Origin: an uncultured Anaeromyxobacter sp.
Lineage (GTDB): Bacteria > Myxococcota > Myxococcia > Myxococcales > Anaeromyxobacteraceae
NCBI GenBank assembly: GCA_903855945.1
Contig: CAIOAK010000111.1
Span: forward strand, 1 to 41,978
Reading direction: 5' to 3'
DNA length: 41,978 nt
Shown: piece after piece, positions 1-41,978 of the stretch
Layout of the letters: every line of letters starts with the position of its first letter
Position numbering within the stretch: the first letter of the stretch is position 1
The notes under the pieces: model-generated
What the model was told of the DNA's origin: nothing
Databases searched by the model: none
The model's input: only the letters and a program-made list of their open reading frames with translations
Made by a program: the position numbers and the translations under genes

Positions 1-114
1 GAGTTTGCTGGGCTTTCGCGCGCTCCCACGGGCACGACCCGTCCGGGAGGGAGCCACCTCCCACGATCCCTCGCCCGGGAACCGGGAGTTCGGTCCCCGA
101 GGAGCCCGGCCGCC

Positions 115-897
115 CTACGAGGCCAGGCTGGCGTTGGTCCGGTCGGTGACGAACATGTGGCCGGGCGCGTGCGTGATGCAGAACGGGAGCCGGCTCGCCA
201 GCGCGGCCGCCTGCGGCGTGACCCCGCAGGCCCAGAAGACGGGAAGCTCGCCCGGGCGGATCTCCACCGGGTCGCCGTAGTCGGGGCGCAAGACGTCCTC
301 GATGCCGAGCGCCGCGGGCTCGCCCACGTGGACCGGCGCACCGTGTACCCGCTCGAACCGCCCCGTCACGCGCACCGCGAGCGGGATCAGCGAGGCCGGG
401 ATGGGGCGCATGCTCACCACGAGCGGTCCGTGGAATCGACCCGCCGGCGTGGTGGGGACCTTGGTCCGGTACATGGGGACGTTGCTGCAGGCCTCCACGT
501 GCCGGAGCGGAACCCCGGCCTCGGCCAGCGCCTCCTCGAAGGAGAAGCTGCACCCGATGAGGAATGCCACCAGATCGTCCGTCCACAGGTCGCGCACCTC
601 GGTTCGCTCCTCGGCGAGCCGTCCCTCCCGGTAGACCCGGTAGCGGGGCAGGTCGGTGCGGAGATCGGCGCCGGGCGCGCAGGCCGGCTCGACCCGCCCC
701 GCCTCCACCACCTCCACGAGCGGGCAGGGCCTGGGGTTTCGCTGGCAGAAGAGGAGGAAGTCGAAGGCCGCCTCGCGCGGAACCACCATGAGGTTGGCCT
801 GCACGAAGCCGCCGGCCATCCCGGAGGTGGGGCGGTCGAGCACCCCGCTCCGGCAGGCGTTCCGGACCTGCGCCGGCGTCATCTTCCCGTCGTCCAT
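115..897 (-). CDS. DUF1445 / D-glutamate cyclase-like hydro-lyase
   Basis: 260-aa cytosolic protein with the features of the DUF1445 (YcsI) family, often annotated as putative hydro-lyase. The mammalian relative DGLUCY converts D-glutamate to 5-oxo-D-proline; for bacterial members this is family knowledge, not proven here. Visible family signatures are [12 protein letters not shown] near residues 25-36, the [10 protein letters not shown] segment, the [13 protein letters not shown] segment, and the C-terminal [11 protein letters not shown] and [11 protein letters not shown] motifs. Length is usual for the family (about 260-270 aa). The ATG at 897 lies 14 nt after livF, so it is the last gene of the liv operon. 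B. subtilis ycsI is likewise found with pxpA/kipI/kipA homologues, which supports a role in 5-oxoproline or D-glutamate metabolism alongside the divergent pxp genes. Family assignment is firm; the reaction is inferred. Confidence 0.88.
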
Positions 898-911
898 CCG
901 TCCGCCCCCGA

Positions 912-1616
912 TCAGAGTCCCAGGTAGGCCTTGCGCACCAGCTCGCTGCCCAGCAGGTCGGCCGCGTTCCCCTCCGCCACCACCCGCCCGGTCTGGATGA
1001 CCGTGGCCCGGTGGGCGATGGAGAGGGCGCGCTGCACGTTCTGCTCCACGAGCAGGACGGCCACGCCGGTGCGGTTGATGGCCTGGATGGTCTCGAAGAT
1101 CCGGGCCACCAGCATGGGCGCGACGCCCCAGGACGGCTCGTCGAGGAGCAGGAGCCGCGGGCGCGACATGAGCCCGCGCCCGATGGCCAGCATCTGCTGC
1201 TCACCGCCCGACAGCGTGCCGGCGAGCTGCTGCTCCCGCTCCCGGAGGAACGGGAAGGTCTCGAGCACCATCTCGAGCGACTCGCGGATCTCCCCTTTGT
1301 CACTGCGAGTGAATGCTCCCAGCTCGAGGTTCCGCCGCACGGTGAGGCGCGGGAAGAGGTGGCGCCCCTCCGGGACGAGCGACATCCCCAGCGGCACCCG
1401 TCGATGGGCGGGCAGCCCGTGGATGGGCCGTCCGTCCAGCTCGATGCTCCCCGCGTCGATCCGGTTCAGTCCGGCGATGGCGCGCAGCACGGTGGACTTG
1501 CCTGCGCCGTTGGCTCCCACCACCGCCGCGATGGTCCCCGCCTCCACGGTGAGGCTGACCCCGTGGACCGCGGGAACCTTCCCGTAGGAGATGCGGACGT
1601 CACGGACCTGGAGCAA
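912..1616 (-). CDS. livF: LivF-like branched-chain/polar amino-acid ABC transporter ATPase
   Basis: 234-aa ABC ATPase that powers import through LivHM. Walker A is GANGAGKST near residues 34-42, the ABC signature is LSGGEQQM, and Walker B is [10 protein letters not shown], where the usual Leu of DEPSLG is Trp. The start is a TTG at 1616: a GGAGG-type ribosome site lies about 7 nt upstream, and the resulting N-terminus ([13 protein letters not shown]) begins exactly where LivF proteins do. No in-frame ATG or GTG gives a plausible alternative. The start lies 17 nt inside the end of livG, implying translational coupling. It is followed after 14 nt by the DUF1445 gene. The substrate cannot be read from this subunit; the context favours glutamate or 5-oxoproline-like compounds over leucine. 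Confidence 0.93.
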
Positions 1617-2337
1617 GGTATCCCTCCCCCAGGTAGGCGCGCAGCACGACGGGGTCCACGGAGATGGCGGAGGGGGGCCCCTCGGCGATCTTGCGCCCGT
1701 TCTCGAGCACCACCATCCGGTCGGCGATGGGCATGATGCCCTCCATCACGTGCTCCACCACCACGCAGGCGATGCCCCGATCGCGGATCCGCTTCACCAG
1801 CTCCACCGCCTCGTGGACCTCGGAGGTGGTGAGCCCGGCCATCACCTCGTCGAGGAGCAGGAGCCGGGGCCCGGTGGCCAGCGCCCGGGTCAGCTCGAGC
1901 CGCTTCTGCTCGGCCACGGTGAGCTGCCCGGCCGGGTCGTTCTGACGGCGGGAGAGGCCGGTGAAGGCCAGCGTCTCGCGTGCCACCCGCGCCGCCTTCG
2001 GGACGGCGCGGTGACGGAGCATCGCACCCACCATCACGTTCTCCAGCACCGTCATGGATCGGAAGATGCGGACGATCTGGAAGGTGCGGGCCACCCCCCG
2101 GGCGGCCACCGCCTCGGGCGGCAGGCCTGCGATGGGGACGCCGTCGAGCCGGATGCTCCCCGAGGTGGGCGGGAAGAAGCCGGCCAGCGAGTTGAAGACG
2201 GTGGTCTTGCCGGCCCCGTTCGGGCCGATGAGCCCCAGGATCTCTCCTTCACGCATCGTGAATCCGACGTCCTCGTTGGCGGTGAGCCCCCCGAAGCGCT
2301 TGGTCAGCCCCTCGACCTCGAGCAGCGGCGCGGTCAC
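1600..2337 (-). CDS. livG: LivG-like branched-chain/polar amino-acid ABC transporter ATPase
   Basis: 245-aa ABC ATPase, partner of LivF. Residues 38-46 form Walker A (GPNGAGKTT); the signature region reads LTVAEQKRLELTRAL, a LivG-type variant of LSGGQ, and Walker B is LLLLDEVMAGL. The frame is open further upstream, but the gene should start at the GTG at 2337. That GTG overlaps the livM stop as GTGA, and it gives the standard LivG N-terminus (LLEVEGLTKRFGG). The upstream extension is antisense-like low-complexity Arg/Gly sequence. Operon order is livK-H-M-G-F followed by DUF1445. Confidence 0.93.
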   Translation of the reverse strand: MTAPLLEVEGLTKRFGGLTANEDVGFTMREGEILGLIGPNGAGKTTVFNSLAGFFPPTSGSIRLDGVPIAGLPPEAVAARGVARTFQIVRIFRSMTVLENVMVGAMLRHRAVPKAARVARETLAFTGLSRRQNDPAGQLTVAEQKRLELTRALATGPRLLLLDEVMAGLTTSEVHEAVELVKRIRDRGIACVVVEHVMEGIMPIADRMVVLENGRKIAEGPPSAISVDPVVLRAYLGEGYLAPGP

Positions 2338-3320
2338 GGGAACTCCGCCTCGGGCTCGGGAGGAGGGACCGCGGGGGGCGTACGGCGGGTGAAGAGCCCC
2401 ATGACCCCGGACGGCTGGTAGACCGCGATGAGGACGAGCAGCGCCCCGTGGACCACCAGGTCGGTGCCGCGACCGGTGCCCCCGAAGGCGACCCGGGTGA
2501 GCTCCTCGATGCCGGTGAAGACCACCGCGCCCAGCACCGGCCCCCACAGCGTCCCCGCCCCGCCCAGGATCGCCACCAGCGCGATCTTGATGGAGAGGGA
2601 GGTGGAGAGCATGCTGTTGGGGTCGATGAAGAGCTCCTTCTGCGCGTAGAGCGTGCCCCCCATGGCGGTGAGCCCGGCCGAGAGCATCATCGCGATCATC
2701 TTGTAGCGGGTGAGCGAGACGCCCAGGCTGCGCGCCGCGTCCGGCTCGTCCTTGATGGCCCGCAGGTAGTAGCCCACGTGGCTGCGGTTCACGAGCCAGT
2801 TGACACCCACGGTGAGGAGGAGGAGCCCCAGCGCGATGTAGTAGTAGGGCAGCTTGGAGCGGTTGAAGACGAAGCCCCAGAAGCCGGTCTCGCCGAGCGG
2901 CAGGGTGAATCCCACCGCCCCGCCCAGCGCGTCCGACCCGTTCACCACCGCCTGCACGATCTCCCCCACGGCGATGGTGGCCATGGCGAAGTAGTGCCCC
3001 TTGAGCCGGAAGCAGGGCGTCCCCACCAGCACGCCGAGGCCGGCGGCGCAGACGGCGCCCGCGCCCATTCCCAGCCAGGGCGAGATGCCCAGCTTCATGG
3101 AAAGGATGGTGGAGACGTAGGCGCCCGCGCCGAAGAAGGCGGCGTGGCCGAGCGACACCTGCCCCGCGTAGCCGCCCAGGATGTTCCAGGCCACGCCCAG
3201 CTGGGCGGTCATCAACATGAGGATGGCGGTGTTCTGCCAGGTGACCCGGGTGGCGAGGAGCGGGAAGGCCAGCGCCGCGGCCAGCCCCCCGAGCGCCAGC
3301 GCGGTGGATCCGCGCCTCAC
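2334..3320 (-). CDS. livM: LivM-like ABC transporter permease
   Basis: 328-aa inner-membrane permease with about 8-10 hydrophobic helices. Recognisable LivM segments are GYAGQVSLGHAAFFGAGAY, RLKGHYFAMATIAVGE and AILGGAGTLWGPVLGA. The start chosen is GTG at 3320, overlapping the livH stop as GTGA, which fits the usual LivM length. The reading frame stays open for a further 700 codons upstream, but that part is Arg/His/Pro-rich out-of-frame translation of livH and livK. The C-terminus has a short Pro/Glu-rich tail. Forms the translocation pore with LivH. Confidence 0.93.
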   Translation of the reverse strand: MRRGSTALALGGLAAALAFPLLATRVTWQNTAILMLMTAQLGVAWNILGGYAGQVSLGHAAFFGAGAYVSTILSMKLGISPWLGMGAGAVCAAGLGVLVGTPCFRLKGHYFAMATIAVGEIVQAVVNGSDALGGAVGFTLPLGETGFWGFVFNRSKLPYYYIALGLLLLTVGVNWLVNRSHVGYYLRAIKDEPDAARSLGVSLTRYKMIAMMLSAGLTAMGGTLYAQKELFIDPNSMLSTSLSIKIALVAILGGAGTLWGPVLGAVVFTGIEELTRVAFGGTGRGTDLVVHGALLVLIAVYQPSGVMGLFTRRTPPAVPPPEPEAEFP

Positions 3321-4183
3321 GCCTTCCCCATGAGCCCCTGCGGGCGGAACCAGACCACCAGCAGGTAGAGCGAGAGGACGAGCACCATCTTGTAGGCCGG
3401 ATCCCACAGGAAGCCGCCCATGACCTCGACGACGCCCACCAGGATGCCGGCCCAGAAGGCCCCCACCACGCTGCCGAACCCGCCCAGCGCCACCAGCACG
3501 AAGGCCACCAGGATGAAGGTGGAGCCCACCTCCGGGAAGATGGGATAGCAGGTGGCGAGGAGCGCCCCGGCCACGCCCGCGCAGGCGGCGCCGATCCCCC
3601 AGGCCAGCGCGAACATCCGCTGCGCGTCGATGCCCATGAGGGCGGCGGCCTCCTTGTCGGCCGCCGTGGCCTCGAGGGCCGCGCCCAGCCGGGTGTAGCG
3701 GAGGAAGGCCCAGACCGCTGCGGTGGTGACGACCGCCCCGGCCGCCGCGACCACCTGGGGAAGCCCGAACTGCAGTCCCCCCAGCACCACCTTCCCGGCC
3801 ACGATGGTGTGGTCCACCGAGCGGAAGTCGGGCTTCCACAGGTACTGGGCCAGGCCGCGGAACAGGATCATGAGCCCGAAGGTGGCGAAGATCTGGGAGA
3901 GCATCGGCGCGTCGGTGATGCGCCGGATCACCAGCTTGTACACGACCACACCGAAGGCGAAGAGGAGCAGCGCGGTGAGGGGCAGCGTGACGATGGGGTC
4001 GAGCTTCCAGAAGGCGAAGCCCCAGAAGGCTGCGTACATCCCGAACATCAGGAACTCGCCGTGGGCGAAGTTCACGATGTCCATGACGCCGAAGATGAGG
4101 GTGAGCCCGATGGCGACGAGCGCGTAGACCAGCCCGATGAGGATGCCGGACAGCAGCGTCTGCAGCAGGAGTTCTACCGTCAC
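3317..4183 (-). CDS. livH: LivH-like ABC transporter permease
   Basis: 288-aa inner-membrane permease. The N-terminal LTLIFGVMDIVNFAHGEF segment is diagnostic for LivH, and several membrane spans follow, including VALGGFGSVVGAFWAGIL near the C-terminus. It starts at GTG 4183, 21 nt after the livK stop, and overlaps livM by 4 nt. Length matches the family (about 290 aa). It pairs with LivM to form the channel of the importer. Confidence 0.93.
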   Translation of the reverse strand: MTVELLLQTLLSGILIGLVYALVAIGLTLIFGVMDIVNFAHGEFLMFGMYAAFWGFAFWKLDPIVTLPLTALLLFAFGVVVYKLVIRRITDAPMLSQIFATFGLMILFRGLAQYLWKPDFRSVDHTIVAGKVVLGGLQFGLPQVVAAAGAVVTTAAVWAFLRYTRLGAALEATAADKEAAALMGIDAQRMFALAWGIGAACAGVAGALLATCYPIFPEVGSTFILVAFVLVALGGFGSVVGAFWAGILVGVVEVMGGFLWDPAYKMVLVLSLYLLVVWFRPQGLMGKA

Positions 4184-4204
4184 GGCGTGCGGCGCGGCGA
4201 CCGG

Positions 4205-5458
4205 CTAGCGCTTGTCCCAGGCCGGCATCGGCCAGATGACGTCCTTCGAGGCGAGGTCGAAGGGCCAGACGGTGGCGTACTTGCCGTCCTGCACCTGCAC
4301 GATGATGCCGGCCCCCTTGGTGTTCTGGCCGGTGGCGTCGTACTGGATCCCGCCCCAGGGCATGATGAGGTCGGCGCCGGGGATGTTGGTCTCCTGCAGC
4401 GCCTTCTGGATGGCCTCGGGCTTCGTGGAGCCGGCCCGGTTGATGGCGTCGGCGAGGGCGAAGACGCCGGTGAAGGCGCGCGCCGAGTTGCCGTTGAAGT
4501 TCACGCCGTGGCGGGCCTGGAGGAGCGCGTTGGCCTTCGCGATGACGGGCTTCTTCACCCCCAGGTCGAGCGCCCAGACCTCGCGGGAGATGACGTAGTT
4601 GCCGTCCTTGCCCATGGTCTTCAGGAACTCGGAGTCGTTGAAGCCGGCGTTGTTGGCGAGGAGCGCCGTGGGCAGGAAGCCCAGGTCCTTGTAGGTCTTC
4701 ATCGAGAGGATGGCGTCGCCCAGGTAGGAGGACTGCATGACGATGTCGGGGCGGGAGGCCTTGAGCTTCTGGACCTCGCTGGTGAGCTGGGTGCCCTTGG
4801 GCGGGTAGAGGACCTTCTCCACCACCTCGTACCCGTTCTCCTTCGCGTAGCGCTCCTGGAGCTTCGCCGCGCCGGTGCCGAACTCGGTGTTCTCGGCGAA
4901 GATGGCGATGCGCTTCACCTGGATGCCCTTCTTGGCCTTCAGGTCCCGGAGGAACTCGAAGGCGTTCTGGACGAAGAGCTCGTCGTGCGGCGTGGTGCGG
5001 AAGAACCACTTGAAGCCGCGCTGGGTGAGGGCCGGCGAGGAGGAGTCGGCGTTCAGGAAGGGGACGCCGTTGCGCTCGGCCACCTGGCTGGCGGTGGTGG
5101 TCACGGTGCTGAAGTAGGCGCCCTGGATGGCCGCGACCTTGTGCTCGGTGATGAGCCGCTCGGCCTCGCTGGCGCCCACCTGCGGGTTGCCCTGGTGGTC
5201 CACGAAGATGAGCTTGATCTTGGCCCCCTTCAGGCCGGGGAGGCCGCCCGCGCCGGCCAGCGGCAGGCCGAGCGACTTGTCGGTCCCGTTGATGAGGTCG
5301 GCCGCCAGCTGGGCGGCGTTCTTGAGCTCGATCCCGGTGGAGGCGGCGGCGCCGGTGAGCGGGTAGATGACGCCGATGCGGATCTCCTCCTGCGCCGAGG
5401 CGCGGACGGAGAGGAGCAGTGCGGCGAGAAGGGCCAGCGTGCGGAGGGGGCTCGTCAT
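4205..5458 (-). CDS. LivK-type periplasmic substrate-binding protein
   Basis: 417-aa exported receptor of the ABC importer (type I periplasmic binding fold, LivK/Peripla_BP_6). Residues 1-23 are a signal peptide ending ASA-Q, followed by IRIGVIYPLTGAAASTG, the hallmark first strand of the family. Further family features are the DHQGNPQVGASEAERLI segment and the GAYFSTVTTTASQVAERNGV segment lining the first lobe. It is the first gene of the minus-strand operon, with its promoter in the region shared with the MarR-like regulator. It is longer than E. coli LivK, as many soil-bacterial members are. Ligand unknown; genes for 5-oxoproline hydrolysis face it across the promoter, so 5-oxoproline, D-glutamate or a related acid is the best inference. 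Confidence 0.9.
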   Translation of the reverse strand: MTSPLRTLALLAALLLSVRASAQEEIRIGVIYPLTGAAASTGIELKNAAQLAADLINGTDKSLGLPLAGAGGLPGLKGAKIKLIFVDHQGNPQVGASEAERLITEHKVAAIQGAYFSTVTTTASQVAERNGVPFLNADSSSPALTQRGFKWFFRTTPHDELFVQNAFEFLRDLKAKKGIQVKRIAIFAENTEFGTGAAKLQERYAKENGYEVVEKVLYPPKGTQLTSEVQKLKASRPDIVMQSSYLGDAILSMKTYKDLGFLPTALLANNAGFNDSEFLKTMGKDGNYVISREVWALDLGVKKPVIAKANALLQARHGVNFNGNSARAFTGVFALADAINRAGSTKPEAIQKALQETNIPGADLIMPWGGIQYDATGQNTKGAGIIVQVQDGKYATVWPFDLASKDVIWPMPAWDKR

Positions 5459-5506
5459 GTGCGGCGACCTCGGGCTCGGGGAGGACCGGACGATACCGCC
5501 GCCCGT

Positions 5507-5534
5507 TTGACGCCGTCAACGGTATCGCGATAAT
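5507..5534 (+). promoter_or_regulatory. Sigma-70-type promoter of the regulator-pxp operon
   Basis: A -35 element TTGACG (5507-5512) and a -10 element GATAAT (5529-5534) are separated by 16 nt. Each matches the consensus at 5 of 6 positions, unusually good for this GC-rich DNA. Transcription would begin near 5541, upstream of the ATG at 5578, with a GAGG-type ribosome site at 5567-5570. On the opposite strand a perfect TTGACA lies at 5552-5547 and may be the -35 of livK, but I see no convincing -10 for it. Confidence 0.6.
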
Positions 5535-5565
5535 TTATCGACGTTTTGTCAACACGTTGCGTCAA
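5507..5565. promoter_or_regulatory. Candidate operators in the livK/regulator divergent promoter
   Basis: Two perfect palindromes overlap the promoter elements: TTGAC-gcc-GTCAA at 5507-5519 (over the -35) and CGATAA-t-TTATCG at 5528-5540 (over the -10). Two further GTCAA half-sites occur at 5548-5552 and 5561-5565. This is the arrangement expected for repression by the adjacent MarR-like protein, which would control both divergent operons at once. Protein binding is inferred. Confidence 0.5.
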
Positions 5566-5577
5566 TGAGGATGGTCC

Positions 5578-6171
5578 ATGAGCTCCCGCCGAAAGCCGGA
5601 TGCGGCGCGCCGCCGGGCGCCCGCCGACCGACCGCTCTTCGTGACCTCGTCCCACCTGGCGGTCTCCTACCCGGAGCTCTCCGAGTTCGAGTTCGGCCTC
5701 ATCGTGGCCTGGAACGCCTTCGAGCGGTGGGTGGCCCGCTGCATGGCCGCGGCCGCCGACGGGAAGCACGAGCTGGCCCCGGTGGACGTCCTCGTGCTCC
5801 ACCACGTCCACCACCGGCGCACCGCCAAGCGGATCGGCGACGTCTGCTTCGTCCTCCACATCGAGGACACCCACGTGGTCTCCTACTCGCTGAAGAAGCT
5901 CTCCGCGGCCGGCCTGGTTCACGGGGAGCGCAAGGGCAAGGAGGTCTTCTTCTCCACCACCGAGGCCGGCGCCCGGCTGTGCATGCGGTACAAGCAGGTG
6001 CGCGACGCCTGCCTGCTTCCCGGGTTCACCAAGGGGGACGAGGAGGCGGCCCGCCTGTCCGGCATCGCCCGCTTCCTGCGCGGGCAGGCCGGCAGCTACG
6101 ACCAGGCCTCCCGCGTGGCCACGGTGAGCCAGGGGGAAGGCTCCGGCATCTCCGGAGACGATCCGGGTTGA
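5578..6171 (+). CDS. MarR-like winged-helix transcriptional regulator
   Basis: 197-aa predicted DNA-binding protein. A helical N-terminal part (residues 20-60, SELSEFEFGLIVAWNAFERW-like) precedes a winged helix at about 70-135: RRTAKRIGDVCF, then DTHVVSYSLKKLSAAGLV as recognition region, then GKEVFFSTTEAGARLC as the wing. The ATG at 5578 is preferred because the frame starting at 5565 is a different, Arg/Pro-rich reading. It is 7 nt upstream of pxpB and divergent from livK, so it is the likely local regulator of uptake and 5-oxoprolinase genes. In the B. subtilis kip locus the regulator KipR is IclR-type, so this one is not an orthologue. The tail (residues 165-197) looks disordered. Confidence 0.8.
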   Translation: MSSRRKPDAARRRAPADRPLFVTSSHLAVSYPELSEFEFGLIVAWNAFERWVARCMAAAADGKHELAPVDVLVLHHVHHRRTAKRIGDVCFVLHIEDTHVVSYSLKKLSAAGLVHGERKGKEVFFSTTEAGARLCMRYKQVRDACLLPGFTKGDEEAARLSGIARFLRGQAGSYDQASRVATVSQGEGSGISGDDPG

Positions 6172-6178
6172 GGCGCCC

Positions 6179-6844
6179 ATGCGGATCCTGACGCAGGGCG
6201 AGGGAGGGCTCGTGGTCGAGCTCGGCGAGGGGATCGACCCCGCCGTGAACGCGCGGGTCCACCTCCTCTCCCGGGCCATCGCCTCGCGGCTGGCCGGCGA
6301 GGTGGAGGAGCTCGTGCCGAGCTACCGCTCGCTCCTCGTCCTCCACGACCCGGTGCGGGTCCCGCGCGAGCGGCTCGTCGAGGAGGTGCTCGCCATCGCC
6401 CGGGAGGTGGAGGCCACGGTGGCGCCTCCGCCGCGGCGCGTGGTCCAGATCCCCACCCGGTACGGGGGAATCCACGGCCCCGACCTGGCCGACGTGGCCC
6501 GGCTCACCGGCCTGTCCGAGGAGGAGGTGGTGCGGCGCCACGCCGCGCCCGTCTACCAGGTCCTCTTCCTGGGTTTCACCCCCGGTTTCCCCTACCTCGG
6601 TGGGCTCGACCCCACGCTCGCGACGCCGCGCCTCGACACCCCGCGAACCCGCCTTCCCGCCGGCAGCGTCGCCATCGGCGGGGCGCAGACCGGGATCTAC
6701 CCGGTGGAGAGCCCCGGGGGCTGGCGCATCGTGGGGCGGACGGCGCTCCGCCTCTTCGATCCGCACCGGGAGAACCCGTTCCTGCTCGCGCCCGGGGATG
6801 GCCTTCGCTTCGTCCCCGTGGAGGAGCTGGAGGTGGAAGGGTGA
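6179..6844 (+). CDS. pxpB: 5-oxoprolinase subunit B (KipI-like)
   Basis: 221-aa subunit of ATP-dependent 5-oxoprolinase PxpABC, which opens 5-oxo-L-proline to L-glutamate in the cytosol. Typical segments are GEGGLVVELGEGIDPAVNAR at the N-terminus, EELVPSYRSLLVLHDP, LFLGFTPGFPYLGGLDP, and PAGSVAIGGAQTGIYP near the C-terminus. Length matches KipI/PxpB. The ATG at 6179 follows the regulator stop by 7 nt. The stop overlaps the pxpC GTG by 4 nt, which agrees with the tight B-C complex known for the family. Confidence 0.93.
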   Translation: MRILTQGEGGLVVELGEGIDPAVNARVHLLSRAIASRLAGEVEELVPSYRSLLVLHDPVRVPRERLVEEVLAIAREVEATVAPPPRRVVQIPTRYGGIHGPDLADVARLTGLSEEEVVRRHAAPVYQVLFLGFTPGFPYLGGLDPTLATPRLDTPRTRLPAGSVAIGGAQTGIYPVESPGGWRIVGRTALRLFDPHRENPFLLAPGDGLRFVPVEELEVEG

Positions 6845-7767
6845 TCGAGGTGCTGAAGCCCGGCCTGCTCACGACGGTGCAGGACGCCGGGCGTCCGGGT
6901 CACCGCGCCTCCGGCATGCCCGTGGCCGGCGCCGCCGATCGGCAGGCGCTCCGGGCGGCCAACCTGCTCGCCGGCAACGAGCCGGGCGCGGCGGCGCTCG
7001 AGCTCACGCTCCTCGGGGGAACCTTCCTTTTCGACGAGGAAGGCATCGCAGCGCTCGCCGGAGCGAACATGGCCGCCACGCTCGACGGGGCGCCTGTTTC
7101 CACAGGGGTTCCGTTCCGGGTGGCGGCGGGCGCGACGCTCGTGCTCCAGGGCGCCGCGCGCGGCATGCGCGCCTACCTCGCGGTCCGTGGAGGCATCGCG
7201 GTTCCGCCGCTCCTGGGGAGCCGCTCCACCTACCTCCGGGCATGCTTCGGCGGCTTCGAGGGGCGCGCGCTCCGTGCGGGGGACCGGTTGCCCGTGGGTG
7301 GAGCCGCCGGCGCGCCCCGGACCTTCACGCCGGCGGAGTGCGCCCTGCCTCCCCTGCCCTACCCCGGCGATGCCGTGACGCTCCGTGTGATCCTCGGCCC
7401 CCAGGACGACCGGGTCGATCCGGAGGGGATGGAGACGCTCCTGGCCACCCGATGGAACGTGACGCCCCAGAACGACCGGATGGGCTACCGGCTCGACGGC
7501 CCTCCGGTGCGCCTGCGCGGCGGGGCCGACATCGTCACCGACGCGGTCGTGCCCGGGGCGGTGCAGGTGGCGGGCGACGGGAAGCCGATGGTGCTGCTGG
7601 TGGATTGCCAGACCACGGGGGGATACGTGAAGCCCTTCACGGTGATCGGTCCCGACCTGCGGCGGATGGCGCAGGCCCGCGCGGGGGACGCCGTCCGGTT
7701 CAAGCCCTGCACCCAGGACGAGGCGACCGCCGCGCTCGCCGAGGAGAGACGATGGCCATCGACCTGA
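6841..7767 (+). CDS. pxpC: 5-oxoprolinase subunit C (KipA-like, biotin-dependent carboxylase-like fold)
   Basis: 308-aa partner of PxpB. Family hallmarks are VLKPGLLTTVQDAGRPGHR at residues 3-21, VAGAADRQALRAANLLAGN, AYLAVRGGIAVPPLLGSRST, and the C-terminal VQTT-like block (LLVDCQTTGGYVKPFTVI). It starts at GTG 6841 in a GTGA overlap with pxpB. pxpA begins 16 nt before its stop, so B, C and A are translationally coupled. Urea-amidolyase proteins share this fold, but the stand-alone B and C pair next to pxpA identifies it as 5-oxoprolinase. Confidence 0.93.
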   Translation: MIEVLKPGLLTTVQDAGRPGHRASGMPVAGAADRQALRAANLLAGNEPGAAALELTLLGGTFLFDEEGIAALAGANMAATLDGAPVSTGVPFRVAAGATLVLQGAARGMRAYLAVRGGIAVPPLLGSRSTYLRACFGGFEGRALRAGDRLPVGGAAGAPRTFTPAECALPPLPYPGDAVTLRVILGPQDDRVDPEGMETLLATRWNVTPQNDRMGYRLDGPPVRLRGGADIVTDAVVPGAVQVAGDGKPMVLLVDCQTTGGYVKPFTVIGPDLRRMAQARAGDAVRFKPCTQDEATAALAEERRWPST

Positions 7768-8495
7768 ACTGCGACATGGGGGAAGGGGCCGGCGAGGACG
7801 CCGGCATCCTCCCGTTCGTCTCCTCCGTCAACGTGGCGTGCGGCTTCCACGCCGGCGATCCCACGACCATCCGGGAGACCATCCGGCTGGCGGCGCGCCA
7901 TGGCGTGGCGGTCGGGGCGCACCCCTCCTACCCGGACCGGGCCGGATTCGGGCGGCTGGCGATGGACCGTCCCGCCGACCGGGTGAGGGACGACGTGCTC
8001 TACCAGGTGGCCGCCCTGCGGGGCTTCTGCGCCGCCGAGGGCGTTCGTCTGGTCCACGTGAAGCCCCACGGGGCGCTCTACAACGCCGCCGCGCAGGATC
8101 CGGCGCTGGCCCGGGCCATCGCCACCGCCGTCCGCGAGGTGGACCCGGAGCTCGTCCTGGTCTGCCTGGCCGGGTCGCCCATGGTGGGCGTGGTGCGCTC
8201 CCTCGGGCTGCGCTGCGCCGAGGAGGCCTTCGCCGACCGTGGGTACACTCCGGGTGGAACGCTCGTGCCGCGCGGGGCTCCGGGCGCGCTCATCGAGGAC
8301 CCCGGGTCGGTGGCGGAGCGCGTGGCCGGGCTGGCGCGCGACGGGCGCCTCACCGCCGTGGACGGCCGGCCGGTGGCCGTCGCCGCGGACACCGTCTGCC
8401 TCCACGGGGACACGCCGGGCGCGGCGGCCCTGGCTCGGGCCATCCGGGAGCGGCTCGCCCGCGAGGGGATCGAGGTGCGGGCCCTGACGGGGTAG
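7752..8495 (+). CDS. pxpA: 5-oxoprolinase subunit A (LamB/YcsF family)
   Basis: 247-aa catalytic-fold subunit of 5-oxoprolinase. LamB/YcsF signatures are all present: DLNCDMGEG at residues 4-12, NVACGFHAGDP, GAHPSYPDRAGFGR, VKPHGALYN, FADRGYTPGGTLVPRG, and CLHGDTPGA near the C-terminus. The ATG at 7752 gives the canonical N-terminus and lies inside the end of pxpC. The frame is open far upstream, but that translation is Arg-rich noise. Last gene of the regulator-pxpBCA operon; it converges on the lipoprotein gene. Confidence 0.94.
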   Translation: MAIDLNCDMGEGAGEDAGILPFVSSVNVACGFHAGDPTTIRETIRLAARHGVAVGAHPSYPDRAGFGRLAMDRPADRVRDDVLYQVAALRGFCAAEGVRLVHVKPHGALYNAAAQDPALARAIATAVREVDPELVLVCLAGSPMVGVVRSLGLRCAEEAFADRGYTPGGTLVPRGAPGALIEDPGSVAERVAGLARDGRLTAVDGRPVAVAADTVCLHGDTPGAAALARAIRERLAREGIEVRALTG

Positions 8496-8512
8496 CTCCG
8501 CCCTGGTGGAGC
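8495..8512. terminator. Weak hairpin between convergent genes
   Basis: Arms GCTCC (8495-8499) and GGAGC (8508-8512) enclose an 8-nt loop in the 20-nt gap between convergent pxpA and the lipoprotein gene. There is no U-tract on either strand, so intrinsic termination is uncertain. Confidence 0.3.
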
Positions 8513-8515
8513 GCG

Positions 8516-9859
8516 CTATCCGCCCCGGGACATCCGCTGGGACGCCCAGCGGTACAGGAGCGCGGCCGCGAGGACCGAGAGGACGAGCACCAGGGCCAGC
8601 GCGAGCGCGCGACCGAAGGCGTAGTCCACGAGCGCGCGCCCCCGCTCCGAGGCCTCCCGTCCCGCGTCGCCGATCAGCGCCGCGATGCGCGGTGCGTCCC
8701 GGTTCACCGAGCGAAGCAGGGTATCGAGCTCGGTGGCCGAGCGGCCGAGCTGCTCGAGGGCCCGCGTGTACTCGTTCACGTCGAAGGGGTGGGAGGGCGG
8801 GGTACCGGGAGGAGCCGGCTTGCTGGTGACCGCGAGGATGGCGTCGAGCGAGCCGAGCGCCCCGTGTACGGCGTTGGCGGCGCCGGTCCCGGCGTCGAGG
8901 GTCCGGCGCATCTCGGCGAGGAGCGTGCGCGCGCGGGTCTCCTGGGCCGAGAGCGCGTCCAGGAACTGCCGGATGGCCGCCTCCCGCTCCCGGTCCACGA
9001 GCGCAGGCAACCCCTCCGCCGTCCGGGCCGCAGACTCCACGGCGAGCGCGGCGCGGCTCACGTCGGTGAGCGCCTGGGCCGGGGCGGGCTGGGCCGCGAG
9101 CTGCAGCGTGAGGAGGCGGGTCTGCATCTCCAGGATCCGCGGCCAGCGCTTCGCGAAGTAGAAGGCCCGCTCGGCCAGGAGCCGGCTTCGCTGGACCTCC
9201 TGCACGGCGGGGTCGATCCCGCCGAAGGGATCGAGCCCGACCGACCGGAGGACGTCCGTCGGGGTGCCGAGACCCGCCGCCGAGCTCCCCGGGATGGAGC
9301 CCAGGTCGGCGAGCCGGATCGAGGAGACGTCGCGGACGTCCGGGTTCCGCGCCATCCAGCCCTCGATGAACTGCCGGAGCTTCGTCTCCTGATCCGCGTC
9401 CATGACGCGGCCGGCGATGGCCCATACCCTTGCGTCGAGCCGGGCGAGCACCTTGGAGAGCAGCTCCCCGTTGGCGCCGAACGACTCCTGGACGGCGTGC
9501 CGGTCCACGGTCGCGCGGGTCGCCGTGACCAGGACCACGAGGTCGATCAGGTTCGCGACCGGGCCCTCTCCGGAGGCGATCTCGTAGGCGGCGGTGGCCT
9601 GCCGGACCTGGAAGCCGAGGAGGCGGACCTGCGCTTCCTGGGTGGTCGCGGGGAATCGGGACGTCGCGTCGAGGATCTCCCCGACGTAGACGTCGGCGAA
9701 GGCCATGACGTCGGCCTGGACCTGCGCGATCTTCTCCTCGTCCGCCTTCTGCTGGGCGGAGCCGGTGATGTAGCCCATGCCCGAGGAGAAGGTCGAACAG
9801 GACGCGAGCAGGTTCGCCGCCACGACCGTGACCAGGAGGGTTCCGAGGTGCTTTCGCAT
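8516..9859 (-). CDS. Predicted lipoprotein with C-terminal membrane helix, unknown function
   Basis: 447-aa protein I do not recognise. Residues 1-20 form a lipoprotein signal with lipobox L-A-S-C21; Ser at +2 would normally direct it to the outer membrane. The body is almost entirely helical and charged, with long amphipathic stretches (about 55-160 and 220-400) suggesting coiled coil. Residues about 418-436 are strongly hydrophobic, followed by a basic tail, so a second membrane anchor is predicted. It lies 52 nt downstream of the hybrid kinase on the same strand and is probably co-transcribed with glmS and the kinase. Lipid anchor plus C-terminal helix could tether two membranes, but this is speculation. 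Confidence 0.75.
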   Translation of the reverse strand: MRKHLGTLLVTVVAANLLASCSTFSSGMGYITGSAQQKADEEKIAQVQADVMAFADVYVGEILDATSRFPATTQEAQVRLLGFQVRQATAAYEIASGEGPVANLIDLVVLVTATRATVDRHAVQESFGANGELLSKVLARLDARVWAIAGRVMDADQETKLRQFIEGWMARNPDVRDVSSIRLADLGSIPGSSAAGLGTPTDVLRSVGLDPFGGIDPAVQEVQRSRLLAERAFYFAKRWPRILEMQTRLLTLQLAAQPAPAQALTDVSRAALAVESAARTAEGLPALVDREREAAIRQFLDALSAQETRARTLLAEMRRTLDAGTGAANAVHGALGSLDAILAVTSKPAPPGTPPSHPFDVNEYTRALEQLGRSATELDTLLRSVNRDAPRIAALIGDAGREASERGRALVDYAFGRALALALVLVLSVLAAALLYRWASQRMSRGG

Positions 9860-9911
9860 GGCGGTGGCCCGATTCTACCCTCAAGGAGGTGCCACCGCGC
9901 AGCGACGGTCT

Positions 9912-13391
<3,480 letters not shown>

Positions 13392-13395
13392 GAGG

Positions 13396-15228
13396 TCACT
13401 CCACCGTGACGCTCTTGGCCAGGTTCCTCGGCTGATCCACGTCGGTGCCGCGCAGATCGGCCACGTGGTACGAGAGGAACTGGAGCGGCAGGATGGAGAG
13501 GAGCGGCGAGAGCAGCGGCGGGCAGGCCGGCACGCAGAGCGCCACCGAGGCCAGGCTGGCGGCCAGGTTGTCGCCCTCGGAGACCACCGCGAAGACCTCG
13601 CCCCCGCGCGCCTTCACCTCCTCCATGTTCCCGAGCGTCTTCTCGTAGTGCGGCTCCTTCGTGGCGAGCACCACCACCGGGAGGTTCTCGTCGATGAGGG
13701 CGATGGGGCCGTGCTTCATCTCCCCCGCGGCATACCCCTCGGCGTGGATGTAGGAGATCTCCTTCAGCTTGAGCGCGCCCTCGAGGGCCACCGGGTGCTG
13801 CGTGTTCCGGCCCAGGAAGAGCACGTCGCGGGCCCGGGCGCAGCGCTTGGCGACCGGCATCACCGCCGGCTCCTGGCGGAGCACCTGCTCCATCTGGGCC
13901 GGGATCTGGCGGAGCCCCTCGAGGTGCGATCGGGCCTGGTCGGCCGACAGCGTGCCGCGCAGCCGGCCGAGCTTCACGCCGAGGAGGAAGAGCGCTGCGA
14001 GCTGGGTGGTGAAGGCCTTCGTGGAGGCGACGCCGATCTCCGGGCCGGCCCGCGTGTAGAGCGTCCCGTCACAGTCGCGGGGGATGGACGAGCCGACCAC
14101 GTTGCAGATGCAGACGGCCCGGGAGCCGCGCCGCTTCGACTCCTTCACCGCCGCCAGCGTGTCGGCCGTCTCGCCCGACTGGGAGATGGCGAGGACCAGC
14201 GTCCGTTCGTCCACGAGCGGGTCCCGGTAGCGGAACTCGCTGGCCAGCTCCACCTCGACCTGGATGCGGGCCAGGCTCTCGATCATGTTCCGGCCGGCGA
14301 GGCCGGCGTGCCAGCTCGTGCCGCAGGCCACGATGGTGACCTTGGAGAGCCCCTTCACGTACTCCTCGGTGAGCTCGAGCCCGTCCAGCGTCACGTCCCC
14401 CTGCTCGAGGGAGATGCGGCCGCGGATGGTGTCGGAGACCGCCCGGGGCTGCTCGAAGATCTCCTTGTGCATGAAGTGCTTGTGGCCGTCCTTCTCGGCG
14501 GCGACCGAGCTCCACTCCACGTGGTGTGGGGCGCGGGTCACGGTCTCGCCCAGGGCGTTCTCGATGCGGATCCCCTCGGGGCCGAGGTGGGCGAGCTCGC
14601 CCTCCTCCAGGTAGGAGACCTCGCGGGTGTGCTCCAGGATGGCCGGCACGTCGGAGGCGAGGAAGGCCTCCCCCTGGCCGTATCCGATGACGAGCGGGCT
14701 CGCGTTCTTGGCGGCCACGATCTCGTTCGGGCGCTTCTCGGAGACCACCGCCATGGCGTAGGTGCCCTTCACCTGCTTCAGCGTGTCGCGGACCGCCTGG
14801 GAGAGGTCGTTCCCGCCCAGGATCATGGCGTCCGAGATGAGGTGGGCGAAGATCTCGGTGTCGGTCTCGCTGGCGAACTTGTGCCCCTTGCTGGAGAGCT
14901 CCGCCTTGAGCTCCATGTGGTTCTCGATGATGCCGTTGTGCACCACCGCCACCCCCTTGTAGGAGTGCGGGTGGGCGTTCTCGTCGGAGGGGCGTCCGTG
15001 CGTGGCCCAGCGGGTGTGGCCGATGGCAGTCCGGCCGATGAGCGGCTTCTCGGCGAGCCGGTCCACCAGGTTCTTCAGCTTGCCCTTGGCCCGCGAGATG
15101 GAGAGGCCACCGGGGCCGATCACGGCCACGCCGGCCGAGTCGTAGCCGCGATACTCGAGCTTCTTCAGCCCTCCGACGACGACGTCCACGGACGAGAGGG
15201 GGCCGACGTAACCGACGATTCCACACAT
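13396..15228 (-). CDS. glmS: Glutamine-fructose-6-phosphate aminotransferase
   Basis: 610-aa cytosolic enzyme making glucosamine-6-phosphate from fructose-6-phosphate and glutamine, the entry to UDP-GlcNAc. The N-terminus MCGIVGYVG supplies the nucleophilic Cys; the glutaminase domain (2-240) shows GHTRWATHG and HNGIIENH. Two SIS domains follow (about 290-430 and 460-600) with ISQSGETADTL and GRNTQHPVALEGALKLKE. The C-terminus ends NLAKSVTVE as is typical. The ATG at 15228 has an AAGGA ribosome site; in-frame sequence upstream is spurious. It is divergent from the OPX gene and 4 nt upstream of a hybrid kinase, so precursor supply and signalling are probably co-expressed. No glmS ribozyme-like leader is apparent, as the space to the likely promoter is only about 40 nt. 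Confidence 0.97.
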   Translation of the reverse strand: MCGIVGYVGPLSSVDVVVGGLKKLEYRGYDSAGVAVIGPGGLSISRAKGKLKNLVDRLAEKPLIGRTAIGHTRWATHGRPSDENAHPHSYKGVAVVHNGIIENHMELKAELSSKGHKFASETDTEIFAHLISDAMILGGNDLSQAVRDTLKQVKGTYAMAVVSEKRPNEIVAAKNASPLVIGYGQGEAFLASDVPAILEHTREVSYLEEGELAHLGPEGIRIENALGETVTRAPHHVEWSSVAAEKDGHKHFMHKEIFEQPRAVSDTIRGRISLEQGDVTLDGLELTEEYVKGLSKVTIVACGTSWHAGLAGRNMIESLARIQVEVELASEFRYRDPLVDERTLVLAISQSGETADTLAAVKESKRRGSRAVCICNVVGSSIPRDCDGTLYTRAGPEIGVASTKAFTTQLAALFLLGVKLGRLRGTLSADQARSHLEGLRQIPAQMEQVLRQEPAVMPVAKRCARARDVLFLGRNTQHPVALEGALKLKEISYIHAEGYAAGEMKHGPIALIDENLPVVVLATKEPHYEKTLGNMEEVKARGGEVFAVVSEGDNLAASLASVALCVPACPPLLSPLLSILPLQFLSYHVADLRGTDVDQPRNLAKSVTVE

Positions 15229-15276
15229 GGGGTGATTCCTTTCGTTTCCTTCGGATGAGGAGACGGAACCCTCCTT

Positions 15277-15293
15277 TACAAGCGCCGCGCCAA
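15277..15293 (-). promoter_or_regulatory. Weak sigma-54-like element upstream of glmS
   Basis: On the minus strand the sequence TTGGCGCGGCGCTTGTA matches the -24/-12 pattern with GG and the downstream dinucleotide 10 nt apart. The -12 GC is GT, a mismatch at an important base. Transcription would start near 15266, leaving about 38 nt of leader with an AAGGA site. Confidence 0.3.
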
Positions 15294-15360
15294 CTTCCGG
15301 TGGGGTCCTGGGCCCCCGTTCTGTTCCGGACCGGTGCGCTCCGCGCGCCTCCGCCGTCGC

Positions 15361-15383
15361 GGGTGTTCCACGAGGGAACACCC
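15361..15383. promoter_or_regulatory. Perfect 9-5-9 inverted repeat, candidate activator site
   Basis: Arms GGGTGTTCC (15361-15369) and GGAACACCC (15375-15383) are perfect complements around ACGAG. The site lies 80-102 bp upstream of the -24 element of the OPX promoter, a typical distance for a sigma-54 activator site. A single GTTCC (15323-15327) and a single GGAAC (15438-15442) flank it. The same half-site with the same 5-nt spacing occurs at 32486-32500. Confidence 0.55.
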
Positions 15384-15462
15384 GGTCGGGGAGTTCCGCC
15401 CGGCGCACCCGGAGGCGCCCCGGAGGCGCCCCGGCGCGGAACAGCGGCGGGACGCGGATCGA

Positions 15463-15478
15463 TGGCAAGGGACGTGCT
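15463..15478 (+). promoter_or_regulatory. Sigma-54 (-24/-12) promoter of the OPX operon
   Basis: TGGCAAGGGACGTGCT matches TGGCAC-N5-TTGCW except at two positions, with GG (15464-15465) and GC (15476-15477) exactly 10 nt apart. The expected start of transcription is near 15489, only about 6 nt before the ATG at 15495. Confidence 0.6.
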
Positions 15479-15494
15479 ATGGAACGGGAGACCG

Positions 15495-16106
15495 ATGACG
15501 CAAAGATCCGCACTTTCCCTCTGTCTCGTCGCGCTCCTCGCCGTCACCCTCCCCGCCTGCCGGGCTGCCGGCGAGTACGTCAAGATCGACGACTACAAGG
15601 TCCCCGAGGAGGCGCCCAACCAGGAGTACGTCATCCGTCCCGGGGACGTGCTCCAGGTTCGCGTCATGGGGCAGGAATCGGTCTCGGTCCGTGCCAAGGT
15701 CCGGCCGGACGGCCAGATATCCCTCCCGCTCCTCGGCGACGTGCTGGCCTCCGGGGTGACCCCCTCCGCACTCGCCCGCCAGATCCAGGAGCGGCTCACC
15801 CGCTTCATCGTCAACCCCTCGGTGACCATCTCCCTCGAGGAACCCCGGGCGATGATGATCTCGGTCCTGGGAGAGGTACCCAAGGTGGGCACCTACCCGC
15901 TCGAGCAGGGAAGCGGGATCATGGAGGCGCTCGCCGCTGCGGGGGGGCTCACCCAGTACGCCGCCAGCGACCGGATCATCATCATCCGCCGGGAGCCGTC
16001 CGGGAACCGGGTGCGCATCCGCTTCGAGTATGACGCCCTCACGCAGCTGCGAGGAGCAGCGGCCACGTTCCGCCTCCAGAACGGCGACGTGATCGTCGTG
16101 GACTGA
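15495..16106 (+). CDS. Short outer-membrane polysaccharide export (OPX/Wza-like) lipoprotein
   Basis: 203-aa secreted lipoprotein. The signal ends in the lipobox L-P-A-C22. A polysaccharide export (PES) domain starts at about residue 44 (YVIRPGDVLQVRVMGQ) and runs to about 118; one SLBB domain follows (ISVLGEVPKVGTYPLEQGSG, to the end). The protein stops right after the SLBB domain at NGDVIVVD, so it lacks the C-terminal helix by which E. coli Wza makes its own outer-membrane pore. In myxobacteria such short OPX proteins work with a separate beta-barrel, and one follows 2 nt downstream. The ATG at 15495 has a GGGAG ribosome site; an in-frame ATG at 15462 overlaps the promoter and would spoil the signal peptide. 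Role: periplasmic/outer-membrane part of the export channel for the polymer made by the genes at 17571-40153. Confidence 0.9.
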   Translation: MTQRSALSLCLVALLAVTLPACRAAGEYVKIDDYKVPEEAPNQEYVIRPGDVLQVRVMGQESVSVRAKVRPDGQISLPLLGDVLASGVTPSALARQIQERLTRFIVNPSVTISLEEPRAMMISVLGEVPKVGTYPLEQGSGIMEALAAAGGLTQYAASDRIIIIRREPSGNRVRIRFEYDALTQLRGAAATFRLQNGDVIVVD

Positions 16107-16108
16107 TC

Positions 16109-17548
16109 GTGTACCCGGCACTCGCCGCGGTCTGCCTGTCGCTGCTGGCCGGGCTGGCGGCCGCCCCACCGCCGCTGGAGGAGACCGCTCCGCCGGCCGA
16201 GTCGGCGCCGGGGGAAGGCGGGCCATCGGTGGAGGACCCCGTTCCCGCGCCCGAGCCGGAGGTCCCCGCCGACGGCGACATCTCCGTCCGGGCCTTCTCA
16301 CCCTCCGATCCCGTGGGGCTCTCCGACGTCCTGGGGCGCTCCGAGGCTGCGGCCGACGAGGAGCTCCGCCTCTCCCGGATCCCCTTCCTCCCGTCGTCGG
16401 CGGCGGCCAACCGTCCCAAGACCGGCACCCATCTGACGGGAGGCGTGATGGGGCTCCTGCGCACCCAGAACGTCTCCGCCCAGGCCGGCCTCTCCCAGTG
16501 GGACACCGACATGGAGGTGATCCCGGGGCTCTCCTTCTACTCCTTCGGGCGCAAGGCGCAGTTCACCCTGAGCTACGTCCCCCGGATCTACTTCCCGGCC
16601 GTCTACCACGGCGCCTCGCCTTCGGTCCTGGAGCGGGCCAACGCCCGCGTCGACTGGACTCCCTCGACGGCCTGGGCGCTGGCCGCGTGGGGCAACGGCA
16701 TCTACGGCGACTACTCGCAGCTCGTGCCCAGCTCGACGCCCGGAGGACCGGGCCCGCAGACGGTCACCATCCAGCCGATCCGGAGCTACTCCACCTATCC
16801 CTACATGTCGGTGGACGTGAACGGCTCGGCGGCCGTGAGCATCCGCCAGCGGGTCCGGCTGCGCGTGGCGGCGGGCTGGTTCGACCTGGGAGGGATCGGC
16901 GACGCGGGGCAGGCCGCGCAACCGCGCACCTGGGGCCCCCGCGCCGACGCCTCCCTCGACCTCTTCCTGGGGACCCGGACCACGCTCTCCACCACCGCGG
17001 CGGGCACCAACAACTGGCTCGTCGGGGGCTACGCCATCCGCGTGCTCGCCGGTGCAGAGACCTGGACCCAGCGCTGGACGGCACAGCTCGACACCCTGGT
17101 GACCGTGGGCGTGGCCGCCGTGAACAACCCCGCGATCGCCGCCGTCTCGATGGGCAACTTCCTCCCCGTGGCGGGCGCCAAGGTCGTCTGGACCCAGCCC
17201 TCCCACGACACCATCCGGCTCATGGCCGAACTCGGGCTCGGCCCGTACATCGACACCTACGTGCAGGCGGCCTACCAGCGGATCACCTGGCGCCTCGGGG
17301 CCGACTGGTACATGGGGCGCGACTGGAAGTTCGAGGGCTCGCTCGCCGGGGCGCTCGTTCCCTACCTCGTCCGTGCACCGGAGTCCTACGGGGTGCTCGG
17401 CGCCTCCGCAACCTGGAGCCCGCTGCGCTGGCTGTCGCTCCTCGGGGGCGGCTACGTCCAGACCCAGCTCGCCAGCGCGTCGACCAGCCGGTTCGTCCAG
17501 GTCACCGGCTACCTCGGGGTGTCGGTCCAGTCCCCCGACATCCCCTGA
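16109..17548 (+). CDS. Outer-membrane beta-barrel, probable polysaccharide secretin partner of OPX
   Basis: 479-aa protein. Residues 1-19 are a signal peptide, 20-60 a Pro/Glu-rich linker, and from about residue 105 alternating hydrophobic/polar strands rich in Tyr, Trp and Gly (QFTLSYVPRIYF, RVRLRVAAGWFDL, TYVQAAYQRITWRLGADWYM) continue to the last strand, ending near VQVTGYLGVSVQS. That is a predicted barrel of about 16-18 strands. It starts at GTG 16109, 2 nt after the OPX stop, so both are made together. Known precedent: myxobacterial WzpX/WzpS/WzpB barrels paired with short OPX proteins. I recognise the class from architecture and context, not from a specific motif. Confidence 0.78.
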   Translation: MYPALAAVCLSLLAGLAAAPPPLEETAPPAESAPGEGGPSVEDPVPAPEPEVPADGDISVRAFSPSDPVGLSDVLGRSEAAADEELRLSRIPFLPSSAAANRPKTGTHLTGGVMGLLRTQNVSAQAGLSQWDTDMEVIPGLSFYSFGRKAQFTLSYVPRIYFPAVYHGASPSVLERANARVDWTPSTAWALAAWGNGIYGDYSQLVPSSTPGGPGPQTVTIQPIRSYSTYPYMSVDVNGSAAVSIRQRVRLRVAAGWFDLGGIGDAGQAAQPRTWGPRADASLDLFLGTRTTLSTTAAGTNNWLVGGYAIRVLAGAETWTQRWTAQLDTLVTVGVAAVNNPAIAAVSMGNFLPVAGAKVVWTQPSHDTIRLMAELGLGPYIDTYVQAAYQRITWRLGADWYMGRDWKFEGSLAGALVPYLVRAPESYGVLGASATWSPLRWLSLLGGGYVQTQLASASTSRFVQVTGYLGVSVQSPDIP

Positions 17549-17568
17549 CCCCTGCGCCCTTCCGGGTC
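17547..17568. terminator. Weak hairpin between convergent barrel and methyltransferase genes
   Basis: GACCC (17547-17551) pairs with GGGTC (17564-17568) across a 12-nt loop, in the 22-nt gap between converging genes. No U-tract; a terminator role is tentative. Confidence 0.25.
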
Positions 17569-17570
17569 CG

Positions 17571-18446
17571 TCAACCGTCGAGCGGACGGGCGCCGCTCAG
17601 CTTCACGCAGGCGAGCATCCCGGGGGGCAGGACCCGGTCGAAGAACCGGTGGTCGAGGAAGAGCAGCGCGTTCCGGATCCCATCCAGCACGGCGTCGGCG
17701 ACGCGGTTGCCTCCGACGACGCGCCGCACGAGCACCAGGAACCCCTGCTCGACGGCGTGGTCGGCGAATCCCTCGGCGACGAACCGGACGTCCGAGAACC
17801 CCTCGCTCATCCGCCTCATATCACTGGTAGTGAACGTATGGACGTCGATGTGGTCGTGCTCCCACCCGCGGGCCGGGCGCCCGCGCAGGACCCGGAGGGT
17901 CCGGACCAGCGCCACCCACGGGGCCTTGAGGGTCTCGGCCATCACGTGACCCGTGCGGGAGGGTTCGCCGACGAAGACGAATCGGCCCCCGGGACGGAGC
18001 ACGCGACGCACCTCCTTCATCAGGGCCACCGGGTCGGGAAGGTGGTGGAGGAATGCGCTGCCCACCACGAGATCGACGGAGCGGTCCTCGAAGGGAAGCA
18101 CGGCCATGTCGGAGACCCGCGTCTCGACCCGGCAGCCCAGCCGGGCCGCGGACCGCTCCGCCTGCGCCAGCATGCGCTCGCTCACGTCCACGGCCACCAC
18201 CCGCTCGTGACGCCCCAGCAGGGAGAGGATGATGGCCAGCTTCCCGGTCCCCGAGCCGAGGTCGAGGGCGAGGGTGCCGGGCTCGATGGGTCCGCCCAGC
18301 ACGCGCTCCAGCTCGCCCACCAGCCGCTCCCTACCCTCGGACGAATAGTCAACCCCCATTCGCGTGTCGTACTGTTCGGCCTCCACCTCGTCGTGGAACT
18401 TCCGGTTGAGGTCGATGACCTTGAGCGCGTCGATGTCGGTCCGCAT
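17571..18446 (-). CDS. SAM-dependent class I methyltransferase
   Basis: 291-aa cytosolic methyltransferase. Motif I is ALDLGSGTGKLAI at about residues 60-72, the acidic residue of motif II is in VVAVDVSERML, motif III is VSDMAVLPFEDRSVDLVVGS (residues about 109-128) and LRPGGRFVFVGEP is motif IV/V. The sequence suits small-molecule or sugar O-methylation, but the substrate is not evident. The ATG at 18446 has an excellent GGGAGGTG ribosome site; it follows the glycosyltransferase stop by 2 nt and is the last gene of the minus-strand exopolysaccharide operon. A role in methylating a sugar residue or lipid-linked intermediate is inferred from position. Confidence 0.88.
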   Translation of the reverse strand: MRTDIDALKVIDLNRKFHDEVEAEQYDTRMGVDYSSEGRERLVGELERVLGGPIEPGTLALDLGSGTGKLAIILSLLGRHERVVAVDVSERMLAQAERSAARLGCRVETRVSDMAVLPFEDRSVDLVVGSAFLHHLPDPVALMKEVRRVLRPGGRFVFVGEPSRTGHVMAETLKAPWVALVRTLRVLRGRPARGWEHDHIDVHTFTTSDMRRMSEGFSDVRFVAEGFADHAVEQGFLVLVRRVVGGNRVADAVLDGIRNALLFLDHRFFDRVLPPGMLACVKLSGARPLDG

Positions 18447-18448
18447 TT

Positions 18449-19573
18449 TCACCTCCCGTGAGCCACCTCGAGAGGTCCCGGGAGGTCCGGGACCGTTCGG
18501 GCGGGGTGGAGCCGCTCCAGCGCCTGGAGAATGGGCTGGAAGACCAGTTCGCTGCGGTAGGCACGCGCCTCGGCCTCGGCGCGCGCGCCGAGCCGCTCGC
18601 AGAGCTCCGGGTCGGAGGCCGCGATCCGCATCGCCCGCCGGAGCCCCTCGAGCGATCCGGGGGAGTAGGTCAGGCCGTTCTCGCCGTTCCGCACCAGCCG
18701 TCCTGGCGTACCGGCCTCCGGGACGATCGGGCAGAGCCCCGCAGCCATCGCCTCGAGCAGGGAGCGCCCGAACGGCTCGGGGCGCTGCGCGGTGTGCAGG
18801 TAGACGAGCGACCGGGCGCGGATCGCGTCGAGATCCGGAGGAGCCGGGTGAGCCGTGACGCCCGCGGGGAGCTTCGAGGGGGGCACGATGGCCTCGGGAT
18901 GGCCCGGCGGGAAGGGGGCGTAGCAGACCTCGAGCCCGGGGGACGGGACGCCCATCGAACCGTAGGCCTCGAGGAGGAGCGGGAGCCCCTTCCAGGCCAC
19001 GAGCGAGGAGTTCCAGAGAAAGCCCCTGGCCCCTGCGCGGCGCATCGTCGGCCACCGGGACGGATCGAGGCCCTCCTCCACCTGCTCGGGTGCCACACCG
19101 GAGACCTTCACGACCTGGCGGGAGCACTCGTCGCCCACCGTGAATACCCCGGCGGCGGCGCGCAGGGCCCGGGCCGAGACCTCGCTCTCCCAGAACGGTC
19201 CCCGGACGTATTGCAGGACCGGGAGGTGCAGCGTCCACCCGGCCAGATGGGTGGACAGGTTGGCCGCCGGACCGTTGTTGGCGAGGAGCACGTCCGGGCG
19301 GAGCTGGCGGCAGAGGCGCGCGAGGTCCCGGGCCCGCAGCACCTCCCGGGCGAAGTAGCCCGCACCGGTGATGCGATCGCCCTGCCCGGGCAGCAGATGG
19401 GGGGCGATCCGTTCCTGCGCCCAGCCGTCCGGCTGGAAGGCCGCCACCTCGACCCGCCAGCCCGCTCGGCCGAGGAAGGGGGCGAGCGCCCCCACGCTGG
19501 TGATCGACCCGCCGAGGCCGGGGCTCCCATCGTGGATGAGAAGCGTGGGCTGCCCTGGCCGGCGGGGGATCAC
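18449..19573 (-). CDS. Family 4-type glycosyltransferase
   Basis: 374-aa GT-B glycosyltransferase. The N-terminal half has the acceptor loop [18 protein letters not shown] and the [15 protein letters not shown] segment. The C-terminal donor-binding half has [21 protein letters not shown], the E-x7-E motif region of GT4. It starts at GTG 19573, overlapping the stop of the hybrid kinase as GTGA, so the two are translationally coupled. Upstream frame opening is only antisense-like noise. Donor and acceptor sugars cannot be deduced. It should add one residue of the repeat unit on the cytosolic side of the inner membrane. Confidence 0.88.
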
Positions 19574-21882
19574 GGCGCCGACTCCTGCGCGACGGAGCGC
19601 TGCAGGACCGACGCCGCCCGGTCCAGCTCGCAGGCGAATCGGTTGGCGAGTTCCCGGATGGCGCCGTCCTTGCGCCGCGCCGCCCGCTCCAGCTCCTCGG
19701 CCTCCTGGCTGGCGGGGGTCGCTCCCAGCGCGGCCAGCGACGACTTCATCCGGTGGGCGGCCCGGGCGACGGCATTGTGGTCTCCGGCCTCCACCGCCTC
19801 GCGAAGCTGCGAACGATCCCCCGGGAGGTTCCGCAGCGCCTCGGCGACCACGTCGCGGTAGAGCCCCGCGTCGCCCCCGCAGGCGGCGAGCGCGCTGGAC
19901 AGCACCACGGCCTCGCGCGACCGACGGGCCCGGCAGCTCTCCCGATCCTCGATCCGGCAGCTCCCGCAGGCGACCAGTCCGGCCTCCCCGCCCGCAGGCC
20001 CCGGCCCGGGTGCGCCGGAACCGGCGACGACCTCCTGGAGGGCGTCGGCGGAGAAGGGCTTCGAGAGGTAGGCATCGGCGCCGGCGGCCAGGCAGCGTTC
20101 CCGGTCGCCGCTCATCGCCTGGGCGGTGAGGGCCACCACGGTCGTGTGCCCGGCCGTACGCCGCTCCACCTCGCGGATCCCCTGGATCGCCTCGAGCCCG
20201 TCCATGACCGGCATCTGCAGGTCCATCAGGACGACGTCGAACCCTCCCTCGGCGAACCGCTGCAGCGCCTCCTGCCCGTTCGAGGCCGTGGTCACGGAGT
20301 GCCCCGCCCCCTCCAGGATGCGGACCGCGAGGAGCTGGTTGACGGGATTGTCCTCGGCGAGGAGTACCCGCCTGGGCCGCGGCGCCACGGGGGACGAGCC
20401 GGCGACCCGGACGGCCCTCTCGGGGAGGACCGGGCCGATGGGGAGCTCGACCACCAGAGCGAAGACGCTGCCGGCACCCGGCGTGCTGTCCAGCTCCACG
20501 CGCCCGCCCATGCGCTCCGCCAGCTGCTTGCAGATGGTGAGGCCGAGCCCGGTTCCGCCGAACCGGCGCGTGATGGAGTCGTCGGCCTGCACGAAGGGCT
20601 CGAAGATGGCGGCCGCGCGATCCGGGGCCACGCCGATCCCGGTGTCCTGCACGGCGACGCGGAGCTCGGCGACCCCGGGTCGAGTCTCGGTCGCGCCGGC
20701 CCGGACCGAGACCGATCCACGGTCCGTGAACCGGATCGCGTTGGAGAGCAGGTTCGTCACGATCTGGCCGAAGCGCCCCGCGTCCCCGACCAGCCGGGCG
20801 GGCACGCCGGAATCCACCCGGACGTCGAACGAGAGCCCCTTCTGTCGGGCCCGCGCGGCGAAGGGGCGAACCACCCCGTCGATGGCCTTGCGCGGATCGA
20901 ACGGCACGGCCTCGACGTCCATCCGGCCCGCCTCCACCTTGGAGAGGTCGAGGATGTCGGACAGGATGTGAAGCAGGGACTGGGCGGAGCCGTGGGCCGT
21001 CGTGAGGTACTCCCGCTGCTCCTCGGTGAGGTTCGTGCGCAGGGCCAGCGAGAGCATGCCCATGGCGCCGTTGAGCGGCGTCCGGATCTCGTGGCTCATC
21101 TTGGCGAGGAACTCCGACTTGGCGCGCGAGGCCTTCTCCGCCGCCTCCTTGGCCTCCCGGAGCTCGAGCTCCACCTGCTTGCTGCGGCCGATGTCGTTGA
21201 GCACCACGATGAGGTGCTTCACGCTCCGGTCGGGGGCGCGGACGCCGCTCACGGAGAGCATGGTCCAGGCCCAGGTGCCGTCGTTGCGAAGGAATCGTCG
21301 CTCCAGGGAGAACCGGTCGATCTCGCCGGCCTGGATCCGGTCGAAGGCGGCACCCTCGGCCGCGGCCTCGTCCGGATGGGACAGCCCGTTCCAGCCGATC
21401 CGCTTCAGATCCTCCCGGGTGTACCCGAGCAGGGAGCAGAACTCGTCGTTCACCTCGATCCAGTTCCTGCCCGGGCAGGTCACGGCGATGCCCGAACCCG
21501 GAGCGTCGAAGTAAGCCCGGAACTGCGCCTGCTGGATCTGCTCCCCCTGGTCCCGAGCCCGGTGGACGCCGGCGGTGACGATAGCCAGGATCGCGCCCGC
21601 CAGGAGGAACATCCCGAGCCCCGTTCCCAGGGTGACCAGTTCCGTGGCCCCGGCTCCGGCCAGGACCGGCCAGGCCGCCACCATGGCGACCGCGCCCAGG
21701 CCCGTCGCCAGCGCGCAGGACCATGGCCCGGCGACCAGCGCGGCGACCGCGATGGCCGGGTAGAGGGTGACGAAGGGAAACCGGATGCCGAGGACTCCCG
21801 AGAGGGCCCACCTCGCCGCGATCGCGAGGAGGACCGATCCCACCGCCACGCCAACGAACTTCCCGGCGTTCCTCGTCATCAC
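19570..21882 (-). CDS. Hybrid histidine kinase (membrane-PAS-HisKA-HATPase-REC-Hpt)
   Basis: 770-aa sensor kinase inside the exopolysaccharide operon. Residues 9-105 hold four hydrophobic helices resembling the DUF4118/KdpD-type membrane module. Then PAS (about 120-235), HisKA with His264 (SHEIRTP), HATPase with GIG at about 415-417 and GTGLGL at 443-448, REC with Asp554 ([11 protein letters not shown]), and Hpt with His710 (AHRMKSS). The linker between REC and Hpt carries C639-x2-C642-x7-C650, the same spacing as in the kinase at 9912-13391. Start ATG 21882 (a second ATG follows at 21879). It is 6 nt after the epimerase gene and overlaps the next glycosyltransferase by 4 nt. The output regulator is not in the window. 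The two hybrid kinases share the kinase-to-Hpt arrangement but have unrelated sensor parts. Confidence 0.92.
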
Positions 21883-21888
21883 GGCACC

Positions 21889-22923
21889 TCAGGCGGCCAG
21901 GGATGCCCGGCTGCGCAGCGCTTCCTGGTGGTACCACCTCGCGGACTCGGCCAGCCCCTGGCCGATCGAGTGCGTGGGCTCGTAACCGAGCAGGTCGCGT
22001 GCCCGCTGGATGTTGGCGTGGGAGTGGCGGATGTCGCCGTCCCGGGCCGGTCGGTGGGTGAGGTTCACCCGGGCCGAGGCGGGGTCCAGCCTGGCCGCCT
22101 CCTCGCGCATGAGCTCGAAGAGGACGCGCAGCGTGGTGCGGGCCCCGCAGGCCACGTTGTAGACGGTGCGGACCGCGGCGGGATCCATCGTGGTGGCCGC
22201 GAGCAGGTTGGCCTGGACGACGTTGGCGATGAAGGAGAAGTCGCGGCTGGTCTCGCCGTCTCCGTTCAGGAACGGGGCCGGTCCTCCGAAGAGGCTGTCG
22301 AACCAGAGCGGGATGACGGCGGCGTAGGCACCCTTCGGGTCCTGGCGAGGTCCGAACACGTTGAAGTAGCGCAGGCCGACCGGCTCCATCCCGTAGGCGT
22401 TCGCGAAGGAATGGGCATAGAGCTCGTCGGCCGCCTTGGTGGAGGCGTAGGGGGAGAGCGGACGGCCCGTCTCGTCCTCGATCTTGGGGAGGCCCGGGTG
22501 GTCGCCGTAGACGGCGCTCGAGCTGGCGTAGACCACCCGCCGGATGCCGGCGTCGCGGGCCGCATCGAGCACGTTCACGAAGCCGGTCACGTTGACGTCG
22601 TGGCTCGTCTTGGGATCGTCGATCGACCGGGGCACCGATCCGAGCGCCGCCTGGTGCAGGACCACGTCCGCGCCCGCACAGGCCGCGCGGCACGCGGCCG
22701 GGTCGCGGATGTCCCCCTGCAGGAACTCGAAGCGTTCCGGGGCGGGGGCCGAGGCGGCCGCGAGGTTGTGCCGGTATCCGGTGGACAGGTTGTCGAGGAC
22801 GCGCACCCGCTGTCCGTTCGAGAGGAGGGTCTCGACCAGGTGGGAGCCGATGAAGCCCGCACCACCGGTCACGAGCCAGGTGCGCGGCGGGCCGACGCGG
22901 AACTGCCGGGCCGCGGGGCTCAC
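21889..22923 (-). CDS. NAD-dependent UDP-HexNAc(A) 4-epimerase (WbpP/TviC-like SDR)
   Basis: 344-aa extended SDR enzyme. The Rossmann motif is WLVTGGAGFIGSHLVETL at residues 16-33, the catalytic Ser block is VVYASSSAVYGDHPGL, and the Y-x3-K pair is YASTK. The loop RYFNVFGPRQDPKGAYAAVI is characteristic of WbpP/WbgU-type enzymes that interconvert UDP-GlcNAc/UDP-GalNAc or the corresponding uronic acids. It starts at GTG 22923 in a GTGA overlap with the dehydrogenase; the pair resembles S. Typhi TviB-TviC, which makes UDP-GalNAcA. Exact substrate uncertain among GlcNAc and GlcNAcA forms. Confidence 0.87.
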   Translation of the reverse strand: MSPAARQFRVGPPRTWLVTGGAGFIGSHLVETLLSNGQRVRVLDNLSTGYRHNLAAASAPAPERFEFLQGDIRDPAACRAACAGADVVLHQAALGSVPRSIDDPKTSHDVNVTGFVNVLDAARDAGIRRVVYASSSAVYGDHPGLPKIEDETGRPLSPYASTKAADELYAHSFANAYGMEPVGLRYFNVFGPRQDPKGAYAAVIPLWFDSLFGGPAPFLNGDGETSRDFSFIANVVQANLLAATTMDPAAVRTVYNVACGARTTLRVLFELMREEAARLDPASARVNLTHRPARDGDIRHSHANIQRARDLLGYEPTHSIGQGLAESARWYHQEALRSRASLAA

Positions 22924-24365
22924 GCCTTCACCAGGCGGCAGGGGGGCGTCCGGCCGGGGAAGAGGGGGGCAACCAGGTTGCGGGTGTCCACGGCGAGCTT
23001 CACGTCGGTGAAGAGAGCGGGGTTGCGGAAGGCCTCGTGGGCGGTCAGGACCACGACGGCGTCGTAGGCGGAGAAGGTGGCGGCGTCGCAGGGGACCGAC
23101 GAGAGCATCAGGTCGTGCTTTCGCCCCTTCCGCGCCTCGGGGAAGTGCGGGTCGCAGAAGTCCACCGTGGCGCCCGCCTCCTGCAGGTGCTCGATGATCT
23201 CGTAGGAGGGGGACTCGCGGTCGTCGTCCACGTTGGCCTTGTAGGAGAGCCCGAGCACCAGGATCCGGGAGCCGCGCACCGCCTTGGCGTCGTCGTTCAG
23301 GGCGGTGGCGATCCGGCTCACCACGTGGCGCGGCATGCTGGTGTTGATCTCGCCGGCCAGCTCCACGAAGCGGGCCCACTGCCCGTTCTCTGCGGCCTTC
23401 CAGGAGAGATAGAAGGGATCGAGCGGGATGCAGTGCCCGCCCAGGCCGGGGCCCGGGTAGAAGGGCATGAAGCCGAAGGGCTTGGTCTTGGCGGCCTCGA
23501 TGACCTCCCAGATGTCGATGTCCATCCCGTCGAGGATCACCTTCATCTCGTTGACGAGCGCGATGTTCACCGAGCGGAAGATGTTCTCGAGGAGCTTGGA
23601 CGACTCGGCCACGCGGGCCGAGGAGACGCGGACCACCTTCTCGACGGCGGCGGCGTACATGGCCACCGCGGCGTCGGAGGAGGCGTCGTCCACGCCGCCC
23701 ACCACCTTGGGGATGGAGCGGGTGGCGAACTTGCCGTTGCCCGGGTCCTCGCGCTCCGGCGAGAAGGCCAGCAGGAAGTCCTCCGTGCAGCGGAGCCCGC
23801 TCTTCTCCAGGATCCCGCGGACCTCGACGTCGGTCGTTCCCGGGTAGGTGGTGGACTCGAGGACCACGAGCTGGCCGCGGCGGAGCCGCTTGGCGATGGC
23901 CTCGGCGCTCCGGTGGATGTAGGAGTTGTCCGGCTCGCGGTGCGGCCCGAGCGGCGTGGGCACGCAGATGATGATGGCGTCGCAGTCGGCGAGGCCGTCG
24001 AAGTCGCTGGTGGCGCTGAACCGCCCGCCCTTCACGGCGGCGGCCACGCGCTCGGGGCCGATGTGCTTGATGTACGACTCGCCGCGGGAGAGCGCCTCGA
24101 TCTTCCGGGGGTCGAGGTCGAACCCCTGGACCGGGAATCCGCCCTCGTTGAAGACCAGCGCCAGCGGCAGCCCCACGTAGCCCTGGCCGATGATGCCGAT
24201 CCGGGCGGTGCGGGCCTCCACCTTGGCGATGAAGGCGTCCGCCAGGGCCTCGCCCGGCTGCATGGGGGCATTGGCTGCGGGCGGCGGAGCGCCGACCCCA
24301 TCCAGGCCGACCTGGCTGGGCTGCGGGGTGGGAATCTCGACGGGTGAGGCGCCGGCGGCGGACAT
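22920..24365 (-). CDS. UDP-HexNAc 6-dehydrogenase (WbpA/TviB/WecC-like)
   Basis: 481-aa enzyme oxidising UDP-GlcNAc or UDP-ManNAc to the uronic acid with two NAD+. The Rossmann fold is GIIGQGYVGLPLA (57-69), and the catalytic Cys312 lies in GPGLGGHCIPLDP. Other family blocks are LESTTYPGTT and GLSYKANVDDDRESP. The first about 50 residues are an extra Ala/Pro-rich, probably disordered extension. The ATG at 24365 has an AAGGAA ribosome site. With wecB upstream it could yield UDP-ManNAcA; with the epimerase downstream, UDP-GalNAcA; both are possible. Confidence 0.9.
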   Translation of the reverse strand: MSAAGASPVEIPTPQPSQVGLDGVGAPPPAANAPMQPGEALADAFIAKVEARTARIGIIGQGYVGLPLALVFNEGGFPVQGFDLDPRKIEALSRGESYIKHIGPERVAAAVKGGRFSATSDFDGLADCDAIIICVPTPLGPHREPDNSYIHRSAEAIAKRLRRGQLVVLESTTYPGTTDVEVRGILEKSGLRCTEDFLLAFSPEREDPGNGKFATRSIPKVVGGVDDASSDAAVAMYAAAVEKVVRVSSARVAESSKLLENIFRSVNIALVNEMKVILDGMDIDIWEVIEAAKTKPFGFMPFYPGPGLGGHCIPLDPFYLSWKAAENGQWARFVELAGEINTSMPRHVVSRIATALNDDAKAVRGSRILVLGLSYKANVDDDRESPSYEIIEHLQEAGATVDFCDPHFPEARKGRKHDLMLSSVPCDAATFSAYDAVVVLTAHEAFRNPALFTDVKLAVDTRNLVAPLFPGRTPPCRLVKA

Positions 24366-24378
24366 TTTCGTTCCTTGC

Positions 24379-24395
24379 TTGCCGCGTGGCGGCAA
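24379..24395. repeat. Perfect 7-3-7 palindrome ahead of the dehydrogenase gene
   Basis: TTGCCGC and GCGGCAA are separated by 3 nt, in the 70-nt gap between the half-STAS gene and the dehydrogenase gene. It lies just upstream of the ribosome site. It could be an mRNA hairpin that stabilises or modulates the downstream message, or a protein site; nothing more can be said. Confidence 0.45.
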
Positions 24396-24435
24396 TCGGT
24401 GGGGTGGAGGAGTGAGCGGAGGAAGGCGTGGCGGC

Positions 24436-24723
24436 CTAGTTCGAGCGGCGCATGGGCTCGTTGGCCGGGGCCAGGTCGGGCAGCGGACGACCCTCGAGCA
24501 TCCAGCCGAGGCCGAGGTCCTGGAGCATCCGGGCCACGTCGGGCGTCGCGTTGACGACCCGGATCTTGTGGCCGGTGCGGGCGACCTTGCCGTGGACGCG
24601 GACGAGCGAGGAGAGGGCAGCGGCGTCGAGCGACTGGAGCCCGGCGAGCGAGTAGACGTTCGCGGAAGCGGCGGCGGTGGCGCTGGGCATCGGGAGGGCG
24701 GCGGCGTAGGCAGGAGGGCTCAT
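24436..24723 (-). CDS. Small half-STAS domain protein lacking the phospho-Ser
   Basis: 95-aa protein. Residues 23-85 align with the second half of a STAS domain (anti-sigma-factor antagonist fold): the strand VYSLAGLQSLD, then helix LSSLVRVHGKVARTG, strand KIRVVNA, and helix PDVARMLQDLGL. The first half of the fold (about 40 residues) is absent, replaced by an Ala-rich N-terminus. The usual D-S-S-G phosphorylation site reads D33-A-A-A36, so it cannot be controlled by Ser phosphorylation in the normal way. The ATG at 24723 lies 1 nt after the wecB stop. STAS proteins are known in exopolysaccharide loci (SypA in Vibrio fischeri). Whether this one is a regulator, a scaffold or a decaying relic is open. 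Confidence 0.68.
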   Translation of the reverse strand: MSPPAYAAALPMPSATAAASANVYSLAGLQSLDAAALSSLVRVHGKVARTGHKIRVVNATPDVARMLQDLGLGWMLEGRPLPDLAPANEPMRRSN

Positions 24724-24724
24724 G

Positions 24725-25882
24725 TCAGGCGACCTTCAGGACTGGGGTGGTGTTTCCGTTCGGCACGGTCACATGCAATGCAGGCCGCGTGCCGAGCAGC
24801 TGGATCAGCGAATCCGCAATGCGAATCGAGGCCCTGCCGTCCCCGTAGGGATTGACCGTCTGGGTGCGGCGCACCGAAGTGGCCAGGAGTGTTCCAAGGC
24901 GGCGCGCGATCCGTACCGGATCGGTACCCACCAGCTCGGCCAGCCCCGCATCGACACCCTCGGGACGCTCGGTGGTCTCGCGCACGACCAGGATGGGGGC
25001 GCCGAAGGTGGGGGCCTCCTCCTGCACGCCGCCGGAATCGGTGACGATGACGTCGGCCCGCTGCATGAGGGCCACGAAGGGAAGGTAGCCCTGGGGCTCG
25101 ACGAGCTCGACCCCGGCCACGCCGGAGAGCACCTCCGCTGCGGCCTCCCGCACGTGGGGATTCGGATGCACCGGCCAGACGACCCGGGCGCGCGGCACGC
25201 CAACGATGGCCTCGCGGATGGCACCCAGCACGCCCCGGAGGGGAGCGCCCAGGCTCTCCCTGCGGTGGAGGGTGACGAGCACGAGCCGGTCCACGGACGA
25301 GACGGGCACGGGAAGCTCGGGGGAGCGGCGCGAGGCGTCGAGCAGGGCGTCGATCCCGGTGTTCCCGGTCACCACGATTCGATCGGCCGGGACCCCCTCG
25401 CGAAGGAGGTTCGCGAGCGCACCGCGGGTGGGGGCGTAATGGATGCTGGCCAGCGCGCCGGCGAGGCGCCGGTTGGCCTCCTCGGGGAACGGGCTGTCGA
25501 TGCTCTCGGTTCGCAGCCCCGCCTCCACGTGGGCGAAGGGGATCCGACGGTAGAAGGAGGCCATCGCCGAGGCGAGGACGGTGGTCGTGTCCCCCTGTGC
25601 CAGGACGACGTCGAAGGCCCGGCCCGCCATCACCGAGTCGATCCCGTCGAGCAAGCGGGACGTCAGCGCGGCGAGGGCCTGGTCCGGGCGCATGACGTCG
25701 AGGTCGGCGTCGGCGACCAGGCCGAAGTCGGACGCGGCCTGGTGGAGGAGTCCCTTGTGCTGCCCGGTGAACAGGATGTGGACGTCGAATCGGCCCGTGG
25801 CCCGCAGGGCGCGAACGACCGGGGCCATCTTGATGGCCTCCGGTCGGGTTCCGATCACGGCGAGAGCGTTGATCTTCTTCAT
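24725..25882 (-). CDS. wecB: UDP-N-acetylglucosamine 2-epimerase (non-hydrolysing)
   Basis: 385-aa cytosolic enzyme converting UDP-GlcNAc to UDP-ManNAc. Family blocks: AVIGTRPEAIKMAPVV at residues 7-22, HILFTGQHKGLL, LAQGDTTTVLASAMA, FAHVEAGLRTESIDSPFPEE, and the active-site DSGGVQEEAPTFGAP. The ATG at 25882 gives the canonical N-terminus; a GTG at 25900 in frame overlaps a probable -12 element. It lies 51 nt after the flippase and has its own sigma-54-like promoter. The product may feed the dehydrogenase at 22920 to give ManNAcA, or be used as ManNAc. Confidence 0.94.
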   Translation of the reverse strand: MKKINALAVIGTRPEAIKMAPVVRALRATGRFDVHILFTGQHKGLLHQAASDFGLVADADLDVMRPDQALAALTSRLLDGIDSVMAGRAFDVVLAQGDTTTVLASAMASFYRRIPFAHVEAGLRTESIDSPFPEEANRRLAGALASIHYAPTRGALANLLREGVPADRIVVTGNTGIDALLDASRRSPELPVPVSSVDRLVLVTLHRRESLGAPLRGVLGAIREAIVGVPRARVVWPVHPNPHVREAAAEVLSGVAGVELVEPQGYLPFVALMQRADVIVTDSGGVQEEAPTFGAPILVVRETTERPEGVDAGLAELVGTDPVRIARRLGTLLATSVRRTQTVNPYGDGRASIRIADSLIQLLGTRPALHVTVPNGNTTPVLKVA

Positions 25883-25895
25883 GGCCTTCGGGGAT

Positions 25896-25911
25896 TGCAC
25901 GCAAGGTGCCA
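25896..25911 (-). promoter_or_regulatory. Sigma-54-like internal promoter before wecB
   Basis: Minus-strand TGGCACCTTGCGTGCA (25911 to 25896) has a perfect TGGCAC -24 block and TGCA -12 block with GG and GC 10 nt apart. The predicted start of transcription is near 25885, 3 nt before the wecB ATG. The 51-nt gap between flippase and wecB contains little else. GGAAC/GTTCC boxes lie at about 25978-26016, 65-105 bp upstream, inside the flippase 3' end. Confidence 0.5.
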
Positions 25912-25933
25912 GCCCCGGAGGCCAGGAAATGCG

Positions 25934-27205
25934 TCAGCGTGGGGCAGCGGGCGACGCGAGCGGGGCGACCTGCCCCGTTCCGGAACGACCGCTCCGGAAC
26001 AGGTGGAACACCCGCGGCCCGATGAGGTACGCGGACAGGACGCAGACCTCGGCCACGAAGGTGGCGATGGCCGCACCGCGCGCCCCCATGGACGGGATGA
26101 GGAGCAGGTTCACCCCGATGTTGGCGGTCGCGGCGAGCCCCTGGCCGAAGGGCATGACCTTCTCGCGACCGGCGGCGACGATCCGGCGGGAGAGGAAGGC
26201 GGTCTGGACCTGGAGCACGCTGGCGCCGAGCAGCCAGGCGAAGGTGGGTCCCGCATCGCTCCAGCCCTTGCCGTACAGAAGGGTGATGAAGGCGCCGGCG
26301 AACGGAACGAGGAGGAGGGGTCCCGTCGAGAGGGCGATCGAGGCCAGGATCCCGAGCTTCCGGGCCCGGTTCCGGGCGGCCGGGTCGGCCGACACCAGGC
26401 CGGGGAAGAGCGCCATGGCGAAGGCGCTGGCGCCGGTGGCGATCCCGTTGATGACCCGGTACGAGCCGCCGTAGAGGCCGAGCTGCACCGGCGTGGACAT
26501 CGACTCGAGCAGGATCATGTCGGCGCGGGCCGAGATGGTCCCGAACACCGACGAGAGGATGAGCCATCGGCCTCGGCGGCTGATCTGGGCGCGGACCTCG
26601 TCGTCCCGCCGGAGGCGCAGCGGGAACAGCTTCCGGTGCACGAGCAGCGCCCGACCCGAGGCGAGCGTCGCGGCGCCGGCCACCTGGCCGCCCATGGCGA
26701 GAAGCAGGTCGCCCCGCCAGGCGCCCCAGGCCACCCCGGCCAGCATGACCAGGCGCGAGAAGGCGATGACCGGCAGGTCCCGGGAGGAGGCGCCCCGCCC
26801 CAGGATCGCGTAGTTGAAGGTGGCGCTCGCCCCATTCACTATGAGTGCAATGAGCGCCAGGGCCAGCGCCGCCGCCCCCTCGGCGTCGAGCCGGAGCAGG
26901 AGGCCGATGGCCAGGCCGATGGCCACCGTGAGCGCGGTGCCCCGGGCGAGCGCCACGAACGAGCCCTCCAGGATCGCCCCCGGATCGTGCTTTCGCCCGG
27001 CGTAGAGGGTCACCGAGACCTCGGAGGCGCCGAAGAGGAGCACGATGGCGAGGATGCCGGCCACGGCGAGCGCGAAGGTGTAGTGCCCCATGGCGACGGG
27101 CCCGAGCGCACGGGCGACCAGAACGCCGGCGGCGATCTGGCTCGCCATGTCGATGGCCTGGACCATCACCGTGGCGGCGGCGGGCGGGAGACGGAGGATC
27201 TTCAT
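25934..27205 (-). CDS. Wzx-like polysaccharide flippase (MOP superfamily)
   Basis: 423-aa inner-membrane protein with about 12-14 hydrophobic helices. The N-terminal segment QIAAGVLVARALGPVAMGHY and the middle GLYGGSYRVINGI are typical of oligosaccharide flippases. It should move the lipid-linked repeat unit to the periplasm. The ATG at 27205 overlaps the preceding glycosyltransferase stop as ATGA. The end (residues about 400-423) is Ser/Pro-rich, and its DNA holds several GGAAC boxes. Confidence 0.87.
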   Translation of the reverse strand: MKILRLPPAAATVMVQAIDMASQIAAGVLVARALGPVAMGHYTFALAVAGILAIVLLFGASEVSVTLYAGRKHDPGAILEGSFVALARGTALTVAIGLAIGLLLRLDAEGAAALALALIALIVNGASATFNYAILGRGASSRDLPVIAFSRLVMLAGVAWGAWRGDLLLAMGGQVAGAATLASGRALLVHRKLFPLRLRRDDEVRAQISRRGRWLILSSVFGTISARADMILLESMSTPVQLGLYGGSYRVINGIATGASAFAMALFPGLVSADPAARNRARKLGILASIALSTGPLLLVPFAGAFITLLYGKGWSDAGPTFAWLLGASVLQVQTAFLSRRIVAAGREKVMPFGQGLAATANIGVNLLLIPSMGARGAAIATFVAEVCVLSAYLIGPRVFHLFRSGRSGTGQVAPLASPAAPR

Positions 27206-28326
27206 GGCAGGCACTCGTCGAAGAGACGGCGGTAGGCCTGGGCCTGCGCCGGGAAGGTGAATTCGGAGACGATCCGGCGGCGGGCCTCCGCGGCCATGTC
27301 CCGGGCGTGCTCCGGATCGGCGAGCACCTCCAGGATGCACCGGGCCAGCTCGGCGGGGCGCTGCGCCGGGACCAGGCGGCCGTGGCGTCCGTCCTCCACG
27401 ACCTCTCCGGTACCCCCGACGGCGGTGGCCACGATGGGAACCGAGCAAGCGCCCGCCTCCAGCACCACGTTGGGCATCCCCTCGGTGTGGGAGGACTGCA
27501 CGAAGAGGTCGGCGTTCGCCATGAGCCGGTCCATGTCGCTCCGGAAGCCCGCCAGGACGAAGTTCTGCTCGAGCCGATGGGCCTGGACGGCCTCCTCGAG
27601 ATCCTCCCAGAGGGCGCCGTCCCCCACGAGCAGGAAGCCGGTGGTGGGCATGCGGTCCACGACCTGCCGGGCGGCGCGGATCAGGTCCTCGAAGCCCTTC
27701 TCCGGGCTCAGCCTCCCGGCGGCGATGACGATCCGCTCGGGCCGCACCGGGAAGAGCTCCTCCATCTCCCGCCGGATGGCTGCATCGGGCGATCCGAACC
27801 GGGAAGCGTCGATGGCGTTCTGGATGACGACGACCCGATCGCCGCGGACACCCGCCTCCCGGACCCGCTCTCCCTGGCGATGCGAGACCGCGACGACCCG
27901 CCGGGCGCCCCGGATGGCCAGCTTGTCGATGGCCTCGTTGATGCGCACGCGGAGGGTGGCGCCGGTCCAGCCCCGGGAGATGGCCAGATGCGGAACGCCC
28001 GCCCGGCGGGCCGCGAGGAGCCCCACCATGTCCGACTTGTAGCCGTGCGTGAGGATCACGTCGGGATGCAGTTGCAAGAGCCATTCCGTCACCTCCGACA
28101 CGGCCTTGCCCACCGGCCGGCCGGTGGCCGCGAGGAGGTTCGACTCCAGCCCGAGCTTCACGGCCTGGTCGTGGAGCGCCCTCCCCTCCGGGAAACCGAG
28201 GAAGACCGTCCGGTCGTCGGGGGCGAGCGCCTGGGCGAGGCCGAGCATCTGCCGCTCCGGACCGCCCAGGAACGGGGATGCCACCAGGTTGACGATGGTC
28301 CGGGAGCGGGGGGCGGAGCGGTTCAT
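27202..28326 (-). CDS. Family 4 glycosyltransferase
   Basis: 374-aa GT-B enzyme. The N-terminal acceptor loop is FLGGPERQMLGLAQAL; middle segment HPDVILTHGYKSDMVG; donor domain with IVIAAGRLSPEKGFEDLI and SSHTEGMPNVVLEAGACSVPIV (E-x7-E motif of GT4). Start ATG 28326, 3 nt after the acyltransferase stop; ends in an ATGA overlap with the flippase gene. Sugar specificity not deducible. Acts on the cytosolic side in repeat-unit assembly. Confidence 0.9.
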   Translation of the reverse strand: MNRSAPRSRTIVNLVASPFLGGPERQMLGLAQALAPDDRTVFLGFPEGRALHDQAVKLGLESNLLAATGRPVGKAVSEVTEWLLQLHPDVILTHGYKSDMVGLLAARRAGVPHLAISRGWTGATLRVRINEAIDKLAIRGARRVVAVSHRQGERVREAGVRGDRVVVIQNAIDASRFGSPDAAIRREMEELFPVRPERIVIAAGRLSPEKGFEDLIRAARQVVDRMPTTGFLLVGDGALWEDLEEAVQAHRLEQNFVLAGFRSDMDRLMANADLFVQSSHTEGMPNVVLEAGACSVPIVATAVGGTGEVVEDGRHGRLVPAQRPAELARCILEVLADPEHARDMAAEARRRIVSEFTFPAQAQAYRRLFDECLP

Positions 28327-28329
28327 GGC

Positions 28330-29055
28330 TCAGGCGGCGGCGACGATGGAGGGGACGGCGGGTCGCAGGTCGCGCACCACCTTGGCGGGAGTGCCGATGG
28401 CGAGGGAGTAGGGCGGGATGTCCTTCGTGACGACGGAGCCGGTGCCGATCACGGACCCCTCCCCGATGGTGACTCCCGGCATGATCTTGCAGTCCCGCCC
28501 GATCCAGACGTCGTCGCCGATGGTGATGGGCTTGATCTGGTCGCGGTCCACGCCCTGGGTCCGTCGCTTCATGGCGTCGAGCGGGTGCCCCGGGTTGTCC
28601 GAGATGACGACGCTGTCGGAGATGAGCACGTGGCTGCCGATGGAGACCCGGCTCCCGACGCTGACCACGAACCGGCCGCCCAGGTAGGTGTCGCTGCCGA
28701 TCTCCAGGAGCGGCGCCTGGCCTGCGCTGGTGGAGACGAAGCTGGAGACGGCGCTCATCCGGACGTTGTCGCCGATGCGGATGCGGATGTCACCGTAGAC
28801 GTAGGGCGCCCCCAGATCGACGTGGAGGTTCTTCCCCACGCGCTCGCAGCGGGCGCGGAACATGGGCTGGAAGTAGAAGGCCCGGGTGATCCAGCGCCAG
28901 CCGTTCACGATGGCGTGGTGCGCGTACCAGACGGGCAGGAAGATCGCCCGGGGCGCGGGCATCTCGAAGGTCCGGGCCCGCTTGGCGACCCGGTAGGCGA
29001 GGCGGGCGAACGGCGTCTCGCGACGCTTCACCCGGAGGATGAGGTTCTGGATCAT
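28330..29055 (-). CDS. Left-handed beta-helix (hexapeptide) acyltransferase
   Basis: 241-aa trimeric-type acetyltransferase. The hexapeptide repeats run from about residue 80 to 222, e.g. IRIGDNVRM, EIGSDTYLGG, SVGSRVSIGSHVLI, TIGDDVWIGRDCKIMPGVTIGEGSVIGTGSVV. The loop SDNPGHPLD carries the conserved His seen in WcaF/NodL-type O-acetyltransferases. The first about 75 residues include a basic, partly amphipathic helix. The ATG at 29055 overlaps the polymerase stop as ATGA. Probably O-acetylates (or N-acetylates) a sugar of the repeat unit with acetyl-CoA. Confidence 0.88.
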   Translation of the reverse strand: MIQNLILRVKRRETPFARLAYRVAKRARTFEMPAPRAIFLPVWYAHHAIVNGWRWITRAFYFQPMFRARCERVGKNLHVDLGAPYVYGDIRIRIGDNVRMSAVSSFVSTSAGQAPLLEIGSDTYLGGRFVVSVGSRVSIGSHVLISDSVVISDNPGHPLDAMKRRTQGVDRDQIKPITIGDDVWIGRDCKIMPGVTIGEGSVIGTGSVVTKDIPPYSLAIGTPAKVVRDLRPAVPSIVAAA

Positions 29056-30392
29056 GGCGTGACTCCTTGCGGTTCGGTCTTCGGGGGAAGGGTTCGCTCG
29101 GTCGCGGCGACCAGGGCGAGCAGGATGTAGGTGAACCAGCTCCAGCACTGGGAGAGGAAGAAGGCGGCGATGAAGTAGGCGACCATCGTCGGCAGGAGCG
29201 CACCCGCCGCGGCTCGTTCGAGCGGGTCGTCGAGCTCCTTGCTGCGCGCCCGCACCCGCTTCGCCGACTGGAAGGAGAGCACGACCAGGGCCATGAACGG
29301 GATGAAGCCAAAGATGCCGGTCTCGGCGAAGGCCTTCACGAACGAGTTGTGGGCCTCCAGCTTCCCCCAGATCACCGCGTCCACGACGTAGTTCGGGTAG
29401 TTGTCTGCGAACCGGTCGTAGCCCACGCCGAACAGGGGGCGGGACTTGGCCATCCGCAACCCGGCCTTCCAGGCGTCGAGCCGTCCCTGGGCCGACTCGT
29501 CGATGCCGTCGCCATCGGAGCCGCCGCTGGAGCGGCTCGACATCCCCGAGGCCGCCACCAGTACCGCCATGCCCACGGCGAGGATGCCGAACTGCACGCC
29601 CCGGCTCTTCACCTTCTCCCGGAGCAGGATGAAGGCGGCCGCGCCCAGGCCGAGGAAGCCCCCGCGCGACTGGGTCGAGACGATGCCGGAGACCACCGCC
29701 AGGAGCATGATCCCGAAGATCCAGCGGGTCTTCCCGCGCGTCTCCATCGTGGCGCTGGCGAGGAACGGCATGCCCATGAGCAGGCAGAGGGCCAGGTCGT
29801 TGGGGTCGCCGAGGAGCCCCACGAATCCGGCGCGGCTTCCCTCGATCTGGGCCTGGCCCGTGACCTTGGCCTGGAGCGCATAGACGCCGAGATAGGCGGT
29901 GGCCGCACCGATGACGAGGAGGGAGCTGGCCGCGCGGCGCGGCGAGTCCACCAGGTTCAGGATGAGGATGTAGAGGATGATGATCTTGACGAAGACATCC
30001 TGGAAGAGCGCGAAGCTCGTGCCCGGATCGGTGCCACGGAACGAGGAGGCGAGGAGCGCGACCACCAGCCAGACGAAGTAGCGATCGAGCTTGTTCTTCG
30101 GCCAGCTCATGTCCTGGCGGACCATCTTCTCCACGATCCAGAGGCCCAGTGCGACCAGCGCGAAGACGCGCGCCGGCTGGAGCGCAGCCAGCGCGGGGAC
30201 CATGTCGGCCGGGCGCAGGAGAAGGATGAGGATGAAGCCGAGCAGGGCCCGGAACGGGCTCGCGAAGATCCAGAGGACGAGCGTGCCCCCCAGGACCGCT
30301 GCCGCGGGCGCCAGGGGGTGGAACATGGCGAGGGACCCGACGCCGGCGGCGCCGGTGGCCGTGGCCGCGGCGATGAGCTGCGGCCTCCTCAC
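29052..30392 (-). CDS. Wzy-like polymerase / O-antigen ligase family protein
   Basis: 446-aa inner-membrane protein with about 10-12 helices. A large periplasmic loop (about 275-370) contains the O-antigen ligase/Wzy_C-type signature GVGYDRFADNYPNYV and EAHNSFVKAFAETGIFGF. Polymerases and ligases share this fold; location between Wzz-like and acyltransferase genes of an export locus favours polymerase. The GTG at 30392 overlaps the Wzz-like gene stop (GTGA). The last hydrophobic segments end before a short Pro-rich tail. Confidence 0.85.
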   Translation of the reverse strand: MRRPQLIAAATATGAAGVGSLAMFHPLAPAAAVLGGTLVLWIFASPFRALLGFILILLLRPADMVPALAALQPARVFALVALGLWIVEKMVRQDMSWPKNKLDRYFVWLVVALLASSFRGTDPGTSFALFQDVFVKIIILYILILNLVDSPRRAASSLLVIGAATAYLGVYALQAKVTGQAQIEGSRAGFVGLLGDPNDLALCLLMGMPFLASATMETRGKTRWIFGIMLLAVVSGIVSTQSRGGFLGLGAAAFILLREKVKSRGVQFGILAVGMAVLVAASGMSSRSSGGSDGDGIDESAQGRLDAWKAGLRMAKSRPLFGVGYDRFADNYPNYVVDAVIWGKLEAHNSFVKAFAETGIFGFIPFMALVVLSFQSAKRVRARSKELDDPLERAAAGALLPTMVAYFIAAFFLSQCWSWFTYILLALVAATERTLPPKTEPQGVTP

Positions 30393-31828
30393 GGGCTTCC
30401 CCGCGAACCCAGCGTTCCCACCAGTTCGACCCCGGCGATGGTGGCCACGCGGTCCCGGCGAACCACACCGGAGAGCAGCTCGCCGACGGCGGCGAGGATG
30501 ACTCCCAGCACCACCCCTCCGAACAGGCCGGCCAGCCCGACCAGGATGGAGGCCGGCTTGGTGGCGTGGACGGGACGGAGCGGGGGCTCGACGATCCAGA
30601 CCTGCGCCTTCTCGTCGTACAGGGCCAGCTCGCGGGTGACGAGGGTCTCCTCGTAGCGGATGAGCAGGTCCCGGTACATCTTGTTCTTGCTCTCCACCTC
30701 GCGCTGCATCTGCTGGACGCTCCGCTCGTTGTGGGCCACGCCGCGGACCTGCTGCTCGGCGAGGACCATCCGCCGGTTCAGCATCACCAGCTTCCCACGC
30801 GCGTTCTCGATCTCGGCCAGCACTGCCTTGTAGGAGAGGATGTCCGTGGAGAGCAGGTCGGTGCGCCCCTCCCCGCCCGGTGCCCGGTCGCCGCCGCGGG
30901 TGCTCGCCATGGCCTCCAGGTGGGCCAGATCGAACTCCTCCCCGCTGGCCTCGATCCGGTCGTGCTCCGATTCGAGCTTGCGGATGAGCGCGCGCTGGGT
31001 CTCGAGCGCGGGATGTTCGTCGGTGTAGATGCCGCCCAGGTCCCGGAGCCGGGACCTGGCCTCCAGCGTCTTGATCTCGATCTGCCGCTTGGCGGGACTG
31101 CTGTTGCGCAGACGTGCCTCGGTGATCTCCTTGCGGCGCAACGCCACCTGCAGGTCGGACTCGGCCTCGAAGATGGCCTTCTTGAGCTGGTTCACCTGGT
31201 CCACGTTGAGGTGGAAGACCTCGGGCAGCTCGTTCGCGTTGGCGGCCTTGTAGGCTGCGAGTTCCCGTTCGTCGATCGCCAGCTCCTCCCGGAGTCGTTC
31301 GATCTGGACCCGAAGGAATTCGGCCGACTCGCTGATCGACTCCTTCTGCGGTCGCAGCATCTCGGAGATGAAGGTGGAGACCAGGATCTTGAGCGTCTCG
31401 TAGGTGGCGTCCGGGGTCCCGCGGGTCACCGAGAGCTGCGCCATCGTGTTGGCGACGCCGAAGACCTCGACCTCCCTGCGGAAGCTCAGGATCTTCTCCT
31501 CGATGGAATTCGGGGTGTCGGCTTCGGTGATCTCGCCCCGCTGCCGCAGCACCTTCTCCAGGATGGCGTTGCCCCGCACCAGTTCCTGCATCACCAGGAT
31601 GCGGTTCTTGACGTTCCAGTCCACCATCTTGTCGTTCATGATGGGGTTGATGGCCTTGCTCTCCTGGATGAGCACCCGGGAGGTGGCCTTGTAGCGGTTG
31701 GGCATCGCCTTGTTGGCGGTCACGGCCGCGATGGGCGTGACCACGATGGCGACGAGCACCATGGGCCACCGGCGGCGCACCGCGCTCGCGATGAGGGACC
31801 AGGTGCCGGTCTTGATGATGGGCTTCAC
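30389..31828 (-). CDS. Wzz/GumC-like polysaccharide co-polymerase (no kinase domain)
   Basis: 479-aa inner-membrane protein. TM1 is at about residues 22-40, the periplasmic part (45-420) is long and strongly coiled-coil (ERLREELAIDERELAAYKAA, KAIFEAESDLQVALRR), and TM2 is at about 427-450, preceded by PPLRPVHATKPAS, the Pro-rich Wzz motif. It ends shortly after TM2, so the kinase domain is separate, encoded immediately upstream in a GTGA overlap (start GTG 31828). It controls chain length and links polymerase to the OPX channel across the periplasm. Confidence 0.9.
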   Translation of the reverse strand: MKPIIKTGTWSLIASAVRRRWPMVLVAIVVTPIAAVTANKAMPNRYKATSRVLIQESKAINPIMNDKMVDWNVKNRILVMQELVRGNAILEKVLRQRGEITEADTPNSIEEKILSFRREVEVFGVANTMAQLSVTRGTPDATYETLKILVSTFISEMLRPQKESISESAEFLRVQIERLREELAIDERELAAYKAANANELPEVFHLNVDQVNQLKKAIFEAESDLQVALRRKEITEARLRNSSPAKRQIEIKTLEARSRLRDLGGIYTDEHPALETQRALIRKLESEHDRIEASGEEFDLAHLEAMASTRGGDRAPGGEGRTDLLSTDILSYKAVLAEIENARGKLVMLNRRMVLAEQQVRGVAHNERSVQQMQREVESKNKMYRDLLIRYEETLVTRELALYDEKAQVWIVEPPLRPVHATKPASILVGLAGLFGGVVLGVILAAVGELLSGVVRRDRVATIAGVELVGTLGSRGSP

Positions 31829-32445
31829 GCGGCACCCCCCTGTGCGGCACGGCGAAGGATCGGGCGAGGGCGCGGCGCGTCGGAGGTCTGGGCGGCCTTG
31901 CTGCCGGGCAACATCTGGCGGACCGCCGCTGCCCGGCGCTTCAGGGCCTGGAGGAGCGACGGCATGCCGCGGTCATCCCGGTCGTTCCAGACCACGCCGA
32001 CCGGCGGAATCTCGAGCGCGTCGAGCCGGGCGCGGAGCTGCGCGACCTCGTCCTCGGTGGTGCGCCCCGCGAGCAGTACGATGAGGGCTCCGTCGAGCGC
32101 CTCCATCCACTCGGCGTTCAGCTGGATGCCTCCGTCGCCGTCGAGCATCGACGCGCCGTCGATGACGACCCTCGCCGGGGCTGCGAAGTCGGCCGGGCTG
32201 GCGTGGGCGGCCTGGCGGAGGTCGAGGAAGCGCCAGGCGTCCGGGTCGGCGGCGGCCAGCACCGACTCCAGGGTCTCGAAGAGGAAGGTCTTGCCGTCGC
32301 CGCTGCGCGCCGACACCACCAGGATGCAGCGGTTGGGGTGCCCACGCAGCGCGGCAGCCACCCCTTCGGCGAGGAGGCGACGGGCCAGCACCTCCTTCTT
32401 CGGTGTGCCGCCGTCGGGCTGGCCCTGTCGTGCAATGGATCGCAT
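31825..32445 (-). CDS. CpsD/BY-kinase-like P-loop ATPase without any tyrosine
   Basis: 206-aa cytosolic protein. Walker A is ARSGDGKT at residues 46-53 and a Walker B-like strand is VVIDGAS at about 93-99, as in CpsD/CapB proteins that partner Wzz-like membrane proteins. Unlike active bacterial tyrosine kinases it has no C-terminal Tyr cluster; in fact no Tyr occurs anywhere in the chain. The Walker A' strand (usually LLIDADLR) is reduced to RFLDLRQ. The tail is Pro/Arg-rich. The ATG at 32445 is chosen: it follows a sigma-54-like promoter, and the in-frame sequence upstream is not protein-like. First gene of the 13-gene minus-strand operon. It may regulate Wzz by nucleotide binding rather than autophosphorylation. 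Confidence 0.75.
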   Translation of the reverse strand: MRSIARQGQPDGGTPKKEVLARRLLAEGVAAALRGHPNRCILVVSARSGDGKTFLFETLESVLAAADPDAWRFLDLRQAAHASPADFAAPARVVIDGASMLDGDGGIQLNAEWMEALDGALIVLLAGRTTEDEVAQLRARLDALEIPPVGVVWNDRDDRGMPSLLQALKRRAAAVRQMLPGSKAAQTSDAPRPRPILRRAAQGGAA

Positions 32446-32461
32446 GGTCGATGGTCCCCTG

Positions 32462-32477
32462 TGCAACAGGCGATCCA
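32462..32477 (-). promoter_or_regulatory. Sigma-54-like promoter of the minus-strand exopolysaccharide operon
   Basis: Minus-strand TGGATCGCCTGTTGCA (32477 to 32462) has GG and GC 10 nt apart and a perfect TTGCA -12 block; the -24 block is TGGatC instead of TGGCAC. Transcription would start near 32451, 6 nt before the ATG at 32445. Confidence 0.5.
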
Positions 32478-32485
32478 GCCCGAGC

Positions 32486-32583
32486 GTTCGGGGATGGAAC
32501 AGGTCGGGCGCCCCTTCCGGGGCGTCCCCGGCACACTGGAGCGGTACCCCTCCCGGTTCGGAACAACCGCCCGGGAATGGAAC
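32486..32583. promoter_or_regulatory. GGAAC/GTTC boxes and hairpin in the divergent promoter region
   Basis: Between the two divergent sigma-54-like promoters lie GTTCG-N5-GGAAC (32486-32500; same spacing as the dyad at 15361), GGTTC abutting GGAAC (32555-32564), and a single GGAAC (32579-32583). The first is 116-130 bp from the plus-strand promoter; the others are 79-107 bp from the minus-strand promoter. A perfect 6-4-6 GC palindrome (CGCCCC/GGGGCG, 32509-32524) sits between them. They are candidate binding sites for a shared enhancer-binding protein. Confidence 0.4.
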
Positions 32584-32613
32584 GGCTCCTGACCCTCCCG
32601 GGCGCCGGATCGC

Positions 32614-32630
32614 TCGGCACGCCACTTGCC
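32614..32630 (+). promoter_or_regulatory. Sigma-54 promoter of the plus-strand glycosyltransferase operon
   Basis: TCGGCACGCCACTTGCC includes GGCACG (32616-32621), a 4-nt spacer, and TTGC (32626-32629), with GG and GC exactly 10 nt apart: the strongest -24/-12 match in the window. The expected start of transcription is near 32641, only about 2 nt before the ATG at 32643, and no clear ribosome site precedes that ATG. Confidence 0.62.
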
Positions 32631-32642
32631 TTGTAGCGGCGC

Positions 32643-33752
32643 ATGGCAAGAAGACTTCGCGTCGCGCAGCTCATCGAGGCATACGACATCGGCGGCATCG
32701 AACGGATGGTGGAGGGGCTGGTTCCCGCCTTCGCGTCCAGGGGCATCGACACCGTCGTGGCCGGCTACCGCCATGACGGTCCCGTCCGCCCCGCCATCCT
32801 GGCCCTGGGTGCCCCGGCCGTCCTCGTCCAGGGGCGCCAGGGGCTCGACCCGGTCCTGCCGTTCCGCCTGGCCCGATGGATACGCGCCTCGCAGGCCGAC
32901 CTCCTGCACACCCACCACCTCGGCCCCTTCATCTACGGCGTGGCGGCGGCCCGGCTCGCAGGCGTGCCTCACGTCCACACCGAGCACTCGCACCACATCT
33001 ATGACTCGGGGCGCAGGCGAGCGGTGGGCCGGAGCATGGACGGGCTCGCTGACGTCGTGGCCGTCTCCGAGGAGGTCGCCGCCTGGCGCCATTCCACGCT
33101 GGGCCGGCGCTGCGCCGTGATCCTGAACGGCGTCTCCATGCCCCCCGTCACGACGCTGGACCGGCGGGCCAGCGCCCGCGGCGCGATGGGCGTGGACGAC
33201 GGGGACGTGGTGGTCGGCTGCGTGGCCCGGCTCGCCCCCGAGAAGGACCACTCCACCCTCCTCCGTGCGCTCCACGCGGCGCTCCCCTCGGCTCCGTCGC
33301 TCCGCCTCGTCGTGGTCGGCGATGGCCCGGAGCGCCCCGCCATCGAGTCCCTCGCCGCCGAGCTGGGCGTGGCGTCCCGGGTGGTCCTCCTCGGCTCCCG
33401 CTCGGACGTCTCCGATCTCCTCCCCGGGATGGATCTCTTCACCCTCTCGAGCCGGAACGAGGGGCTTCCCCTGGCGTTGCTCGAGGCCCTCGCCGCCGGC
33501 GTCCCGGCCATCACCACCGCGGTCGGCGAGATGCCCCGCGTGCTGTCGGGTGGCGGCGGATACACCGTCCCCGCGGGCGATCCCGGCGCGCTGTCGCAGG
33601 CGCTCGTCCGCGCGGCCCTCGAACCCGAATGGCGGCAGGAGGTCGGGCGAGCCGGGCGGGCGATGGTCCACGCCACCTACTCGATGGACTCCATGGCCGA
33701 CGCCTACGCCGCCCGCTACCACGCGATGATCGACGCCCGGAGGGCGGCATGA
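32643..33752 (+). CDS. Family 4 glycosyltransferase
   Basis: 369-aa GT-B enzyme. N-terminal acceptor loop AYDIGGIERMVEGLVPAF, then HTHHLGPFIYGVAAARLAG and the HTEHSHHIYDSGRRR segment; donor domain with CVARLAPEKDHSTLLRAL and SSRNEGLPLALLEALAAGVPAI, the GT4 E-x7-E region. The ATG at 32643 is fixed by the conserved N-terminus (RLRVAQLIEAYDIGG), although no ribosome site is obvious, which suits a very short leader. First gene of the plus-strand unit; its stop overlaps the next ATG (ATGA). Confidence 0.9.
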   Translation: MARRLRVAQLIEAYDIGGIERMVEGLVPAFASRGIDTVVAGYRHDGPVRPAILALGAPAVLVQGRQGLDPVLPFRLARWIRASQADLLHTHHLGPFIYGVAAARLAGVPHVHTEHSHHIYDSGRRRAVGRSMDGLADVVAVSEEVAAWRHSTLGRRCAVILNGVSMPPVTTLDRRASARGAMGVDDGDVVVGCVARLAPEKDHSTLLRALHAALPSAPSLRLVVVGDGPERPAIESLAAELGVASRVVLLGSRSDVSDLLPGMDLFTLSSRNEGLPLALLEALAAGVPAITTAVGEMPRVLSGGGGYTVPAGDPGALSQALVRAALEPEWRQEVGRAGRAMVHATYSMDSMADAYAARYHAMIDARRAA

Positions 33753-34876
33753 ACTGGCTCGTCTTCGGCGACGACTGGGGGCGCCACCCCTCCACGACCC
33801 AGCACCTGGCGCGGCAGCTCGGCCAGGACTCCCGGATCGTCTGGATCGACTCCCTCGCCATGCGCTCGCCGCGCCTCTCCGCCGGCGACGCACGCCGGAT
33901 CTGGGGGCGGCTCCGCGGTGTGACCCCGGCTCCGGGCGCCACGCCCGACCCCTCCTGGCTCGTCCGTCCCCGGCCCCGCGTCCTGCCCTGGCACCTCTCC
34001 CCGGCGGTCGCGGCGATGAACCGCTCGGCCATCGCCCGCGCGGTCGAAGGCGTCCTCGGCGACGAGCGTCCGGTCATCCTCGCCTCCAACCCGGTCGCCG
34101 CCCTCTACCTGGACGCGATCCCCCGGGCCGGCCTCATCTACCTGCGGCTCGACGATTACGCGGAGCTCCCCGGGGTGGACCCGGAACTGGCCCGCGTCGC
34201 CGAGGGGCGCATGCTGCGGATGGCCGACGTCGTGGCCGCCACGGCCCGGCGCCTGCTCCCGCCGGCGGTCCAGGGCATGTATCTGCCGCAGGGGGTGGAC
34301 ACGGCCCATTTCGGGAGCGTCCCGCTCGAGATCCCCGACACGAAGGTCCTGGGCTTCTTCGGCCTCGTGGCGCCCTGGATCGACATCGACCTCATCGCCT
34401 CGGTGGCCCGCGCCGCTCCGGACTGGACCCTCGAGCTCGTCGGGCGGGCCGAGGTGGACCTGGCCCCGCTGCGGGCCCTTCCGAACGTCCGCATCCTGCC
34501 CCCGGTGCCCTACTCCGAGCTGCCCGCCGTCATGCACCGCTGGCGCGCCGCCTGGGCCCCGTTCGCACTCAACGAGCTCACCGCCGCGGTGAACCCCCTC
34601 AAGATCCGCGAGTACCTCGCTGCGGGCCTCCCCACCTTCTGCACGCCGCTGCCCGAGGTCGAGGCCATCGCGGGCGCCCGCCTGGGGCGCAGCACCAGCG
34701 ACGTCCTCGCCTGGTTGGCAGGGGAGGTGCATCAGGACACCCCGTCCCTCCGCGCCGTCCGCCGGGCCGGCGTCGCCAGCGACTCCTGGAGCGCCCGGGC
34801 CGCCGAACTCACCCGCATCGCCCGCACCTTCACCTCCTCCTCCCTCTTGCCCATCGCCTCGGAGGTCGCCCCGTGA
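33749..34876 (+). CDS. Glycosyltransferase (GT-B, TuaH-like)
   Basis: 375-aa protein. The start NWLVFGDDWGRHPSTTQHLAR and the central YLRLDDYAELPG and GFFGLVAPWIDIDLI are typical of a group of GT-B enzymes found in exopolysaccharide clusters. The C-terminal donor site is NPLKIREYLAAGLPTFCTPLPEVE. The ATG at 33749 overlaps the preceding stop; the end overlaps the next gene's GTG. Specificity unknown. Confidence 0.85.
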   Translation: MNWLVFGDDWGRHPSTTQHLARQLGQDSRIVWIDSLAMRSPRLSAGDARRIWGRLRGVTPAPGATPDPSWLVRPRPRVLPWHLSPAVAAMNRSAIARAVEGVLGDERPVILASNPVAALYLDAIPRAGLIYLRLDDYAELPGVDPELARVAEGRMLRMADVVAATARRLLPPAVQGMYLPQGVDTAHFGSVPLEIPDTKVLGFFGLVAPWIDIDLIASVARAAPDWTLELVGRAEVDLAPLRALPNVRILPPVPYSELPAVMHRWRAAWAPFALNELTAAVNPLKIREYLAAGLPTFCTPLPEVEAIAGARLGRSTSDVLAWLAGEVHQDTPSLRAVRRAGVASDSWSARAAELTRIARTFTSSSLLPIASEVAP

Positions 34877-36666
34877 CCGAGACCACCCTCTGGATCCTGT
34901 TCGCCTCGTTCTGCGCGCTCGCGGCCTTTCCGTACGCCGGCTACCCGCTCGCCGTTCTCCTCTTCCCCCGCCGCCGGTCCCGCGGGGGCGGCAACGTGGA
35001 AGGGGGCATCAGCGTCGTCATCCCGGCCCGCAACGAGGGCGCCACGATCGGCTCCAAGCTCGAGGCCACCCTCGCGATGCGGCCGCGCGACCGGATCCTC
35101 GAGGTGCTCGTCGGCTCGGACGGCTCGACCGACGCCACCGCCTCCATCGCCGCAGCCGCCGCCTCCCGGGACCCGCGCGTCCGCCTGATCGACCCGGGCG
35201 TCCGCCGGGGAAAGGCGGCGGTCATCACCGACCTGGCCCGGCAGGCCCGCGGCGAGTTCGTCCTCTTCACCGACGCCGGCGCCGAGATCGGCCCCGACGT
35301 CCTGGCGGCGCTCTTGAACGCCATGCACGACCCCGACGTCGCCATCGCCGTCCCCCGGTACGAGACCCAGGGCAAGGGCGGCGGCGAGGGGGCCTACTGG
35401 CGCTTCATGACCGCCCTGAAGCGGGCCGAGTCGGACCGAGGACTCGTCGTGGGCGCGCACGGCGCCTGCTACCTGGCGCGGCGCTCGTCGATCCCGCCCC
35501 TTCCCTCCGGCACCGTGAACGACGACCTCCTCCTGCCGGCACTCGTCAAGGCCGACGGGGGCGAGGTGGCCTACGTCCACGAGGTGGCCTCCTCCGAGGG
35601 GGCTACGGCCAGCCCGGCCGCCGTGTTCCGCCGGCTCGCCCGGATCTCCCGGGGCAACTGGCAGATGCTCTCCCGCCACACCGACGTCTACTCGCCCCGC
35701 CGCCCCCGGCTGGCCTTCGCGCTCGCCTCCACCAAGCTCCTGCGCATCCTCGGCCCCTGGCTCCTCCTCGGCGCCCTCGCCACCGCCGCCGTCGGCGCGA
35801 CCCGGTACCCCTCGTTCCAGGCCGTCCTCGCCACCGGGTTCGTGGTGCTGGCGCTCGCCGGCCACGCCCTCTGGCGGCAGCTGGACGGCCAGCCGGTGGC
35901 GGGTGCGCGCGGCCTGCTCGGGTACGGCCTCCTCGGCCAGGCGGCCACCGCCGTCGGCGCCTGGGAGGCGTTCCGGGGCGGCCAGGGCGCGGGCTGGGAA
36001 TCGGTGGACGGCGAGGCGGAGGGTGAGGTCCCGCCCCCGCTCCCGCTCAACGTCCGGCTCGCCAAGCGAACCATCGACATCCTGGGCTCCGGCACCCTCC
36101 TCCTCCTGACCTGGCCCCTCATGCTGGCCTCCGCCATCGCGGTGAAGCTCTCCTCGCCGGGGCCGGCCCTCTTCCATCAGGAGCGGGTGCGCCACGACTC
36201 CCGCGGCCGCCCGGTCTCGTTCCAGATGTACAAGTTCCGGAGCATGTGGGTGGACGCCGAGGCCCGCAGCGGCCCGGTCTGGGCCACGGTGGCCGACCCG
36301 CGCATCACGCCGGTGGGGCGATTCCTCCGCAAGGCCCGCCTCGACGAGCTCCCCCAGCTCTGGAACGTCCTGAAGGGCGACATGACCCTGGTCGGCCCCC
36401 GGCCGGAACGACCCTCCTTCGTGAAGCAGCTCGCCGACCTCATCCCGGGCTACGCAGACCGGGTGGCACGCTGCAAGCCGGGCGTCACCGGCTGGGCGCA
36501 AATTCACTGCGAGTATGATACGTCGGTGGACAGCGTCCGGACCAAGGTGCTCTACGATCTCGCCTACGTGGCCCACCTCTACGACCTGCGCAGCTACCTG
36601 GGGATGGAGTTCAACGTGGCGGTCCGGACGGTGATGGTGATGGTGCGCGGGAAGGGCGCTCACTGA
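34873..36666 (+). CDS. Fusion: GT2 glycosyltransferase and initiating sugar-phosphate transferase
   Basis: 597-aa inner-membrane protein with two enzymes. Residues about 46-270 are a GT2 domain: [15 protein letters not shown], the SDGSTD metal/nucleotide motif (82-87), TDAGA in place of D-x-D (133-137), NDD at 216-218 as probable catalytic acid site, and [11 protein letters not shown] (253-263). Three helices follow (about 289-366). Residues 396-597 are a polyprenyl-phosphate sugar phosphotransferase: one membrane segment, [42 protein letters not shown], and KPGVTGWAQ. The second domain starts lipid-linked repeat synthesis. No stop or frameshift separates them. The GTG at 34873 overlaps the previous gene (GTGA). 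Confidence 0.9.
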
Positions 36667-36668
36667 CC

Positions 36669-38459
36669 GTGAATCCTTCCCTCGCCGTCGCCCTGCTGCT
36701 CCTCGCCTCCCCCGCCTCCGCGGGAAAGGCGGACCCGCTCGCGCCCGAGCTCGCCCCGGCCATCGACACCGACGCCTCCCACTACCCGCGGGAGGTCTGG
36801 GTGACGGGCAGCATGGCCAAGGTGAAGCGGAACGATCCCCCCGGCCTGGAGCACTGGGCGCTCCTCTCCGCGGCGCGCAACGAGGTGGAGAGCTTCCAGG
36901 TCCACGTCCGCGCCGCCGGCGACCTGAAGGGAGTGACCCTCGAGCCGTCCGACCTCGTGGACGCGAAGAGCGGCGGCCGGATCCGCGCGGCCACCGGCGT
37001 AACGGTCTCGCGGGAACTCTACCAGAAGGTGACCGAACCGCTGCGGAGCGACGCCAACGGGGTCTGGGGCGACATCCCCGACGCGCTGGTCCCCGCCCGC
37101 GACCGGTACTTCGGCGAGACCCGCAACGTCTTCCCGGCCGACGTCCGCGCCGGCGACAACCTCTCGGCCTGGATCGACGTGTACGTGCCGAAGGGGATCC
37201 CCTCCGGCTGGTACGTGGGGTCGGTGACCGTGCGCGCGGCGGGCCAGGCGATCGCCACCCTCCCGGTCCGGCTCAAGGTCTGGAACGTGGACCTGCCCTC
37301 CACGGCGTCGCTCGCCTCCCACTTCTCGATGAGCTGGAACGGTGCCTGCGTCCAGGAGTACGGCAGCTACGAACGCTGCGGCGCCGCGACCGCCCGGGGA
37401 ACGCCCGACGCGGGGATCGAGCACTTCCACGTCCTCTACTCCACCTTCGGCCTCGACCGGCGCATCTCGATCGCCAACGTCACCTACGGTCCGCCCAAGG
37501 ACGACGTCTGGACCCGCTTCGACACCCTGTACAGCCCCCTGCTCGACGGGCGTGCCGACACGCTCCTCCCCGGTGCCCGGCTCACCCGGTTCACCTACGC
37601 CGGCGGCGACGACCCGCGGGTGATGGCGAGCTGGGTGCGCCACTTCCGGAACCGCGGCTGGCTCGACCGGATGGTCTGGTACAAGTGCGACGAGCCGGGA
37701 CACGGAACCTGCACCTTCGCCGACGCCAAGGTCGAGGGGGATCGCGCCCACGCGGCCTCCCCGGACTTCCGCACGCTCCTCACCGCCGACCTGGAGAGCA
37801 TGACGAAGCACGGCTTGCTCGACGCGGTGGACGTGGCCACCCCGGTGCTCGACCGCATGCAGCCGCACGGCAAGGAGAGCCGGAGGGCGCTCTACGACGA
37901 CTTCCTGTCCCGCTCGCGGCGCAAGCAGCTCTTCTGGTACCAGTCCTGCGACCAGCACGAGAGCTGCGGCAACGGGAAGATGGGGCCCGCCCAGTCCACC
38001 TGGCCGAGCTACATGGTAGACGCCTCCCCCATGCGGAACCGGGTCTTCCAGTGGATGGCCTTCCTGGAGCGGATCCAGGGGGAGCTCTACTACGCGGTGG
38101 ACTTCTGCTTCACCCGTGAATGCGGCCCCGCCGGAGCCATCACGCACGACCCGTTCCGCTCCATCTACGCCTTCGGCGGCCACGGCGACGGGACGCTCCT
38201 CTACCCGGGCAACACCCGGACCATCGGGGGCAAGCACCACATCCCCCTGTCCTCCATCCGCCTCGAGCTGATCCGCGAGGGCATGGAGGACTTCGAGCTG
38301 CTCCGCCTGGCGGAGGCCCGGGGCGAGAAGGAATTCGCCCGCGCCCGGGCCTCCTCCTTCATCCGCCGGGCGGACGAGTTCGCCTCCGATCCGGCCCGCC
38401 TCCTCACCGCCCGGGAAGCCGTGGGCGACCGGCTGCACGCCCTCTCCCTGGGTCGCTGA
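36669..38459 (+). CDS. Secreted GH123/DUF4091-like glycoside hydrolase
   Basis: 596-aa exported protein. Residues 1-18 are a signal peptide (LLLLASPASA-G). The N-terminal beta part (about 40-205) is followed by a barrel domain ending in a DUF4091-type C-terminus (SSIRLELIREGMEDFELLRL). The pair D341-E342 in WYKCDEPG matches the adjacent Asp-Glu catalytic pair of GH123 N-acetyl-beta-galactosaminidases. Start GTG 36669, 2 nt after the fusion enzyme. Likely acts in the periplasm or outside on GalNAc-containing chains, trimming or releasing polymer. The family is inferred from motifs; enzyme activity is not proven. Confidence 0.78.
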   Translation: MNPSLAVALLLLASPASAGKADPLAPELAPAIDTDASHYPREVWVTGSMAKVKRNDPPGLEHWALLSAARNEVESFQVHVRAAGDLKGVTLEPSDLVDAKSGGRIRAATGVTVSRELYQKVTEPLRSDANGVWGDIPDALVPARDRYFGETRNVFPADVRAGDNLSAWIDVYVPKGIPSGWYVGSVTVRAAGQAIATLPVRLKVWNVDLPSTASLASHFSMSWNGACVQEYGSYERCGAATARGTPDAGIEHFHVLYSTFGLDRRISIANVTYGPPKDDVWTRFDTLYSPLLDGRADTLLPGARLTRFTYAGGDDPRVMASWVRHFRNRGWLDRMVWYKCDEPGHGTCTFADAKVEGDRAHAASPDFRTLLTADLESMTKHGLLDAVDVATPVLDRMQPHGKESRRALYDDFLSRSRRKQLFWYQSCDQHESCGNGKMGPAQSTWPSYMVDASPMRNRVFQWMAFLERIQGELYYAVDFCFTRECGPAGAITHDPFRSIYAFGGHGDGTLLYPGNTRTIGGKHHIPLSSIRLELIREGMEDFELLRLAEARGEKEFARARASSFIRRADEFASDPARLLTAREAVGDRLHALSLGR

Positions 38460-38482
38460 ACCTGCCACCGAAAGAAACCGCC

Positions 38483-40153
38483 ATGGTCTCCGACCCCATC
38501 GCCCCGCTGGCCCGCATCGTCCCCCTCCCGTCCTCCCGGGGGCCCGCGGCTGTCCCTGCGCCCGCCACCCACCGGATCGCCGTCTTCACGGCCGATCCCG
38601 GCTACTCGGTCCGCAAGGGGATCGTGGAGATCGACCGCACCATCCCGGGGCTCTCCTGGCTCATCGTCCACCACAGGCCGCGGCGGACCCGGAAGCAGGT
38701 GGCCCGGAACCAGTGGAACCTGCTCAAGCGAAACGGGTGGCGATGGATCCCCTACCAGGCCGGAGCGGTGTGGAAGCGGCTCGCGGAGCGGCGGGCCGCG
38801 GTCCCCGTACCCGCGGAGCACCCGGGCGGCGACTACACCTCCGAGGCCCTCGCAGCCCGGACCAACATCCGGATCCTGCGGGTGCCCGACATCCACGGCC
38901 AGGCGTCGCTCGACGCCATCCGGGAGTTCGATCCGGACCTGGGGCTCGCCATCTCCGCCCCCATCCTGCGCCCCCCCGTCTTCACCTCACCCCGCAGGGG
39001 ATCGCTGACCCTCCACAAGGGGAAGGCCCCCGACTACCGCGGCATGCCGCCGGCATTCTGGGAGCTCTGGAACGACGAGAAGGAGGTGGGTTGCACCATC
39101 CAGGTCGTCGCCGAGAAGCTCGACGCCGGCGACATCGTGGGTCGGGGCTCGGTGCCCTGCGGCCCACACTCCACGGTCCGCGGCATCACGCTCCGGCTCG
39201 ACGAGGTGGGCGTGGACCTGATGCGCGACGCGGTCCGCGACACGCTGGCCGGGACGTCCCATCCCGAGATCCAGACCGGCCAGGGAAAGACCTACCGGAA
39301 GCCCACCCTGGGGCAGATCGCTGCGCTGGAGGGGAAGCTCGCCCGGGCGCAGCCCCCCCGGCGTTCGCCCGCCGTCCGCGCCGTCAAGGACTCCCTCTTC
39401 GGCATGGGGCACGCCGCGTGGCGGGCCGGGCTGGGCAAGGTGCTGGCGCCCCGGATCACGGTCCTCCTCTACCACCGGGTCACGGACGACGCGCGCGACG
39501 ACCTGACCGTGGGCGTGGAGCAGTTCGACCGGCAGATGGCGCTCCTGCGCCGCCACTGCCAGGTACTGACCATCGACCAGGTGCTGAACGCCTCGGAGAT
39601 CGACCCGGCCGGCAAGCCCCAGGTGGCGGTGACCTTCGACGATGGGTACCTCGACAACCACGACAACGCGGCGCCCATCCTGGAGCGGCACGGCATCCCG
39701 GCCGCCTTCTTCGTGAGCACCGGCCTCATCGGCACCGCCGCGCAGTTCCCGCACGACGTCCGGCGCGGGAACGCCCCCATCCCACTCATGACCTGGGACC
39801 ACCTCCGGGCGATGCGGGATTCGGGCTTCGAGATCGGGTCCCACACCGTGGGACACACCAGCTGCGCCTCGGGGACCGACGAGGAGATCCGGAGCGAGCT
39901 GGAGCGGTCCCGCGACGACCTGCAGCGGGAGCTCGGTGTGGTGTCACCCATCTTCGCCTATCCGTACGGGGGCAGGCAGCACATGACCCCCGGCCGGCTC
40001 GAGATGGTGAAGCAGGCGGGCTACCGGGGCTGCCTCGCTGCCTACGGGGGGAGCAACGTGGCCCGGGTGGACCGGTTCAACGTGCTCCGTCGAGGCATCC
40101 ACTGGGAGTACTCGGACCGGGCCTTCCTGTTCGAGTGCCTGGGGGTGAGGTAG
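38483..40153 (+). CDS. Fusion: formyltransferase-like domain and polysaccharide deacetylase
   Basis: 556-aa protein. Residues 30-270 resemble N10-formyl-THF-dependent formyltransferases: SLTLHKGKAPDYRGMPPAFW (174-193) and EKLDAGDIV (211-219). The His178-Asp214 pair has the same 36-residue spacing as in methionyl-tRNA formyltransferase, but the usual Asn two residues before the His is Thr176. Residues 325-550 are a NodB-type deacetylase: TFDDG (384-388) with catalytic Asp386 and metal Asp387, HTVGH (454-458) with both metal His, and YPYGG (493-497). No signal peptide or membrane helix is evident, so both reactions would be cytosolic. ATG 38483, 23 nt after the hydrolase. Deacetylation of an N-acetyl sugar followed by N-formylation is a plausible reading; loss of Asn could instead mean a different acyl donor or an inactive domain. 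Confidence 0.85.
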   Translation: MVSDPIAPLARIVPLPSSRGPAAVPAPATHRIAVFTADPGYSVRKGIVEIDRTIPGLSWLIVHHRPRRTRKQVARNQWNLLKRNGWRWIPYQAGAVWKRLAERRAAVPVPAEHPGGDYTSEALAARTNIRILRVPDIHGQASLDAIREFDPDLGLAISAPILRPPVFTSPRRGSLTLHKGKAPDYRGMPPAFWELWNDEKEVGCTIQVVAEKLDAGDIVGRGSVPCGPHSTVRGITLRLDEVGVDLMRDAVRDTLAGTSHPEIQTGQGKTYRKPTLGQIAALEGKLARAQPPRRSPAVRAVKDSLFGMGHAAWRAGLGKVLAPRITVLLYHRVTDDARDDLTVGVEQFDRQMALLRRHCQVLTIDQVLNASEIDPAGKPQVAVTFDDGYLDNHDNAAPILERHGIPAAFFVSTGLIGTAAQFPHDVRRGNAPIPLMTWDHLRAMRDSGFEIGSHTVGHTSCASGTDEEIRSELERSRDDLQRELGVVSPIFAYPYGGRQHMTPGRLEMVKQAGYRGCLAAYGGSNVARVDRFNVLRRGIHWEYSDRAFLFECLGVR

Positions 40154-40154
40154 G

Positions 40155-40174
40155 GAGGCCTCGCGCGGTGCCTC
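40155..40174. terminator. Weak hairpin between convergent genes
   Basis: GAGGC (40155-40159) pairs with GCCTC (40170-40174) across a 10-nt loop, between the converging deacetylase fusion and channel-like genes. No U-tract. Confidence 0.25.
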
Positions 40175-41285
40175 AGCCGATCGCGCTCCAGGGGACGATG
40201 GTGTTCGCCGCCACGCAGCAGGCCGCCACGACGAAGAACATCGTGCGGTCGAGGACGAAGGACATCTCCTTCTCGTTCTTCCGGACGAGGAAGTAGGTGG
40301 AGAGCATCCCGAGCACGACGGTCAGGAAGATGGTGCCCTGCCCGAACGCCAAAACGTAATCGACGAGGCCGAACGTGCCGGACGGGGGCAGGATGGAGTT
40401 GACCACGTAGGAGTTGGCCACGGCCCCGAAGTAGGCGGCCGTGGGCAGCGCCAGCCGGGGCGCCACGTCGGACGCCTTCACGAAGAAGCTCGACAGCGTC
40501 AGCGACAGCGCGGCGAAGAGCGACAGGAAGATCTTGCCGTACACCCCGAGGCTGGACCGGGCGATGTCGATCCCGAGGATGTACTGGCTGAAGGTCTTCG
40601 AGTCGGCTCCGGTCCATCTGGGGTCGCCGTACGCCACCCGGTAGGTGTGGGGCTTGGCGGTGCTCCGCGCACCGGTGATCCTGTAGCCCGGGATGCGCGC
40701 TCGGGAACTGACGCCCGAGGTCGGGTCGGCCACGTAGCGCAGCCGGGTGCCGTCGCGAGATCCGTCCTCGATGAAGACGTTCAGCATGTGCCCCTCGACC
40801 GGCACACGCAGCGTGTCGAAGAACTTCAGGAACTTCCCGGAGAGCCGGTACCTCTGGTAGTTCGTGCCGTCCTGCCCGTGGAACTCCTCGAGCAGTTCCT
40901 TCCGGGTGACCTTCCCGTCGATGATCACCATCCGTCCTCCGGGGTCGAGGGAGGGGTCCCCGATCCAGTGAAACCAGACGTGGAGTTCCGCCGACCAGGT
41001 GGAGTCGCGAAGGGACAGTCCGTCGATCCCGTCCACGTAGGTGCCCACCCGGACGGTGGTGAAGTCGCCCTCGGGGGGCAGGGGGTTGGGTGGCGTGTTC
41101 CCGGGCTCGACACCGACGACGCTCATTCGCAGCGCGTGGTTCCGGGTTGCGTTTTCGCGATTCCGGGTCAGCACCGACACGCACAGGGCGATGCAGAGTG
41201 CGTAGGCGAGGACGACGGCTCCGGCGATGGCCAGCACCATCCGCCTCTGGCCTGGACCGAGTTCCCGCCAGGACTGGATGAACAT
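40173..41285 (-). CDS. Pentameric ligand-gated ion channel-like protein
   Basis: 370-aa membrane protein with the layout of the prokaryotic Cys-loop-less pLGIC family. Residues 17-39 are a hydrophobic signal or anchor. The ligand-binding-like beta domain (about 76-245) shows VRVGTYVDGIDGLSLRDSTW, then SAELHVWFHW (98-107), matching the D-x-T-(W/F)-x-A-x-x-x-x-W-x-x-W signature, and FFDTLRVPVEGHMLNVFIED (155-174), matching the region around the Cys loop. Four C-terminal helices follow (about 250-270, 276-297, 304-335, 343-368); the short ILPPSG link between the second and third resembles the M2-M3 loop. No Cys pair is present in the loop. The ATG at 41285 has a GGGAGG ribosome site. Ligand, ion selectivity and a link to the exopolysaccharide locus are unknown; distant similarity could also mean a non-channel relative. 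Confidence 0.68.
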   Translation of the reverse strand: MFIQSWRELGPGQRRMVLAIAGAVVLAYALCIALCVSVLTRNRENATRNHALRMSVVGVEPGNTPPNPLPPEGDFTTVRVGTYVDGIDGLSLRDSTWSAELHVWFHWIGDPSLDPGGRMVIIDGKVTRKELLEEFHGQDGTNYQRYRLSGKFLKFFDTLRVPVEGHMLNVFIEDGSRDGTRLRYVADPTSGVSSRARIPGYRITGARSTAKPHTYRVAYGDPRWTGADSKTFSQYILGIDIARSSLGVYGKIFLSLFAALSLTLSSFFVKASDVAPRLALPTAAYFGAVANSYVVNSILPPSGTFGLVDYVLAFGQGTIFLTVVLGMLSTYFLVRKNEKEMSFVLDRTMFFVVAACCVAANTIVPWSAIG

Positions 41286-41403
41286 TCACGCCTCCCAGTG
41301 AACCCGGGCCGGATCAGCCACAGTGGCATCTCCGACACTTCGAGCTGAACCGCGACAGCATGCGTCACGCGGAGTGGGTTCGCCAGAGCCCCTGTAGGTC
41401 AGG

Positions 41404-41502
41404 GCAATTTGCATCTGCGGGCACGGGCGGGACGGAGATGATGAGGATTGCTCAGTAAGACTCACTCACGGCTTACCCATCCGGGTGGAGCAATTTGCAT
41501 CT
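41404..41502 (+). repeat. Two copies of a 13-bp direct repeat in an intergenic region
   Basis: GCAATTTGCATCT occurs at 41404-41416 and 41490-41502, start-to-start 86 bp. The whole 283-bp gap (41286-41568) between the divergent channel-like gene and the lipoprotein gene is less GC-rich than its surroundings. An inverted pair ATTGCTC (41448-41454) / GAGCAAT (41488-41494) spans the second copy. Likely a regulatory region for the divergent genes; no clear sigma factor element was found. Confidence 0.5.
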
Positions 41503-41542
41503 ATTCATTCGGGGCGTATCGGAAGCGGACGTTCGGTGGGCA

Positions 41543-41561
41543 TCCTGTTTCACAGACAGGA
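41543..41561 (+). promoter_or_regulatory. Hairpin overlapping the ribosome site of the He_PIG lipoprotein gene
   Basis: TCCTGT (41543-41548) pairs perfectly with ACAGGA (41556-41561) over a 7-nt loop, burying most of the AGGAGA ribosome site (41558-41563) that precedes the ATG at 41569. It may limit translation. Confidence 0.4.
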
Positions 41562-41568
41562 GAATCAC

Positions 41569-41978
41569 ATGCCCACTCGCCCCGGAATCCTCGCCGTCTT
41601 CGCGTCGCTTCTCGCCACCAGCCTGCTCGCAGCCTGCGGGAGCACCGCGGACCCCGCGCCCGCTGGCCTCACCTACTCCAGCAACCCAGGAATCTACGCC
41701 GTGGGCGTCGCCATCACCCCCAACACGCCCACGAGCACGGGCGGTGCAATCTCGTCGTATGCCGTCTCGCCCACCCTTCCCGCCGGCCTCGCGCTGAACG
41801 CGACCACGGGCGTCATCAGCGGGACGCCAACCCAGGTGACGGCCAGCGCCGCCTACACGGTCACCGGCTCGAACGGCTCGGGGAGCACGACCGTGCCATT
41901 GACCCTCGGTGTTCCAGGGTTCGTCGCCACGGGAAGCATGAGCGTGGCGCGGAGCGACTTCACGGCGACGCTTCTCGC
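41569..41978 (+). CDS. Partial lipoprotein with putative-Ig (He_PIG) domain and kelch start
   Basis: Cut by the window end after 136 codons. Signal ends in the lipobox L-A-A-C23. Residues 34-115 form a putative immunoglobulin-like He_PIG domain (SYAVSPTLPAGLALNATTGV, ISGTPTQVTASAAYTVT). The last residues GSMSVARSDFTATLL are the beginning of a kelch-type blade (in relatives followed by P-x-G-K-V-L-V-A-G-G). It is likely an outer-membrane-anchored surface protein with a kelch propeller. Ribosome site AGGAGA, 6 nt before ATG 41569. No link to the exopolysaccharide genes is visible beyond proximity. Confidence 0.8.
   Translation, partial: MPTRPGILAVFASLLATSLLAACGSTADPAPAGLTYSSNPGIYAVGVAITPNTPTSTGGAISSYAVSPTLPAGLALNATTGVISGTPTQVTASAAYTVTGSNGSGSTTVPLTLGVPGFVATGSMSVARSDFTATLL

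Follow-up and report, generated by a model that had tools for sequence, protein, structure and literature searches.

A probable bacterial pentameric ligand-gated ion channel subunit with two altered hallmark residues

A gene of a soil bacterium probably encodes a pentameric ligand-gated ion channel (pLGIC) subunit of a divergent lineage, for which a gating mechanism is proposed below. The gene was located in a DNA stretch of 41,978 nucleotides (the window), which was the entire contig C111 of its assembly. Sequence comparison demonstrated homology to the beta domain and helices M1-M4 of the family, with a recognisable M2 and the coupling residues P162, E164, R243, P300 and D309. That the encoded protein works as a functional gated channel is considered reasonably likely. 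It is a distant relative of the animal neurotransmitter-receptor channels; bacterial relatives are already known, and it is not a new kind of protein. Judged by the alignments, what makes this new, divergent and otherwise ordinary member unusual is the alteration of two strongly conserved positions. The structures of neurotransmitter receptors are modelled on prokaryotic pLGICs, and both the M1 proline and the Pro loop are held central to pLGIC gating. The two hallmark changes make the window protein a useful test case.

The reading frame was unbroken over 370 residues from its ATG start (41285-40173, minus strand). Its position-specific GC contents (0.59/0.47/0.92) followed the same pattern as the other genes of this GC-rich genome. 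Feature positions are listed in Table 1.

Table 1. Features of the pLGIC-family gene in window coordinates
Feature	Position	Strand	Evidence
pLGIC-family gene	40173..41285	-	370 aa ORF; ELIC E 9e-5; LGIC_1 E 1.6e-4; relatives-only profile E ~8e-66; GC3 0.92
Shine-Dalgarno GGGAGG	41291..41296	-	sequence; 5 nt ahead of the ATG
Hydrophobic N-terminal segment, residues 16-40, probable signal anchor	41166..41240	-	Kyte-Doolittle peak 2.68; no AxA site
Extracellular (ligand-binding type) beta domain, residues 77-243	40557..41057	-	aligns with ELIC from residue 13 onward and with all relatives
Pro-loop tip V161-P162-V163-E164, replacing [F/Y]-P-x-D	40794..40805	-	motif table; PMC4795631 Table 1 frequencies
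Pre-M1 Arg243	40557..40559	-	R in 57/57 filled rows
Helix M1, residues 246-268; Ser255 (40521-40523) at kink-proline site	40482..40550	-	motif table
Pore-lining helix M2, residues 277-297 (R0', A2', F9', A13')	40395..40457	-	alignment to ELIC/GLIC-GlyR
M2-M3 loop Pro300	40386..40388	-	P in 56/57 filled rows
Helix M3, residues 305-330, with Asp309	40296..40373	-	D at 309 in 57/57 filled rows
Helix M4, residues 343-366	40188..40259	-	hydropathy, alignment

Membership of the pLGIC superfamily

Superfamily membership was assessed as homology across the extracellular beta domain and the four-helix domain, and homology was found across both. A Pfam search of the window protein itself detected no channel domain, and the NCBIfam model LGIC_1 matched it weakly (E 1.6e-4). 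When the protein alone was searched against the PDB with phmmer, ELIC was retrieved in a weak but collinear match (E 9e-5) covering residues 144-331, with a second segment at 77-124; adding the orthologue made the match slightly stronger (E 1.1e-5). The weakness of the single-sequence match (E ~1e-4) and the empty Pfam result would suit an unrelated membrane-anchored protein resembling pLGICs by chance or composition. However, a profile of nine relatives, from which the window protein and its orthologue were left out, matched the window protein at E ~8e-66 over residues 26-361 in both domains. The reversed sequence and 200 block-shuffles never scored better than E 12 against this profile, and chance resemblance was thus excluded. 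Seven of the nine relatives, made into a profile that again omitted the window pair, independently reached GLIC at about 2e-21 over both domains, and the coupling residues were in the right places. A resemblance by chance was refuted at the sequence level and is barely credible.

A profile including the relatives matched GLIC-type chains in the PDB at E ~1e-26. Of 11 members, LGIC_1 matched ten, TIGR00860 nine and Neur_chan_LBD (Pfam) nine, with E up to 1 or 0.1. Since the relatives match both ends, the chain from the window protein over its relatives to solved pLGICs is closed at the sequence level, and by these comparisons the protein almost certainly belongs to the pLGIC (Pro-loop receptor) superfamily. 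The initial annotation had proposed a pLGIC-like gene, to be checked by a profile search against solved channels; the profile evidence over both domains bears this out, GLIC being the best family match. AlphaFold2 models of the window protein, computed alone and with the orthologue (one to two sequences), had pLDDT values of 39 and 36, too low for a comparison with the GLIC/ELIC fold.

Details of the proposed architecture were also recovered. Residues 96-107 and 155-174, named as carrying family patterns, aligned with the relatives' 'F.vDFY.WFrW' strand and the beta6-beta7 (Pro) loop. The four predicted C-terminal helices were present, M2 lying under a plain hydropathy threshold yet aligning as M2, and the loop was Cys-less in the alignment.

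Hallmark residues and the N-terminal segment

ELIC and a GLIC-GlyR chimera were among the 58 unique rows of a motif table, of which 57 were filled at the scored positions. Seven superfamily hallmark positions were taken from Table 1 of Jaiteh et al. (PMC4795631). The window protein kept five of the seven (Pro-loop P, E for D, beta9 Y, pre-M1 R and M2-M3 P) and deviated at two, where the Pro-loop aromatic was replaced by Val and the M1 proline by Ser.

The loop proline, P162 in the window protein, was P in 57/57 filled rows; in the superfamily it is present in 100% and is the sole position called absolutely conserved (PMC4795631). It is preceded by V161, at a site with F in 40 rows, Y in 15 and V in the two orthologues only. 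F/Y is found there in 96% of the superfamily (PMC4795631), which is a strong family tendency rather than a strict requirement. The acidic loop residue was E164, with D in 55 rows and E only in the two orthologues; superfamily frequencies of 93% Asp and 3% Glu (PMC4795631) mark it as a known minority form, counted as conforming to the Asp hallmark. V-P-V-E was confined to the window gene and a single orthologue among the 57 rows with the loop, and in this sample appears peculiar to their lineage. The beta9 aromatic hallmark (W/F/Y) was represented by Y201 in the window protein and Phe in the orthologue. The pre-M1 Arg and the M2-M3 loop proline, both kept, occur in 94% and 88% of the superfamily (PMC4795631).

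At the M1 proline position the rows had P 42, G 6, V 4, A 2, S 2 and T 1. The proline noted as lacking in the first C-terminal helix was indeed absent from the window protein (S255). With 77% Pro and 5% Gly in the superfamily (PMC4795631), the kink proline is a tendency, not a strict requirement. According to a passage of Tasneem et al., a helix-bending P, G or S can occupy this position (PMC549065), so that its loss was partly foreseen. In GLIC, conventional substitution of the M1 proline (P203A, L, G) left no response and abolished acid-induced currents, as did mutation of the Pro-loop proline (PMC4813548), which the window protein keeps. With neither the M1 proline nor the Pro-loop aromatic in place, coupling must differ in detail from that in GLIC and animal receptors, and with its coupling residues altered, GLIC details are not to be carried over to the window protein.

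The M2 entrance had A-P at -2'/-1', versus D or E at -2' in 44/57 rows. Since the acidic residue of most relatives is missing there, the usual cation selectivity is not indicated by the sequence. Positive charges were located in the M1-M2 and M3-M4 loops, where they would fit the canonical topology. In one pLGIC group (L044, L046, L047, L048 and L064), Ala or Asn replaced the basic residue at M2 0'.

The initial annotation had also singled out a hydrophobic stretch after a basic 15-residue leader. The stretch exists, but is not unusual per se, because the relatives carry a signal peptide there: their N-termini were mostly signal-peptide-like in the same place, several with AxA-like sites. Only its length and the lack of an AxA site are unusual, the 25 hydrophobic residues being followed by R-N-R-E-N. 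Owing to this long stretch without an AxA-like site, the segment is probably an uncleaved anchor replacing the family's ordinary signal peptide, and as a novel feature it was reduced to that. Such an anchor would add one helix and leave the topology of the remainder unchanged.

Orthologue, clade and genomic neighbourhood

The orthologue (contig L065, genome G003) encodes a protein 76% identical to the window protein. Within Anaeromyxobacteraceae, the family given in the orthologue's record, the gene was found in only 2/24 genomes. The two genes differed at 64/48/96 sites in the three codon positions, with dN 0.16 versus dS 0.41 (NG86). Identity was 90% at residues 269-298 (M1-M2 loop and M2), 85% in the Pro loop and lowest, 33%, in the M3-M4 loop. 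By these values the window gene is under purifying selection, and the concentration of conservation in M2 and the Pro loop suits a working channel more than a decaying one.

The aligned start of the orthologue (L065:1555 region) was ATC behind GGGAGGAGGAC, a similar Shine-Dalgarno with the same spacing to the aligned start as in the window gene. This may reflect an assembly error, a true start at a later GTG, or initiation at a rare non-AUG codon. A 78-base stretch, 77% alike, was shared by window 41355-41432 and L065:242-319 on opposite sides of the channel gene; lying near lipoprotein gene starts, it is possibly a shared upstream element.

In the tree, the window protein and its orthologue formed a pair whose stem measured 1.75 changes per column, nested in a 12-row clade (support 98/95); as false joining of some long branches is possible, the exact sister of the pair is unsure. 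Together with the motif table deviations, this stem substantiates the divergent subfamily suspected at the outset. The clade comprises proteins from Myxococcota, Azospirillum and Streptomyces (L004-L010, L032, L033 and L034 besides the window pair). The M1 proline was lost in 11/12 members, which have G, A, S or T instead, and by this alignment the loss is a property of the clade. Unlike the window pair, the other members kept [F/Y]-P-x-D, and those with readable N-termini mostly had an ordinary signal-peptide look, unlike the window protein.

The stem length and the loss of two residues that are critical or near-fixed elsewhere could instead indicate a protein that keeps the pLGIC fold as a non-conducting sensor or binding protein with decayed gating hallmarks. 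Decay of conduction would not, however, be expected to leave the M2 region and Pro loop among the best conserved parts between the orthologues. Most of the clade does without the M1 proline while keeping the remaining hallmarks, and the P, G or S alternatives at that site had already been given as helix-bending in the passage cited above (PMC549065). This alternative is regarded as unlikely. Counted against the preferred reading, a divergent channel subunit, are the two deviating hallmarks, the currents lost in GLIC on substitution of the M1 proline, the empty Pfam result for the window protein and the presence of the gene in only two species of this sample.

Relatives were found in 28 of the 195 Myxococcota genomes searched, and further ones on Azospirillum and Streptomyces replicons; the viral contigs scanned contained none. 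The search thus reveals diverse pLGICs in Myxococcota. No paralogue was found in the gene's own genome, and an accessory-subunit role is unlikely for want of such a second member. A Pfam Neur_chan_LBD search of that genome gave nothing, and equally nothing in control genomes.

Outside the clade, L026-L029 (G087, G079, G077 and G074) had Val in place of the M1 proline and, as aligned here, Asp in place of the beta9 aromatic; the M1 proline was therefore apparently lost more than once. Two different tandem pLGIC genes, only one of which encodes the M1 proline, were observed in genome G147 (L082:6943-8073 and 8013-9011) adjoining a PEP mutase-like gene, and possibly form a heteromeric channel. 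Myxococcota pLGICs of 730-830 residues carried an SBP_bac_5 domain (OppA/DppA-type, periplasmic binding protein II) after M4, which is a periplasmic C-terminus. It was detected in the six scanned (L023:1-2379, L049:55-2496, L051:1501-3933, L055:1432-3813, L070:651-2852 and L073:1329-3734; Pfam E 1e-30 to 1e-38), and similar lengths were seen in L050, L052, L053, L068, L069 and L072. In the relevant passages, Tasneem et al. report PBP-I domains fused at the N-terminus and PBP-II proteins encoded in operons, but no C-terminal SBP_bac_5 (PMC549065); measured against those passages, the C-terminal arrangement may exceed the window gene in novelty.

The channel gene lies beside an exopolysaccharide locus, as initially annotated. 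Downstream and convergent is a single ORF (38483-40153) in which formyltransferase and polysaccharide deacetylase domains are joined. Ahead of this fusion gene on its strand are genes for a GH123-like protein, a sugar transferase and glycosyltransferases; a Wzz-like protein is encoded at a greater distance. These neighbours are what would recommend the channel as part of the locus, e.g. for sensing or balancing ions during polymer export. However, the adjacent gene is convergent and not co-transcribed, and none of the exopolysaccharide genes matched the orthologue contig. A LuxR-type regulator is directly upstream of the channel gene there on the same strand; the other side is only partly seen, since the contig extends just 445 bases beyond the channel gene. 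The sole neighbour shared with the sister genome, at a distance of 4 kb, was a gene for a putative Ig-domain lipoprotein. Relatives also had varied neighbours (CorA, CNNM/CorC, MFS and chemotaxis genes). A role in the locus is highly improbable, and the idea that its genes define the channel's function was rejected for lack of conservation with the sister-genome contig. The adjacency itself is real, but says little on function because it was not seen beside the one orthologue.

Proposed gating and comparison with known channels

By homology, the channel would be a homopentamer of the inner membrane whose sensor domains face the periplasm, the N-terminal hydrophobic segment perhaps serving as an additional tether of each subunit. 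A periplasmic small molecule or ion may bind between subunits, and its signal would reach M2 by way of the Pro loop (E164 paired with R243) and the M2-M3 loop. The gate at Phe 9' would then open and ions flow through the M2-lined pore. More tentatively, the lineage might gate without an M1 kink proline or Pro-loop aromatic by rearranging its coupling interface, perhaps with help from an uncleaved N-terminal segment acting as a fifth transmembrane helix; this stronger proposal is possible, though on the doubtful side. A clade mostly without the M1 proline, containing a lineage with a changed Pro loop, amounts to a natural experiment that could show which elements of the coupling interface are truly needed.

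ELIC, the Dickeya/Erwinia chrysanthemi pLGIC, was the best single-sequence PDB match, albeit a weak one. It shares with the window protein the order of beta domain and M1-M4, the Cys-less Pro loop, the pre-M1 Arg, the M2-M3 Pro and the M3 Asp. It differs in having FPFD instead of VPVE and the M1 proline instead of Ser; the long hydrophobic N-terminus is found in the window protein, unlike ELIC. GLIC, the proton-gated channel of Gloeobacter, and the GLIC-GlyR chimera were the best profile matches of the family over both domains; the chimera has the M1 proline, an FPMD loop and Leu 9', whereas the window protein has Ser, VPVE and Phe 9'. DeCLIC is likewise a prokaryotic pLGIC, from a host formerly counted among the deltaproteobacteria; it possesses a large N-terminal domain (PMC12664993), in contrast to the short hydrophobic segment and linker of the window protein.
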